DNA from: Anaerolineae bacterium
Lineage (GTDB): Bacteria > Chloroflexota > Anaerolineae > Aggregatilineales > J027
Reading direction: 5' to 3'
Assembly: GCA_021463865.1 (NCBI GenBank)
Contig: JAJTXY010000037.1
Coordinates: 1-40,631 of the forward strand
DNA length: 40,631 nucleotides
Shown: piece by piece, positions 1 through 40,631 of the stretch
Position numbering within the stretch: position 1 is the stretch's first letter
Layout: the number at the start of each line of letters is the position of its first letter
Position numbers and translations under genes: made by a program
Notes under the pieces: model-generated
The model's input: the letters and a program-made list of their open reading frames with translations, nothing else
Database searches by the model: none
Told to the model about the DNA's origin: nothing

Positions 1-81
1 TATGAGCGTTGGCCGCTTTGTAGTGAAGGCATGATTTATCTCGCCTCCATTTTCACCTTACTCAAACGCTTTCCTTGCTAA
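1..81 (+). pseudogene. C-terminal tail of a probable DDE transposase (partial at window edge)
   Basis: Frame 1 is open from the window edge to a TAA at 79-81. The 26 visible residues include RYERW-like and IYLASIFTLLKRF-like patterns: a tyrosine-glutamate-arginine segment followed by a short hydrophobic helix and a basic end. This resembles the extreme C-terminus of IS5-family (IS4/IS5 DDE) transposases, where a conserved 'RYE' is followed by a hydrophobic helix. The catalytic DDE part lies outside the window, so I cannot tell whether the element is intact or a remnant. I chose the pseudogene type only because it is cut by the edge. The assignment rests on a very short stretch and could be wrong. 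Confidence 0.4.
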
Positions 82-88
82 TTTTCAG

Positions 89-1048
89 ATGGATTCTTAC
101 ACTTTTTTCAACGGCACACCCATTTTAGATAAGGGCGCTGCGGTTGCTGTGGGGGAACAATATCGGCTGGTGGATGCAGACGGTAAACGCATCGAAGGTC
201 AACATGATCTTATCGCGGCTGGCCCCTACGATAACGGCTACAGCGATCTGCGCGAGATCATTGAAGTCACCGCGCCAGAAGATTACGAGGCCAATACCAT
301 CACCAGCGTTGAAGATTTATTGGCTCAAGACTGGCCTCAAGCCCGCACCGGTAAAAATCACAATATACCCATTGTCCGTACTGGCACTCAGCTTCAGGGC
401 CACGATTACGACCCGATTTCGATTTGGATCAATGGGGACGAACGTCAGGCCTTTGATTTTGGGGAAACCCCGGCCCAAACTGCACCGATTTGGGTGTTGA
501 TTACAGGTTATGATGCTACTGGTTCAGCCATCCGCCTCCCCGGTCAGGATGGGCCAATTATCCGCCAACTGCATCACGACCCCGGTTACTCCGATTTCTG
601 GCAAGTCTTTTTTGTAACCGTACCGGAAGATACTGCGCCAAACAGCATCCGTTCCTATGAACAGGTTATCGAAAGTGGCTATCCCATCGCAGAATCAGAG
701 AACGTGATTAACTGCCCCGTGATTCGCGCCGAAAACATGACCATCGGCTACCTCAAGGATACCGCCTACTACATCACCCGTATGGATCGCCCCGACCTGC
801 CGCTGGACACCACCCTCCCTCCCATCTACACCTACGTCTATGATGACGGGGTGCCGCTCGAAGATACCCCTTGGGTGTTAAGTGTGGGTGAAGGAGATGA
901 TGGCTATACAGGCTTCTGTATGCGTACCCATGTCCTGTTGGCCTCGACCTATCATACCAATGAAACCGATATTCTAGGGGATTCCAATGCCACAATTCAA
1001 CCCGTTGGGGTTGTTTCAACTTGTGCTATACTGATGCCCGTAGACTAA
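89..1048 (+). CDS. repeat-containing protein of unknown function
   Basis: A 319-residue acidic protein that I do not recognise as a named family. It is built from imperfect repeats. The first unit (about residues 45-95) has GYSDLREIIEVTAPEDYEANTI then NIPIV. The second (about 166-213) has GYSDFWQVFFVTVPEDTAPNSI then NCPVI. A third, shorter echo (DDGYTGF) lies near residue 272. A strand-rich segment precedes each unit. No signal peptide or membrane segment is seen. There is no clear ribosome binding site before the ATG at 89. The frame stays open upstream to a stop at 32-34 but holds no other good start, so the gene may have lost its original 5' end to the neighbouring transposase. A strong terminator follows at 1090. 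Confidence 0.75.
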   Translation: MDSYTFFNGTPILDKGAAVAVGEQYRLVDADGKRIEGQHDLIAAGPYDNGYSDLREIIEVTAPEDYEANTITSVEDLLAQDWPQARTGKNHNIPIVRTGTQLQGHDYDPISIWINGDERQAFDFGETPAQTAPIWVLITGYDATGSAIRLPGQDGPIIRQLHHDPGYSDFWQVFFVTVPEDTAPNSIRSYEQVIESGYPIAESENVINCPVIRAENMTIGYLKDTAYYITRMDRPDLPLDTTLPPIYTYVYDDGVPLEDTPWVLSVGEGDDGYTGFCMRTHVLLASTYHTNETDILGDSNATIQPVGVVSTCAILMPVD

Positions 1049-1089
1049 ATTGTTCGGCATTTGGTTAAACCGAATATGGCAAATCTTCA

Positions 1090-1122
1090 GCGAGTTGTAT
1101 AAACTCGCCTAAACTTTTTTTT
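1090..1122 (+). terminator. intrinsic terminator after the repeat protein
   Basis: A perfect 7-bp stem (GCGAGTT at 1090-1096 with AACTCGC at 1102-1108) and a 5-nt loop are followed within 7 nt by a run of eight T residues. It ends the transcript of the gene at 89-1048 and lies upstream of the start chosen for the next gene. Confidence 0.8.
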
Positions 1123-1204
1123 GTTTTTTGCGGGAATAATTGCCCAAGTTGGGGTTACAACTAGTCGAACAAGCACGCATTGGCAGTCAAGGATATACAA
1201 AGCT

Positions 1205-2425
1205 ATGGATTTATTTGAACGCACCAAGAGTTTCACCATTGCCAAAGAAGCAATGGCCGCAGGATTTTACCCCTACTTTTTGCCATTTACTGACTCTGAG
1301 GGGTCGGTTGCCACCTTCAACGGGCGTAAAGTCATTATGCTCGGCTCAAACAACTACCTCGGTTTGACCACTCACCCCAAAGTTCGGGCCGCTGCCAAAG
1401 ATGCCATTGACCGCTACGGCACAAGCTGCACGGGTAGCCGCTTTTTGAATGGCACACTTGAACTTCATCTCGAACTCGAACGACGCCTTGCCAATTTTGT
1501 CGGCAAGGAAGCCGCCCTTGTTTTCCCAACGGGCTACCAAACTAATTTGGGTGCTGTATCGGCCCTATTACATCGCGGCGATTATGCGGTTCTGGACAAA
1601 CGCGCCCATGCCTGCGTGGTAGACGGTGTGATGATGTCCGAGGCCGAACTCAAGCGCTTTAATCATAATGATGTCAAGAGTTTGGAAAGCGTCCTCGCCA
1701 AAATTCCCGATAGCGCGGGCAAATTGGTCGTGATTGATGGTGTCTACAGCATGGATGGTGACGTAGCCCCCCTACCCGAAATCATCGAAATCTGCCGCCG
1801 TTACGAAGCCCGTTTGCTGATTGACGATGCGCACGGCATCGGCATAATGGGCGCAGGACGTGGAACAGCCGCGCATTTTGGGCTGACCAATCAAGCCGAT
1901 TTGATTATGGGAACCTTTAGTAAATCATTTGCATCAGTGGGCGGATTCCTCGCCGGTAGTGCCGATATTATCCATTACATCCAACATCATGCCCGATCAT
2001 TAATATTCTCCGCCGCCCTCCCCGCCGCCAATACCGCCACTGTTCTAGCTGCGCTTGACATTATTGAAAACGAACCCGAACACGTTCAGCGACTGTGGGA
2101 TAACACCGAATATATGCGGGCTGGCCTAAAACGTCTCGGTTATAACACCGGCACCAGCACCACCCCCATCATTCCGCTAATTATCGGCGACGATGTGCGG
2201 ATGGCGTTGGCGTGGCGGGCATTAGTGGATAATGGGGTCTATACTAACCCCGTTGTGCCCCCCGGCGTCCCCCAAAGCCTCCTGCGTACCAGCTATATCG
2301 CTACTCACACCTTTGAACAGCTTGAAAAAGCCCTTCAAGTCTTGGAGGTGGTCGGCGAGAACATGGACTTGATCCCCTCCAAAGCCGAACGTGAAGCGGC
2401 AATGGAAGTCTCCGCCGCAAATTAG
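1205..2425 (+). CDS. spt: serine palmitoyltransferase-like alpha-oxoamine synthase
   Basis: A PLP-dependent enzyme of the alpha-oxoamine synthase family, which condenses an amino acid with an acyl-CoA. From the ATG at 1205 it is 406 residues, the normal length. Seen: YPYF near residue 22, GSNNYLGL at 47-54, GSRFLNGTLELH at 77-88, the pyridine-stacking His135, the PLP-pairing Asp207 and His210 in DDAHG, and the Schiff-base Lys240 in TFSKSFASVGG. The YPYF, GSRFLNGTL and IMGTFSKS segments resemble bacterial serine palmitoyltransferases more than BioF or Kbl, which suggests sphingoid-base or related lipid synthesis. The longer frame from 1121 begins inside the upstream terminator T-run, so I rejected it. 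An AAGGA lies about 12 nt before 1205. No acyl-carrier or ceramide genes are adjacent. BioF or Kbl activity is the alternative. Confidence 0.85.
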   Translation: MDLFERTKSFTIAKEAMAAGFYPYFLPFTDSEGSVATFNGRKVIMLGSNNYLGLTTHPKVRAAAKDAIDRYGTSCTGSRFLNGTLELHLELERRLANFVGKEAALVFPTGYQTNLGAVSALLHRGDYAVLDKRAHACVVDGVMMSEAELKRFNHNDVKSLESVLAKIPDSAGKLVVIDGVYSMDGDVAPLPEIIEICRRYEARLLIDDAHGIGIMGAGRGTAAHFGLTNQADLIMGTFSKSFASVGGFLAGSADIIHYIQHHARSLIFSAALPAANTATVLAALDIIENEPEHVQRLWDNTEYMRAGLKRLGYNTGTSTTPIIPLIIGDDVRMALAWRALVDNGVYTNPVVPPGVPQSLLRTSYIATHTFEQLEKALQVLEVVGENMDLIPSKAEREAAMEVSAAN

Positions 2426-2444
2426 CGGTTTCAACTAGCCAAAC

Positions 2445-2481
2445 AAAAACAGGGTGACTCATAGGTGGTCGCCCTGTTTTT
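2445..2481. terminator. bidirectional intrinsic terminator between convergent genes
   Basis: A 15-bp stem including two G-T pairs (2445-2459 with 2467-2481) closes a 7-nt loop and has A-rich and T-rich flanks, so it can terminate on either strand. It lies between the convergent spt-like gene and the FHA gene. Confidence 0.85.
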
Positions 2482-2497
2482 ATTCCCCGATATTCCA

Positions 2498-3187
2498 TCA
2501 TCTGACCGGACGCATAAAGCGCACAATTAAAGTCAACTGCCCAACCCGTAACTCATCCCCATCTTGCAGCAAGCGCAATTCTTTCTCGTGCAAGCGATGA
2601 CCATTGATATAGGTGCCGTTGCGACTGCCCATGTCGGCCACAAGCAGCGCATTGGCTTGATGTTTTAGGCTGGCATGAACACGCGAAACCCCTGCTGCCA
2701 ATCCGCCGTAGGGTTCTAGGTCAACATGGGGTACAAGAATCGTGTTGGGTGCCAGCCGACCAATAAGGGCCTCGTCACCACTCTCAATGTTGACGGATAG
2801 CGGCTTGTCCGCATTTTGTGGATAGAGCAAGAGCACCGTTCCCACCCCAAAAAAGTGACGTGGTTCAAGTCCTGCTGGCACACCCTCGGCAACATCCGAA
2901 GCATCTGGGCTAGAGGCCTTGTCCTCTTGATAGGGGGGCTGCGCTGACGACGGGCGATTCAGTGTATCAAACGTATCTACGGTATCTTCACCGGGGCGGG
3001 CCGAACGCTGTTTGTATTCCCATTGCTGGGCCATCACCCCCAATTGCTGGCGATCAGACTTGGATAGCGTTTTGGTTTTTTCCAAAATTTGCTGCCATGC
3101 CTCCTCTGGTGAACGACCCGAACGGCGCAATTCTACAAACTCATTGAATAGAGTCTGTATCATTGGTTTATCGCCTTTTTGCACCAT
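2498..3187 (-). CDS. FHA domain protein
   Basis: A 229-residue cytoplasmic protein. Residues 1-65 are helical and charged, and 65-110 are a low-complexity acidic/proline linker. A forkhead-associated domain fills about 115-228. The FHA phosphothreonine-binding residues are present: Gly143-Arg144, Ser168-Arg169 with His171, Asn190-Gly191-Thr192, and Asn195-Gly196. It should bind a phosphothreonine peptide, but no Ser/Thr kinase gene lies in the window, so the partner is unknown. The ATG at 3187 has AAGGAAG 7 nt upstream. Its FHA domain resembles that of the gene at 37907-38524. Confidence 0.88.
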   Translation of the reverse strand: MVQKGDKPMIQTLFNEFVELRRSGRSPEEAWQQILEKTKTLSKSDRQQLGVMAQQWEYKQRSARPGEDTVDTFDTLNRPSSAQPPYQEDKASSPDASDVAEGVPAGLEPRHFFGVGTVLLLYPQNADKPLSVNIESGDEALIGRLAPNTILVPHVDLEPYGGLAAGVSRVHASLKHQANALLVADMGSRNGTYINGHRLHEKELRLLQDGDELRVGQLTLIVRFMRPVR

Positions 3188-3300
3188 TACATGACTTCCT
3201 TTACATCAAACTCAGTCTTCAGTTTAAGGGAACGGGATTAAATTAGGATTTAAATTCAATCATAATCCGCAATATTCAGTTTTTTTTCATGGGTAATTCC

Positions 3301-3332
3301 AAAAAGGGCAGATTTTTAGGAATCTGCCCTTT
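3301..3332 (-). terminator. intrinsic terminator of the secreted PPC-domain gene
   Basis: A perfect 12-bp stem (3303-3314 with 3321-3332) and a 6-nt loop are followed on the minus strand by a T5 run. It lies 30 bp beyond the stop of the gene at 3362-4837. Confidence 0.85.
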
Positions 3333-3361
3333 GCACTTATAACCTAAGACCGATTTCCGGC

Positions 3362-4837
3362 CTAGTTTGTTTCTACCAACAGGCTGTAGTCCCCGTTATC
3401 GGGAATAAACAGCGCCGAAACCTCGATTACATAAGTCCCGTCAGACGGTAGGGTGAATTGGGCAATTTGGGAATCGAGGAAACCCAAACCCTCCACTACA
3501 TCCGTCGCATCATCATTTTCGGCCAACAGATTACCATCGGCATCATACAACTTCAGGTAAGGATCAAGATTACTGGAATCATCGGTCTTCTTCATGGTGA
3601 TCGTGACCGCCGTGCCCGCTGTTCCCTCAAAACGATAGAGATCGTTGGGATTGTCATCACTCAAAGCACCCGTTGATTCCTGACCCGCCGTAATGTCAAA
3701 TTCAGCCGTATCCGCTGTCGGCACACTGGGTTCAGTATCCTCTCCACCCCCTAAAGAAACACCAGCATTTCCCAAAATATTGCTCAAATCGAAGTTGAGG
3801 CTACTGGTATCTAGTGGTTCAAATTCGGCAGGAGCTTCGACGGTAAAACTGCCATTGTGCTGATCCAAAACCGCTTGGAAATCCAATGCGAAGGTAATTG
3901 GGCCAGTGGAGGCGCTACCGCTATCCGTCGCACCGGGGGCAAGGCTGGTCAAAAAGCCCAGATCAAGGGTGACATCAACAACACTGGATAGGCCATAAAT
4001 GAGGTTATCTTCCGGCGAAATCCACACGCTCAATTGGGCAGTCGAGGCGCTGAGTTGGTCACTCAATTGTGACAGCACCAAGCTGAGGATAAATGAGATG
4101 GTCGAGGGGTCACTAAACATATCACCCCCCTCACCGCCCATCTGAGCAACCAGCGGCAGGAGAGCTTCACTTAGGGCATTTACAAATTCTTGTGAACCGA
4201 CCAATGAGGCAAGGTCAAGATCAAACGTAAAGACGGCTACCGTGCGACCATCTTCCAGCGTCATATCTTCACCGCGCGACCATGCGACCACCCCCGGCAA
4301 CTCATTGAGGGCTTGGATGGCCTCCAGAAGCGGGAAATTTTGAATATCATTAATGTCGAGGCCAAGTTCATCCAATTGGGCTTCGGCCTCACCCGAATCT
4401 AGCTCGGTCCCCTGCCATTCAATCGCATCGCCCTCGCCCCTACCGAAATAAACGTCACCGTCTACAAAGCGGAAAGCACCCGGCCCAGTTTGGGTTTCGT
4501 CAGGGGTGGTCAGGGTAGCATCAGTAAAGGTCAGGTCAATGGCAAAAGTATCATTGCCTTCATCAAAGACAATGGGGCCAAAACCCGTCGCCGATAGGCT
4601 GGACTGTTGGTCGCCCATGCCACCTGCCAAATCTAAATTAAACGATTTGACGTTGACGGAGGTTTGTGCGCTGGCCGCCTCAGCAGCAGCAGCTAACAGC
4701 GCACAATCTTCGGGTGAGAGTGGACAGCCCCCACCTTGAGCACGAACAGTAGATAAACCAAACGGTGACACCGCGATGGTAACAAGCGTAACAACGAGCA
4801 GCAGGCTCAACAACCCGCGACTAACTGAGTTCTTCAT
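3362..4837 (-). CDS. secreted protein with C-terminal pre-peptidase (PPC) domain
   Basis: A 491-residue exported protein of unknown role. The start at 4837 gives a textbook signal peptide: Lys-Asn, a leucine/valine-rich core, then a probable cut after VRAQ near residue 34. An AGGAGG-type purine run lies upstream, whereas the longer frame to 4900 would bury the signal. Residues about 55-350 form an acidic, strand-rich domain that recalls LppX/LolA-like lipid-binding folds (inference only). Residues about 385-491 match the PPC fold: FDITAGQ, LYRFEGTAGTAVTITMKK, DPYLKLYDADG, AENDD, and a final DGTYVIEVSA...GDYSLLVE. PPC domains are common add-ons to secreted proteins. No catalytic motif is visible. 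It appears to be a single-gene transcript ended at 3301. Confidence 0.8.
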   Translation of the reverse strand: MKNSVSRGLLSLLLVVTLVTIAVSPFGLSTVRAQGGGCPLSPEDCALLAAAAEAASAQTSVNVKSFNLDLAGGMGDQQSSLSATGFGPIVFDEGNDTFAIDLTFTDATLTTPDETQTGPGAFRFVDGDVYFGRGEGDAIEWQGTELDSGEAEAQLDELGLDINDIQNFPLLEAIQALNELPGVVAWSRGEDMTLEDGRTVAVFTFDLDLASLVGSQEFVNALSEALLPLVAQMGGEGGDMFSDPSTISFILSLVLSQLSDQLSASTAQLSVWISPEDNLIYGLSSVVDVTLDLGFLTSLAPGATDSGSASTGPITFALDFQAVLDQHNGSFTVEAPAEFEPLDTSSLNFDLSNILGNAGVSLGGGEDTEPSVPTADTAEFDITAGQESTGALSDDNPNDLYRFEGTAGTAVTITMKKTDDSSNLDPYLKLYDADGNLLAENDDATDVVEGLGFLDSQIAQFTLPSDGTYVIEVSALFIPDNGDYSLLVETN

Positions 4838-4970
4838 GGTTTCCTTAACTTCCTCCTCCGAGTACGGATGTATATTGGTCGGAAACTCACTTTGCTGCAA
4901 TGCAATTGATTATAACCGGGCATAACTTGTTTTACGCGGATTTTCAGAAAAAGTTGTCTAAGCGTTGTTT

Positions 4971-5792
4971 TTAGCGATAAACCCGATACATGATTTTTTC
5001 CAATAGGCGCGGGAACAATCGCCCCCCCCAAATAATCAGGCGGTCAAGTGGTCGCAAAATAATCACCCGCTGGCGGCGTTCCATTGCCCAAACGATCCGT
5101 GCCGCCACTTTTTCGGGCGTCATGGTGGGTAATTTGCTGGCGACTTTGCCGGGCGTCCCCAAGCGACGTTGAGCCAATTCGGTGTGGGTCTGCCCCAGCC
5201 AAACATTCGTCACCCAGATATTGTCATTTGCCAACTCGACCCTTAGGGCACGGGCAAGCGCATCTACCGCCGATTTGCTGGCGCTGTAAATCCCAGCGCC
5301 GGGGCCAGTCGCTACCGCTGTCACGCTGCTAATCGTGATGATATGTCCCCCACCGCTGGCCCGCATCGCAGGCACACAAGCGCGAACGCTGTGCAGCACC
5401 CCATCTATATTCGTCCGCAGCACGGTTTCCAAATCGGCCCAACTCGACTCGACCAGTGAGCCACGATGGGCTATCCCTGCATTAGCAATCAGCACATCCA
5501 ATCGCCCAAAATGCGCGAGGCCCTGCGCCATCAATTGCAGCATTTTTTCGCCGTCGGTCACATCCCCTTGCAGGGTCATGATTTCGCCCAACATGCCCTT
5601 AGCCGCGGCCTGTAATTCTTGAAGCCGATCTTCGCGCCGTCCGATGGCAATGACCTTATGGCCCAACGATGCCAATAATAGCGTGGTGGCCCACCCGATG
5701 CCGCTGGTCGCCCCGGTAATCAGGGCGACTTTGGGATTTTCGACGGGTTTATCGGGTCGGGGGGTGTTTAAAATGCCGCGATAATTTTTCAA
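4971..5792 (-). CDS. short-chain dehydrogenase/reductase (classical SDR)
   Basis: An NAD(P)-dependent oxidoreductase of unknown substrate, 273 residues. Seen: the TGATSGIG cofactor loop at 26-33, NAG at 104-106, the catalytic serine in ITISSVTA (about 155-156), and the Tyr169-x3-Lys173 pair in YSASK. The C-terminus is basic and hydrophobic (IIWGGRLFPRLLEKIMYRVYR-like), suggesting membrane contact. The start is a TTG at 5792 overlapping the upstream stop as TTGA, so translation is probably coupled. It is last in a three-gene minus-strand unit with 5789-6049 and 6055-6534. Confidence 0.9.
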   Translation of the reverse strand: MKNYRGILNTPRPDKPVENPKVALITGATSGIGWATTLLLASLGHKVIAIGRREDRLQELQAAAKGMLGEIMTLQGDVTDGEKMLQLMAQGLAHFGRLDVLIANAGIAHRGSLVESSWADLETVLRTNIDGVLHSVRACVPAMRASGGGHIITISSVTAVATGPGAGIYSASKSAVDALARALRVELANDNIWVTNVWLGQTHTELAQRRLGTPGKVASKLPTMTPEKVAARIVWAMERRQRVIILRPLDRLIIWGGRLFPRLLEKIMYRVYR

Positions 5793-6049
5793 GGATGATC
5801 GCCCTGTCCATAGCCTGTGTAGATAATTAGCGCCAATGCAAACATCAACGGCCCCAGCAAGCAGGCTAACACAGCAAGGGCATTATTTCTGGCACGCCGT
5901 TCAACATAGGAATTATTCCGCGTGAATATACCATTCAAGCGTTGCCCAACCGCCGAATTTGGATTTTTGTTGGCGGCAAACGTGGCAAGCAGCAGCCCCA
6001 AACCACCCAATCCTATCCAGATGAGCAGTCCTATGGTTAAAGGATTCAT
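5789..6049 (-). CDS. small two-helix membrane protein
   Basis: An 86-residue protein of unknown function with two clear transmembrane helices: about residues 5-25 (glycine/leucine-rich) and 58-79. A short basic/polar loop (NKNPNS...RNNSYVERRARNN) joins them. Its stop overlaps the start of the SDR gene by 4 bp, and its ATG is 5 bp after the upstream stop. It is therefore co-transcribed and may anchor or assist its neighbours (inference). The hydrophobic pattern and coupled position support a real gene. Confidence 0.75.
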   Translation of the reverse strand: MNPLTIGLLIWIGLGGLGLLLATFAANKNPNSAVGQRLNGIFTRNNSYVERRARNNALAVLACLLGPLMFALALIIYTGYGQGDHP

Positions 6050-6054
6050 CCTGT

Positions 6055-6534
6055 TTAGCCCGCGCCTTTCCGCACACTTTGGGGCAGAAGCTCTTTAATC
6101 GCCAATACCAGTTCCCGATGATGGCCGCGTGCGCTGGTGGGGCAGAGTACAATATCGTGATAAAAGCTGCCAGCCACCCGCTCAATCAGCCACATATCCA
6201 CGCCAAAATAGGGCAAGTTCTCTTCGTCGTCCAATGTGTCAAATTTGGCTTGGCGGATGGCCTTTATGAGTTCCCGATAGGTATCCACCGCCACCTCAAA
6301 TTCAAATTTGACGGGCTTGGGGACTTTATCATAGACCACCTGCAATTGGCAGTCGTCGCCATGCCCACGCCGCAATGTCGCTACACTGTTGGGGGCATCT
6401 TCCTCATGATAGTGAATGCTGACGCGCAGGGCCTCGCTGACGGTGGGTTCGTTGGTCAACTGCTTCAATTCGCCCTGCCCCAATCGGGTGGCGATCAAAC
6501 GGATAGGGTCGGCTCTCCGGGACAGACTACTCAT
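6055..6534 (-). CDS. conserved-looking hypothetical protein
   Basis: A 159-residue soluble protein that I do not recognise. It has a mixed alpha/beta character with a central strand segment (DCQLQVVYDKVPKPVKFEFEV), and no signal peptide or membrane helix. The ATG at 6534 has AGGTGG 6 nt upstream. It is first of the three-gene unit ending with the SDR and is divergent from hppA, with 137 bp between the two starts. Confidence 0.7.
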   Translation of the reverse strand: MSSLSRRADPIRLIATRLGQGELKQLTNEPTVSEALRVSIHYHEEDAPNSVATLRRGHGDDCQLQVVYDKVPKPVKFEFEVAVDTYRELIKAIRQAKFDTLDDEENLPYFGVDMWLIERVAGSFYHDIVLCPTSARGHHRELVLAIKELLPQSVRKGAG

Positions 6535-6671
6535 AGCTTGCCACCTTTCCTAACAATACTGCAAGGTGTTTTCTTTTTGAACTGATTGATTTTATCAAAA
6601 CTTTAGTGAATAATATCACGCCAGCTATTTCCAGCACAGAAATTTCGCAACATCTAGGAGTAAAACACACA

Positions 6672-8966
6672 ATGGGTCTTATTTGGGTAGTGCCGCTGTC
6701 GAGCCTGCTCACCATCGCGTTCTTGGTGTATTTGATCCGAGACGTCATGGGGCGGGATCGCGGTACAGAAAAAATGCAAGAAGTCGGCAGCGCCATTTAT
6801 AAGGGGGCAGTTGCTTTTATTTCGCGTCAATATAGCACGATTGCGATATTGGCAATAGTGACCGCAGTCATTGTCGCCGCTATCGTTGGATCGTTTACAC
6901 AAGGCTCAGAAACAGGCATTACAGGTTTTGATTTGGCGTGGCGCACCGCTTTGTCGTTCTTGGTGGGTGCGGCAGCCTCGGCGGTCAGTGGGATTATTGG
7001 CATGTACGTATCGGTACAGACCAACCAACGTGTGGCTTCAGCCGCTCGTGAAGGGGTTGAACCTGCGCTGCGGGTCGCGCTTAATGGGGGTGCGGTGGCT
7101 GGTTTTATCGTGGTCGCCCTGTCGTCCTTGAGCGTGTTCACCATGTTTGTCCTGTTCGGCGGCCTCACCGACAATGGGGTTAAAGATGCGCCGTTCTTGA
7201 TTGCTGGCATGGGCTTTGGCGCGAGTTTTGTGGCACTGTTTGCCCAGTTGGGCGGCGGTATTTATACCAAAGCAGCCGACGTGGGCGCTGACCTTGTAGG
7301 TAAAGTGGAAGCGGGCATCCCCGAAGACGACCCCCGTAACGCGGGTGTGGTCGCCGACCTTGTGGGCGACAATGTGGGTGACTGCGCGGGTCGTGGTGCT
7401 GACCTGTTTGAATCTACCGTCGCAGAAAATATCGGTGCGATGATTTTGGGTGTCGGGTTGTATGTGGCAACCGGACGCGAAGAATGGATTATCTTCCCAC
7501 TCGTCATTCGTGCATTTGGTCTCATCGCCAGCATCATTGGTGTCTGGGCCGCACTCAATGTCCCCGGCATCAAGCTAGACCCCGGTGAATCCCCCATGAA
7601 CCCGATGTATCGTGGCTATGCCCTGACCGCTGGCATCTGCATTATTGCCATGTTCGCCATTGTCATGATTATGCTGGAAGATTTTTGGTTCTTCCTTGCC
7701 GGGTTAAGCGGTGTGCTGGTAAGTCTGGCCTTTGTCGCCATTACGATGTATTACACCGAGCATCGTTTCCGTCCCGTCAAGATGATCGCCAAGTCGAGCT
7801 TGCGCGGCAGTGGCCCCAACATCATCACCGGGTTAGCGATGGGCTTTGAAAACACGGCCCTGCCCGCCATTGCGGTGGCAATTGGGCTGCTGAGTTCCTA
7901 CTGGTTAGGAACACAAGGCGCGGAAGCCCTTGACCTGCAAAGAGACTGGGCGCGAATGGAAGATAAGATTATTGCTGAAAGAGCCGCCGGAGAAGAACCC
8001 GAACTCCATGAGCAGTTGTTAGTCGCCCTTGATCCCGATTTTGTCGGCGGTATTTATGGGACGGCTGTCGCTGCGATGGGCATGTTGATGACCGCTGGTT
8101 TCGTGCTGGCGATGGACACCTTCGGCCCGATTGTGGACAACGCCGGTGGGATTGTGGAAATGTCCGGGGCGTCGGAGGAAATCCGAGCAGGGACGGACGC
8201 GCTGGACGCAGCAGGGAATACAACTAAAGCCCTCACCAAAGGTTATGCCATCGGATCGGCGGCATTGGCGGCTTTCCTTCTATTCAGCGCCTATCTGGAT
8301 AAGGTGGCCCTTGTTCAGTTTGATAAATTTAAAGACGACCCCGAAAAACTGATTGAAAATGTCAAGATTGTAGATGGTGTTCATGCCGTCAATATGGGCA
8401 AGATGGAAGTCTTTGTTGGGGCGTTGTTGGGCGCGATGTTAGTTTACTTGTTCTCGTCCATCGCCATGCGTGCGGTGGCACAGGTCGCCGAAAAGGTCAT
8501 TGAAGAAGTCCGCCGTCAATTCAAGGAAATCCCCGGCTTGCTGGCGGGTGATCCCAATGCGAAGGCCGATTATGGCAAGGCCGTAGACATCACCACGCAA
8601 GGCGCTTTGCGGGCAATGGTACTGCCCGGTATGTTGGCAGTTGGTACACCTGTGATCGTCGGTGTTTTGTTGGGGGCCGAAGCAACCGCTGGCTTCCTGA
8701 TGAGCGCGACTATCTCTGGTATTTTGCTGGCGCTGGTCATGAACAATGGCGGTGGCGCTTGGGATAATGCCAAAAAGTACATCGAATCCGGTGAATTTAC
8801 CGATGAAAACGGCGTGGTGCATAAGAAGAAATCCGAAGCCCACAAAGCGGCTGTCGTTGGCGACACAGTGGGTGATCCCTTCAAAGATACCGCTGGCCCC
8901 AGCTTGCACGTCTTGATTAAGCTGTTGGCAACGATCACGTTGGTGCTTGCGCCGCTGTTTGTATAA
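6672..8966 (+). CDS. hppA: membrane-bound H+-translocating pyrophosphatase, K+-independent type
   Basis: An integral-membrane PPase that couples pyrophosphate hydrolysis to proton pumping. It is 764 residues from the ATG at 6672, with about 15-16 hydrophobic helices, a normal size. Seen: DVGADLVGKVE near 203-213, the acidic substrate loop EDDPRN and DLVGDNVGDCAGRGADLFEST at about 218-249, and the C-terminal GDTVGDPFKDTAGPS. The GNTTKA motif has Lys519 where K+-dependent enzymes have Ala, which by the known rule predicts K+ independence. The TAGGAG box lies about 12 nt before 6672. The alternative start at 6606 adds 22 polar residues and lacks a good site. Biosynthetic pathways that release PPi would feed it. 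Confidence 0.96.
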   Translation: MGLIWVVPLSSLLTIAFLVYLIRDVMGRDRGTEKMQEVGSAIYKGAVAFISRQYSTIAILAIVTAVIVAAIVGSFTQGSETGITGFDLAWRTALSFLVGAAASAVSGIIGMYVSVQTNQRVASAAREGVEPALRVALNGGAVAGFIVVALSSLSVFTMFVLFGGLTDNGVKDAPFLIAGMGFGASFVALFAQLGGGIYTKAADVGADLVGKVEAGIPEDDPRNAGVVADLVGDNVGDCAGRGADLFESTVAENIGAMILGVGLYVATGREEWIIFPLVIRAFGLIASIIGVWAALNVPGIKLDPGESPMNPMYRGYALTAGICIIAMFAIVMIMLEDFWFFLAGLSGVLVSLAFVAITMYYTEHRFRPVKMIAKSSLRGSGPNIITGLAMGFENTALPAIAVAIGLLSSYWLGTQGAEALDLQRDWARMEDKIIAERAAGEEPELHEQLLVALDPDFVGGIYGTAVAAMGMLMTAGFVLAMDTFGPIVDNAGGIVEMSGASEEIRAGTDALDAAGNTTKALTKGYAIGSAALAAFLLFSAYLDKVALVQFDKFKDDPEKLIENVKIVDGVHAVNMGKMEVFVGALLGAMLVYLFSSIAMRAVAQVAEKVIEEVRRQFKEIPGLLAGDPNAKADYGKAVDITTQGALRAMVLPGMLAVGTPVIVGVLLGAEATAGFLMSATISGILLALVMNNGGGAWDNAKKYIESGEFTDENGVVHKKKSEAHKAAVVGDTVGDPFKDTAGPSLHVLIKLLATITLVLAPLFV

Positions 8967-8991
8967 ATCCATTTGCCATAGCACTGAGTAG

Positions 8992-9027
8992 AAATAGGGG
9001 AAGGGGTGAACACTCTCCCCTATTTTT
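8992..9027 (+). terminator. intrinsic terminator of hppA
   Basis: A perfect 10-bp stem (8992-9001 with 9016-9025) and T-rich tail lie 26 bp after the hppA stop. Confidence 0.85.
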
Positions 9028-9052
9028 AATTTCCTATCCGGGTCAACTGGCC

Positions 9053-9058
9053 TATAAT
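9053..9058 (+). promoter_or_regulatory. -10 element for the triple-SH3 gene
   Basis: A perfect TATAAT lies 42 bp before the GTG start and just after the hppA terminator. No good -35 hexamer is visible at the usual distance. Confidence 0.5.
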
Positions 9059-9099
9059 CTTGGTAAATAGGATTTTTATTATTGGATTGGAGACTTCTT

Positions 9100-11232
9100 G
9101 TGAGCGACGCACCCACCCCAAACACCAGCGCCTCAAGTCCCCCTGCTACCCTTTTGACAAATCTAAAAAGACTAGCTCTTCCCATCATTACGATTGCCGT
9201 CGTCGGGATCAGTTGGACTGCGGTTGGTTATTATTTTGGCAGTTCCGCTGAGGAAAAAAATGCCGATGAAACGCTAAAAGCCATCACCCGCAGTGCGGAA
9301 GAAGCCAACAGCACAGGCACAGCGGTGGTGCAGGCTTTTACCGCCACCCCCTCAAATACCCCCGAAGCGACCAGCACCGCCACGCCCGACATCCCACAAG
9401 CACAAATTTTGCCTGTCACGGCAATGGTACGTTTGGGTCCGGGGGACGAATATCCGACGGTTGCGACCTTGCCCCAAGATACCCCGGTTGAAATCATTGG
9501 CTACAGTGAAGATGGCAACTGGCTGCAAATCAGCTTTGTGATCGACGATGAGGTGCAGACAGGCTTTGTCCGACCCGATTTGATTCAAATCACAGGTGGA
9601 AGTTTGGCGGGGGTAGCCGTTGCAGAAAATTACCCGACCCTGACCTCTACACCCACCCCTATTCCGCCAACAGCCACCTATACGCCGACATCGCTGCCCT
9701 CCCCCACCGCAACGGTAACGACCACATCCACCCCAGCGACTCCACAAGCACGGGTGCTACCAATCATCGCTACGGTGCGTCTGGGGCCGGGAGACGAATA
9801 TCCGGTTGTGACCCTCGTGCGGCAGGATACCCCGGTAGAAATTATCTCAACCTCCGCCGATGGCCTGTGGTTTAGAGTCACCTACGAAGACCCTGATGGC
9901 AAGATTGTGGATGGCTTTGTGGAAGGGGCCGACCTGCAATTGACAGGTGGTGGATTGACGGGCATCGCGGTAGCCGTCGCGCCGACCCTCTCCCCCACCC
10001 CATCGCCCACCTTTACGCCAGAGATACCTACAATTGTCCCTAGCCCAACCTACACCCCCGGCCCACCATTGGCTTTTGCGGTAGGCTATTTGGGTGTGGT
10101 GCGGGAAGGGCCAGCCGAAGCCTTTGGCGCAGTCGGCGCGGTGGACAACAATACGCCGCTGGTCGTCACGGCGATTTCACCGGATGGCCTGTGGCTGCAA
10201 GTACGCTACGAAGGCAGTCCAACCGGATTGGGGTGGGTTTCCTTACAAGCCGTGCAAATTGTCGGCAGCATCAGTACCCTGCCAGTGGTGCAAGGGCCAA
10301 TCCTGCCTACTCCCATCGCTTCCACAGGGGGGACAGGTGGTCTTGGCAGTGTTGGCAACAGTGCAACCCCGATTAGCCCCACACCCATCGCCGACAGCGG
10401 CACAGGAACGGATACAGGCACCACAGCCAGCGACGGAACCAGTTCGGCAGGCAGCAGCGGCCCAGTCACGCCATCGCCCCTGCCCAATCGTTTTGTGGTG
10501 AATTATGCCAATCTGCCGGATGTCACCGCTTATGCCTATGGCTTCAATATTGCAATCATCGGCACGGCGGATGGCAATCCCTATGAAAGCACACTGGTCA
10601 TCTATTACGCCCAATCCTCCGATCCCGCGCAAAACCGCTTGACAATGGATTTGACGGGAGCATTTCTCGATCTGGTAGCAGGTGAGGACGATATTGCCAC
10701 CCTGACGGATGCCCTGCCGATCACGTTAGGTGCTTATCAAGGCCGCAACTATGTCCATTCTGGCCTCGTGGATGTCTGCGTGGACGTGGGTGCCGATATG
10801 GGTGTCGAGGATATTGCGGATGATCTCGTCAACCTTGTAGACGATGGCAATACCGGCTTCTTTAACGAAATTCGAGAAGGCACGGTCTTCGGGATTGTGG
10901 ATAACAATGGGGTGGCGGGTATCGCTGGTGTACATTATCAACTCTTAGGGGTGGGCACACCCGACAACTATGAACCGACGGGTGATCTCAAGGCGGATTT
11001 GTGGTGGACAAGCGACGAGTCCATGCTCATTGGCTATCGCATGACCTTTGCGATTGGCGAAAACCAGATCATTGATAATGAACTCATCAGCACCATTGAC
11101 CCAGAAATCGCCAATTATGCTAATTTCGATGGCTCACTGACGATTGAACTGCTGCCAACCGCCATCAATGAAGGGGCTGTTGAATTTGCCATGCCGCCAC
11201 AGGGCTGTTATGCGACGTTGGGAATTGAATAA
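9100..11232 (+). CDS. membrane-anchored protein with three SH3-like domains
   Basis: A 710-residue extracytoplasmic protein. I chose the GTG at 9100 because GGAG lies 7 nt before it. The alternative TTG at 9082 has no such site. One transmembrane helix spans about residues 26-48. Three bacterial SH3 repeats follow: about 100-175, 217-290 and 325-400. The first two share RLGPGDEYP and QDTPVEII. Each is separated by Thr/Pro-rich linkers (TPTP, PTPSPT) typical of exposed surface proteins. The C-terminal part (about 464-710) is a separate acidic globular domain that I do not recognise, with two cysteines near CVDVG and PQGCYATL. SH3 domains often bind cell-wall peptides, but the ligand here is unknown. 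Confidence 0.85.
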   Translation: MSDAPTPNTSASSPPATLLTNLKRLALPIITIAVVGISWTAVGYYFGSSAEEKNADETLKAITRSAEEANSTGTAVVQAFTATPSNTPEATSTATPDIPQAQILPVTAMVRLGPGDEYPTVATLPQDTPVEIIGYSEDGNWLQISFVIDDEVQTGFVRPDLIQITGGSLAGVAVAENYPTLTSTPTPIPPTATYTPTSLPSPTATVTTTSTPATPQARVLPIIATVRLGPGDEYPVVTLVRQDTPVEIISTSADGLWFRVTYEDPDGKIVDGFVEGADLQLTGGGLTGIAVAVAPTLSPTPSPTFTPEIPTIVPSPTYTPGPPLAFAVGYLGVVREGPAEAFGAVGAVDNNTPLVVTAISPDGLWLQVRYEGSPTGLGWVSLQAVQIVGSISTLPVVQGPILPTPIASTGGTGGLGSVGNSATPISPTPIADSGTGTDTGTTASDGTSSAGSSGPVTPSPLPNRFVVNYANLPDVTAYAYGFNIAIIGTADGNPYESTLVIYYAQSSDPAQNRLTMDLTGAFLDLVAGEDDIATLTDALPITLGAYQGRNYVHSGLVDVCVDVGADMGVEDIADDLVNLVDDGNTGFFNEIREGTVFGIVDNNGVAGIAGVHYQLLGVGTPDNYEPTGDLKADLWWTSDESMLIGYRMTFAIGENQIIDNELISTIDPEIANYANFDGSLTIELLPTAINEGAVEFAMPPQGCYATLGIE

Positions 11233-11251
11233 CATTTGATTTTCTCTGCTA

Positions 11252-11285
11252 AAAGGGACTTGTCATCGAGTTGGCAAGTCCCTTT
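11252..11285 (+). terminator. terminator-like hairpin after the SH3 gene
   Basis: A perfect 11-bp stem (AAAGGGACTTG at 11252-11262 with its complement at 11275-11285) has a moderately T-rich tail. It lies 19 bp after the stop. Confidence 0.7.
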
Positions 11286-11298
11286 CTTGCTTTATAAT
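11271..11298 (+). promoter_or_regulatory. sigma-70-like promoter of the Mrr-type gene
   Basis: TTGGCA at 11271-11276, a 16-bp spacer, and TATAAT at 11293-11298. The predicted start near 11305 leaves a leader of about 33 nt. The -35 box and spacer overlap the right arm of the upstream terminator. Confidence 0.65.
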
Positions 11299-11337
11299 CT
11301 AAGTTATTAGCCGCCACAAAAAAGCCTGAGGTTACGG

Positions 11338-12186
11338 ATGTCTAAAATCGAGATTCCGCCATATGACGCTTTTATGAACCCCATCATTCATGCTTTACAA
11401 ACTCTCGGTGGGTCGGGAACGATTGAGGAAATCAATAACAAGGTATATGAAATCTACAACTTATCAAATGAGCAGCTTGAAGCCCTTCATGATGCCGAAA
11501 AGGGTTCTCAAACTGAGGTGGAATATCGGCTGGCATGGGCAAGAACTTACTTAAAAAAGTATGGAGTGCTTGAAAATTCGAGCAGGGGAGTTTGGGCACT
11601 CACAGCAAAAGGGTCTCAAATAGACGAAGTTAACCCACAACATGTCAAAAAATTCGTGCGAGACCAGCGCGAAGAATTTACACCTGTTGCTGCAATTATC
11701 CAAGATGAAGCAGAAGAAACCAGTTGGCGCACTGAATTATTGCGTGCCCTACTAGAAATGCACCCATCAGCATTTGAACGTCTCATCCAAAGATTACTCC
11801 GCGAATCCGGATTTATCCAAGTAGAAGTTACAGGCAGAAGTGGCGACGGTGGCATAGATGGTAAGGGTATCATGCGTCTAGGCGGCCTGCTAAGTTTTCA
11901 TGTCATTTTTCAATGCAAACGTTATCAAGGCTCAGTCTCCTCAGGGCAAGTACGAGACTTTCGCGGCGCAATGGTTGGGAGAGCAGATAAAGGCCTCCTT
12001 ATCACCACAGGCAATTTCACAAAAGATGCTATCAAAGAGGCGACCAGAGACGGTGCGCCTGCGATAGATTTGGTTGATGGCGATCAGCTCGTAGACAAGC
12101 TAAAAGAACTGAGCCTCGGTGTAAAAACTCAGCGAATCGAATATGAGCAGATTACAATTGATCGGGACTGGTTTCAGAGTATTTAG
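11338..12186 (+). CDS. mrr: Mrr-type restriction endonuclease
   Basis: A 282-residue protein with a winged-helix N-terminal domain (about 8-105, Mrr_N-like) and a PD-(D/E)xK endonuclease domain (about 140-255, Mrr_cat). The nuclease core is intact: Asp174 in SGDGGIDGKG, and Gln192-x-Lys194 in FQCKRY. A helix carrying FERLIQRLLRESGF precedes it. Proteins of this type act as type IV enzymes that cut modified DNA, although some Mrr_cat proteins have other roles. There is no methylase, specificity subunit or second toxin gene nearby, so it is a solitary enzyme. Base composition is slightly more A+T-rich than its neighbours, which hints at transfer. The ATG at 11338 has GAGG 6 nt upstream. Confidence 0.88.
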   Translation: MSKIEIPPYDAFMNPIIHALQTLGGSGTIEEINNKVYEIYNLSNEQLEALHDAEKGSQTEVEYRLAWARTYLKKYGVLENSSRGVWALTAKGSQIDEVNPQHVKKFVRDQREEFTPVAAIIQDEAEETSWRTELLRALLEMHPSAFERLIQRLLRESGFIQVEVTGRSGDGGIDGKGIMRLGGLLSFHVIFQCKRYQGSVSSGQVRDFRGAMVGRADKGLLITTGNFTKDAIKEATRDGAPAIDLVDGDQLVDKLKELSLGVKTQRIEYEQITIDRDWFQSI

Positions 12187-12192
12187 AAAAAG

Positions 12193-12981
12193 TTATTTCC
12201 GCCCCACCATCACCGCCTGCTGAATAAAAAACTGAATCTCCTCACCGCTGCCTGCGATGGGGAGGCGGATTTTCCACCATGACTGCACAGGCTCTGGTGC
12301 TTGGGTCAACATCACCCGCAACCGCATCGTGGTCGGGCCATCACAGCCCATACGCCGCGCCCAATCCGCTAAATTTTGCGGATTATCGCCGACCTCAGAA
12401 TGCTCCATTTTTAAACCTGCCCCAGCAAAAAATCGTTTCCATTCCGCCAAGCTATAGGCCCATACATGTGACGGATCACGCAAAACATCTATCGCGTTGA
12501 TATATTTGGCGACTTTTTCATCCGAGGGCGACAGCATATCGACAATCGCCACCATACCCCCCGGACGCACCACCCGCGCACATTCCGCCATGAATTCAGG
12601 CACATTTGGAAAATGATGGGCGGCGAAGCGACAGGTGACTAAATCAAAGGCGGCATCTGGGAAAGGTAGATGTTCGGCGTCGGTACGGGCATAATCCAAC
12701 TTGCCCCCATTATCACCTAAAGTATTTTGCAAATGGGTGCGTGCCGCCACCAACATCGGTTCGGTCAGATCGGTAGCGATAACCTGCTGCACATGGGGCG
12801 CGAATGATCCAGCGGTGTGTCCCCCACCCGTCGCAATGTCCAAGACGCGCCAATCCGGTTGCGGTTGGACAATTTCAAGCAGACGGCGTAAATCCTCACC
12901 TTTGGAAAATGTGCCACTGCTGACATAGTTGGCGGCGGTTGCCCCAAATTGTGCTTGGGTACGCTGTTTTATATCGTCCAT
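12193..12981 (-). CDS. class I SAM-dependent methyltransferase
   Basis: A 262-residue methyltransferase of the UbiE-like Methyltransf_11 group. From the ATG at 12981, motif I VLDIATGGGHTA is at 46-57, the ribose-binding acidic residue is Asp71 in ATDLTEP, and motif III-like DAEHLPFPDAAFDLVTCRFAAHHFPN and VLRPGG-like VVRPGG follow. The substrate is not predictable. No quinone genes are nearby, so I do not call it UbiE. The upstream frame to 13020 adds 13 residues that would overlap the polA promoter region. An AGGAAAGG box lies upstream of 12981. It is divergent from polA with 69 bp between the starts. Confidence 0.85.
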   Translation of the reverse strand: MDDIKQRTQAQFGATAANYVSSGTFSKGEDLRRLLEIVQPQPDWRVLDIATGGGHTAGSFAPHVQQVIATDLTEPMLVAARTHLQNTLGDNGGKLDYARTDAEHLPFPDAAFDLVTCRFAAHHFPNVPEFMAECARVVRPGGMVAIVDMLSPSDEKVAKYINAIDVLRDPSHVWAYSLAEWKRFFAGAGLKMEHSEVGDNPQNLADWARRMGCDGPTTMRLRVMLTQAPEPVQSWWKIRLPIAGSGEEIQFFIQQAVMVGRK

Positions 12982-13005
12982 ATTTCCTGTTTGCCTTTCC
13001 TGCGG

Positions 13006-13011
13006 TATAAT
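13006..13011 (+). promoter_or_regulatory. -10 element for polA
   Basis: A perfect TATAAT lies 39 bp before the polA ATG in the short divergent region. The -35 match is weak. Confidence 0.45.
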
Positions 13012-13050
13012 TTTTCGCACAGGTGTTCGTTCTCATTACAGGGGAAGCCC

Positions 13051-15993
13051 ATGTCTGAACAAAGTAATAAACGCCCACTGCTGGTCTTGGTAGATGGTCA
13101 TGCCGTCGCATATCGTGCTTTTTTCTCGATTAAATTGGAAAATAGCCACTTCTTCACCACCAGCGGCGAACCCACCAATGCCACTTTCGGATTTACACGC
13201 ACCATCTTGGATATTTTAGAAGATGCCCCTGAATATTTCGCCATCAGTTTTGACAAAGGGCTGAGTGAGCGCGATCAACTTTATCCCGATTACAAAGGCA
13301 CACGCGAAAAAATGCCGGATGAACTCGCCATCCAGTTGAATCGCATTGAAGAAATCGTGCGAGCCTTTAATATCCCCGTTTTGGCATTAGAGGGGTATGA
13401 AGCCGATGACATCATTGGCACGATTACTCGACAGGCTGAAGATGCGGGCTGCGATGTGCTGATTGTGACAGGCGATAAGGACTTACTGCAATTGGTCAGT
13501 GAACACACCCATGTGCAGCTTCCTCAACGTGGTGGGCCGGGGAAAGGGCCAGCCGAAGATGTCATTTATGATCTGGATGCCTATGCAATCAAATATCCGG
13601 CGCTGCAACCCCACCAACTGGTGGATTTAAAAGCCTTTATGGGCGATAACTCCGATAATATCCCCGGTGTAGCAGGCATCGGCGAAAAAGGCGCATTGGC
13701 GTTGGTGCAAACCTACGGTTCCGTCGAGGGAGTGTATGAACACATCCATGAGCTAAAAGGCAGTCAGAAAGACAAACTCATCGCAGGCCGCGACATGGCT
13801 TTTTTGAGCAAAACGCTGGCGACCATCAAACGCGATGCACCGATTACCTTGAGTTTGCCCGCCTGTGTCACCCACGACTTTGACCCACAGGTGGTCAATG
13901 AGGTCTTCCGTCAGGTCGAATTTCGCACGATGCTCAGTCGGCTGCAAAAATTGACCAATCGGCAGGGCATGACCTCGGCCCACCCCAGTCCATCGGGTCA
14001 GCAAATGAGTATGTTTGGCGATGCTGTTGAAACTCCTGCGGCCCCCGAACCTGTAACCGTCGCGCCCTATGAAACCATCATTGTGACGACTGAGGCGCAA
14101 TTGGCGCAATTGGCGGAGGCGCTCAACAACGCGACATTTATCGGATTTGATACCGAGACAACCGGCCTTGATAAGATGGCTGAAAGTCTGGTGGGCATTT
14201 CACTGGCAGTGGACGGCAATTGCGGTTATTACATCCCGGTTGGGCATGTCCCCGCCAATGCGCCAGCGGGAACAGCATTAGGGGTTGATCCGGTTGCCTT
14301 CCAAAACCGCTCCCAGAATGGCGGCCCACATCAAGAAGATTTGTTGGAAGGCTATACCCCCAACCAACTGCCCCTGCATCAAGTGATCGAGGCCATCCGC
14401 CCTGCTCTAACCAATCCCACTATCGGCAAGGTAGCCCATAATGCCAATTACGATTTTGTCATGCTGCGGCGTTATGGGTTGGAAGTCACCCCACTCATCT
14501 TTGACACCATGATCGCGGAATGGCTGACCAACACCTCCTCGCGTTTTTTGGGGTTAAAAGACTTGGCGGCCCAGCGCTTAAATGTGCAGATGCAAAAGAT
14601 CGAGGAATTGATCGGCACGGGTAAAAATCAAATCTCGTTTGCGCGGGTGGCAATTGAAAAAGCAGCCCCGTATGCCGTCGCCGATGCGGTGGTCGTCTTG
14701 CCATTGAAGGAACAATTGGAGGAGGATTTAAAACAGCGGGATTTACGCGGCCTGCTTGACGAGATGGAGATGCCACTCGTGCCCCTACTGGCCGATATTG
14801 AAATGCACGGTGTTTTGCTGGATATACCCTTCCTGAAAACATTTGGCAATGAACTGGGTGAGCGGCTGGCTCAATTAGAGGACAATATCTATCTGACCTG
14901 TGGCTATGGTAAGTTTAATATCAACAGCCTGCCCCAGTTGAGTGATGTGCTGTTTGGCAAATTGGGATTGGACACCGCCGGACTGAAAAAAACCAAAAAG
15001 ACCAAGAATTTCTCCTTAACCGCCGATGTGTTGGAAGATATGCGCGACCAGCATCCGGTGATTCCATTGATTTTGGAATATCGGCAAGTACAAAAACTAC
15101 GCAGCACCTACGTGGATGCCCTGCCCGCACTGGTCAATCGCTATACAGGGCGTGTACATACGTCGTTTAACATTACGGGGACATCAACGGGGCGCGTCTC
15201 GTCGAATGACCCCAATCTGCAAAATATCCCGATTCGTAATGAAGAGGGTCGTAAGGTGCGCAAGGCATTCATCGCGCCTGAAGGTCACGTTTTGGTTTCC
15301 GCCGATTATTCACAGGTGGAACTTCGCATCTTGGCCCATTATTCTGGGGATACTGCGCTGTTGGAAGCGTTCCGACAGGGATTGGATATTCACGCCAGCA
15401 CCGCCGCCGCCGTACACCGCATTGATATTAAAGATGTGACCTATGAACAGCGGGCTTTCGCCAAATCGGTCAATTTCGGGTTGATGTATGGCATGGGAGC
15501 GTTCCGCTTGGCCCGCGATTCCAACTTGACCCTTGCTGAGGCGACGGCATTTATCAATGAGTATTTCGCCCGTTTCCCCGGTGTCAAAGCCTATCTGGAT
15601 GGCAGCAAAGAATTGGCCCGGCAGCAGGGCTATCTGACTACCCTGCTTGGTCGCAAACGTTATTTCCCCGGCCTACAAACCACTACGGATGCCGTGACCC
15701 GTCAGCGTATCGAGCGCGAGGCCATCAATATGCCGATTCAAGGGACAGCCGCTGACATCATGAAAATCGCCATGTTGAATCTGGGACGGGAGCTAAAAGC
15801 ACGCAACTGCCACGCGGCCATGATTTTGCAGGTGCATGACGAACTGGTGCTGGAAGTGCCCGAAGATGAAATTGACATCGTAACGCCGCTGGTCGTTGAG
15901 GTGATGCAAAACGCCTACGAACTCAAAGCACCCCTCCGCGCCGACGCCCGCATTGGCAAAAATTGGTATGAGATGACGCCCTATAAACGATAG
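13051..15993 (+). CDS. polA: DNA polymerase I
   Basis: A 980-residue family A polymerase for Okazaki-fragment processing and repair. All three domains are present. The 5'-3' nuclease spans about 1-290 (DGHAVAYRAFF, GYEADDIIGT, GDKDLLQL). A 3'-5' exonuclease with its acidic residues intact (FDTETTGL, HNANYDFVML, YAVADA) follows at about 345-580, so proofreading is expected. It carries an insertion near GVDPVAFQNRSQ. The polymerase domain has motif A (SADYSQVELRI), motif B (AKSVNFGLMYGM) and motif C (QVHDELVLE). The Phe in motif B is the usual one. The ATG at 13051 has GGGGA 5-6 nt upstream. A longer frame from 12949 would run through the promoter and the divergent gene. Confidence 0.97.
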   Translation: MSEQSNKRPLLVLVDGHAVAYRAFFSIKLENSHFFTTSGEPTNATFGFTRTILDILEDAPEYFAISFDKGLSERDQLYPDYKGTREKMPDELAIQLNRIEEIVRAFNIPVLALEGYEADDIIGTITRQAEDAGCDVLIVTGDKDLLQLVSEHTHVQLPQRGGPGKGPAEDVIYDLDAYAIKYPALQPHQLVDLKAFMGDNSDNIPGVAGIGEKGALALVQTYGSVEGVYEHIHELKGSQKDKLIAGRDMAFLSKTLATIKRDAPITLSLPACVTHDFDPQVVNEVFRQVEFRTMLSRLQKLTNRQGMTSAHPSPSGQQMSMFGDAVETPAAPEPVTVAPYETIIVTTEAQLAQLAEALNNATFIGFDTETTGLDKMAESLVGISLAVDGNCGYYIPVGHVPANAPAGTALGVDPVAFQNRSQNGGPHQEDLLEGYTPNQLPLHQVIEAIRPALTNPTIGKVAHNANYDFVMLRRYGLEVTPLIFDTMIAEWLTNTSSRFLGLKDLAAQRLNVQMQKIEELIGTGKNQISFARVAIEKAAPYAVADAVVVLPLKEQLEEDLKQRDLRGLLDEMEMPLVPLLADIEMHGVLLDIPFLKTFGNELGERLAQLEDNIYLTCGYGKFNINSLPQLSDVLFGKLGLDTAGLKKTKKTKNFSLTADVLEDMRDQHPVIPLILEYRQVQKLRSTYVDALPALVNRYTGRVHTSFNITGTSTGRVSSNDPNLQNIPIRNEEGRKVRKAFIAPEGHVLVSADYSQVELRILAHYSGDTALLEAFRQGLDIHASTAAAVHRIDIKDVTYEQRAFAKSVNFGLMYGMGAFRLARDSNLTLAEATAFINEYFARFPGVKAYLDGSKELARQQGYLTTLLGRKRYFPGLQTTTDAVTRQRIEREAINMPIQGTAADIMKIAMLNLGRELKARNCHAAMILQVHDELVLEVPEDEIDIVTPLVVEVMQNAYELKAPLRADARIGKNWYEMTPYKR

Positions 15994-16047
15994 ATAACAA
16001 AACCCATAACTCCGAGTGGGACGACTTGTAAAATCGGCCTGTTTGTT

Positions 16048-17406
16048 TTATTGGGGGGCGATGGTCGCTTCGGGGGTGGTTGCAACCGTTTCGGTGGTAG
16101 GTGTCACTTGGGGAGCGGCCTGCGGTTGGGCCAATCCGCAGTCGGTAAAGGCCCGGAGAAAATCGTCTTTTTTAACCAAATTGGTTTCGCCGTTTTCCAA
16201 AATCAGATTATAGCCATCACGCAGAGGCTTGGCGGCTTGTTCACATTGGGGTGGTTGCAAGCGGTAGTAGGAACGCGCCAACAAGAAATAATCATAGGGG
16301 TCGGACGAGGCGAGTTGGGTGGCTTTGCTCAAATATTCGATTGCCTTGCCATAATTGGCGTTGACAAAAAATTCCAGTTTGCCGAGGGCTGAGTAGCAGT
16401 CAATATAATTTTGATTAACGGTGATACATTGCTGAAATCGTTCATTGGCGCGGTCATAAACACCCTGACTGTAATACAACTGACCCAATTGAGACAGGAC
16501 AGCCGCATCTCTGGGATTAGTATCGAGCGTTTCTTCCAATAGATTAATGGCGGTCTCGGTCTCAGAAGGGTCAATATAGACATAATTGGCAAGTTCGATG
16601 GTGATATAGGTTGCGCTCGGCATAGCTTGACGTGCTCGCTGATAAGCAACGGCGGCCCCCTCGTAATCCGCCTGACTCGACAGGTAGCGGCCATAGTTGC
16701 GATAAACTTGGGCGACGGTCTCATTATCCGCACCGTTCCGCTGGATTTGGGCAATCGCATCATCGAAGGTCACTTTCGATAGTCCCAAGTCCCCCAAATT
16801 GCGATAGATATTGCCCAAGACGGCCTTTGCAAAAATCGAGCTAGGGTCAATTTCCAGCGCCCGTTGAGCCGATGCGAGTGCCCGGTTGTGTTGCAAACCC
16901 CAATCCAGCGCCATCGCCTGAATCATCCACCCCAATGGAGATTCGGGATTGGCGGAAATAGTTGCTTGTGCCATCTCAAGCGCTTCGTTGACCTTAACGG
17001 TATCACTGCCCGAACCGGAGGTAATCAGCAACAGGTAGGCCAACCGAAAGTGAATCCCAACATCATTAGGTTTGCCTTTGACCACCTCACGGTAAAGTTC
17101 TATCGCCTGTTCATAATCCCCCAGCCGATAAGCATTTTCGGCTTCCACCAATTCATCCCGTACATCCGGCGTGGCGGTTGGCGGGTCAGGGAAATAACGG
17201 TTTTGAGCATCTCCAAGTTCGTTGCCGACATTCTCCCGAAAATTATCTACATAATCGCGGGCCAACACTGGATTTTGCAGAATCCAATAACCCGCATAGG
17301 CAATAATGAAGGTTACAGCCCAAAGCACCATCCAACGGCGCGAACGAAAGAGGCGACGGCGATGGCGCTTGGAGGCTTGGTATTTCTTGGGAACCCGTAA
17401 TTGCAT
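16048..17406 (-). CDS. membrane-anchored TPR protein
   Basis: A 452-residue protein with a strongly basic N-terminus and a transmembrane helix at about 25-44. A Thr/Pro-rich stretch (PDPPTATP) follows, then about eight tetratricopeptide repeats from residue 85 on (for example AYRLGDYEQAIELYREVV and LYYSQGVYDRANERFQQCI). The tail is Thr/Pro/Ala-rich. It should be a protein-interaction scaffold outside the membrane, with no enzyme domain. It lies 9 bp after the stop of the similarly built gene at 17416-18699 and is probably co-transcribed with it. Confidence 0.88.
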   Translation of the reverse strand: MQLRVPKKYQASKRHRRRLFRSRRWMVLWAVTFIIAYAGYWILQNPVLARDYVDNFRENVGNELGDAQNRYFPDPPTATPDVRDELVEAENAYRLGDYEQAIELYREVVKGKPNDVGIHFRLAYLLLITSGSGSDTVKVNEALEMAQATISANPESPLGWMIQAMALDWGLQHNRALASAQRALEIDPSSIFAKAVLGNIYRNLGDLGLSKVTFDDAIAQIQRNGADNETVAQVYRNYGRYLSSQADYEGAAVAYQRARQAMPSATYITIELANYVYIDPSETETAINLLEETLDTNPRDAAVLSQLGQLYYSQGVYDRANERFQQCITVNQNYIDCYSALGKLEFFVNANYGKAIEYLSKATQLASSDPYDYFLLARSYYRLQPPQCEQAAKPLRDGYNLILENGETNLVKKDDFLRAFTDCGLAQPQAAPQVTPTTETVATTPEATIAPQ

Positions 17407-17415
17407 AATCGTCTA

Positions 17416-18699
17416 TCAGTAAATTCCGATTGGCTCCGGCGGAATAGCAGTCGGCGGCACAGCAGTCGGCACTTGATAACCTGAGTAGTTGGTATCGCCT
17501 TTGATACAGTAATCCATGCCGATATAGATGTTATTTTTTAAGAAGTCGCTGGGGTCGGTTTGCAGTGCAATCTCAAAAACGGGCATCGCAAGGTCGCATT
17601 GGGCCAATATCTGGTAGGCCAACCCTTGATAGGTATAACATTCACCTAGCTGGTCTTCCAACTTCAATCCGGCTTGGTTCATGAGGTTAATACAAGTCTG
17701 GAAGGCTTCGACTGATCCTTCATAGTTGCGGCTGGTATAACGTACCATGCCTAGCTGCTTCCACGCATCGGGATAGGTCGGGTCAAGCGCCACCGCTTGT
17801 TCGCACGACTCGCGGGCGCTGATGTCATTACGTTGTTGGAAAAACGTCTCACATTTGCGTGTCCATGCCTTCACGTTGGAAGAATCGTTGGCTAATACAC
17901 GGTCATAGGCTTGGATGGCGGCTTCAAAATTTTGTTTATTAATGTAGTAAGGTGCAAGTTCGAAATATAGCACATTGAGGCGTGGATGTGCTTGGATGGC
18001 CTGCTCAAATTGACCAATGGCAATATCAAATTGTCCGGTAAAGGCCATTGCCAGCGCCAATGCACGGCGGGCGTCTACGCTGTTGGGGTTTAAATCAACG
18101 GCTTTTTGTCCAGTTTCTTGGGCATTTAGCCAACGCTCTTGTTCCCGATAGGCCATCGAAAGATAGGCACGTGCTTCGGCCCAATCCGGCGCACGGTCTA
18201 CCGCTTTAATTCCAACCGAAGCTGCTTCTTCGCCACGCCCCCCCACTGCGACCAGTGCCAGCGTATAGGCTGCTAGCGCACGTGGGTCATTGGGGTAATT
18301 ATCCACTGCTTCTTCGGCAACTTCGAGGGCACGTTCTGAGCGGAAACCAAAACCACGTCCATCATAACTACCATAGACAAGATTTCGCACGTATTCAAAC
18401 ATGATGCCCATGTCATTGGGGGTCAGTTCATAGGCTTGGGAATAATAGAGGATGCTGTTATCCAGATCGCCCTGCCAATAGGCTTCTTCAGCAAGTTGGG
18501 CAAGGGTCACAGCATCAGTAGTCGGTGTAGGTGGCCCCATCACTACCGCCAGAACCTCCGGTTGGACACGATCCATCTGCCACATTACAATCAGTGCGGC
18601 AGCCATCGAAAAAAACCAGAATCCGAAAAACCAGCTAGGCCCTCGGCGGCGGGCGCGTCGGCCAAAATGAAGCGCGGAACGATCCCGGCGAATTTGCAT
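17416..18699 (-). CDS. membrane-anchored TPR protein, paralogue of the next gene
   Basis: A 427-residue protein with the same plan as its downstream neighbour: a basic N-terminus (RRARRR), a transmembrane helix at about 22-42, a short PPTPTT linker, then TPR repeats from about 66 to 400. The tail is Pro-rich (VPTAVPPTAIPPEP). Shared phrases such as AIxxYDRVLAND and FQTCI suggest an ancient duplication. Partners are unknown. The ATG at 18699 has TGGAGA about 10 nt upstream. A terminator-like hairpin lies immediately before that site. Confidence 0.88.
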   Translation of the reverse strand: MQIRRDRSALHFGRRARRRGPSWFFGFWFFSMAAALIVMWQMDRVQPEVLAVVMGPPTPTTDAVTLAQLAEEAYWQGDLDNSILYYSQAYELTPNDMGIMFEYVRNLVYGSYDGRGFGFRSERALEVAEEAVDNYPNDPRALAAYTLALVAVGGRGEEAASVGIKAVDRAPDWAEARAYLSMAYREQERWLNAQETGQKAVDLNPNSVDARRALALAMAFTGQFDIAIGQFEQAIQAHPRLNVLYFELAPYYINKQNFEAAIQAYDRVLANDSSNVKAWTRKCETFFQQRNDISARESCEQAVALDPTYPDAWKQLGMVRYTSRNYEGSVEAFQTCINLMNQAGLKLEDQLGECYTYQGLAYQILAQCDLAMPVFEIALQTDPSDFLKNNIYIGMDYCIKGDTNYSGYQVPTAVPPTAIPPEPIGIY

Positions 18700-18711
18700 A
18701 GCCCATTATCT

Positions 18712-18768
18712 CCAAAAACAACCCACTAACGATCCAGAACCTTGATGATTACTATAATGTGGGTTGTT
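18712..18768 (-). terminator. terminator-like inverted repeat at the end of the aroQ transcript
   Basis: A perfect 10-bp inverted repeat (18717-18726 with 18759-18768) has a 32-nt spacer and, on the minus strand, is followed at once by five T residues. It lies between aroQ and the TPR pair and only about 13 nt before the start of the first TPR gene. It could end the aro transcript or act as an attenuator in a read-through transcript. The long spacer lowers confidence. Confidence 0.5.
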
Positions 18769-18861
18769 ATTTTACCAGAAAAACTTCCGATTCAACCCAC
18801 GTTTCACCTGTTGATGGCTGTCAGAAAACACAGACGATCAGCAAGGGATTCGTTTAAAACA

Positions 18862-18886
18862 GGGCGAGTCTGAGACATCGCCCCTA
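18862..18886. repeat. short dispersed palindromic element, copy 1
   Basis: GGGCGA at 18862-18867 pairs with TCGCCC at 18878-18883, followed by CTAC. Read on the minus strand it is GTAGGGGCGA, a 10-nt middle, then ACTCGCCC. The same pattern occurs at 28271-28298 in the opposite orientation. This copy lies 6 bp after the aroQ stop. Confidence 0.6.
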
Positions 18887-18891
18887 CAAAT

Positions 18892-19347
18892 TCAATGGTC
18901 TTGAAGATGGGTGCGGAGGGCTTCGAGGGCAAGGAGATAACTACGCCAGCCAAAACCACAAATCTGCCCGATGCAGACCGGAGCGATAAGGGAGGTATGG
19001 CGGAATGGCTCACGCGCATGGATATTGGACAAATGACATTCGACGGTTGGTAGCCCTACTCCCGAAATAGCGTCCCGCAGGGCCACCGATGTATGGGTAT
19101 AACCGCCGGGGTTGATAATTAGGCCCGCCGCCCATCCCCGTGCATCTTGAACCCAATCAATCAACTGCCCTTCGTGATTTGACTGGTGGATTTGCAGCGA
19201 GATGGCATGAGGCGCAGCGGCATCGTGCAAAGTGGCGTTGATGTGATCCAGTGTGATGTTGCCGTACACCTCCGGTTCGCGTGTGCCTAATAAATTGAGG
19301 TTGGGGCCATGCAGCACCAAAAACGTCATCGGTTGAATGTCAGTCAT
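18892..19347 (-). CDS. aroQ: type II 3-dehydroquinate dehydratase
   Basis: Third shikimate step: 3-dehydroquinate to 3-dehydroshikimate. It is 151 residues from the ATG at 19347, the usual size for the dodecameric type II enzyme. The active-site parts are present: [16 protein letters not shown] with its catalytic Tyr, [15 protein letters not shown], the [14 protein letters not shown] loop with His, Asn and Arg. I chose 19347 because it overlaps the aroKB stop by 8 bp and has GGAG 10 nt upstream. An ATG at 19329 is possible. It is the last gene of the aroE unit. Confidence 0.96.
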
Positions 19348-20941
19348 CACGCAGCATCTCCAAAATTTCGAGTACGGTTTCACGCGGCACATCCGACACC
19401 ACCGCCGGATTACCGATACCTTTTAAAATGACAAAATGCGAACGACCACCCCGCCATTTTTTATCGAGTTTCATCGCTTCCCATAGGGCTTCGGGGGATA
19501 GCCCTTGATAGCGGATAGGCAACCCCGCCGATTTCACTTTATGTTCAATGAAGCCGACATCATCCCCATCGAGATAGCCCAATTTTTGCGAGAGCAGTGC
19601 CGCGCCGACCAATCCGACCCCCACCGCGAAGCCATGCCGCCACGCATAGCCGCTGACCTGTTCTATGGCATGGGCAAAGGTGTGGCCCAGATTTAAATGG
19701 GCGCGTTCACCTTGTTCATAGGGGTCACGCTGAACAATATCAATTTTGACCTGCACGGCGGCTTTGATTTTTTCGACCAGCGGCATGTTCTCATCTAACA
19801 GGACGGGGTTGGCTAAAAGGCCGTGTTTAATGACCTCCGCCATGCCCGCGCTCATTTCTTCAGGGGGGAGCGTTTTGAGAACTTCGGGATCAATAATCAC
19901 TAAATCGGGTTGTTTGAAGGCTCCAACTAAATTTTTGCCCTGTGGAATATCCACCCCGACCTTGCCCCCAACTGAGGAATCCACCATCGCCAAGAGGGTC
20001 GTTGGGATTTGCACAGATCTGACGCCGCGCATGTAGGTCGCCGCCGCAAAACCGACAGTATCGCCTACTACCCCACCACCAAGCGCAATGACCACACCCA
20101 TTCGATCTAGGCCGAGTCGGGCAAATTCATCGTAGAGAAATTTGACGGTATCGAGATTTTTATATTCTTCTCCGGCGGGGATTGTGATGAGGCCATCCCA
20201 TCGGTCATAGGGCTGAAAGGTTTCATGCACAAGTTTTTTCCCTATCAAAGGGGCTGTATTGGAATCTGCCACTGTCACGACATGTTTGCCATCATAAATC
20301 TCAGCCAAGTCATAGGCCATCAATAGAATCGGTAATTTGTCAACCAACCCATTCTCAATATGCACGGGGTAACTGCCAGATGGTGACTCGACAAGCTGGC
20401 GGGTAGATTTCAACCAATCATCAAACTTCCAATGGCTAATCAGGTAATGATTCACCAGCTTATCAATATCTACCCAAGTTGTTTCAAGGATGTATGGAAA
20501 AGTCTTATAGACGACTTCACGCTGTCTAAACAATTCTTCAATCCGCTCTTTTTGGTTATCACCTTGCAAAAGGGGTCTATCGGTTGCCTCTTTAAGGCGT
20601 TGATAAATAATATCGGGCTGTGCGGTAAGGCACACAAGCGTATCTTTTTCAAATACCCGGCGATTTTCAGCATTTAGCAGCGCTCCCCCACCCGTCGCCA
20701 CAACCATCACACGCGGGTCAGCAGCGACTTCGGCACACACGGCGGATTCCCATGCGCGGAAACCTGCCTCACCATATTTTTCAAAAATTTCGGGGATGCT
20801 GAGGCCGACTTTTTGCACGATGACATCATCAAGGTCAACAAAGGGCACGCCGACTTTTTCCGCGACGAGCTTGCCCAAGGTGGTTTTGCCTGTCCCCATG
20901 AAGCCAGTTAAGACGAGTTTGCGTTGGGGGGTATCAGACAT
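19340..20941 (-). CDS. aroKB: fused shikimate kinase - 3-dehydroquinate synthase
   Basis: A bifunctional 533-residue protein covering two non-consecutive steps. Residues 1-170 are shikimate kinase: the P-loop GFMGTGKTT at 13-21, the metal/substrate acids Asp36 and Asp38-39, substrate Arg62, GGGALLN at 84-90, and the lid Arg122. Residues about 190-533 are 3-dehydroquinate synthase: GGGVVGD at 288-294, the long [19 protein letters not shown] segment, and the metal ligands Glu369, His420 and His436. Both domains look active. The ATG at 20941 overlaps the aroC stop by 8 bp, so synthesis is coupled. The fusion fixes the two activities at equal dose. Confidence 0.96.
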
Positions 20942-22109
20942 AACCGAACCGCCAAGTCGTATTGTGCATCGCAAAATCGCTCAATTCGCCGCGTTTGAGC
21001 ATTTCAAAGCGGGGACGCATTTCCGCCAGCGAATCGCCTCCCAATTTTTCGAGCAGGGCATCCGCCAGCACAATCGCCACCATCGCCTCAATCACGGGGA
21101 CGGCACGGGGCGTGGCGCAAAAATCACTGCGTTCATAGGTCGTGCCTTCGGGTTCACCTGTCGCCAAATTGACCGAAGCCAATGGGGTCAGGGTCGTACT
21201 GATCGGCTTCATGGCAGCACGGACAATCAAGGGTTCGCCTGTCGTCATGCCGCCTTCCAAACCCCCGGAGCGATTGGTTTGGCGGGTCAGCTTGCCGTTT
21301 TGACCGAGCAAAATCTGGTCATGAACTTGCGTGCCGGGTTTGCGCGTATTGGCAAAGGCTGTGCCGATTTCCGCACCCTTGATGCTTTGGATGCTGCACA
21401 CTGCCCCAACCAAACGACCACTCAGGCGGCGGTCATAATGGACGTGTGAGCCTAAGCCGGGGGGCAAATGCAGGGCGATGACCTCAATTACCCCACCCAG
21501 CGTATCCTTGTCAATTTTGCATTGACGGATGGCCTCCCGGATGCCTTCCGAAGCAATGGGGTCAGGGCAGCGCACATCCGATTCCTCGGCGGCGGCAAAT
21601 CGGGCAGGATAGTCCGGCGGTTCAGGCATATCCGCGACCACCCCACCGATCTCGGTGACATAGCCGCCAATCACCACGCCAAATTCCCCCAAGAGGTGTT
21701 TGCAAATCGCCCCGACAGCTACCCGCACGGCGGTCTCCCGCGCACTAGAACGTTCCAGCGCAATCCGTAAATCATCATAGCCATATTTGAGCGTGCCTGT
21801 CAGATCGGCATGACCCGGACGCGGTGTGGTCATGGGAGGGATGTCTTTTTCCGCCCAATTTTTCCAATCGCGGTTTTCGATAATTAGGCTAATAGGGCCA
21901 CCTGTGGTTTTGCCCGCCATCACCCCGCCGGTGATGCGTACCTCATCGCGTTCGATCTGCATTCTGCCGCCGCTGCCATACCCTTGCTGACGACGGGCGA
22001 GATCGAGATTGAGTTGTTCTTGGGTCAGGGATAACCCGGCGGGCATCCCCTCCAAAATTCCGGTTAAAAGCGGGCCGTGACTCTCCCCCGCTGTCAAAAA
22101 TCGAATCAT
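20934..22109 (-). CDS. aroC: chorismate synthase
   Basis: The final common step: EPSP to chorismate, needing reduced FMN. It is 391 residues, the normal length for the larger bacterial form. Seen: TAGESHG at 6-12, RRQQGYGSGGRM near 39-50, DEVRITGGVMAGKTTGGPIS, RPGHADLTG, and the basic SSARETAVRVAVGA segment, together with the C-terminal GGLEGGMTTGEPL. Its ATG overlaps the pentapeptide gene stop by 4 bp (ATGA) and its stop overlaps aroKB by 8 bp, so it is translationally linked on both sides. Confidence 0.97.
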   Translation of the reverse strand: MIRFLTAGESHGPLLTGILEGMPAGLSLTQEQLNLDLARRQQGYGSGGRMQIERDEVRITGGVMAGKTTGGPISLIIENRDWKNWAEKDIPPMTTPRPGHADLTGTLKYGYDDLRIALERSSARETAVRVAVGAICKHLLGEFGVVIGGYVTEIGGVVADMPEPPDYPARFAAAEESDVRCPDPIASEGIREAIRQCKIDKDTLGGVIEVIALHLPPGLGSHVHYDRRLSGRLVGAVCSIQSIKGAEIGTAFANTRKPGTQVHDQILLGQNGKLTRQTNRSGGLEGGMTTGEPLIVRAAMKPISTTLTPLASVNLATGEPEGTTYERSDFCATPRAVPVIEAMVAIVLADALLEKLGGDSLAEMRPRFEMLKRGELSDFAMHNTTWRFGYV

Positions 22110-22843
22110 AAACCTTCTACACCATCCATCGTTGCGCCAGTAAAGTTAGGACTGCGGAGTTTGGCATCGGTAAAACGGGCGATACTGAGGTTGGCATAAC
22201 TAAAATCCGTCTCCTCAATCGTCGCCCGTGAAAGCGTCGCCGCCGACAAATCAGCCTCCACAAAATTTGTATTCGACAGGTTCGCATCCGCCAGAATCGC
22301 GCCGACCAAATAACTGCGTTCACACCGTGCTCTGGTTAGGTTAGCGCCCTGAAGATTCACGGCCTCACCATCTACTTGTGCCAATATCGAGTCGGTGAGA
22401 TTGGCGGAAACCAATGAAGCCTCTCGCAGACACCCCCCCGTCAAATCCACCCCAATCAAATAACAGCTATCCATACGGGCACGGGTGAAATCCGCGCCAG
22501 TCAAACGGGCATGGGTAAGATTGCAATAATCCAACACCGCCGTCTGAAAAATCGCTTGTATCAACGAGGTACGATAGAGGCGGGCATGGTTGAGCTTGGC
22601 CCCCGCAAGATAGGCATAATCCATCTTGGCTTCGGGCAAACGGGCGTTCATTAAATTGGCGTTTTGCATAATCGCACCCGTGAGATTGGTATTGGATAAG
22701 TCACAATAGAATAAGTTGGCTTCAGTTAAATTGGCCTCAGTCATATCTAGCCCATTCAGTTTGAGCATCGAGAGGTTGAGGCCTGTGAGATCGCGGTCAC
22801 GTCCCAAAATTGCAATGACATCATCACGGGTGATACGGGCCAT
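22106..22843 (-). CDS. pentapeptide-repeat protein within the aro unit
   Basis: A 245-residue protein made almost entirely of A(D/N)LXX pentapeptides from about residue 20 to 235 (for example TEANLTEANLF, LTGADFTRA, ADANLSNTNF). These predict a right-handed quadrilateral beta-helix. A short helical N-terminus (RDDVIAILGRDR) precedes the repeat. There is no signal peptide. No enzymatic residues can be assigned. Some such proteins mimic DNA and protect gyrase, but most have unknown roles. The 4-bp overlap with aroC and the position after aroE place it firmly in the shikimate operon, which is unusual. Confidence 0.9.
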   Translation of the reverse strand: MARITRDDVIAILGRDRDLTGLNLSMLKLNGLDMTEANLTEANLFYCDLSNTNLTGAIMQNANLMNARLPEAKMDYAYLAGAKLNHARLYRTSLIQAIFQTAVLDYCNLTHARLTGADFTRARMDSCYLIGVDLTGGCLREASLVSANLTDSILAQVDGEAVNLQGANLTRARCERSYLVGAILADANLSNTNFVEADLSAATLSRATIEETDFSYANLSIARFTDAKLRSPNFTGATMDGVEGL

Positions 22844-22907
22844 ACATGCTCCTTAATCGCACTCTAGTCCATACCTTCCTAATGATACCTGAAGCTGTCT
22901 ATTCGCA

Positions 22908-23747
22908 CTATTTCAGTGCCTCGAGTGCCGCCGCCCACATGACATCTGCCGGGGCTTGTTGGCCCGTCCATAATTCAAAAGCGGCTGCGCCTTGATGTAC
23001 CAACATCCCCAAGCCGCCAATTGCCCGTGCGCCAGCGGCTTCGGCCTGCTGCATAAACTTGGTTTGCATCGGGCGATAAATCAGATCGTAGATCACTACC
23101 CTGCTTGGAATTGGTACATTCTCCGGCCATGGGGACTCGTCCACATTGGGCCACATACCAACGGGGGTCGTATTGACGATCAGATCAACAGTAGGCGCAA
23201 CTTTAGCGAGGGCCGATAAGGGCTGCACCTCAATTTCAAGCTGTTTCGAGACGCCGCGCCGCACAGCATTCCGCAATTCCCATGCTGCGTTATCGCGTCG
23301 AGCCACTACGGTGACATGCGCCCCACCGTTGGCGAGTCCTAACACCACCGCATGAGCCGAACCCCCTGCCCCCAGCACGAGCGCCCGTTTACCCGCTACC
23401 TCTACCCCCTGCGCGGCAAGGTCAAGCATGAAGCCGGGGCTGTCGGTGTTATAGCCCTCAGTGCGACCCTCCTCAATCACAATCGTGTTGACCGCGCCAA
23501 TCCCCCGCGCCGCCAATGTGATATTATTCAGCAAGGGCATCACGGCTTGTTTATGCGGAACGGTGACATTCGCGCCAACAAATCCCTCCTGCATCAAACT
23601 CTCGACGCGGGTTGCTAGGGCTTCTTTAGGTGTCGGCAGTCGTTCATAATGCCAATCGGACAGGCCAAGCGCCGCAAATGCCGCGTTGTGCATAACAGGC
23701 GATAAGCTGTGTTCAACAGGCCAGCCAATGATTCCTATACGTTTCAT
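22908..23747 (-). CDS. aroE: shikimate dehydrogenase
   Basis: Fourth shikimate step: NADPH-dependent reduction of 3-dehydroshikimate. It is 279 residues from the ATG at 23747, with GGGAAAG about 6 nt upstream. The TTG at 23762 in the same frame overlaps that site and was rejected. Seen: HSLSP at 13-17, the catalytic Lys66 in NVTVPHK, NTDSPGF at 100-106 with the catalytic Asp, the NADP loop GAGGSA at 126-131, and the C-terminal GLGMLVHQGAAAFELWTG. It is first in the unit with the pentapeptide gene, aroC, aroKB and aroQ. It faces the DUF3160 gene across about 90 bp. Confidence 0.96.
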   Translation of the reverse strand: MKRIGIIGWPVEHSLSPVMHNAAFAALGLSDWHYERLPTPKEALATRVESLMQEGFVGANVTVPHKQAVMPLLNNITLAARGIGAVNTIVIEEGRTEGYNTDSPGFMLDLAAQGVEVAGKRALVLGAGGSAHAVVLGLANGGAHVTVVARRDNAAWELRNAVRRGVSKQLEIEVQPLSALAKVAPTVDLIVNTTPVGMWPNVDESPWPENVPIPSRVVIYDLIYRPMQTKFMQQAEAAGARAIGGLGMLVHQGAAAFELWTGQQAPADVMWAAALEALK

Positions 23748-23839
23748 GGTCAGCTTTCCCAAAATCGAACCCTATTCGTATACTATAGTAGTAATAATAA
23801 AATCAGCGATACACCCCTGTGGGTGAAGGACAAAACGCC

Positions 23840-26053
23840 ATGTTAAAAAATCGTTGGCGCACTTCGTTGATCCTCATCGTTCTGTTTACAGTCGCCGCCT
23901 CAAATCTGCAAAATTTTGCTCTAGCCAATCCTGAACAACGACCCAATCGCTTTAACCCTCGTGAAGCCCAATATTTTGATCTTGTTGATGGCACTTTTAG
24001 CCTTTCTCCAGAAGAAATTGCGATGTTAGAGCAAAATGGTATCGTGATGAGTGATCGCCTTGCCTTCAACAGCTTCACCATCGCCTACGCTTATATCTAC
24101 TGGAAAGATTTGCCCGTCCTCGTGACCACCGATTCCATTTTACAAGCGGTGCATGAGACCTACGATGATTTATTGCAAAATATGGAACGCAACATCCTAA
24201 TGCCTCGCCTGCGGGTAATGTTGGAAAATTGCTTGGCTAAACTGCACTCCCAAGCCAATTCCAATACCGACCCCGCCATGACACCTCTATATGCTGATTT
24301 GGAAACCTATTTCACAACCGCCTTATTGCTGTTGAATGACGCTGCTCCTAGCCCTAATACGAATCGCTATCACGCGATGGCAACCGAGTCCGCTGGTATC
24401 GAAAAAATAGATTTGTTTGGGGTCGAAAGAGAAATTGATTTTACTCTCTTTAAACCACGCGGACATTATACAGAAGATTACTATTTGGGCCTGTATTTCC
24501 GTGCAATGACATGGTTAGCCCAGATAGACTTCCGTATGGTGAGTTTTGACCCAGCGACAGCCTTCCCGACGCTTAATTTGGAGGCCTTAGCAAGTGCCCT
24601 TTTGCTGCGCCAAACCATTCAAGATGCCCAACAGCGCTCCAATTGGGAAGCAATTGACACCCTTCTCACAGCCTTTGTGGGCCAAAGCGATAACATGACC
24701 CTTGATGACCTTGAGCGGCTTATGAGCGATGCGAGCTTAAATAGCGCCACCGATGTACTCAACTATTCCGACCCCGATCAGTTGCTAACCATGCTCACCA
24801 CCACTGATTACGGTTGGCAGCGCATCTCCGGTCAAATTACTTGGGCCTATCTGGGCAGAAACGAAGCTGTCCCACAACCCGTCACCTTCATGCTCTTGGG
24901 GTCGCGCTACGCCATTGATTCCGAGATCATGAGCAATCTTGTATTTGACCGCCTCTATACTGACGATAACCAACAAATTCTACGGCCCTACCCTAACACA
25001 TTGGATGTGATGTATGCACTTGGCAATAATCAAGCCATGACCCATTTGACCGATGAACTTGCCCTCTATGGTTATCAAAATCCTTTAGAGGCCGCCCGTA
25101 CCCAAGTTACCACAACCGATAGCAATTTCTGGAACAGCAGCTTTTATAATCGCTGGTTAACCATGTTGCGTACCCTCAACAACCCAGTCAGTGCCAATGG
25201 CTTTTATGCGGATTCTATGCAAACCCCCGCATGGGCCGACAAAATGCTGCACACCCAACTCGCTTCTTGGGCACAACTCCGGCACGACAATATTTTGTAT
25301 GTCAAGCAATCTGGTACCACTATGGGTGTTGCCTGCCAGTATCCCACAGGTTATGTTGAACCCTATCCGGCTTTTTATGCCGCTGTTGCCGATTATGCGC
25401 GGGCGGGTCGCAGTTTATTTGAGCAAATCCCCCCATCTGATAACGTGTTGAGCGATTACGATCTTGAAAACGAACAACGCACCCTAGAAACCGCATTAAC
25501 CTACTTTAGCGACCTCGAAAATACCGCAGTCCAATTGCAGACCCTTGCCGAAAAAGAACTCCGCCTTGAACAGTTTACCGAAGATGAAGACCTTTTTCTG
25601 CGGAGCATTGTCGTCCGGCAATACCGCGAACAACAAATCTGCGGGGTGGATCCATGGGAATGGAATGGTTGGTATATGGAGCTTTTCCCGTGGGAAGACG
25701 ATTCCCCAGCGTTAATTGCCGATGTCCACACCAATATCAACCACGACCCTGAAATCCCCGACCTTTTGCCCCCCGGTGTTTTGCATATTGGCACCGGGCC
25801 AGTTTCTACCACGATGATTGTGGGCAATACCGACGAAGTAAATACTATGTACGTCGGCCCGACCTTTACCTACTATGAATTCATTGAGCTAGGGTTTCCC
25901 CCAGTGCGGCTAACCGATGATGATTGGCGTGGTAGGTTAGCAACCACACCCCCTCCTGCGCCGCCTCTCTGGACAAACAGTTTTCGGCTGCCCATCTCAA
26001 ATCCAACCGATTATGCGCCGCTTTATTTGCCACAAACACCTGACCAACAATAA
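23840..26053 (+). CDS. secreted DUF3160 family protein
   Basis: A 737-residue exported protein of a family of unknown function. From the ATG at 23840 (AAGGA 8 nt upstream) there is a signal peptide: LKNRWR, a hydrophobic core, and a cut near residue 30 (ALA-NPEQR). The GTG at 23819 would spoil the signal. The conserved start of the family is visible in FTIAYAYIYWKDLPVLVTTDSILQAVHETYDDLL. A large helical body follows, and the end has a strand-rich HIGTGPVSTTMIVGNTDE segment. It lies between the two aro units on the other strand and ends 3 bp from the aroA stop, so it is probably not functionally tied to them. Confidence 0.85.
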   Translation: MLKNRWRTSLILIVLFTVAASNLQNFALANPEQRPNRFNPREAQYFDLVDGTFSLSPEEIAMLEQNGIVMSDRLAFNSFTIAYAYIYWKDLPVLVTTDSILQAVHETYDDLLQNMERNILMPRLRVMLENCLAKLHSQANSNTDPAMTPLYADLETYFTTALLLLNDAAPSPNTNRYHAMATESAGIEKIDLFGVEREIDFTLFKPRGHYTEDYYLGLYFRAMTWLAQIDFRMVSFDPATAFPTLNLEALASALLLRQTIQDAQQRSNWEAIDTLLTAFVGQSDNMTLDDLERLMSDASLNSATDVLNYSDPDQLLTMLTTTDYGWQRISGQITWAYLGRNEAVPQPVTFMLLGSRYAIDSEIMSNLVFDRLYTDDNQQILRPYPNTLDVMYALGNNQAMTHLTDELALYGYQNPLEAARTQVTTTDSNFWNSSFYNRWLTMLRTLNNPVSANGFYADSMQTPAWADKMLHTQLASWAQLRHDNILYVKQSGTTMGVACQYPTGYVEPYPAFYAAVADYARAGRSLFEQIPPSDNVLSDYDLENEQRTLETALTYFSDLENTAVQLQTLAEKELRLEQFTEDEDLFLRSIVVRQYREQQICGVDPWEWNGWYMELFPWEDDSPALIADVHTNINHDPEIPDLLPPGVLHIGTGPVSTTMIVGNTDEVNTMYVGPTFTYYEFIELGFPPVRLTDDDWRGRLATTPPPAPPLWTNSFRLPISNPTDYAPLYLPQTPDQQ

Positions 26054-26056
26054 TGG

Positions 26057-27382
26057 CTAATCAGGCAGCCATTCCACCCCTGCGCCTAATGATTGCATAG
26101 TTTCCACAAAACCGGGGAACGAATCGTGGGCGCAGCGGGCATCTTTGACAATCGTTTCCCCCTCGGCCAGCAAACCCGCCACTGTCAGGCTCATGGCAAC
26201 CCGATGATCGTCATGCCCATCCACCACCGCGCCCTTTAGCTGCTGGGGGCCTTCAATCACAAACCCGTCGGGTCGTTCTTCAATCACCGCACCGAGTTTG
26301 CGTAATTCGGCGGCCATGACCGCGATGCGATCTGTTTCTTTGACCCGCAGTTCTCGCGCCTCGCTGACTTCCGTGACACCGTTGGCAAGAAGCGCCGCAA
26401 CCATCAAAATCGGGAATTCATCAATCATACGGACGACCAAATCACCTTTGATGCTCGTCCCGTGCAGGCGGGTGGAACGCACCAACAAATCGGCGACAGG
26501 TTCACCGCCTTCTACATGCACATTGGATTGATGCACCGTTGCGCCCATCATGACGAGGGCATCCAAAATGCCGGTGCGAGTATCGTTGACCCCTACCCTT
26601 TCAATGACCACCTCGGCGCCATCTACCAATAAACCTGCGACTAGGGGGAACGCAGCAGAAGAAATATCAGCGGGGATCGTCCAATTGAGGGGATGCAGAC
26701 GCTCAACCGGGGTAATCGTCACGCGGTTGCCCGCTTTGCGAATATCCGCCCCCATTGCCCGCAACATGCCTTCGGTGTGGTCACGCGCCGGGCCGGGTTC
26801 AACAATCGTGGTCGGGCCATCGGCAAACAATCCCGCCAGCAACAAACAGCTTTTAACTTGGGCACTGGCGACAGGCATTTCATAGGTAATACCCTTGAGA
26901 AATGAACCGCCAAAATGCAGCGGGGCACGCCCTTCATTTTCCTCCACATTCGCCCCCATCAAGCGCAAGGGTTCAGTAATGCGTTTCATCGGACGGCGGC
27001 GCAGTTGTTCGCTACCATCCAACACGCTCGGAAAGGGTTGGCCCGCCATCACGCCTGCCAGCAATCGAATCCCCGTGCCCGCGTTCACACAATCGAGAGG
27101 TTGGGTTGGCGGTTGCAAACCGTGTAAGCCGCCTCCATGTACGGTCAGAGTCGTGTCGTCATGGCGATCCACCTGCACCCCCAAAGCGCGAATGCAACCG
27201 AGGGTCGCCAGTGTGTCACCGGCAGGTAAAAATCCACGAATTTCACTGATACCATCCGCCAGTGCGCCAAAAATCAGCGCCCGATGCGAAATGGATTTAT
27301 CCCCCGGTACACGAATCACCCCGCGCAGGGATTGACCGGGGTGGACACGCACGCGGTTTGAAGTTTGGTTATGGGTGGTCAT
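26057..27382 (-). CDS. aroA: EPSP synthase (3-phosphoshikimate 1-carboxyvinyltransferase)
   Basis: Joins PEP to shikimate-3-phosphate. It is 441 residues, the normal length, with PGDKSISHR at 26-34, NAGTGIRLLAG near 88-98, DGSEQLRRRPM, the central AQVKSCLLLAGL, DHTEGMLRAMGA, the catalytic DEFPILMVAALLA, and LRVKETDR. The position after NAGTGIR that is Pro in the enterobacterial enzyme is Leu here. Its ATG overlaps the tyrA stop by 4 bp (ATGA). It is the last gene of the aroH unit and is convergent with the DUF3160 gene, with no visible terminator in the 3-bp gap. Confidence 0.97.
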   Translation of the reverse strand: MTTHNQTSNRVRVHPGQSLRGVIRVPGDKSISHRALIFGALADGISEIRGFLPAGDTLATLGCIRALGVQVDRHDDTTLTVHGGGLHGLQPPTQPLDCVNAGTGIRLLAGVMAGQPFPSVLDGSEQLRRRPMKRITEPLRLMGANVEENEGRAPLHFGGSFLKGITYEMPVASAQVKSCLLLAGLFADGPTTIVEPGPARDHTEGMLRAMGADIRKAGNRVTITPVERLHPLNWTIPADISSAAFPLVAGLLVDGAEVVIERVGVNDTRTGILDALVMMGATVHQSNVHVEGGEPVADLLVRSTRLHGTSIKGDLVVRMIDEFPILMVAALLANGVTEVSEARELRVKETDRIAVMAAELRKLGAVIEERPDGFVIEGPQQLKGAVVDGHDDHRVAMSLTVAGLLAEGETIVKDARCAHDSFPGFVETMQSLGAGVEWLPD

Positions 27383-28254
27383 GAGATCGGGCGTTCTCCA
27401 TAGGTCTTGGTGTAAAGGCGGCGGGCCTCGACTACCCGCGCAAGTTCTTCACGTAGTTCATCAGGATGGTCAAAAAGGGCATCGAGGGTATCGAGGTGAT
27501 TGCGGAGGCGGGCCAAGAGGGGACGGATTTGGGCGGCGTTGGTCGTAAACATGCCCGTAATCATGTTTTCTTCGGTACGAGCCAAACGGGTCGCGCCGTC
27601 AAAACCACCTGCCGCCAACTGAAACAAGGCTTCATCTTCGGCTGAGGCTTCCATCGCCAAGCGCATTAGGGCGAAACTCAGCACATGGGGTAAATGGCTG
27701 GTCAACGCGGTGAGCGCATCGTGGCGATACCTATCCATCCACAGCGGGCTTGCGCCAATCGCCGTCACCAGATTTTCAGCAATGGCACGGGTGGCAGGAG
27801 TGGTCAACACCGTTTCACAGAGGACAAAACGTGCCCCTTTATATAGTGTGGGGATGGCATTGCGATAGCCATTCTCCGCCAAACCACACATTGGATGCCC
27901 TCCAATGGCCGCAACGGTCTTGGGCAGGGTATCGAGGGTGTCACAGATACGGCCTTTGGTACTGCCGATGTCCATGACCAACGCGCCATTTTTTAATTGA
28001 CCAGTGGCGCAAAACTGGTGAATCAATTGGGGAATACGGTCAGAGGGAACGGCTAAAATCACAATATCAGCCTGATCTAGCCCTCCAACCCTATCAATCA
28101 CCCCTGATTGTAAAGCCGATTCTAAATTGGCAGGGTTAGCATCTTGGGCGGTGATCCATTGAACATGACCACGCAGGGCCATCGCCAGCGACCCACCCAT
28201 CAATCCTAAGCCAATAATATGGACCGTAAACCCATCAATTGCGTTATCAGACAT
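27379..28254 (-). CDS. tyrA: prephenate (or arogenate) dehydrogenase
   Basis: Oxidative decarboxylation toward tyrosine. It is 291 residues and monofunctional: a Rossmann loop GLGLMGGS at 15-22, AVPSDRIP, the prephenate-site IGGHPMCGLAENGY, and a helical dimerisation half with LTSHLPHVLSFALM. There is no fused chorismate mutase and no C-terminal ACT domain, so Tyr feedback through ACT is not expected. Substrate preference between prephenate and arogenate cannot be read from the sequence. GAGG lies about 7 nt before the ATG at 28254. The 58-bp gap to aroF holds copy 2 of a palindromic element. Confidence 0.93.
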   Translation of the reverse strand: MSDNAIDGFTVHIIGLGLMGGSLAMALRGHVQWITAQDANPANLESALQSGVIDRVGGLDQADIVILAVPSDRIPQLIHQFCATGQLKNGALVMDIGSTKGRICDTLDTLPKTVAAIGGHPMCGLAENGYRNAIPTLYKGARFVLCETVLTTPATRAIAENLVTAIGASPLWMDRYRHDALTALTSHLPHVLSFALMRLAMEASAEDEALFQLAAGGFDGATRLARTEENMITGMFTTNAAQIRPLLARLRNHLDTLDALFDHPDELREELARVVEARRLYTKTYGERPIS

Positions 28255-28270
28255 TCATGCCTCAACAATG

Positions 28271-28298
28271 GTAGGGGCGAGTTGTGGTGGACTCGCCC
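28271..28298. repeat. short dispersed palindromic element, copy 2
   Basis: GTAGGGGCGAGT (28271-28282), a spacer of 8, then ACTCGCCC (28291-28298) with a perfect 8-bp stem. It fills most of the aroF-tyrA gap. It matches the element at 18862-18886 in inverted orientation. Confidence 0.6.
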
Positions 28299-28312
28299 GG
28301 AAATTCAGATAA

Positions 28313-29359
28313 TTAGTGTGATGGAACAGGGGCGGGAATCGGTTCATGTACCCGCTTGCCGACCACTTCCGCCAGACGCCCGGCTTTTAGCACCAATTGC
28401 GCAAATTTATCAGGCCGCAGTGATTGGCGACCATCCGAGGCCGCATGGTCGGGGTCTTGATGCACTTCCAAAATGAGGCCATCCGCACCTGCCGCGACTG
28501 CCGCTAGAGATATGCTCTCGACATATTCCCATTTACCCGTGCCGTGACTGGGGTCAGCGATGACAGGCAGGTGTGACAAGTGCTTGAGGACAGGAATAGC
28601 GTTGATGTCGAAGGTGTTGCGGGTAGCGGTTTCATAGGTACGGATGCCGCGTTCGCAGAGCATAACCCGCATGTTGCCATGACTAAGAATGTATTCAGCA
28701 GCCATGAGCAGTTCTTCAATGGTGCTGCTCATGCCACGCTTGAGTAAAACGGGGAATTGGCTCTCCCCGACGGCGTTGAGCAGGGCGTAATTTTGCATAT
28801 TACGAGCGCCGATTTGCAGCACATCGGCATATTGGCAGACCAGTGGCACAAGCGCGGGGTCCATCACCTCGGTGACAATGGGCAGTCCCGTTTGCTCACG
28901 CGCCTCAGCCAAATAGCGTAGCCCTTCTTCCCCCAATCCTTGGAAGGCGTAGGGGGAGGTACGCGGTTTGAACGCCCCACCCCGCAAGGCTGTCGCCCCG
29001 GCTTCGCGCACGATATGAGCGATTTCAATAATTTCGTTGCGGCCTTCAACGGAGCATGGGCCAGCGATCACCGCCAAATCCGGGCCACCGACGTTGATGC
29101 CATTCAATGGCACTTGGGTGTCATCGGGGTGATATTCGCGGCTGGCAATTTTGTAGGGGTGGGAGACGGGGATGACATCCTGAACACCAGACATGACACC
29201 AAGTTGGTCGCGGTCAACCGGACGACCTCGCCCAATGATGCCGATAATGGTGCGTTCTTTGCCCTCCGAAAGGTGGACTTCATAACCCATCGCACGGATA
29301 CGGGCAATGACTTCAGAGATTTCACGGGCAGTTGCGGCACTAGACATGACTACGATCAT
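28313..29359 (-). CDS. aroF: DAHP synthase, type I-beta, with N-terminal regulatory-like domain
   Basis: First committed step: PEP plus erythrose-4-phosphate to DAHP. It is 348 residues. Residues 1-68 form a ferredoxin-like domain of the type fused to Thermotoga-like I-beta enzymes, which there mediates Tyr/Phe inhibition. The barrel follows, with the metal Cys102 in [26 protein letters not shown] at 125-142, the [10 protein letters not shown] loop, CERGIRTYE, and the metal residues in [17 protein letters not shown]. The ATG at 29359 has GGGAG about 7 nt upstream. It is second in the unit after aroH. Control seems double: the leader attenuator on RNA and possibly allostery through the N-domain. 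Confidence 0.95.
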
Positions 29360-29419
29360 TGCAAACTCTCCCTATCGGTATGGTGGTTGAATAATTTTTT
29401 CCCTAGCAAAAATCGGTTT

Positions 29420-29869
29420 CTAACTTTTGGCGGTCAGTTCCTCCGCCAGCACTTCGGTTAAATCTTTCATTTCAATCGAACGGTCTGGCCGTAAATGTTT
29501 CGCCCCGTTGATATAGACATGGTGGATTTCGTGAGCGGAAAGGGTCGTGTTCCACATAATCAAAATCCGCAAACACATTTTGAGGCCATGTGGTACAGCC
29601 ATTTCGTGAGCGCACATGAGGGCCGCATCGTGCCAACCCAACTGTCGCGCTGCCACCGCCGGATATTCGGCATTTAAATCCATCGTCGTCGTAAAAATCA
29701 CGCTGGCAACATCCTCCGGCACGATGCCATTATGCTTAATCATCAAAACTAGTAGTTCGCGGGTCGCCTCCAAAATGGCTTCGCGGGTATTGTCTTCGAC
29801 GGTGGTCGCGCCGCGAATCCCCCGACAAATTTTGGGCTGCCACGCAGGTTCGGTTGGTGTACTGGTCAT
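29420..29869 (-). CDS. aroH: monofunctional chorismate mutase, AroH class
   Basis: Chorismate to prephenate, the gateway to Tyr and Phe. The 149 residues match the trimeric Bacillus-type AroH fold, not the helical AroQ fold. Seen: RGIRGATTVEDNT at about 16-28, TTTMDLNAEYPAVAAR, the active-site Glu in CAHEMAVP, Arg in KMCLRILI, and the late Tyr and Arg in HVYINGAKHLRPD. It is the first structural gene behind the aromatic leader. An AAGGAG lies 15 nt before the ATG, a long spacing, but no nearer start codon exists in frame. Confidence 0.95.
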   Translation of the reverse strand: MTSTPTEPAWQPKICRGIRGATTVEDNTREAILEATRELLVLMIKHNGIVPEDVASVIFTTTMDLNAEYPAVAARQLGWHDAALMCAHEMAVPHGLKMCLRILIMWNTTLSAHEIHHVYINGAKHLRPDRSIEMKDLTEVLAEELTAKS

Positions 29870-29958
29870 GGGTGTCTGTTTTATCTCCTTGTGGTTGCTG
29901 ACTCATCATTTCCCACAAAGTTTTTTGTGACCTAGCCACGAGAACAGACCTAAAAACG

Positions 29959-29995
29959 AAAAAGGCCCGGAGTCCCTCTTGGGAACCCCGCGCCT
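29959..29995 (-). terminator. attenuator terminator in the aroH leader
   Basis: On the minus strand 29995-29982 pairs with 29976-29963: 13 of 14 positions pair, with two G-T pairs and one mismatch, loop C-AAGA. The T5 run follows directly at 29963-29959. It stands about 90 nt before aroH, inside its transcript, so it must act as an attenuator and not as an end-of-operon terminator. Confidence 0.85.
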
Positions 29996-30031
29996 GTGGT
30001 CGCTGCTCTCGTTTGTAGCGGCTAATCGTCG

Positions 30032-30154
30032 CTACGTGCGTTGTTCCCGTTGCTCCGTGCTGTTCCCAAAGTAATAATAAAAGTAAAAGCTGACAGTCGC
30101 ATCGTAGGACGCGCTGTAAGCAGTGGGAATCGAGAACGAACGGGTATTGGTCAC
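30032..30154 (-). CDS. aromatic leader peptide (attenuation peptide) of the aroH unit
   Basis: A 40-codon ORF that starts with GTG at 30154 and stops with TAG at 30034-30032. AAGGG lies 7 nt before the GTG, and a good promoter ends 33 nt before it. Residues 23-29 are Phe-Tyr-Phe-Tyr-Tyr-Tyr-Phe, seven aromatic codons in a row (30088-30068). Tyr13, Tyr17 and Phe7 are also aromatic. No tryptophan is present. The C-terminal part is polar (NSTEQREQRT). The peptide itself probably has no function. Its translation reports the supply of charged tRNA-Phe and tRNA-Tyr to the terminator downstream. A longer overlapping frame over the same DNA lacks these features and runs through the terminator and the aroH start. 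Confidence 0.82.
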   Translation of the reverse strand: MTNTRSFSIPTAYSASYDATVSFYFYYYFGNSTEQREQRT

Positions 30155-30186
30155 AATAAAACCCTTGTGTTTTGGTTAGTGATAGC

Positions 30187-30216
30187 AGCATAACACGGAC
30201 ACCCATGATTCGTCAA
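30187..30216 (-). promoter_or_regulatory. promoter of the aroH-aroF-tyrA-aroA unit
   Basis: TTGACG at 30216-30211, an 18-bp spacer, and TATGCT at 30192-30187. The predicted transcript start near 30180 places the leader ribosome site about 14 nt into the RNA. It lies about 95 bp beyond the trpG stop, so the aroH unit need not depend on read-through from trpEG. Confidence 0.7.
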
Positions 30217-30310
30217 CTCATTCGAAATTTGTTTTTTTGTCCAACCTGCACAAAACCTCTACCCCCACCCAACGCTTTGAGCGAGAGGGTATCAAGTGAG
30301 AGTAGGCAAA

Positions 30311-30877
30311 TTACAAACGGCCCTCAAGGAAATTCTGCAAAATCCGCACGCCGTAGGTCGTCAAAATGCTTTCGGGGTGGAATTGCACACCAACTACCGG
30401 ATACTCTTTGTGGCGTAGGGCCATGACTTCGCCCTCCTCGGTGAAAGCGGTCACACTCAGGCAATCCGGCAGGGGTTCTTCAACAATCAAGCTGTGATAG
30501 CGGGTGGCGACAAACGGACTCGGCACACCCGTAAACAACTTCTGATTGCGATGGTAAATCTGCGAGGTTTTGCCGTGCATCAAGCGTGGCGCACGAATCA
30601 CCCGCCCGCCATAGGCCTGACCGATACACTGATGGCCCAAACAGACACCAAAAATCGGGATATGCTGGCCCAATTGACTGATGACATCCAGCGAAATCCC
30701 CCCATCGTTGGGATCACCGGGGCCGGGTGAAATGACAATCCGGCTGGGATTGAGAGCCGATACTTCTTGTAGGGTCAGGGCGTCATTGCGGACGACCTTT
30801 AAATCCGCGCCGAGGCTACCGAGCAATTGCACGAGGTTATAGGTAAAACTATCGTAGTTATCAATGACCAAAATCAT
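30311..30877 (-). CDS. trpG: anthranilate synthase glutamine amidotransferase subunit
   Basis: A 188-residue class I glutamine amidotransferase that supplies ammonia to TrpE. The catalytic triad is Cys79 in GVCLGHQ, His167 and Glu169 in QFHPES. The N-terminal [12 protein letters not shown] and the PGPGDP loop are typical. It could also serve PabB in folate synthesis, as in other bacteria with one shared subunit. GGGGAG lies 7 nt before the ATG, and trpE ends 20 bp upstream. No intrinsic terminator is clear after its stop. The trpDCFBA genes are not in the window. Confidence 0.94.
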
Positions 30878-30897
30878 GGTGTTTCTCCCCTAAGTGT

Positions 30898-32367
30898 TTA
30901 TTCAAAACCGCGTTCAGCCATACGGATGGCGGAAGCTAAGGCACTGCCCTTATGAAGTGTCTCTTGGAATTCGGTGGCGGGATCGCTATCGGCAACCAAG
31001 CCAGCCCCAACCTGTAGGAAAATTTGATCGCCGCGCATGGTGATGGTGCGGATGGTGATGCAGGTATCCATCGAGCCGTTGAAGCTGAAATAGCCCACCG
31101 CGCCCGCATATGGCCCGCGACGATCCGGCTCTAGTTCGTCAATGATTTCCATCGCACGAATTTTGGGTGCGCCGCTAACCGTCCCCGCTGGGAAGGTCGC
31201 CCGTAACAAATCGAAGGCGTCTAACCCCTCGCGCAGTTTACCCTCGACATGCGAGACGATGTGCATAACGCGCGAATATTTCTCGATAGTCATCAATTCC
31301 GGCACATGCACCGAGCCGTATTCGCAGACCCGTCCCAAGTCGTTGCGGCCCAAATCCACCAGCATGACGTGTTCGGCGCGTTCTTTGGGATCGGTCAGCA
31401 AGCTGGCTTCCAATTCGGCGTCTTCTTCGGGGGTCGCGCCGCGTGGACGGGTTCCGGCAATGGGGCGGACGCTGGCAACACCATCTTCCAGACGCACCAT
31501 CATTTCGGGGGACGCGCCAACGACATTGAAGTTTTCATCCGGGAAGTGGAAAAAATACATATAGGGGGCGGGGTTGAGCATCCGCAAGGCCCGATAGATG
31601 GTGAACGGCGGGGCGCTGGTTTTACAGGTCAGGCGCTGCGACAGCACAATCTGGAAGGCATCTCCGGCGGCGATATATTCTTTGGCACGGCGCACGCCTT
31701 CTTCAAAACCCGCCTGTGTGAAATTCGACACCAATGGGTCATCGAGAACGGTTGTCGCCATCGGGATTTCGCCAAGCGGTTGACGCAGGCGTTCCACAAT
31801 CGCGGCGATACGATCCGCAGCATCGGCATAAGCAGCATCGGGATCGCCTGTGTTATGGGCATTGGAGAGCACAATAATCTGCGATTTGACGTGATCCACA
31901 ATCACGATGGAGTCAAAAATCATGAATAACGCACCGGGGAGGTTCGTGACATCGGGAGCGTTGGCAGGCAGGCGTTCAAATTGACCCACGACGTCATAAC
32001 CCAAAAAGCCCACCGCCCCACCGACAAAACGTGGCAAACCGGGGAGCGCAACCGGTTGGTAATGGGCGAGTTCGGCTTTGATTTCGGCAAGAGCATCACC
32101 GCCGGGGGTGGTATCGGGGGCTAAGACTTTGCGCGGGCCAACGCCGATAAAGGAATAACGTCCAACCTGCTCCCCACCCTGCACACTTTCAAGCAAGAAG
32201 GCGGGTTCATCGGCGCGGAACAGTTTTAGAAAGGCCGAGACAGGGGTTTCAAGATCAGCGGGTAAAACGCGATAGACCGGGACAAGATCGCCACGTTCAA
32301 ATAGGGCGGGCATGTCCTCTGGCTTGGGCAGCAAACGGGACGTTGTGTCATGGGCAATTCGCAGCAT
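30898..32367 (-). CDS. trpE: anthranilate synthase component I
   Basis: Chorismate plus ammonia to anthranilate, the first Trp-specific step. It is 489 residues, normal length. The N-terminal Trp-binding motif LLESVQGGEQVGRYSFIG (near residues 58-75) supports feedback inhibition by Trp and argues for TrpE over PabB. The chorismate-binding half has GDAFQIVLSQR, PSPYMY-like NPAPYMYFF, GASPEMMVR, PIAGTRPRG, VDLGRNDLGRV, TFPAGTVSGAPK and GAVGYF. The ATG at 32367 has GGAGGAG 4 nt upstream. It lies directly behind the T-box leader and its terminator. Confidence 0.96.
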   Translation of the reverse strand: MLRIAHDTTSRLLPKPEDMPALFERGDLVPVYRVLPADLETPVSAFLKLFRADEPAFLLESVQGGEQVGRYSFIGVGPRKVLAPDTTPGGDALAEIKAELAHYQPVALPGLPRFVGGAVGFLGYDVVGQFERLPANAPDVTNLPGALFMIFDSIVIVDHVKSQIIVLSNAHNTGDPDAAYADAADRIAAIVERLRQPLGEIPMATTVLDDPLVSNFTQAGFEEGVRRAKEYIAAGDAFQIVLSQRLTCKTSAPPFTIYRALRMLNPAPYMYFFHFPDENFNVVGASPEMMVRLEDGVASVRPIAGTRPRGATPEEDAELEASLLTDPKERAEHVMLVDLGRNDLGRVCEYGSVHVPELMTIEKYSRVMHIVSHVEGKLREGLDAFDLLRATFPAGTVSGAPKIRAMEIIDELEPDRRGPYAGAVGYFSFNGSMDTCITIRTITMRGDQIFLQVGAGLVADSDPATEFQETLHKGSALASAIRMAERGFE

Positions 32368-32405
32368 AGTCTCCTCCGAGCAAACACCACAGGATTTTGG
32401 GAATC

Positions 32406-32444
32406 AAAAAGAGCCTCCTCAATCGTCAGGGCGAGAGAAGGCTC
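32406..32444 (-). terminator. T-box-controlled terminator before trpE
   Basis: On the minus strand GAGCCTTCTC (32444-32435) pairs with GAGGAGGCTC (32420-32411), 10 bp with one G-T pair, followed by T5 at 32410-32406. Its left arm overlaps the end of the conserved T-box sequence, so antiterminator and terminator exclude each other. Confidence 0.85.
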
Positions 32445-32730
32445 CCGTGGTGCCACCCGGCTTAGACGAGCGCCAGAACGCTGTGTCTCACTTAAATTCA
32501 GGTGCGGGCAGAGTTTTGGGAAATGCTCTGGTACTGCCGAGACCCTTCGCCTTGATAACGGTGGCTGTTCCGATGGGGGCTACTGATGATATTTTCGCCC
32601 GCACAACTCCCCGGCCCATTCAGCCCGCGCCTCTGTACCGCCTTCACACCCAACTGGCGGCTCTCTGCACATCGCGTTCGGACATACTCTTCCGGTTCAA
32701 CGTCTTTGGAAAATTGCTATTCAGTTGATA
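32406..32730 (-). promoter_or_regulatory. T-box riboswitch, tRNA-Trp type, controlling trpEG
   Basis: The conserved T-box GGGTGGCACCACGG lies at 32458-32445, with the bulge TGGC at 32455-32452. TGGC would pair with GCCA, the 3' end expected of tRNA-Trp with discriminator G. Stem I features are upstream: an AGAGAG segment followed by a CCGCC...GGCGG hairpin near 32665-32638. A CTGAATGGGCC segment lies on the 3' side with TGG at 32618-32616 as the apparent specifier codon. Uncharged tRNA-Trp should favour the antiterminator and so trpE expression. Exact stem boundaries are not resolved by eye. Confidence 0.88.
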
Positions 32731-32736
32731 GGCAAT

Positions 32737-32765
32737 AAGGTAGCGCAGACTGTTTTGGAAGTCAA
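32737..32765 (-). promoter_or_regulatory. promoter of the trpEG T-box leader
   Basis: TTGACT at 32765-32760, a 17-bp spacer, and TACCTT at 32742-32737. The -10 is weak, but the spacing and position just before stem I fit. The predicted leader is about 360 nt long. Confidence 0.55.
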
Positions 32766-33051
32766 GAGGGGTAGCCGGGTAGAAACGACAAAAAATTAGA
32801 TCGCCGAATAAATTCGGACGGCTGTGTGGCAAAATCGGCTCGAAGCCGATTGCAGATTGCCAAAATCTTAATTCTTGTGGAATCGCACCAAATGGGCATA
32901 AAGGTGAAGGGGGTATGAAGGGGTATGGTGGAGAAACATAAAAGCGTAACTGCCGTTACGGATATATGGATAGCAGTTATAGAACAATTGTTCTAAGATT
33001 GATTTTCTATTGAGGGGATTGGGGAGCGGTAGACGGTAGTCTATGAAATTT
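32766..33051. other. gene-free stretch with three palindromes
   Basis: No gene is seen in these 286 bp. There are three perfect palindromes: an 8-bp stem with a 3-nt loop at 32833-32851 (T4 on its minus-strand exit, so possibly the terminator of the gene at 33052), a 6-bp stem at 32945-32960, and a 16-bp gapless palindrome TAGAACAATTGTTCTA at 32980-32995 that looks like a protein-binding site. Confidence 0.5.
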
Positions 33052-34128
33052 TTATTCGGGCAAGTTGATTTTGGCGACAAATAGGCCATTGTTTGGGTCT
33101 GCATGATAATAATCGTAGTAAGCAATATACTCGCCGTTCGGTGAAATCCAAGCATCGTACAAATAGTCCGCATCGATATTGTTATCTAAGATTGTCATTG
33201 ATTTGGCAACAAGATCATATAAAACAATACCATCTCCAGTGATTACGAGTAACTGTTGATCACCCTCACCTACAAACGAGGCTTCTACTATATTGCCTTC
33301 CATTAAATATTTACTTTGTCTAGGGTGCAAGGAGTCCCAGACAACAAGCTGGTTACCGGATACGTTATCGGGCAAAATGACCAGATTCGATAGCAATAGA
33401 CGATTACCATCATCTGAAATATCAAAGGAATCCCAAATATAGAGATTTTCATCTTCAGGGATAATCTCGCCCGATAGTAATGATCGGTAGGTGAGATTAT
33501 TTATCCCGGCCTCCAAATTGGTGAAGTAAAACACTTGTTGTGCGCTACCATACGCACTAATCGTAAAAACAGTAAAACTCCGACTATCTTCAGCCCACCG
33601 GACGGCATAGGTTCTCCCAAAGTTTGTTAAATCTTCTGCATGAATATCCTCAAAAATACAATATTCCGAGGTCTGTAAATCTGCTAGGCCTAAAGGCCAA
33701 AAAGGTCTATCACCCCATGAAGCAGGTCTTGTCGCAGCATAGACAATAAAGCGGTTATCGGGCGAGGGCAAGATAAACGACATTTGACCGTTTTCATCAG
33801 TAGCAATGTCAAATTGAGCAATTTCATCAGGAGCTAGGCTTGGTTGATAGGGCCAAGTGTCTAACTCCGTAAGGATTTCAGTGTTAATCGTATACTCATA
33901 CCATTTTGCCTGAACACCCTCCCATCCAAATCCGCCTTCTTGAAAAGCTAAACTACTGCTATCAGATGACCAACTCAGATTAGTAGGTATGCGGCTATAG
34001 ATTTCTTGCGTGGGATTTTGAGCCTCAACAGAGTTTAGTCTACTAAATACCAACAAGGCAATTAATGTGAAAAAGCCATGCTTTAACAAATCCACTATCC
34101 TATTTCTACTTAACGAATTTGTTGACAA
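33052..34128 (-). CDS. exported beta-propeller-like protein of unknown function
   Basis: About 358 residues. A hydrophobic stretch at about 16-30 followed by an EAQ site suggests a signal peptide or anchor. The body has repeating Trp/Asp/Gly-rich blocks such as LSWSSDSSSLAF, PSPDNRFIVYAA, VRWAEDSRSFTV, FDISDDGNRLLLS and AWISPNGEYIAYY. These resemble the TolB/WD40-like propeller blades that report S-[PD]-D-G-[KR]. No catalytic residues are seen. The start is uncertain: a TTG at 34128 or a GTG at 34095, which gives a tighter signal peptide. The region is more A+T-rich than the aro cluster. Confidence 0.7.
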   Translation of the reverse strand: MSTNSLSRNRIVDLLKHGFFTLIALLVFSRLNSVEAQNPTQEIYSRIPTNLSWSSDSSSLAFQEGGFGWEGVQAKWYEYTINTEILTELDTWPYQPSLAPDEIAQFDIATDENGQMSFILPSPDNRFIVYAATRPASWGDRPFWPLGLADLQTSEYCIFEDIHAEDLTNFGRTYAVRWAEDSRSFTVFTISAYGSAQQVFYFTNLEAGINNLTYRSLLSGEIIPEDENLYIWDSFDISDDGNRLLLSNLVILPDNVSGNQLVVWDSLHPRQSKYLMEGNIVEASFVGEGDQQLLVITGDGIVLYDLVAKSMTILDNNIDADYLYDAWISPNGEYIAYYDYYHADPNNGLFVAKINLPE

Positions 34129-34171
34129 ACCGCACCGATGTTCGTATCATTTTAGCATCTTGAGAAAAAGT

Positions 34172-34219
34172 GGCCCTAACTTTTCAGAGAAGTTAGAGCC
34201 GTTGTGAAAGTAGCTACTT
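34172..34219 (+). promoter_or_regulatory. hairpin and 12-bp palindrome before the Bro-N gene
   Basis: CTAACTT at 34176-34182 pairs with AAGTTAG at 34190-34196 and can be extended by outer GGC/GCC pairs. It is followed by a 12-bp gapless palindrome AAGTAGCTACTT at 34208-34219, which lies 34 bp before the start codon and could be an operator. There is no T run. Confidence 0.4.
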
Positions 34220-34253
34220 CACTATCAGTCACTATTAGAAAGGATAATACAGA

Positions 34254-35045
34254 ATGACCAGTCTTGAACAGTTCCAAGAATTTGATGGCACCATTCGCAA
34301 GGTTTTCATTAATGGAGAAATGCACTTTTCTGTTATTGATGTTTTCAAACATTATGGTTCACAAAGCGTAAACCCCCGAATGGAGTGGAATCGGGCACAG
34401 GAGCAATTAGAAAAACAAGGATTCGATGTTGTAACCGCCGTGTTACAACATAAATTTCCCGGTCAAGGACAGCGCCCCACCCCCGTTGCCAACTTCGATA
34501 CCTTCCTGCGGATTGCGATGATTGTCAGCTTCAAAAATTGGGAGGGCATCCGCGAATATATGGTGACGGCGACCCATGAAAAAATCGAGGCGCAGATTGA
34601 AGCTCAACGCGAACGGGAAGCGCTTCGCCAGAAATCCAAACGTATCCGCCTATCCTATACTGAAACCCTGATCGAGACGCATGTTAACCGCCATCCCCAT
34701 TTTGCGCGAGCCACCGACGCCGGATATAAGGGTTTGTTCAACATGGTCGCGTCAGAAATTATCAAATATCTAGGGCTAAATGAATCGCAGGCGAAATATT
34801 TGCGAGACCACATTGGAGATTTGGCATTGACGGGGATCACGGCGTATGAAGCCTTCGCCAAACATGACATGCTGGCATTTGGTAGCCAATTGAATGACGA
34901 ACAACAGGCCCAATTGACCTATCAGGCGGCACAGGAGATTTTGCAAATCGTCAAACCGCGTGCTGAACGATTGAAAATAGATTTGGTATCTGGCAGGCCG
35001 TTGTTAGCGCCGCCAGATTATTCAGCGGGTGAAATCGAAAATTAG
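34254..35045 (+). CDS. Bro-N domain protein
   Basis: A 263-residue protein. Residues about 10-110 match the Bro-N fold, with the start IRKVFINGEMHFSVIDVFKHYG, a central RPTPVANFDTFLRIAM, and a tail at SFKNWEGIREYM. Bro-N is a DNA-binding domain common in phage antirepressors and DNA-virus proteins. A charged helix (EKIEAQIEAQREREALRQKSKR-like) links to a helical C-terminal half that I do not recognise. No other phage genes are near, so it may be a domesticated regulator. AAAGGA lies about 9 nt before the ATG. The stop overlaps the convergent gene at 35042 by 4 bp. Confidence 0.82.
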   Translation: MTSLEQFQEFDGTIRKVFINGEMHFSVIDVFKHYGSQSVNPRMEWNRAQEQLEKQGFDVVTAVLQHKFPGQGQRPTPVANFDTFLRIAMIVSFKNWEGIREYMVTATHEKIEAQIEAQREREALRQKSKRIRLSYTETLIETHVNRHPHFARATDAGYKGLFNMVASEIIKYLGLNESQAKYLRDHIGDLALTGITAYEAFAKHDMLAFGSQLNDEQQAQLTYQAAQEILQIVKPRAERLKIDLVSGRPLLAPPDYSAGEIEN

Positions 35046-35485
35046 TCAGCTAAAAAACCACGTAGCCAGTTGATCCCGGCGTCCTCGTCATAAAAAACTT
35101 TGCCAATGACACGGGCGCTGGGGTCTTCATTTTGGAGTTGGATAGCCTTCTTAAAAATCACCTGCCCCGATAATTCACGCGAGACGATGATGGCAAGGCG
35201 GACATAGAGGTTGGGGCGGGAAACCAGCATTTCTTCAAATTCTTGTTGATTACGGGGAGTAATGGCGACCTTAAAAACATCGTAATGATTGCTGTGGGCA
35301 TAGGTTAGGCCGACGCCTTTGGCATTCAGTTCATGCACGGCGAGATAGGGCTGGTTGTCGGGCCAATTTTCGAGGTTTTCCATGACCATCCGACCCCATT
35401 CATCCCATGTTTTTTCCATCACACTGGACAGGCGATAGATGACAATCCGTCCATCGTCTAACCAGTTTTGCTCAATATAGGCCAT
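35042..35485 (-). CDS. hypothetical protein
   Basis: A 147-residue soluble protein that I do not recognise. It has alternating helix and strand (GRIVIYRLSSVMEKTWDEWGRMV, NLYVRLAIIVSRELSGQVIF, DPSARVIGKVFYDEDAGINWL). The order and the final DEDAGINWL resemble the layout of SpoIIAA/STAS-like or related small alpha/beta proteins found in Chloroflexota, but I cannot assign a family. It is convergent with the Bro-N gene, overlapping by 4 bp. Confidence 0.65.
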   Translation of the reverse strand: MAYIEQNWLDDGRIVIYRLSSVMEKTWDEWGRMVMENLENWPDNQPYLAVHELNAKGVGLTYAHSNHYDVFKVAITPRNQQEFEEMLVSRPNLYVRLAIIVSRELSGQVIFKKAIQLQNEDPSARVIGKVFYDEDAGINWLRGFLAD

Positions 35486-35579
35486 ACTTCTTCCCCCGCA
35501 ACAGAAAATCTATTTCCAGAGTAGCACAAGAATGGGCAATTTACAGAATCTCCATCAATATTTTACAACTTCGAGCAAT

Positions 35580-36290
35580 TCAAAACATTAGGGTCAGGCC
35601 TAATATCACCAAAAGCACTAAAACGATTTTGCGAAAGGTGGTGGGGTTGAACCGTTTATCCAAAGCGATACCGACGACGATACCCATCAAAATAGCGGGG
35701 ACAGCCAGCAGATAGTGGTTAAAAACAGTACGGGTGTAACTTTGGCTAAGGGCATGGGTCGCAATAACGGTGAGGCTGTTGAGCATAAAAAAGCCCTGTA
35801 AATTGCTCTTGAATTCGCGGGGTTCCCAGCGGCGACAATTGCCATAAATCACAACAGGTGGGCCAGCTAAATTATAGGCCCCACTCAGCAAGCCAGATAA
35901 AAAGCCAAAACCATAACCCCAACGCGGGTGTTCGACTTCGGGTAAATGGAAATTGGACAAGCCATAGATGCTGTATCCAATGACAATTGCACCGAGGGCT
36001 TTCAGAATCAGGTCACTATCTATTCGGTGGAGGGCCATAACACCTAAAGGGACGGCAATAATAGAAGCCACCGACAGTCGCCACACTGCACCGAAATCGA
36101 GGTCATCCCGATAGCGAATGAGCAACAACACCTCAGCGGTGATGGCGATCAACGCCACAAGGGGGGCAGCCATCCGAATGCCTAATAGCTGGGTGAGGAG
36201 GGGCATAGACACCAAACCTAGACCGAACCCGGCAACACTTTGGGTAAAAATGGCGAAAAATACAACCAGCAGCACGAGTAGTTCTGTCAT
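35580..36290 (-). CDS. TSUP (TauE/SafE) family membrane permease
   Basis: A 236-residue integral-membrane protein with about seven to eight hydrophobic helices. The N-terminal repeat has FAIFTQSVAGFGLGLVSMPLL and the second half GLLSGAYNLAGPPVVIYG, both hallmarks of the TauE/SafE fold. The family exports sulfite, sulfoacetate and similar organic or sulfur anions. The substrate cannot be named here because no sulfur genes are nearby. It is divergent from the small protein at 36367. Confidence 0.88.
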   Translation of the reverse strand: MTELLVLLVVFFAIFTQSVAGFGLGLVSMPLLTQLLGIRMAAPLVALIAITAEVLLLIRYRDDLDFGAVWRLSVASIIAVPLGVMALHRIDSDLILKALGAIVIGYSIYGLSNFHLPEVEHPRWGYGFGFLSGLLSGAYNLAGPPVVIYGNCRRWEPREFKSNLQGFFMLNSLTVIATHALSQSYTRTVFNHYLLAVPAILMGIVVGIALDKRFNPTTFRKIVLVLLVILGLTLMF

Positions 36291-36366
36291 ACCAACCTAT
36301 TGCGAATTATGCGAGAATGTGCAATTATTTGGGCGCGGAATCCTGCCTATTTGGAGAATTATTGCA

Positions 36367-36597
36367 ATGAAAAAGAGTATGATCTGGCTTGGGCCAGCGT
36401 TCATGGGTGTTGTAGTTGCCATCGTCACGGTAGCCATCTTAATTGCCACGCTTGTTCTGTCGGATGACGATTCAACCCAACACACTGGCACTGAAGTTCC
36501 AGCCATTAGCGAGACCGTTGAAGCTAGTGAAGCACCAACAGAAGAAACGCCTACTGAAGCAGCACCGACCACCCCAGCAAGTGTTTTTGGGGGCTAG
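36367..36597 (+). CDS. small single-pass membrane protein with acidic Thr/Pro tail
   Basis: A 76-residue protein. A Lys-Lys start is followed by a transmembrane helix at about 6-32 and a tail rich in Glu, Thr, Pro and Ala (EETPTEAAPTTP) that should lie outside. The ATG at 36367 has GGAG about 9-10 nt upstream. The longer frame beginning at 36118 runs antisense through the permease gene and was rejected. No family is recognised. Its stop is 3 bp from the stop of the convergent gene at 36601. Confidence 0.65.
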   Translation: MKKSMIWLGPAFMGVVVAIVTVAILIATLVLSDDDSTQHTGTEVPAISETVEASEAPTEETPTEAAPTTPASVFGG

Positions 36598-36600
36598 AAA

Positions 36601-37359
36601 CTAGGCGCTTGGTTTCGCTTCTTCTTTTTTAAATGGCAACACAAAAGAGACCTGCGTTCCGGCGGGTCTTTTTTCGTCGGCGGCCACCGCTTCGACCCAA
36701 ATTTTACCACCCAGCCCATGAATCAAATGATGCGCGAGATAGGTTTGCCATTGCATCCGACGCCAGCGATTATTGGCGAGCTTGCTGACCCAACCGGGGC
36801 TGAAAAAATAGGTTAGGTCGTCGTTGTTGCTGACCTGATAGGCATCACGGATTTCAACCAGCACCCCATCGTCGGATTTTTTGGCACGTATGACCAATGC
36901 CTGTTCGGGCGATTCTTGTACCCCGGCTTGAAGCAGACTCAGTAATATCTGGCGGAGTTTAAGTTCATCCCCCTCGACGACGGGCAAATCTTCCTCAACC
37001 TCAGATTGAAGCAAGCCGGTTTGATCGGGGCGGGCGCGGCTGAAATCGCGGATGACATCTTTGAGCAACTGGTTTGGATTTAGAGCATCTTTCTCATAGA
37101 CCATTTCGCCGCTGATGAGATTCATCACATCCAAAACATCGTTCAATTGCCCCAATGCCTGCCAACCCGCTGTACGAACTGCTTCAATATCGCCACGCTG
37201 GGCATCATTAAGGACACCAGATAAACCCTCAAGAAGGGCTTCACTAAAGCCGATAATTGCGATAAACGGGGTACGATACGTGGCTGCCATCCGCACCACC
37301 GCCTCAGCAATTTCCTGTGAATCGGTGCTGCTCGGAGCATCAGGAACATATTTACTCAT
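36601..37359 (-). CDS. degenerate (pseudo) histidine kinase
   Basis: About 252 residues from the ATG at 37359. It has the layout of a HisKA plus HATPase_c protein but lacks the catalytic residues. In place of SHELRTPL it reads AATYRTPF, so the phospho-accepting His is Ala. The rest of the dimerisation helix is well kept (AIIGFSEALL). The N-box reads LRQILLSLLQAGVQ without the key Asn. The G1 DxGxG is replaced by RDAYQVS, and the G2 glycines by RMQWQTY, while the closing GGKIWVEA and GTQVSFVLPF strands remain. It has no receiver, no sensor domain and no partner regulator nearby. The start is uncertain, since the frame is open to 37530. Confidence 0.75.
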   Translation of the reverse strand: MSKYVPDAPSSTDSQEIAEAVVRMAATYRTPFIAIIGFSEALLEGLSGVLNDAQRGDIEAVRTAGWQALGQLNDVLDVMNLISGEMVYEKDALNPNQLLKDVIRDFSRARPDQTGLLQSEVEEDLPVVEGDELKLRQILLSLLQAGVQESPEQALVIRAKKSDDGVLVEIRDAYQVSNNDDLTYFFSPGWVSKLANNRWRRMQWQTYLAHHLIHGLGGKIWVEAVAADEKRPAGTQVSFVLPFKKEEAKPSA

Positions 37360-37906
37360 CAAATTGTTAGGCGCGGATACCCCTACTTTGAGGCATGGGA
37401 CGGAGCGCCATTCTCCTTTCGTACTGAAATGATACCCTCCGGAGAGGAGCGCTTTTTTACGAGAGCGCCAACTCAAGTATTTAACGTCTCTACAGACTTT
37501 GCAACTGATCCCTTCGCCACTGACCATCACAAGGAAGACAGACTAGGGAGGCATCCGCCATATGTAGTGGACTGCCACGCCCAGACGGCTAGTTAAAGCT
37601 GGCTAGTCAACACTTACCTTGTGGGTCATAGATTGGCCTTCACTTCCCACAAACCCCTGCCGTGAGGCATTGGTTGTTGACAATAGGAAATTTCTCCTGT
37701 GTTGCAATACACGACCACCTCTTTATTTTGAGATGGATGTGAGTTTCCCGCAAGCCATAGTTTGGGATACAAACCAAATGTCATCGAATTGTTGTTATTT
37801 TCGTACCTTTTAATATTGTTTTTGCAAACTTCGCATATGATATAGATAAGTCAAAATAGTCAAAATATTTAGAGATGACCAAGAAAGAGGAAGGAGTTCA
37901 TTAATT
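37360..37906. other. gene-poor stretch between the pseudokinase and the second FHA gene
   Basis: No convincing gene is seen, unless the pseudokinase starts further upstream (frame open to 37530). It holds a CCTC-TCCG-GAGG hairpin near 37437-37448, a 7-bp inverted repeat TTGTGGG/CCCACAA at 37619-37625 and 37646-37652, and a direct repeat GGCTAGT near 37587 and 37600. A -10-like TATGAT is at 37836, and a tandem AGTCAAAAT pair is at 37849-37857 and 37858-37866, just before the FHA gene. These may be regulatory. Confidence 0.4.
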
Positions 37907-38524
37907 ATGATCGCGCCACGCCCCCCTACCCCGAATCCACGTTCGACAGCGGTAGTCAGCCAAGTAAAGGCCAGCGCTGCCGTAAATCCGGAGGGAGAAA
38001 CGGATATGAAGCCACAAATTACATTGCATGTGCTTTCAACACGTCAGCAATTGCACATTACGATTCAGGATAAACTTATTCTGGGACGTTGTGCTGAACC
38101 GGAAACCGACGGAACACCCAATATTGACCTTAGCCCGTTTCTTGGCTATCAATTAGGGGTTTCGCGTCGGCATTTGATGTTAGTGCGTCAGGAAAACGAT
38201 GATATTTTTGCGTTTGACCTTTCTAGTAGCAACGGCAGCTTCATTAATGGTCAGCGCATGTCTGGTCACAAAGGTCACACTCTCCAAGATGGCGATGAAC
38301 TCATGCTCGGCTCATTAGCAATCCGGGTATACTTCCGCAATGAGATTCCATTTGCCCATCTACAAACCCGCCAATTAATCCCCGTCCAGCTAGAGACCGA
38401 GGATGAATTCGAGACCTCCCCACTAGCAGGGCCTGTACCAAACATTCGGGAAACCTTAACTACGCAGACCCGTCAATTCTCAGATATCGAAGCTCTCGAC
38501 ATCGAACTTACCGCTAAAAAATAG
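37907..38524 (+). CDS. FHA domain protein
   Basis: A 205-residue cytoplasmic protein. A proline-rich disordered N-terminus (1-33) is followed by an FHA domain at about 36-145 and an acidic tail. The phosphothreonine-binding residues are present: Gly60-Arg61, Ser86-Arg87-Arg88-His89, Ser108-Asn109-Gly110, and Asn114-Gly115. The context DLSPFLGYQLGVSRRH resembles that of the FHA protein at 2498-3187. The ATG at 37907 has AAGGAG 10 nt upstream. A second ATG at 38006 also has GGAGGG at a similar distance and would drop the disordered part. No kinase is nearby. Confidence 0.87.
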   Translation: MIAPRPPTPNPRSTAVVSQVKASAAVNPEGETDMKPQITLHVLSTRQQLHITIQDKLILGRCAEPETDGTPNIDLSPFLGYQLGVSRRHLMLVRQENDDIFAFDLSSSNGSFINGQRMSGHKGHTLQDGDELMLGSLAIRVYFRNEIPFAHLQTRQLIPVQLETEDEFETSPLAGPVPNIRETLTTQTRQFSDIEALDIELTAKK

Positions 38525-38552
38525 GCCACCAAAGTAACATGAACCTACGAAC

Positions 38553-38592
38553 TAGGTCGGTCTGACGGAAAGATCGAGCGCAGATCGGCCTA
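38553..38592 (+). terminator. hairpin after the second FHA gene
   Basis: TAGGTCGGTCT (38553-38563) pairs with AGATCGGCCTA (38582-38592), 11 bp including two G-T pairs, 28 bp after the stop. The tail is only moderately T-rich. Confidence 0.5.
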
Positions 38593-38697
38593 TCTCACTC
38601 ATTTTCACAAAGCCCACAAAATCAACAAGATCAAAACACAACAAACACTGCTGTGTTCGAGTGACGAGGGTTAGGAGCATCCGCAATCTCCTTATGA

Positions 38698-40308
38698 TTA
38701 ATTGGCAGATGTTGGTTTTAGATCGGGTAAAGGTTGTAATGTCCGATTGACCGTATTTAAGAGGAGATAATCGCCAGAATCAAATTGCAAAATGGCGGCT
38801 AATCCAGTAGGCAAGACTTTAACATCTATCAATTTTGACCCGGCTGGTACGCCATTTAAGTTAATTTCTGTCGAAAGGCCAGTGTCCACCCCTTGCACGG
38901 CTTGAATATAAAGATGTCCGTCGTTGGTTAGCCATAATAAACGGGTATCGCCTGCAACATAGTGAATTTGCGCGACCTGATAGGGCAAGATATTGGCAGG
39001 GACAGGAATTGGTGGAGAAATGCTGCGATCAGCCAGTTCCATACTCAGGGTATCGGGGCAACTATTGAGGGTATTGCAGACCAAAATCCGTGTGCCGTCG
39101 CTGGTCGAAGGTAGATGAACACCTGTAGAATCAAAAGCGGTTGGTACAAACTGGGCTCCAGTCGGCAAGCCAAGCTGAGTCACTTGGCCTTCACTTAACT
39201 GCCATAAATCTTCGCGCAAAACGTTATAGCCATTGTCCATTGTGCGGGTGAAATAATAAAGCTTGGCACCGCCATTGGCCCACACCGGACGACGCCCTTC
39301 GGCAATCGCATCCACCCGCCCCGAAAAAACATCTACAAGATAGATGAAATAAAAAGCACAGTTACGTCCGGCTGTGTCTTGATCTAGATAGCGTACTGTC
39401 AAAGCAACCGTATCCCCATCGGGCGCCCATGCAATTTCGCTAAGATCAGTCGTCCACGCGAGATTAGGCACGTCGGGCGATTGGCAGGCGGTCTTGGATC
39501 GTGCGCCGTTATGCTGTCCATAAGGGAACAGATCAGTTACCCCCTCTCGATTGAGAAGATGGACGGTACTGACTCCGTAATAGGGGCCGGGAGCGCCACC
39601 GCAAGTCGGAATGGATAACACTCGATGGCGCACAAGCAGAACATTCCCCCCATCAGGTGAAGGGGTGATGGTGAAATCGCCTTCGGGCACTATAACCTCG
39701 CCAGCGTTGCTGATGCCTTCCCATGCCGTTCCTTGCAAGACATCGGGGCAATTGACTAAGCGATCTGCGAGCGCAAGGTTTGCGGCATCAATATCTGGCT
39801 GCTGCCATAATTGACTGGCAGGCAGGGAATCATCTCCCGGTATTGCATAGGGGTCACGTGCAGAGGCAGTCCCAGAATAGCTTACATACCAGCGATTGAG
39901 TTGCCGGGGATTCGCGGCATCAAGGATATATACTTCAAGGCTGATTTCGTAGGGTTCTAAATAATATTGGCTGACATCTCCCTCTGCCGTCCAGCCTGAG
40001 CCACCGTTTGGCATTTCGACTGACCACCATACCATACCATCCAAACAAATCGGGCCTTGTGATATGGTAACAATCGCACCCTCCGGCAGGGCACTAATCA
40101 CTCGACTGCCGCTCTGATCCTTGCCGGGGCCGTCACGTACCGTATTCCCCAAGCCATCTCCGTTTAATACCACCCGCGCAGTTTGACCCGAATGTAAACG
40201 GGTGGGAACCAGTCCACTACATGGGTCTTGGGCCATTGAGGATGATGTGTGCAGTAGCCCAACCAAAACCATCATTAAAGCCACTAATGCCAACCCAAAT
40301 CGGCGCAT
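38698..40308 (-). CDS. secreted protein with SH3-like and propeller-like parts
   Basis: About 536 residues. The ATG at 40308 has GGAGG 5 nt upstream, and that box includes part of the alternative ATG at 40320. A signal peptide covers 1-27 (core LALVALMMVLVGLL, cut after SMAQ). Residues about 40-115 form an SH3-like domain (GLGNTVRDGPGKD, LPEGAIVTISQGPIC, WWSVEMPNGGSGWT), similar in style to the triple-SH3 protein at 9100. The rest has propeller-like strands such as ITPSPDGGNVLLVR, EIAWAPDGDTVALTVRY and PVWANGGAKLYYF. Paired cysteines suit an exported protein. The function is unknown. It is divergent from tRNA-Glu. Confidence 0.8.
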   Translation of the reverse strand: MRRFGLALVALMMVLVGLLHTSSSMAQDPCSGLVPTRLHSGQTARVVLNGDGLGNTVRDGPGKDQSGSRVISALPEGAIVTISQGPICLDGMVWWSVEMPNGGSGWTAEGDVSQYYLEPYEISLEVYILDAANPRQLNRWYVSYSGTASARDPYAIPGDDSLPASQLWQQPDIDAANLALADRLVNCPDVLQGTAWEGISNAGEVIVPEGDFTITPSPDGGNVLLVRHRVLSIPTCGGAPGPYYGVSTVHLLNREGVTDLFPYGQHNGARSKTACQSPDVPNLAWTTDLSEIAWAPDGDTVALTVRYLDQDTAGRNCAFYFIYLVDVFSGRVDAIAEGRRPVWANGGAKLYYFTRTMDNGYNVLREDLWQLSEGQVTQLGLPTGAQFVPTAFDSTGVHLPSTSDGTRILVCNTLNSCPDTLSMELADRSISPPIPVPANILPYQVAQIHYVAGDTRLLWLTNDGHLYIQAVQGVDTGLSTEINLNGVPAGSKLIDVKVLPTGLAAILQFDSGDYLLLNTVNRTLQPLPDLKPTSAN

Positions 40309-40356
40309 GACGGCCTCCATTTTTCAAAGAATTAGATGCAGAAAGCAATTTTATGG

Positions 40357-40362
40357 ATTATA
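40357..40362 (-). promoter_or_regulatory. -10 element for the secreted SH3/propeller gene
   Basis: A perfect TATAAT on the minus strand lies 48 bp before the ATG at 40308. No good -35 is seen. Confidence 0.45.
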
Positions 40363-40434
40363 ACGGGAGTTCAAAAGCGAAAAAGTGGCGTAGGCCAAAA
40401 AACGAGGATACGGTTGTCAACAGTGGGTCAGACT

Positions 40435-40463
40435 TGACGGGCAGAAAGGCGCTTGATAGAATG
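40435..40463 (+). promoter_or_regulatory. promoter of tRNA-Glu
   Basis: TTGACG at 40435-40440, a 17-bp spacer, and TAGAAT at 40458-40463. The tRNA begins 10 bp after the -10 box, as expected for a stable RNA gene. Confidence 0.8.
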
Positions 40464-40472
40464 TATTGAATA

Positions 40473-40545
40473 GTCCCATTCGTCTAGAGGCCTAGGACGC
40501 GGCCCTCTCAAGGCCAAAACACGGGTTCGAATCCCGTATGGGGCA
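40473..40545 (+). tRNA. tRNA-Glu (anticodon CTC)
   Basis: A 73-nt cloverleaf. The acceptor GTCCCAT pairs with ATGGGGC (one T-G pair), with discriminator A and no encoded CCA. The D arm has GTCT/GGAC. The anticodon loop CTCTCAA gives CTC, which reads GAG (Glu). The T arm is ACGGG-TTCGAAT-CCCGT. The first pair of the anticodon stem (position 27 with 43) is C-A, a mismatch. All other stems are intact. Confidence 0.95.
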
Positions 40546-40549
40546 CATT

Positions 40550-40578
40550 ACGCTTCTGTCCTTGCACTGAAGCGTTTT
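40550..40578 (+). terminator. terminator of tRNA-Glu
   Basis: ACGCTTC (40550-40556) pairs with GAAGCGT (40569-40575), extendable past one mismatch, and the T4 run ends at 40578. It begins 5 nt after the tRNA. Confidence 0.75.
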
Positions 40579-40631
40579 GCGTTTCAGTACCAGAACCTTC
40601 TTCATACAGAGCCGCCCGCAGCACCAAAAAA

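Follow-up and report, generated by a model that had tools for sequence, protein, structure and literature searches.

Based on its sequence and on comparison with relatives, the DNA ahead of the aroH-aroF-tyrA-aroA operon in the window (the whole 40,631-nucleotide stretch of Anaerolineae DNA that was analysed) most probably encodes a transcription attenuator of the classical, ribosome-mediated type for the aromatic pathway, a reading to which we assign a probability of about 0.9. A preliminary description of the same DNA had proposed this attenuator, and the proposal is supported by the leaders and terminators of relatives and by a partner-swap test of the pairing strands. In the mechanism that we propose, RNA polymerase would transcribe the leader with a ribosome following it. 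When Phe-tRNA and Tyr-tRNA (and in many relatives also Trp-tRNA) are charged, the ribosome would reach the stop codon and cover a pairing segment near the end of the leader frame (strand 2), the terminator would form and transcription would end before aroH. When one of the charged tRNAs is short, the ribosome would stall in a run of aromatic codons and leave strand 2 free, which would then pair with the 5' arm of the terminator before the 3' arm is made, and the polymerase would enter aroH-aroF-tyrA-aroA. At the level of sequence comparison, backing is found for the terminator and the aromatic run, for the spacing of the parts, for a strand 2 that fits strand 3 of its own locus better than that of other loci and, in two of the families, for a putative 1:2 hairpin with compensating changes; we infer that the leader frame is translated, that ribosomes stall in it and that the switch responds to each of the amino acids.

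The leader, its RNA and the operon in the window

All features of the proposed switch are encoded on the minus strand. A sigma-70-like promoter (30187-30216), with TTGACG at 30216-30211, an 18-nt spacer and TATGCT at 30192-30187, matches the consensus at 9 of 12 positions, and shuffled sequences held a mean of 0.4 sites of this quality. The promoter is followed by AAGGG (30162-30166), the likely ribosome-binding site of the leader ORF, and by the leader ORF itself (30032-30154), which starts with GTG at 30154 and comprises 40 codons and a TAG stop codon (30034-30032); the leaders of relatives are found at the same place. The control codons Phe-Tyr-Phe-Tyr-Tyr-Tyr-Phe (30068-30088) contain Phe and Tyr only and are the single occurrence of seven consecutive TTY or TAY codons in the 4,915,330-base assembly, and relatives also carry an aromatic run at this position. 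Both promoter hexamers, the AAGGG, the GTG and the aromatic run are identical in all five genomes of the window's genus. The frame, the run, the promoter and the AAGGG were all read where the preliminary description had placed them. A leader frame with a start codon and a likely ribosome-binding site is present in the DNA, as in an attenuator. A second GGGAAC was observed immediately 3' of the aromatic run (30067-30062, minus strand) in all five genus genomes; it is absent from three loci (L004, L012 and L021) of two other genera of the family.

The intrinsic terminator (29959-29995) is present in all five genus genomes. Its hairpin starts 36 nt past the leader stop and upstream of aroH, with a stem that was located by scan at 29990-29968, is lengthened by GGC/GCC to about 29994-29964 and is followed by TTTTT. 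The terminator alone is not unusual (one terminator-like site was found in 721 bases, compared with a mean of 1.0 in shuffles), but its combination with the leader features is. The 5' arm of the terminator, strand 3 (29991-29981, GCGGGGTTCCC), can pair with the antiterminator half, strand 2 (30038-30048, GGGAACAACGC), which lies in the last leader codons, 19 nt past the run, and is identical in all five genus genomes. The two strands form nine pairs with one AA/GG mismatch, GGGAAC of the late leader fitting GUUCCC of the terminator 5' arm in the window's genus, and the duplex calculation gave -18.9 kcal/mol with one additional pair; both the terminator and this pairing thus exist as the preliminary description had them. 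Between the antiterminator strands, a small hairpin (GUAGCG/CGCUAC, 30015-30035) spans the stop codon and is predicted when the nascent RNA of each of the five genus leaders is folded, with a stem identical in the five genomes and a loop that is altered in one. Additionally, UUCCC at 30125-30129 (TTCCC in all five genus genomes) is complementary to GGGAA of strand 2 on the far side of the run, and as a guess from these 5 bp it might serve as strand 1 in the window's genus.

The leader RNA folded better than shuffled sequences, with a z of -4.7 and none of 200 shuffles being as good. When the RNA covered by a stalled ribosome was removed and the terminator 3' arm (strand 4) was still unmade, strand 2 paired with strand 3 in the folds of all five genus leaders. 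With the 3' arm included, the terminator was energetically favoured over the antiterminator despite a stalled ribosome, in the folds of the window leader and of four congeners. As the terminator wins once its 3' arm exists, whether a ribosome is stalled or not, the choice must fall during transcription.

The gene identities agree with those given in the preliminary description, based on NCBIfam and, for tyrA, on the best model below its cut-off. The first gene, aroH (29420-29869), encodes a monofunctional AroH-class chorismate mutase (TIGR01796, 133.9 bits, cut-off 82), not the E. coli DAHP synthase of the same name. It is followed by aroF (28313-29359; DAHP synthase, above the NCBIfam cut-off), tyrA (27379-28254; prephenate dehydrogenase, best NCBIfam match of 182.7 bits, under its cut-off of 295) and aroA (26057-27382; EPSP synthase, TIGR01356, 399.6 bits, cut-off 287.25), which overlaps the end of tyrA by 4 nt. 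A search of the assembly, which is 97% complete, gave one match to PF00793 and no match to PF01474; a second DAHP synthase gene was thus not found, and the switch, if working, precedes the single one. Elsewhere in the window, one frame (19340-20974, minus strand) holds both shikimate kinase and 3-dehydroquinate synthase domains, and chorismate synthase and shikimate dehydrogenase genes are located nearby.

The neighbouring operon, trpE-trpG, is preceded by a T-box leader (32424-32709, minus strand; RF00230, 93.4 bits, gathering threshold 93), the specifier region of which was read from the alignment as GAA-UGG, i.e. Trp. A T-box was found in 15 of 20 trpE loci of relatives that were tested against Rfam, and the Trp branch (trpE) appears to be read differently, by a T-box. 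At the site of the aroH leader, a T-box was rejected, as RF00230 gave no match in 29880-30260 at E up to 5, and so were the known leader families of Rfam 15, none of which matched the window leader. Similarly, 20 leader loci compared with Rfam 15 gave no leader family; their one match was an unrelated cobalamin riboswitch (RF00174; L087 4256-4436, minus strand), located on the strand opposite aroH.

Leaders before aroH in relatives

AroH was located by HMM in 35 of the 41 nearest genomes, 139 of 154 genomes of the order and 131 of 251 genomes of a phylum sample, with the window's own genome counted each time. The DNA before aroH was read in 258 loci, of which 249 were distinct, and a leader was scored when at least five of nine codons within 420 nt were Phe, Tyr or Trp and a terminator of -10 kcal/mol or lower was found at most 80 nt from the stop. 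This rule was passed by 59 of 68 order loci (the 48 best-scoring and 20 hand-chosen loci from the 139 AroH genomes, all scored by this one rule), by 42 of 80 loci from a contig search and by 39 of 110 phylum-sample loci, the latter read out of 131 and the omitted ones being mostly from families already read or short of upstream DNA. A further 40 loci of family f2 were printed only and stand outside the rule scoring; labels of family and genus (such as f1 and g55) are tool-assigned. When the contig-search loci were sorted manually into phyla by their record titles, 41 of 45 from Chloroflexota passed the rule, as did none of 28 from Planctomycetota and one of 7 others.

At least six of nine codons were aromatic in 123 of the 249 distinct 420-nt stretches before aroH, from Chloroflexota and others, whereas the reverse strand reached this in 3 of 249 stretches and shuffled sequences in 0.6%; together with the uniqueness of the window's run in its genome, this excludes a chance aromatic run. 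A stem of -10 kcal/mol or lower within 80 nt of the stop was found in 131 of 140 distinct leaders. Three or four of nine codons are aromatic in the nine order loci that failed the rule (L005, L007, L117, L118, L125, L127, L167, L174 and L177), and by eye a weak leader with a terminator remains in L117, L125, L127, L174 and L177. Eight phylum-sample loci had a run with no terminator under the rule: a stem is present and the U-tract poor in L145, L149 and L183, the stem is weak in L224, no terminator was found in L234, L236 and L246, and in L219 the scan picked an apparent PheA C terminus as the leader, a leader-like frame being located further down. The leaders of L234, L236 and L246 read FASFYFYAY or FAGFYFYAY and have no U-tract terminator. 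In the folds of all three, CCUCC pairs with the GGAGG that precedes aroH, which points to a switch acting on translation. Among phylum-sample loci, the motif MGY.NP, which we take to be TrpA-like, was found within 700 nt upstream of aroH in 26 of 63 loci without a run compared with 0 of 47 with a run, so aroH seems to be part of another operon in those 26 loci.

Leaders were also found in records named Roseiflexus, Oscillochloris and Viridilinea (L043, L062, L063, L071 and L074) and in the loci L184, L244 and L141, which we take to be those of Chloroflexus aurantiacus, Herpetosiphon aurantiacus and a Roseiflexus. In six Chloroflexus-like leaders, seven of the nine codon columns contain aromatic codons only; of the nine, two differ between leaders by synonymous changes alone and one alternates between Phe and Tyr. 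The check in relatives that had been put forward with the attenuator was passed, since the aromatic run is conserved, other codons are variable and the terminator and pairing strand are present. In Anaerolineae and Chloroflexia, aroH thus appears to be preceded as a rule by a very similar device. As it is found in both classes, it was probably present in their common ancestor, and the leaders may have a single origin.

Pairing between the leader and the terminator

Duplexes and spacing were determined for 131 of the 140 distinct leaders. The median gap from the last aromatic codon to strand 2 is 19 nt (10-90%: 12-26), and strand 2 ends a median of 9 nt short of the end of the stop codon. Given the ribosome footprint size that we assume, a stalled ribosome would leave strand 2 free and a finishing one would cover it. 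Taken singly, 46 of 131 duplexes reached p 0.05 in a shuffle test, and the cognate terminator ranked best in 9 of 131 leaders, the weak ranking being partly due to the likeness of terminators within a family. Because of these weak single-locus results, a swap test on diverged representatives was added. For 71 representatives with strand 2 sequences less than 60% alike, the duplexes of strand 2 with its cognate strand 3 had a mean of -16.2 kcal/mol compared with -13.1 kcal/mol for swapped partners (z -10.8, p 5e-5). The controls showed no preference for the own partner, neither for the segment before the run (p 0.28, 71 loci) nor for the linker after the stop (p 1.0, 67 loci). The pairing partners differ between groups: in Herpetosiphon UUGUCGCU of the late leader fits AGCGACAA of the terminator 5' arm and loop, and in Chloroflexales CUGGUCGCUUCGC fits GCGUGAAGCACCAG of the same part.

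Covariation was studied in alignments of 24 of the first 30 loci (A1), of 27 of the 38 located f2 leaders (A2) and of 14 of 23 chosen Chloroflexia loci (A3; eight were unmatched by the terminator pattern and L066 was omitted). In Chloroflexales and in family f2, a putative hairpin directly after the run occupies the front of strand 2. The 1:2 and 3:4 helices, which were chosen on the same sequences on which they were tested, gave 14 doubly changed cells in each of the two alignments, a number reached by none of 500 shuffles. In Chloroflexales, the terminator has 11 of these cells and the 1:2 hairpin three, which all fall on a single pair; the corresponding numbers for f2 are eight and six. The compensating changes of the 1:2 hairpin thus concern one pair in Chloroflexales and two in f2, where 10 of 27 leaders cannot form one of the 1:2 pairs, and the window's genus has just the 5-bp candidate. 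Other measures in Chloroflexales were within the range of shuffles (pairs changed on both sides, 96/500; pair types, 500/500). The antiterminator columns covary weakly in Chloroflexales, where 49 of 500 shuffles matched the score, and show no covariation in f2 (331 of 500), most of their variation being one-sided. The covarying arms anticipated in the preliminary description were therefore found in the terminator and, at one or two pairs, in the 1:2 hairpin, but not, or only weakly, in the antiterminator, the support for which comes from the swap test rather than from column covariation.

Control residues, alternative readings and known systems

The 9-codon windows of 131 leaders contain 415 Tyr, 399 Phe and 49 Trp codons, the latter in 42 leaders. 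The presence of aroF behind the leader was not associated with Trp codons (40 of 42 leaders with Trp and 80 of 89 without; Fisher p 0.50), and the contigs of the two Trp leaders without aroF end 0.2 and 1.1 kb after aroH. The median Tyr share of the run was 0.75 in 29 loci without aroF in the operon and 0.59 in 20 loci with it (Mann-Whitney p 0.019), in a set of related genomes in which 22 of the 29 aroF-less loci are of one genus, L167 probably has no leader, and L118 and the f2 loci with unread downstream genes were left out. Pooled Phe and Tyr counts did not differ by operon content (Fisher p 0.19). In one f2 genus, all 18 loci read are aroH-tyrA-aroA, aroF being gone from the operon, and aroF is on a different contig from aroH in 29 of 30 genomes (L300-L328). 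In both cases scanned, the relocated aroF forms a fusion with a type II chorismate mutase domain (PF01817), and the aroH leader run of this genus is short and Tyr-rich. Before the relocated aroF, no aromatic run above five of nine codons was found in 28 loci with at least 400 nt (one had five, the rest four or fewer), in a stretch that includes part of the fused domain. In four other loci (L042, L065, L087 and L105), a prephenate dehydratase gene (PF00800) is located between aroH and aroF, behind the leader, so that a gene of the Phe branch joins the operon in some lineages.

These counts bear on which residues are read. It is unlikely that the translated attenuator answers to a single residue, Phe, with the Tyr codons being passive. 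This is what the passages of PMC11802643 on Corynebacterium glutamicum aroR describe, where the attenuator has a Phe-Tyr-Phe leader and is unaffected by Tyr availability. In the leaders studied here, however, Tyr is as frequent as Phe, and the run leans towards Tyr where the operon is without aroF, by the locus-wise test though not by the pooled one. We find it very improbable that a protein or small molecule acts on the leader RNA with no sensing of translation rate and the ORF being incidental. The RNA is well structured, as the z of -4.7 indicates, but the aromatic identity is conserved while the codons vary, such runs are rare on the reverse strand and in shuffles, and the leader matches no Rfam family even at E up to 5. 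A small functional peptide, e.g. a membrane peptide, would be consistent with the hydrophobicity of the aromatic stretch, which is 5 to 9 residues long; it is less probable still, because the sequence beyond the run differs among families and the last codons follow the need for RNA pairing. Finally, trpG, whose end is at 30311, lies immediately upstream of the leader, and one terminator-like site is expected by chance in 721 bases, but a terminator that serves trpE-trpG only, with the remainder due to chance, can be dismissed since it is located after the promoter and leader and since leader and terminator recur in relatives in which trpE-trpG was not found just upstream.

Taken together, we consider it fairly probable that the attenuator belongs to a clade-wide family at aroH, in which one leader weighs two or three aromatic amino acids, trpE is read separately by a T-box, and the control codons change gradually with the gene content of the operon, the run being shorter and rich in Tyr where aroF was lost from the operon and joined to a second chorismate mutase, with one GC-rich family perhaps being translational. 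The family would add a ribosome-mediated attenuator to a phylum for which we found none described, as a likely regulator of the entry step of the pathway in mostly uncultured bacteria. The leaders before aroH form a natural series with two, three or nearly one kind of control residue, which makes the integration of several tRNAs by one leader testable through swaps. Two unlike tRNA-reading switches would moreover adjoin on neighbouring aromatic operons. No account of an aromatic attenuator in Chloroflexota was found in searches of an open-access library, and papers under subscription could contain a prior prediction. A survey based on Rfam motifs took in five Chloroflexi genomes, its attenuator models being limited to His, Leu, Thr and Trp, and its authors considered a gamma-proteobacterial origin of amino-acid attenuators possible (PMC3766115). 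Another paper named Chloroflexi among the groups with too few genomes to judge a peak in leader-gene distance (PMC4833913).

Several known systems share part of this design. A T-box (RF00230), as found before trpE next door, also senses tRNA charging and decides on termination. It differs in that it binds the tRNA directly and involves no translation. In enterobacteria, the ilvGMEDA and thr leaders each read, through their control codons, two or three amino acids made by a common pathway; the pathways are the branched-chain or Thr/Ile ones, and the likeness is drawn with no claim of homology. The attenuators of E. coli pheL and trpL work through 1:2, 2:3 and 3:4 helices. In pheL-pheA and trpL-trpEDCBA, as outlined in PMC11802643, control codons and the position of the ribosome are likewise decisive, but each reads one amino acid and controls genes of its branch only, and their Rfam families do not match here. 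The proposed uORFC-13-1 motif of Acholeplasma, described in the part of PMC8632094 concerned with it from 24 sequences of Acholeplasma and unplaced sequences only, also has a uORF with Phe codons and an adjacent intrinsic terminator before aroF; it differs in having at least one Phe residue and another conserved substructure. The closest described case, by analogy, appears to be aroR of C. glutamicum, a Phe-Tyr-Phe leader before aroF (PMC11802643, PMC4046766, in the sections that treat it). There, as in the window, an aromatic leader peptide and an attenuator stand ahead of an operon with a DAHP synthase gene, and the leader is described as answering to Phe, with Tyr availability having no effect on transcription (PMC11802643). 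The earlier remark that no described equivalent is known in Chloroflexota needs amending in that an equivalent in outline exists in C. glutamicum. Likened by description only, aroR has three control codons and belongs to another phylum, whereas 5-9 of 9 codons are aromatic here, and the descriptions of aroR, in those sections, mention no Trp codons, which are present in 42 of the 131 leaders studied here. The mechanism itself belongs to a class already described for E. coli and Actinobacteria; what looks new is a family that spans a clade and uses two or three aromatic control residues.
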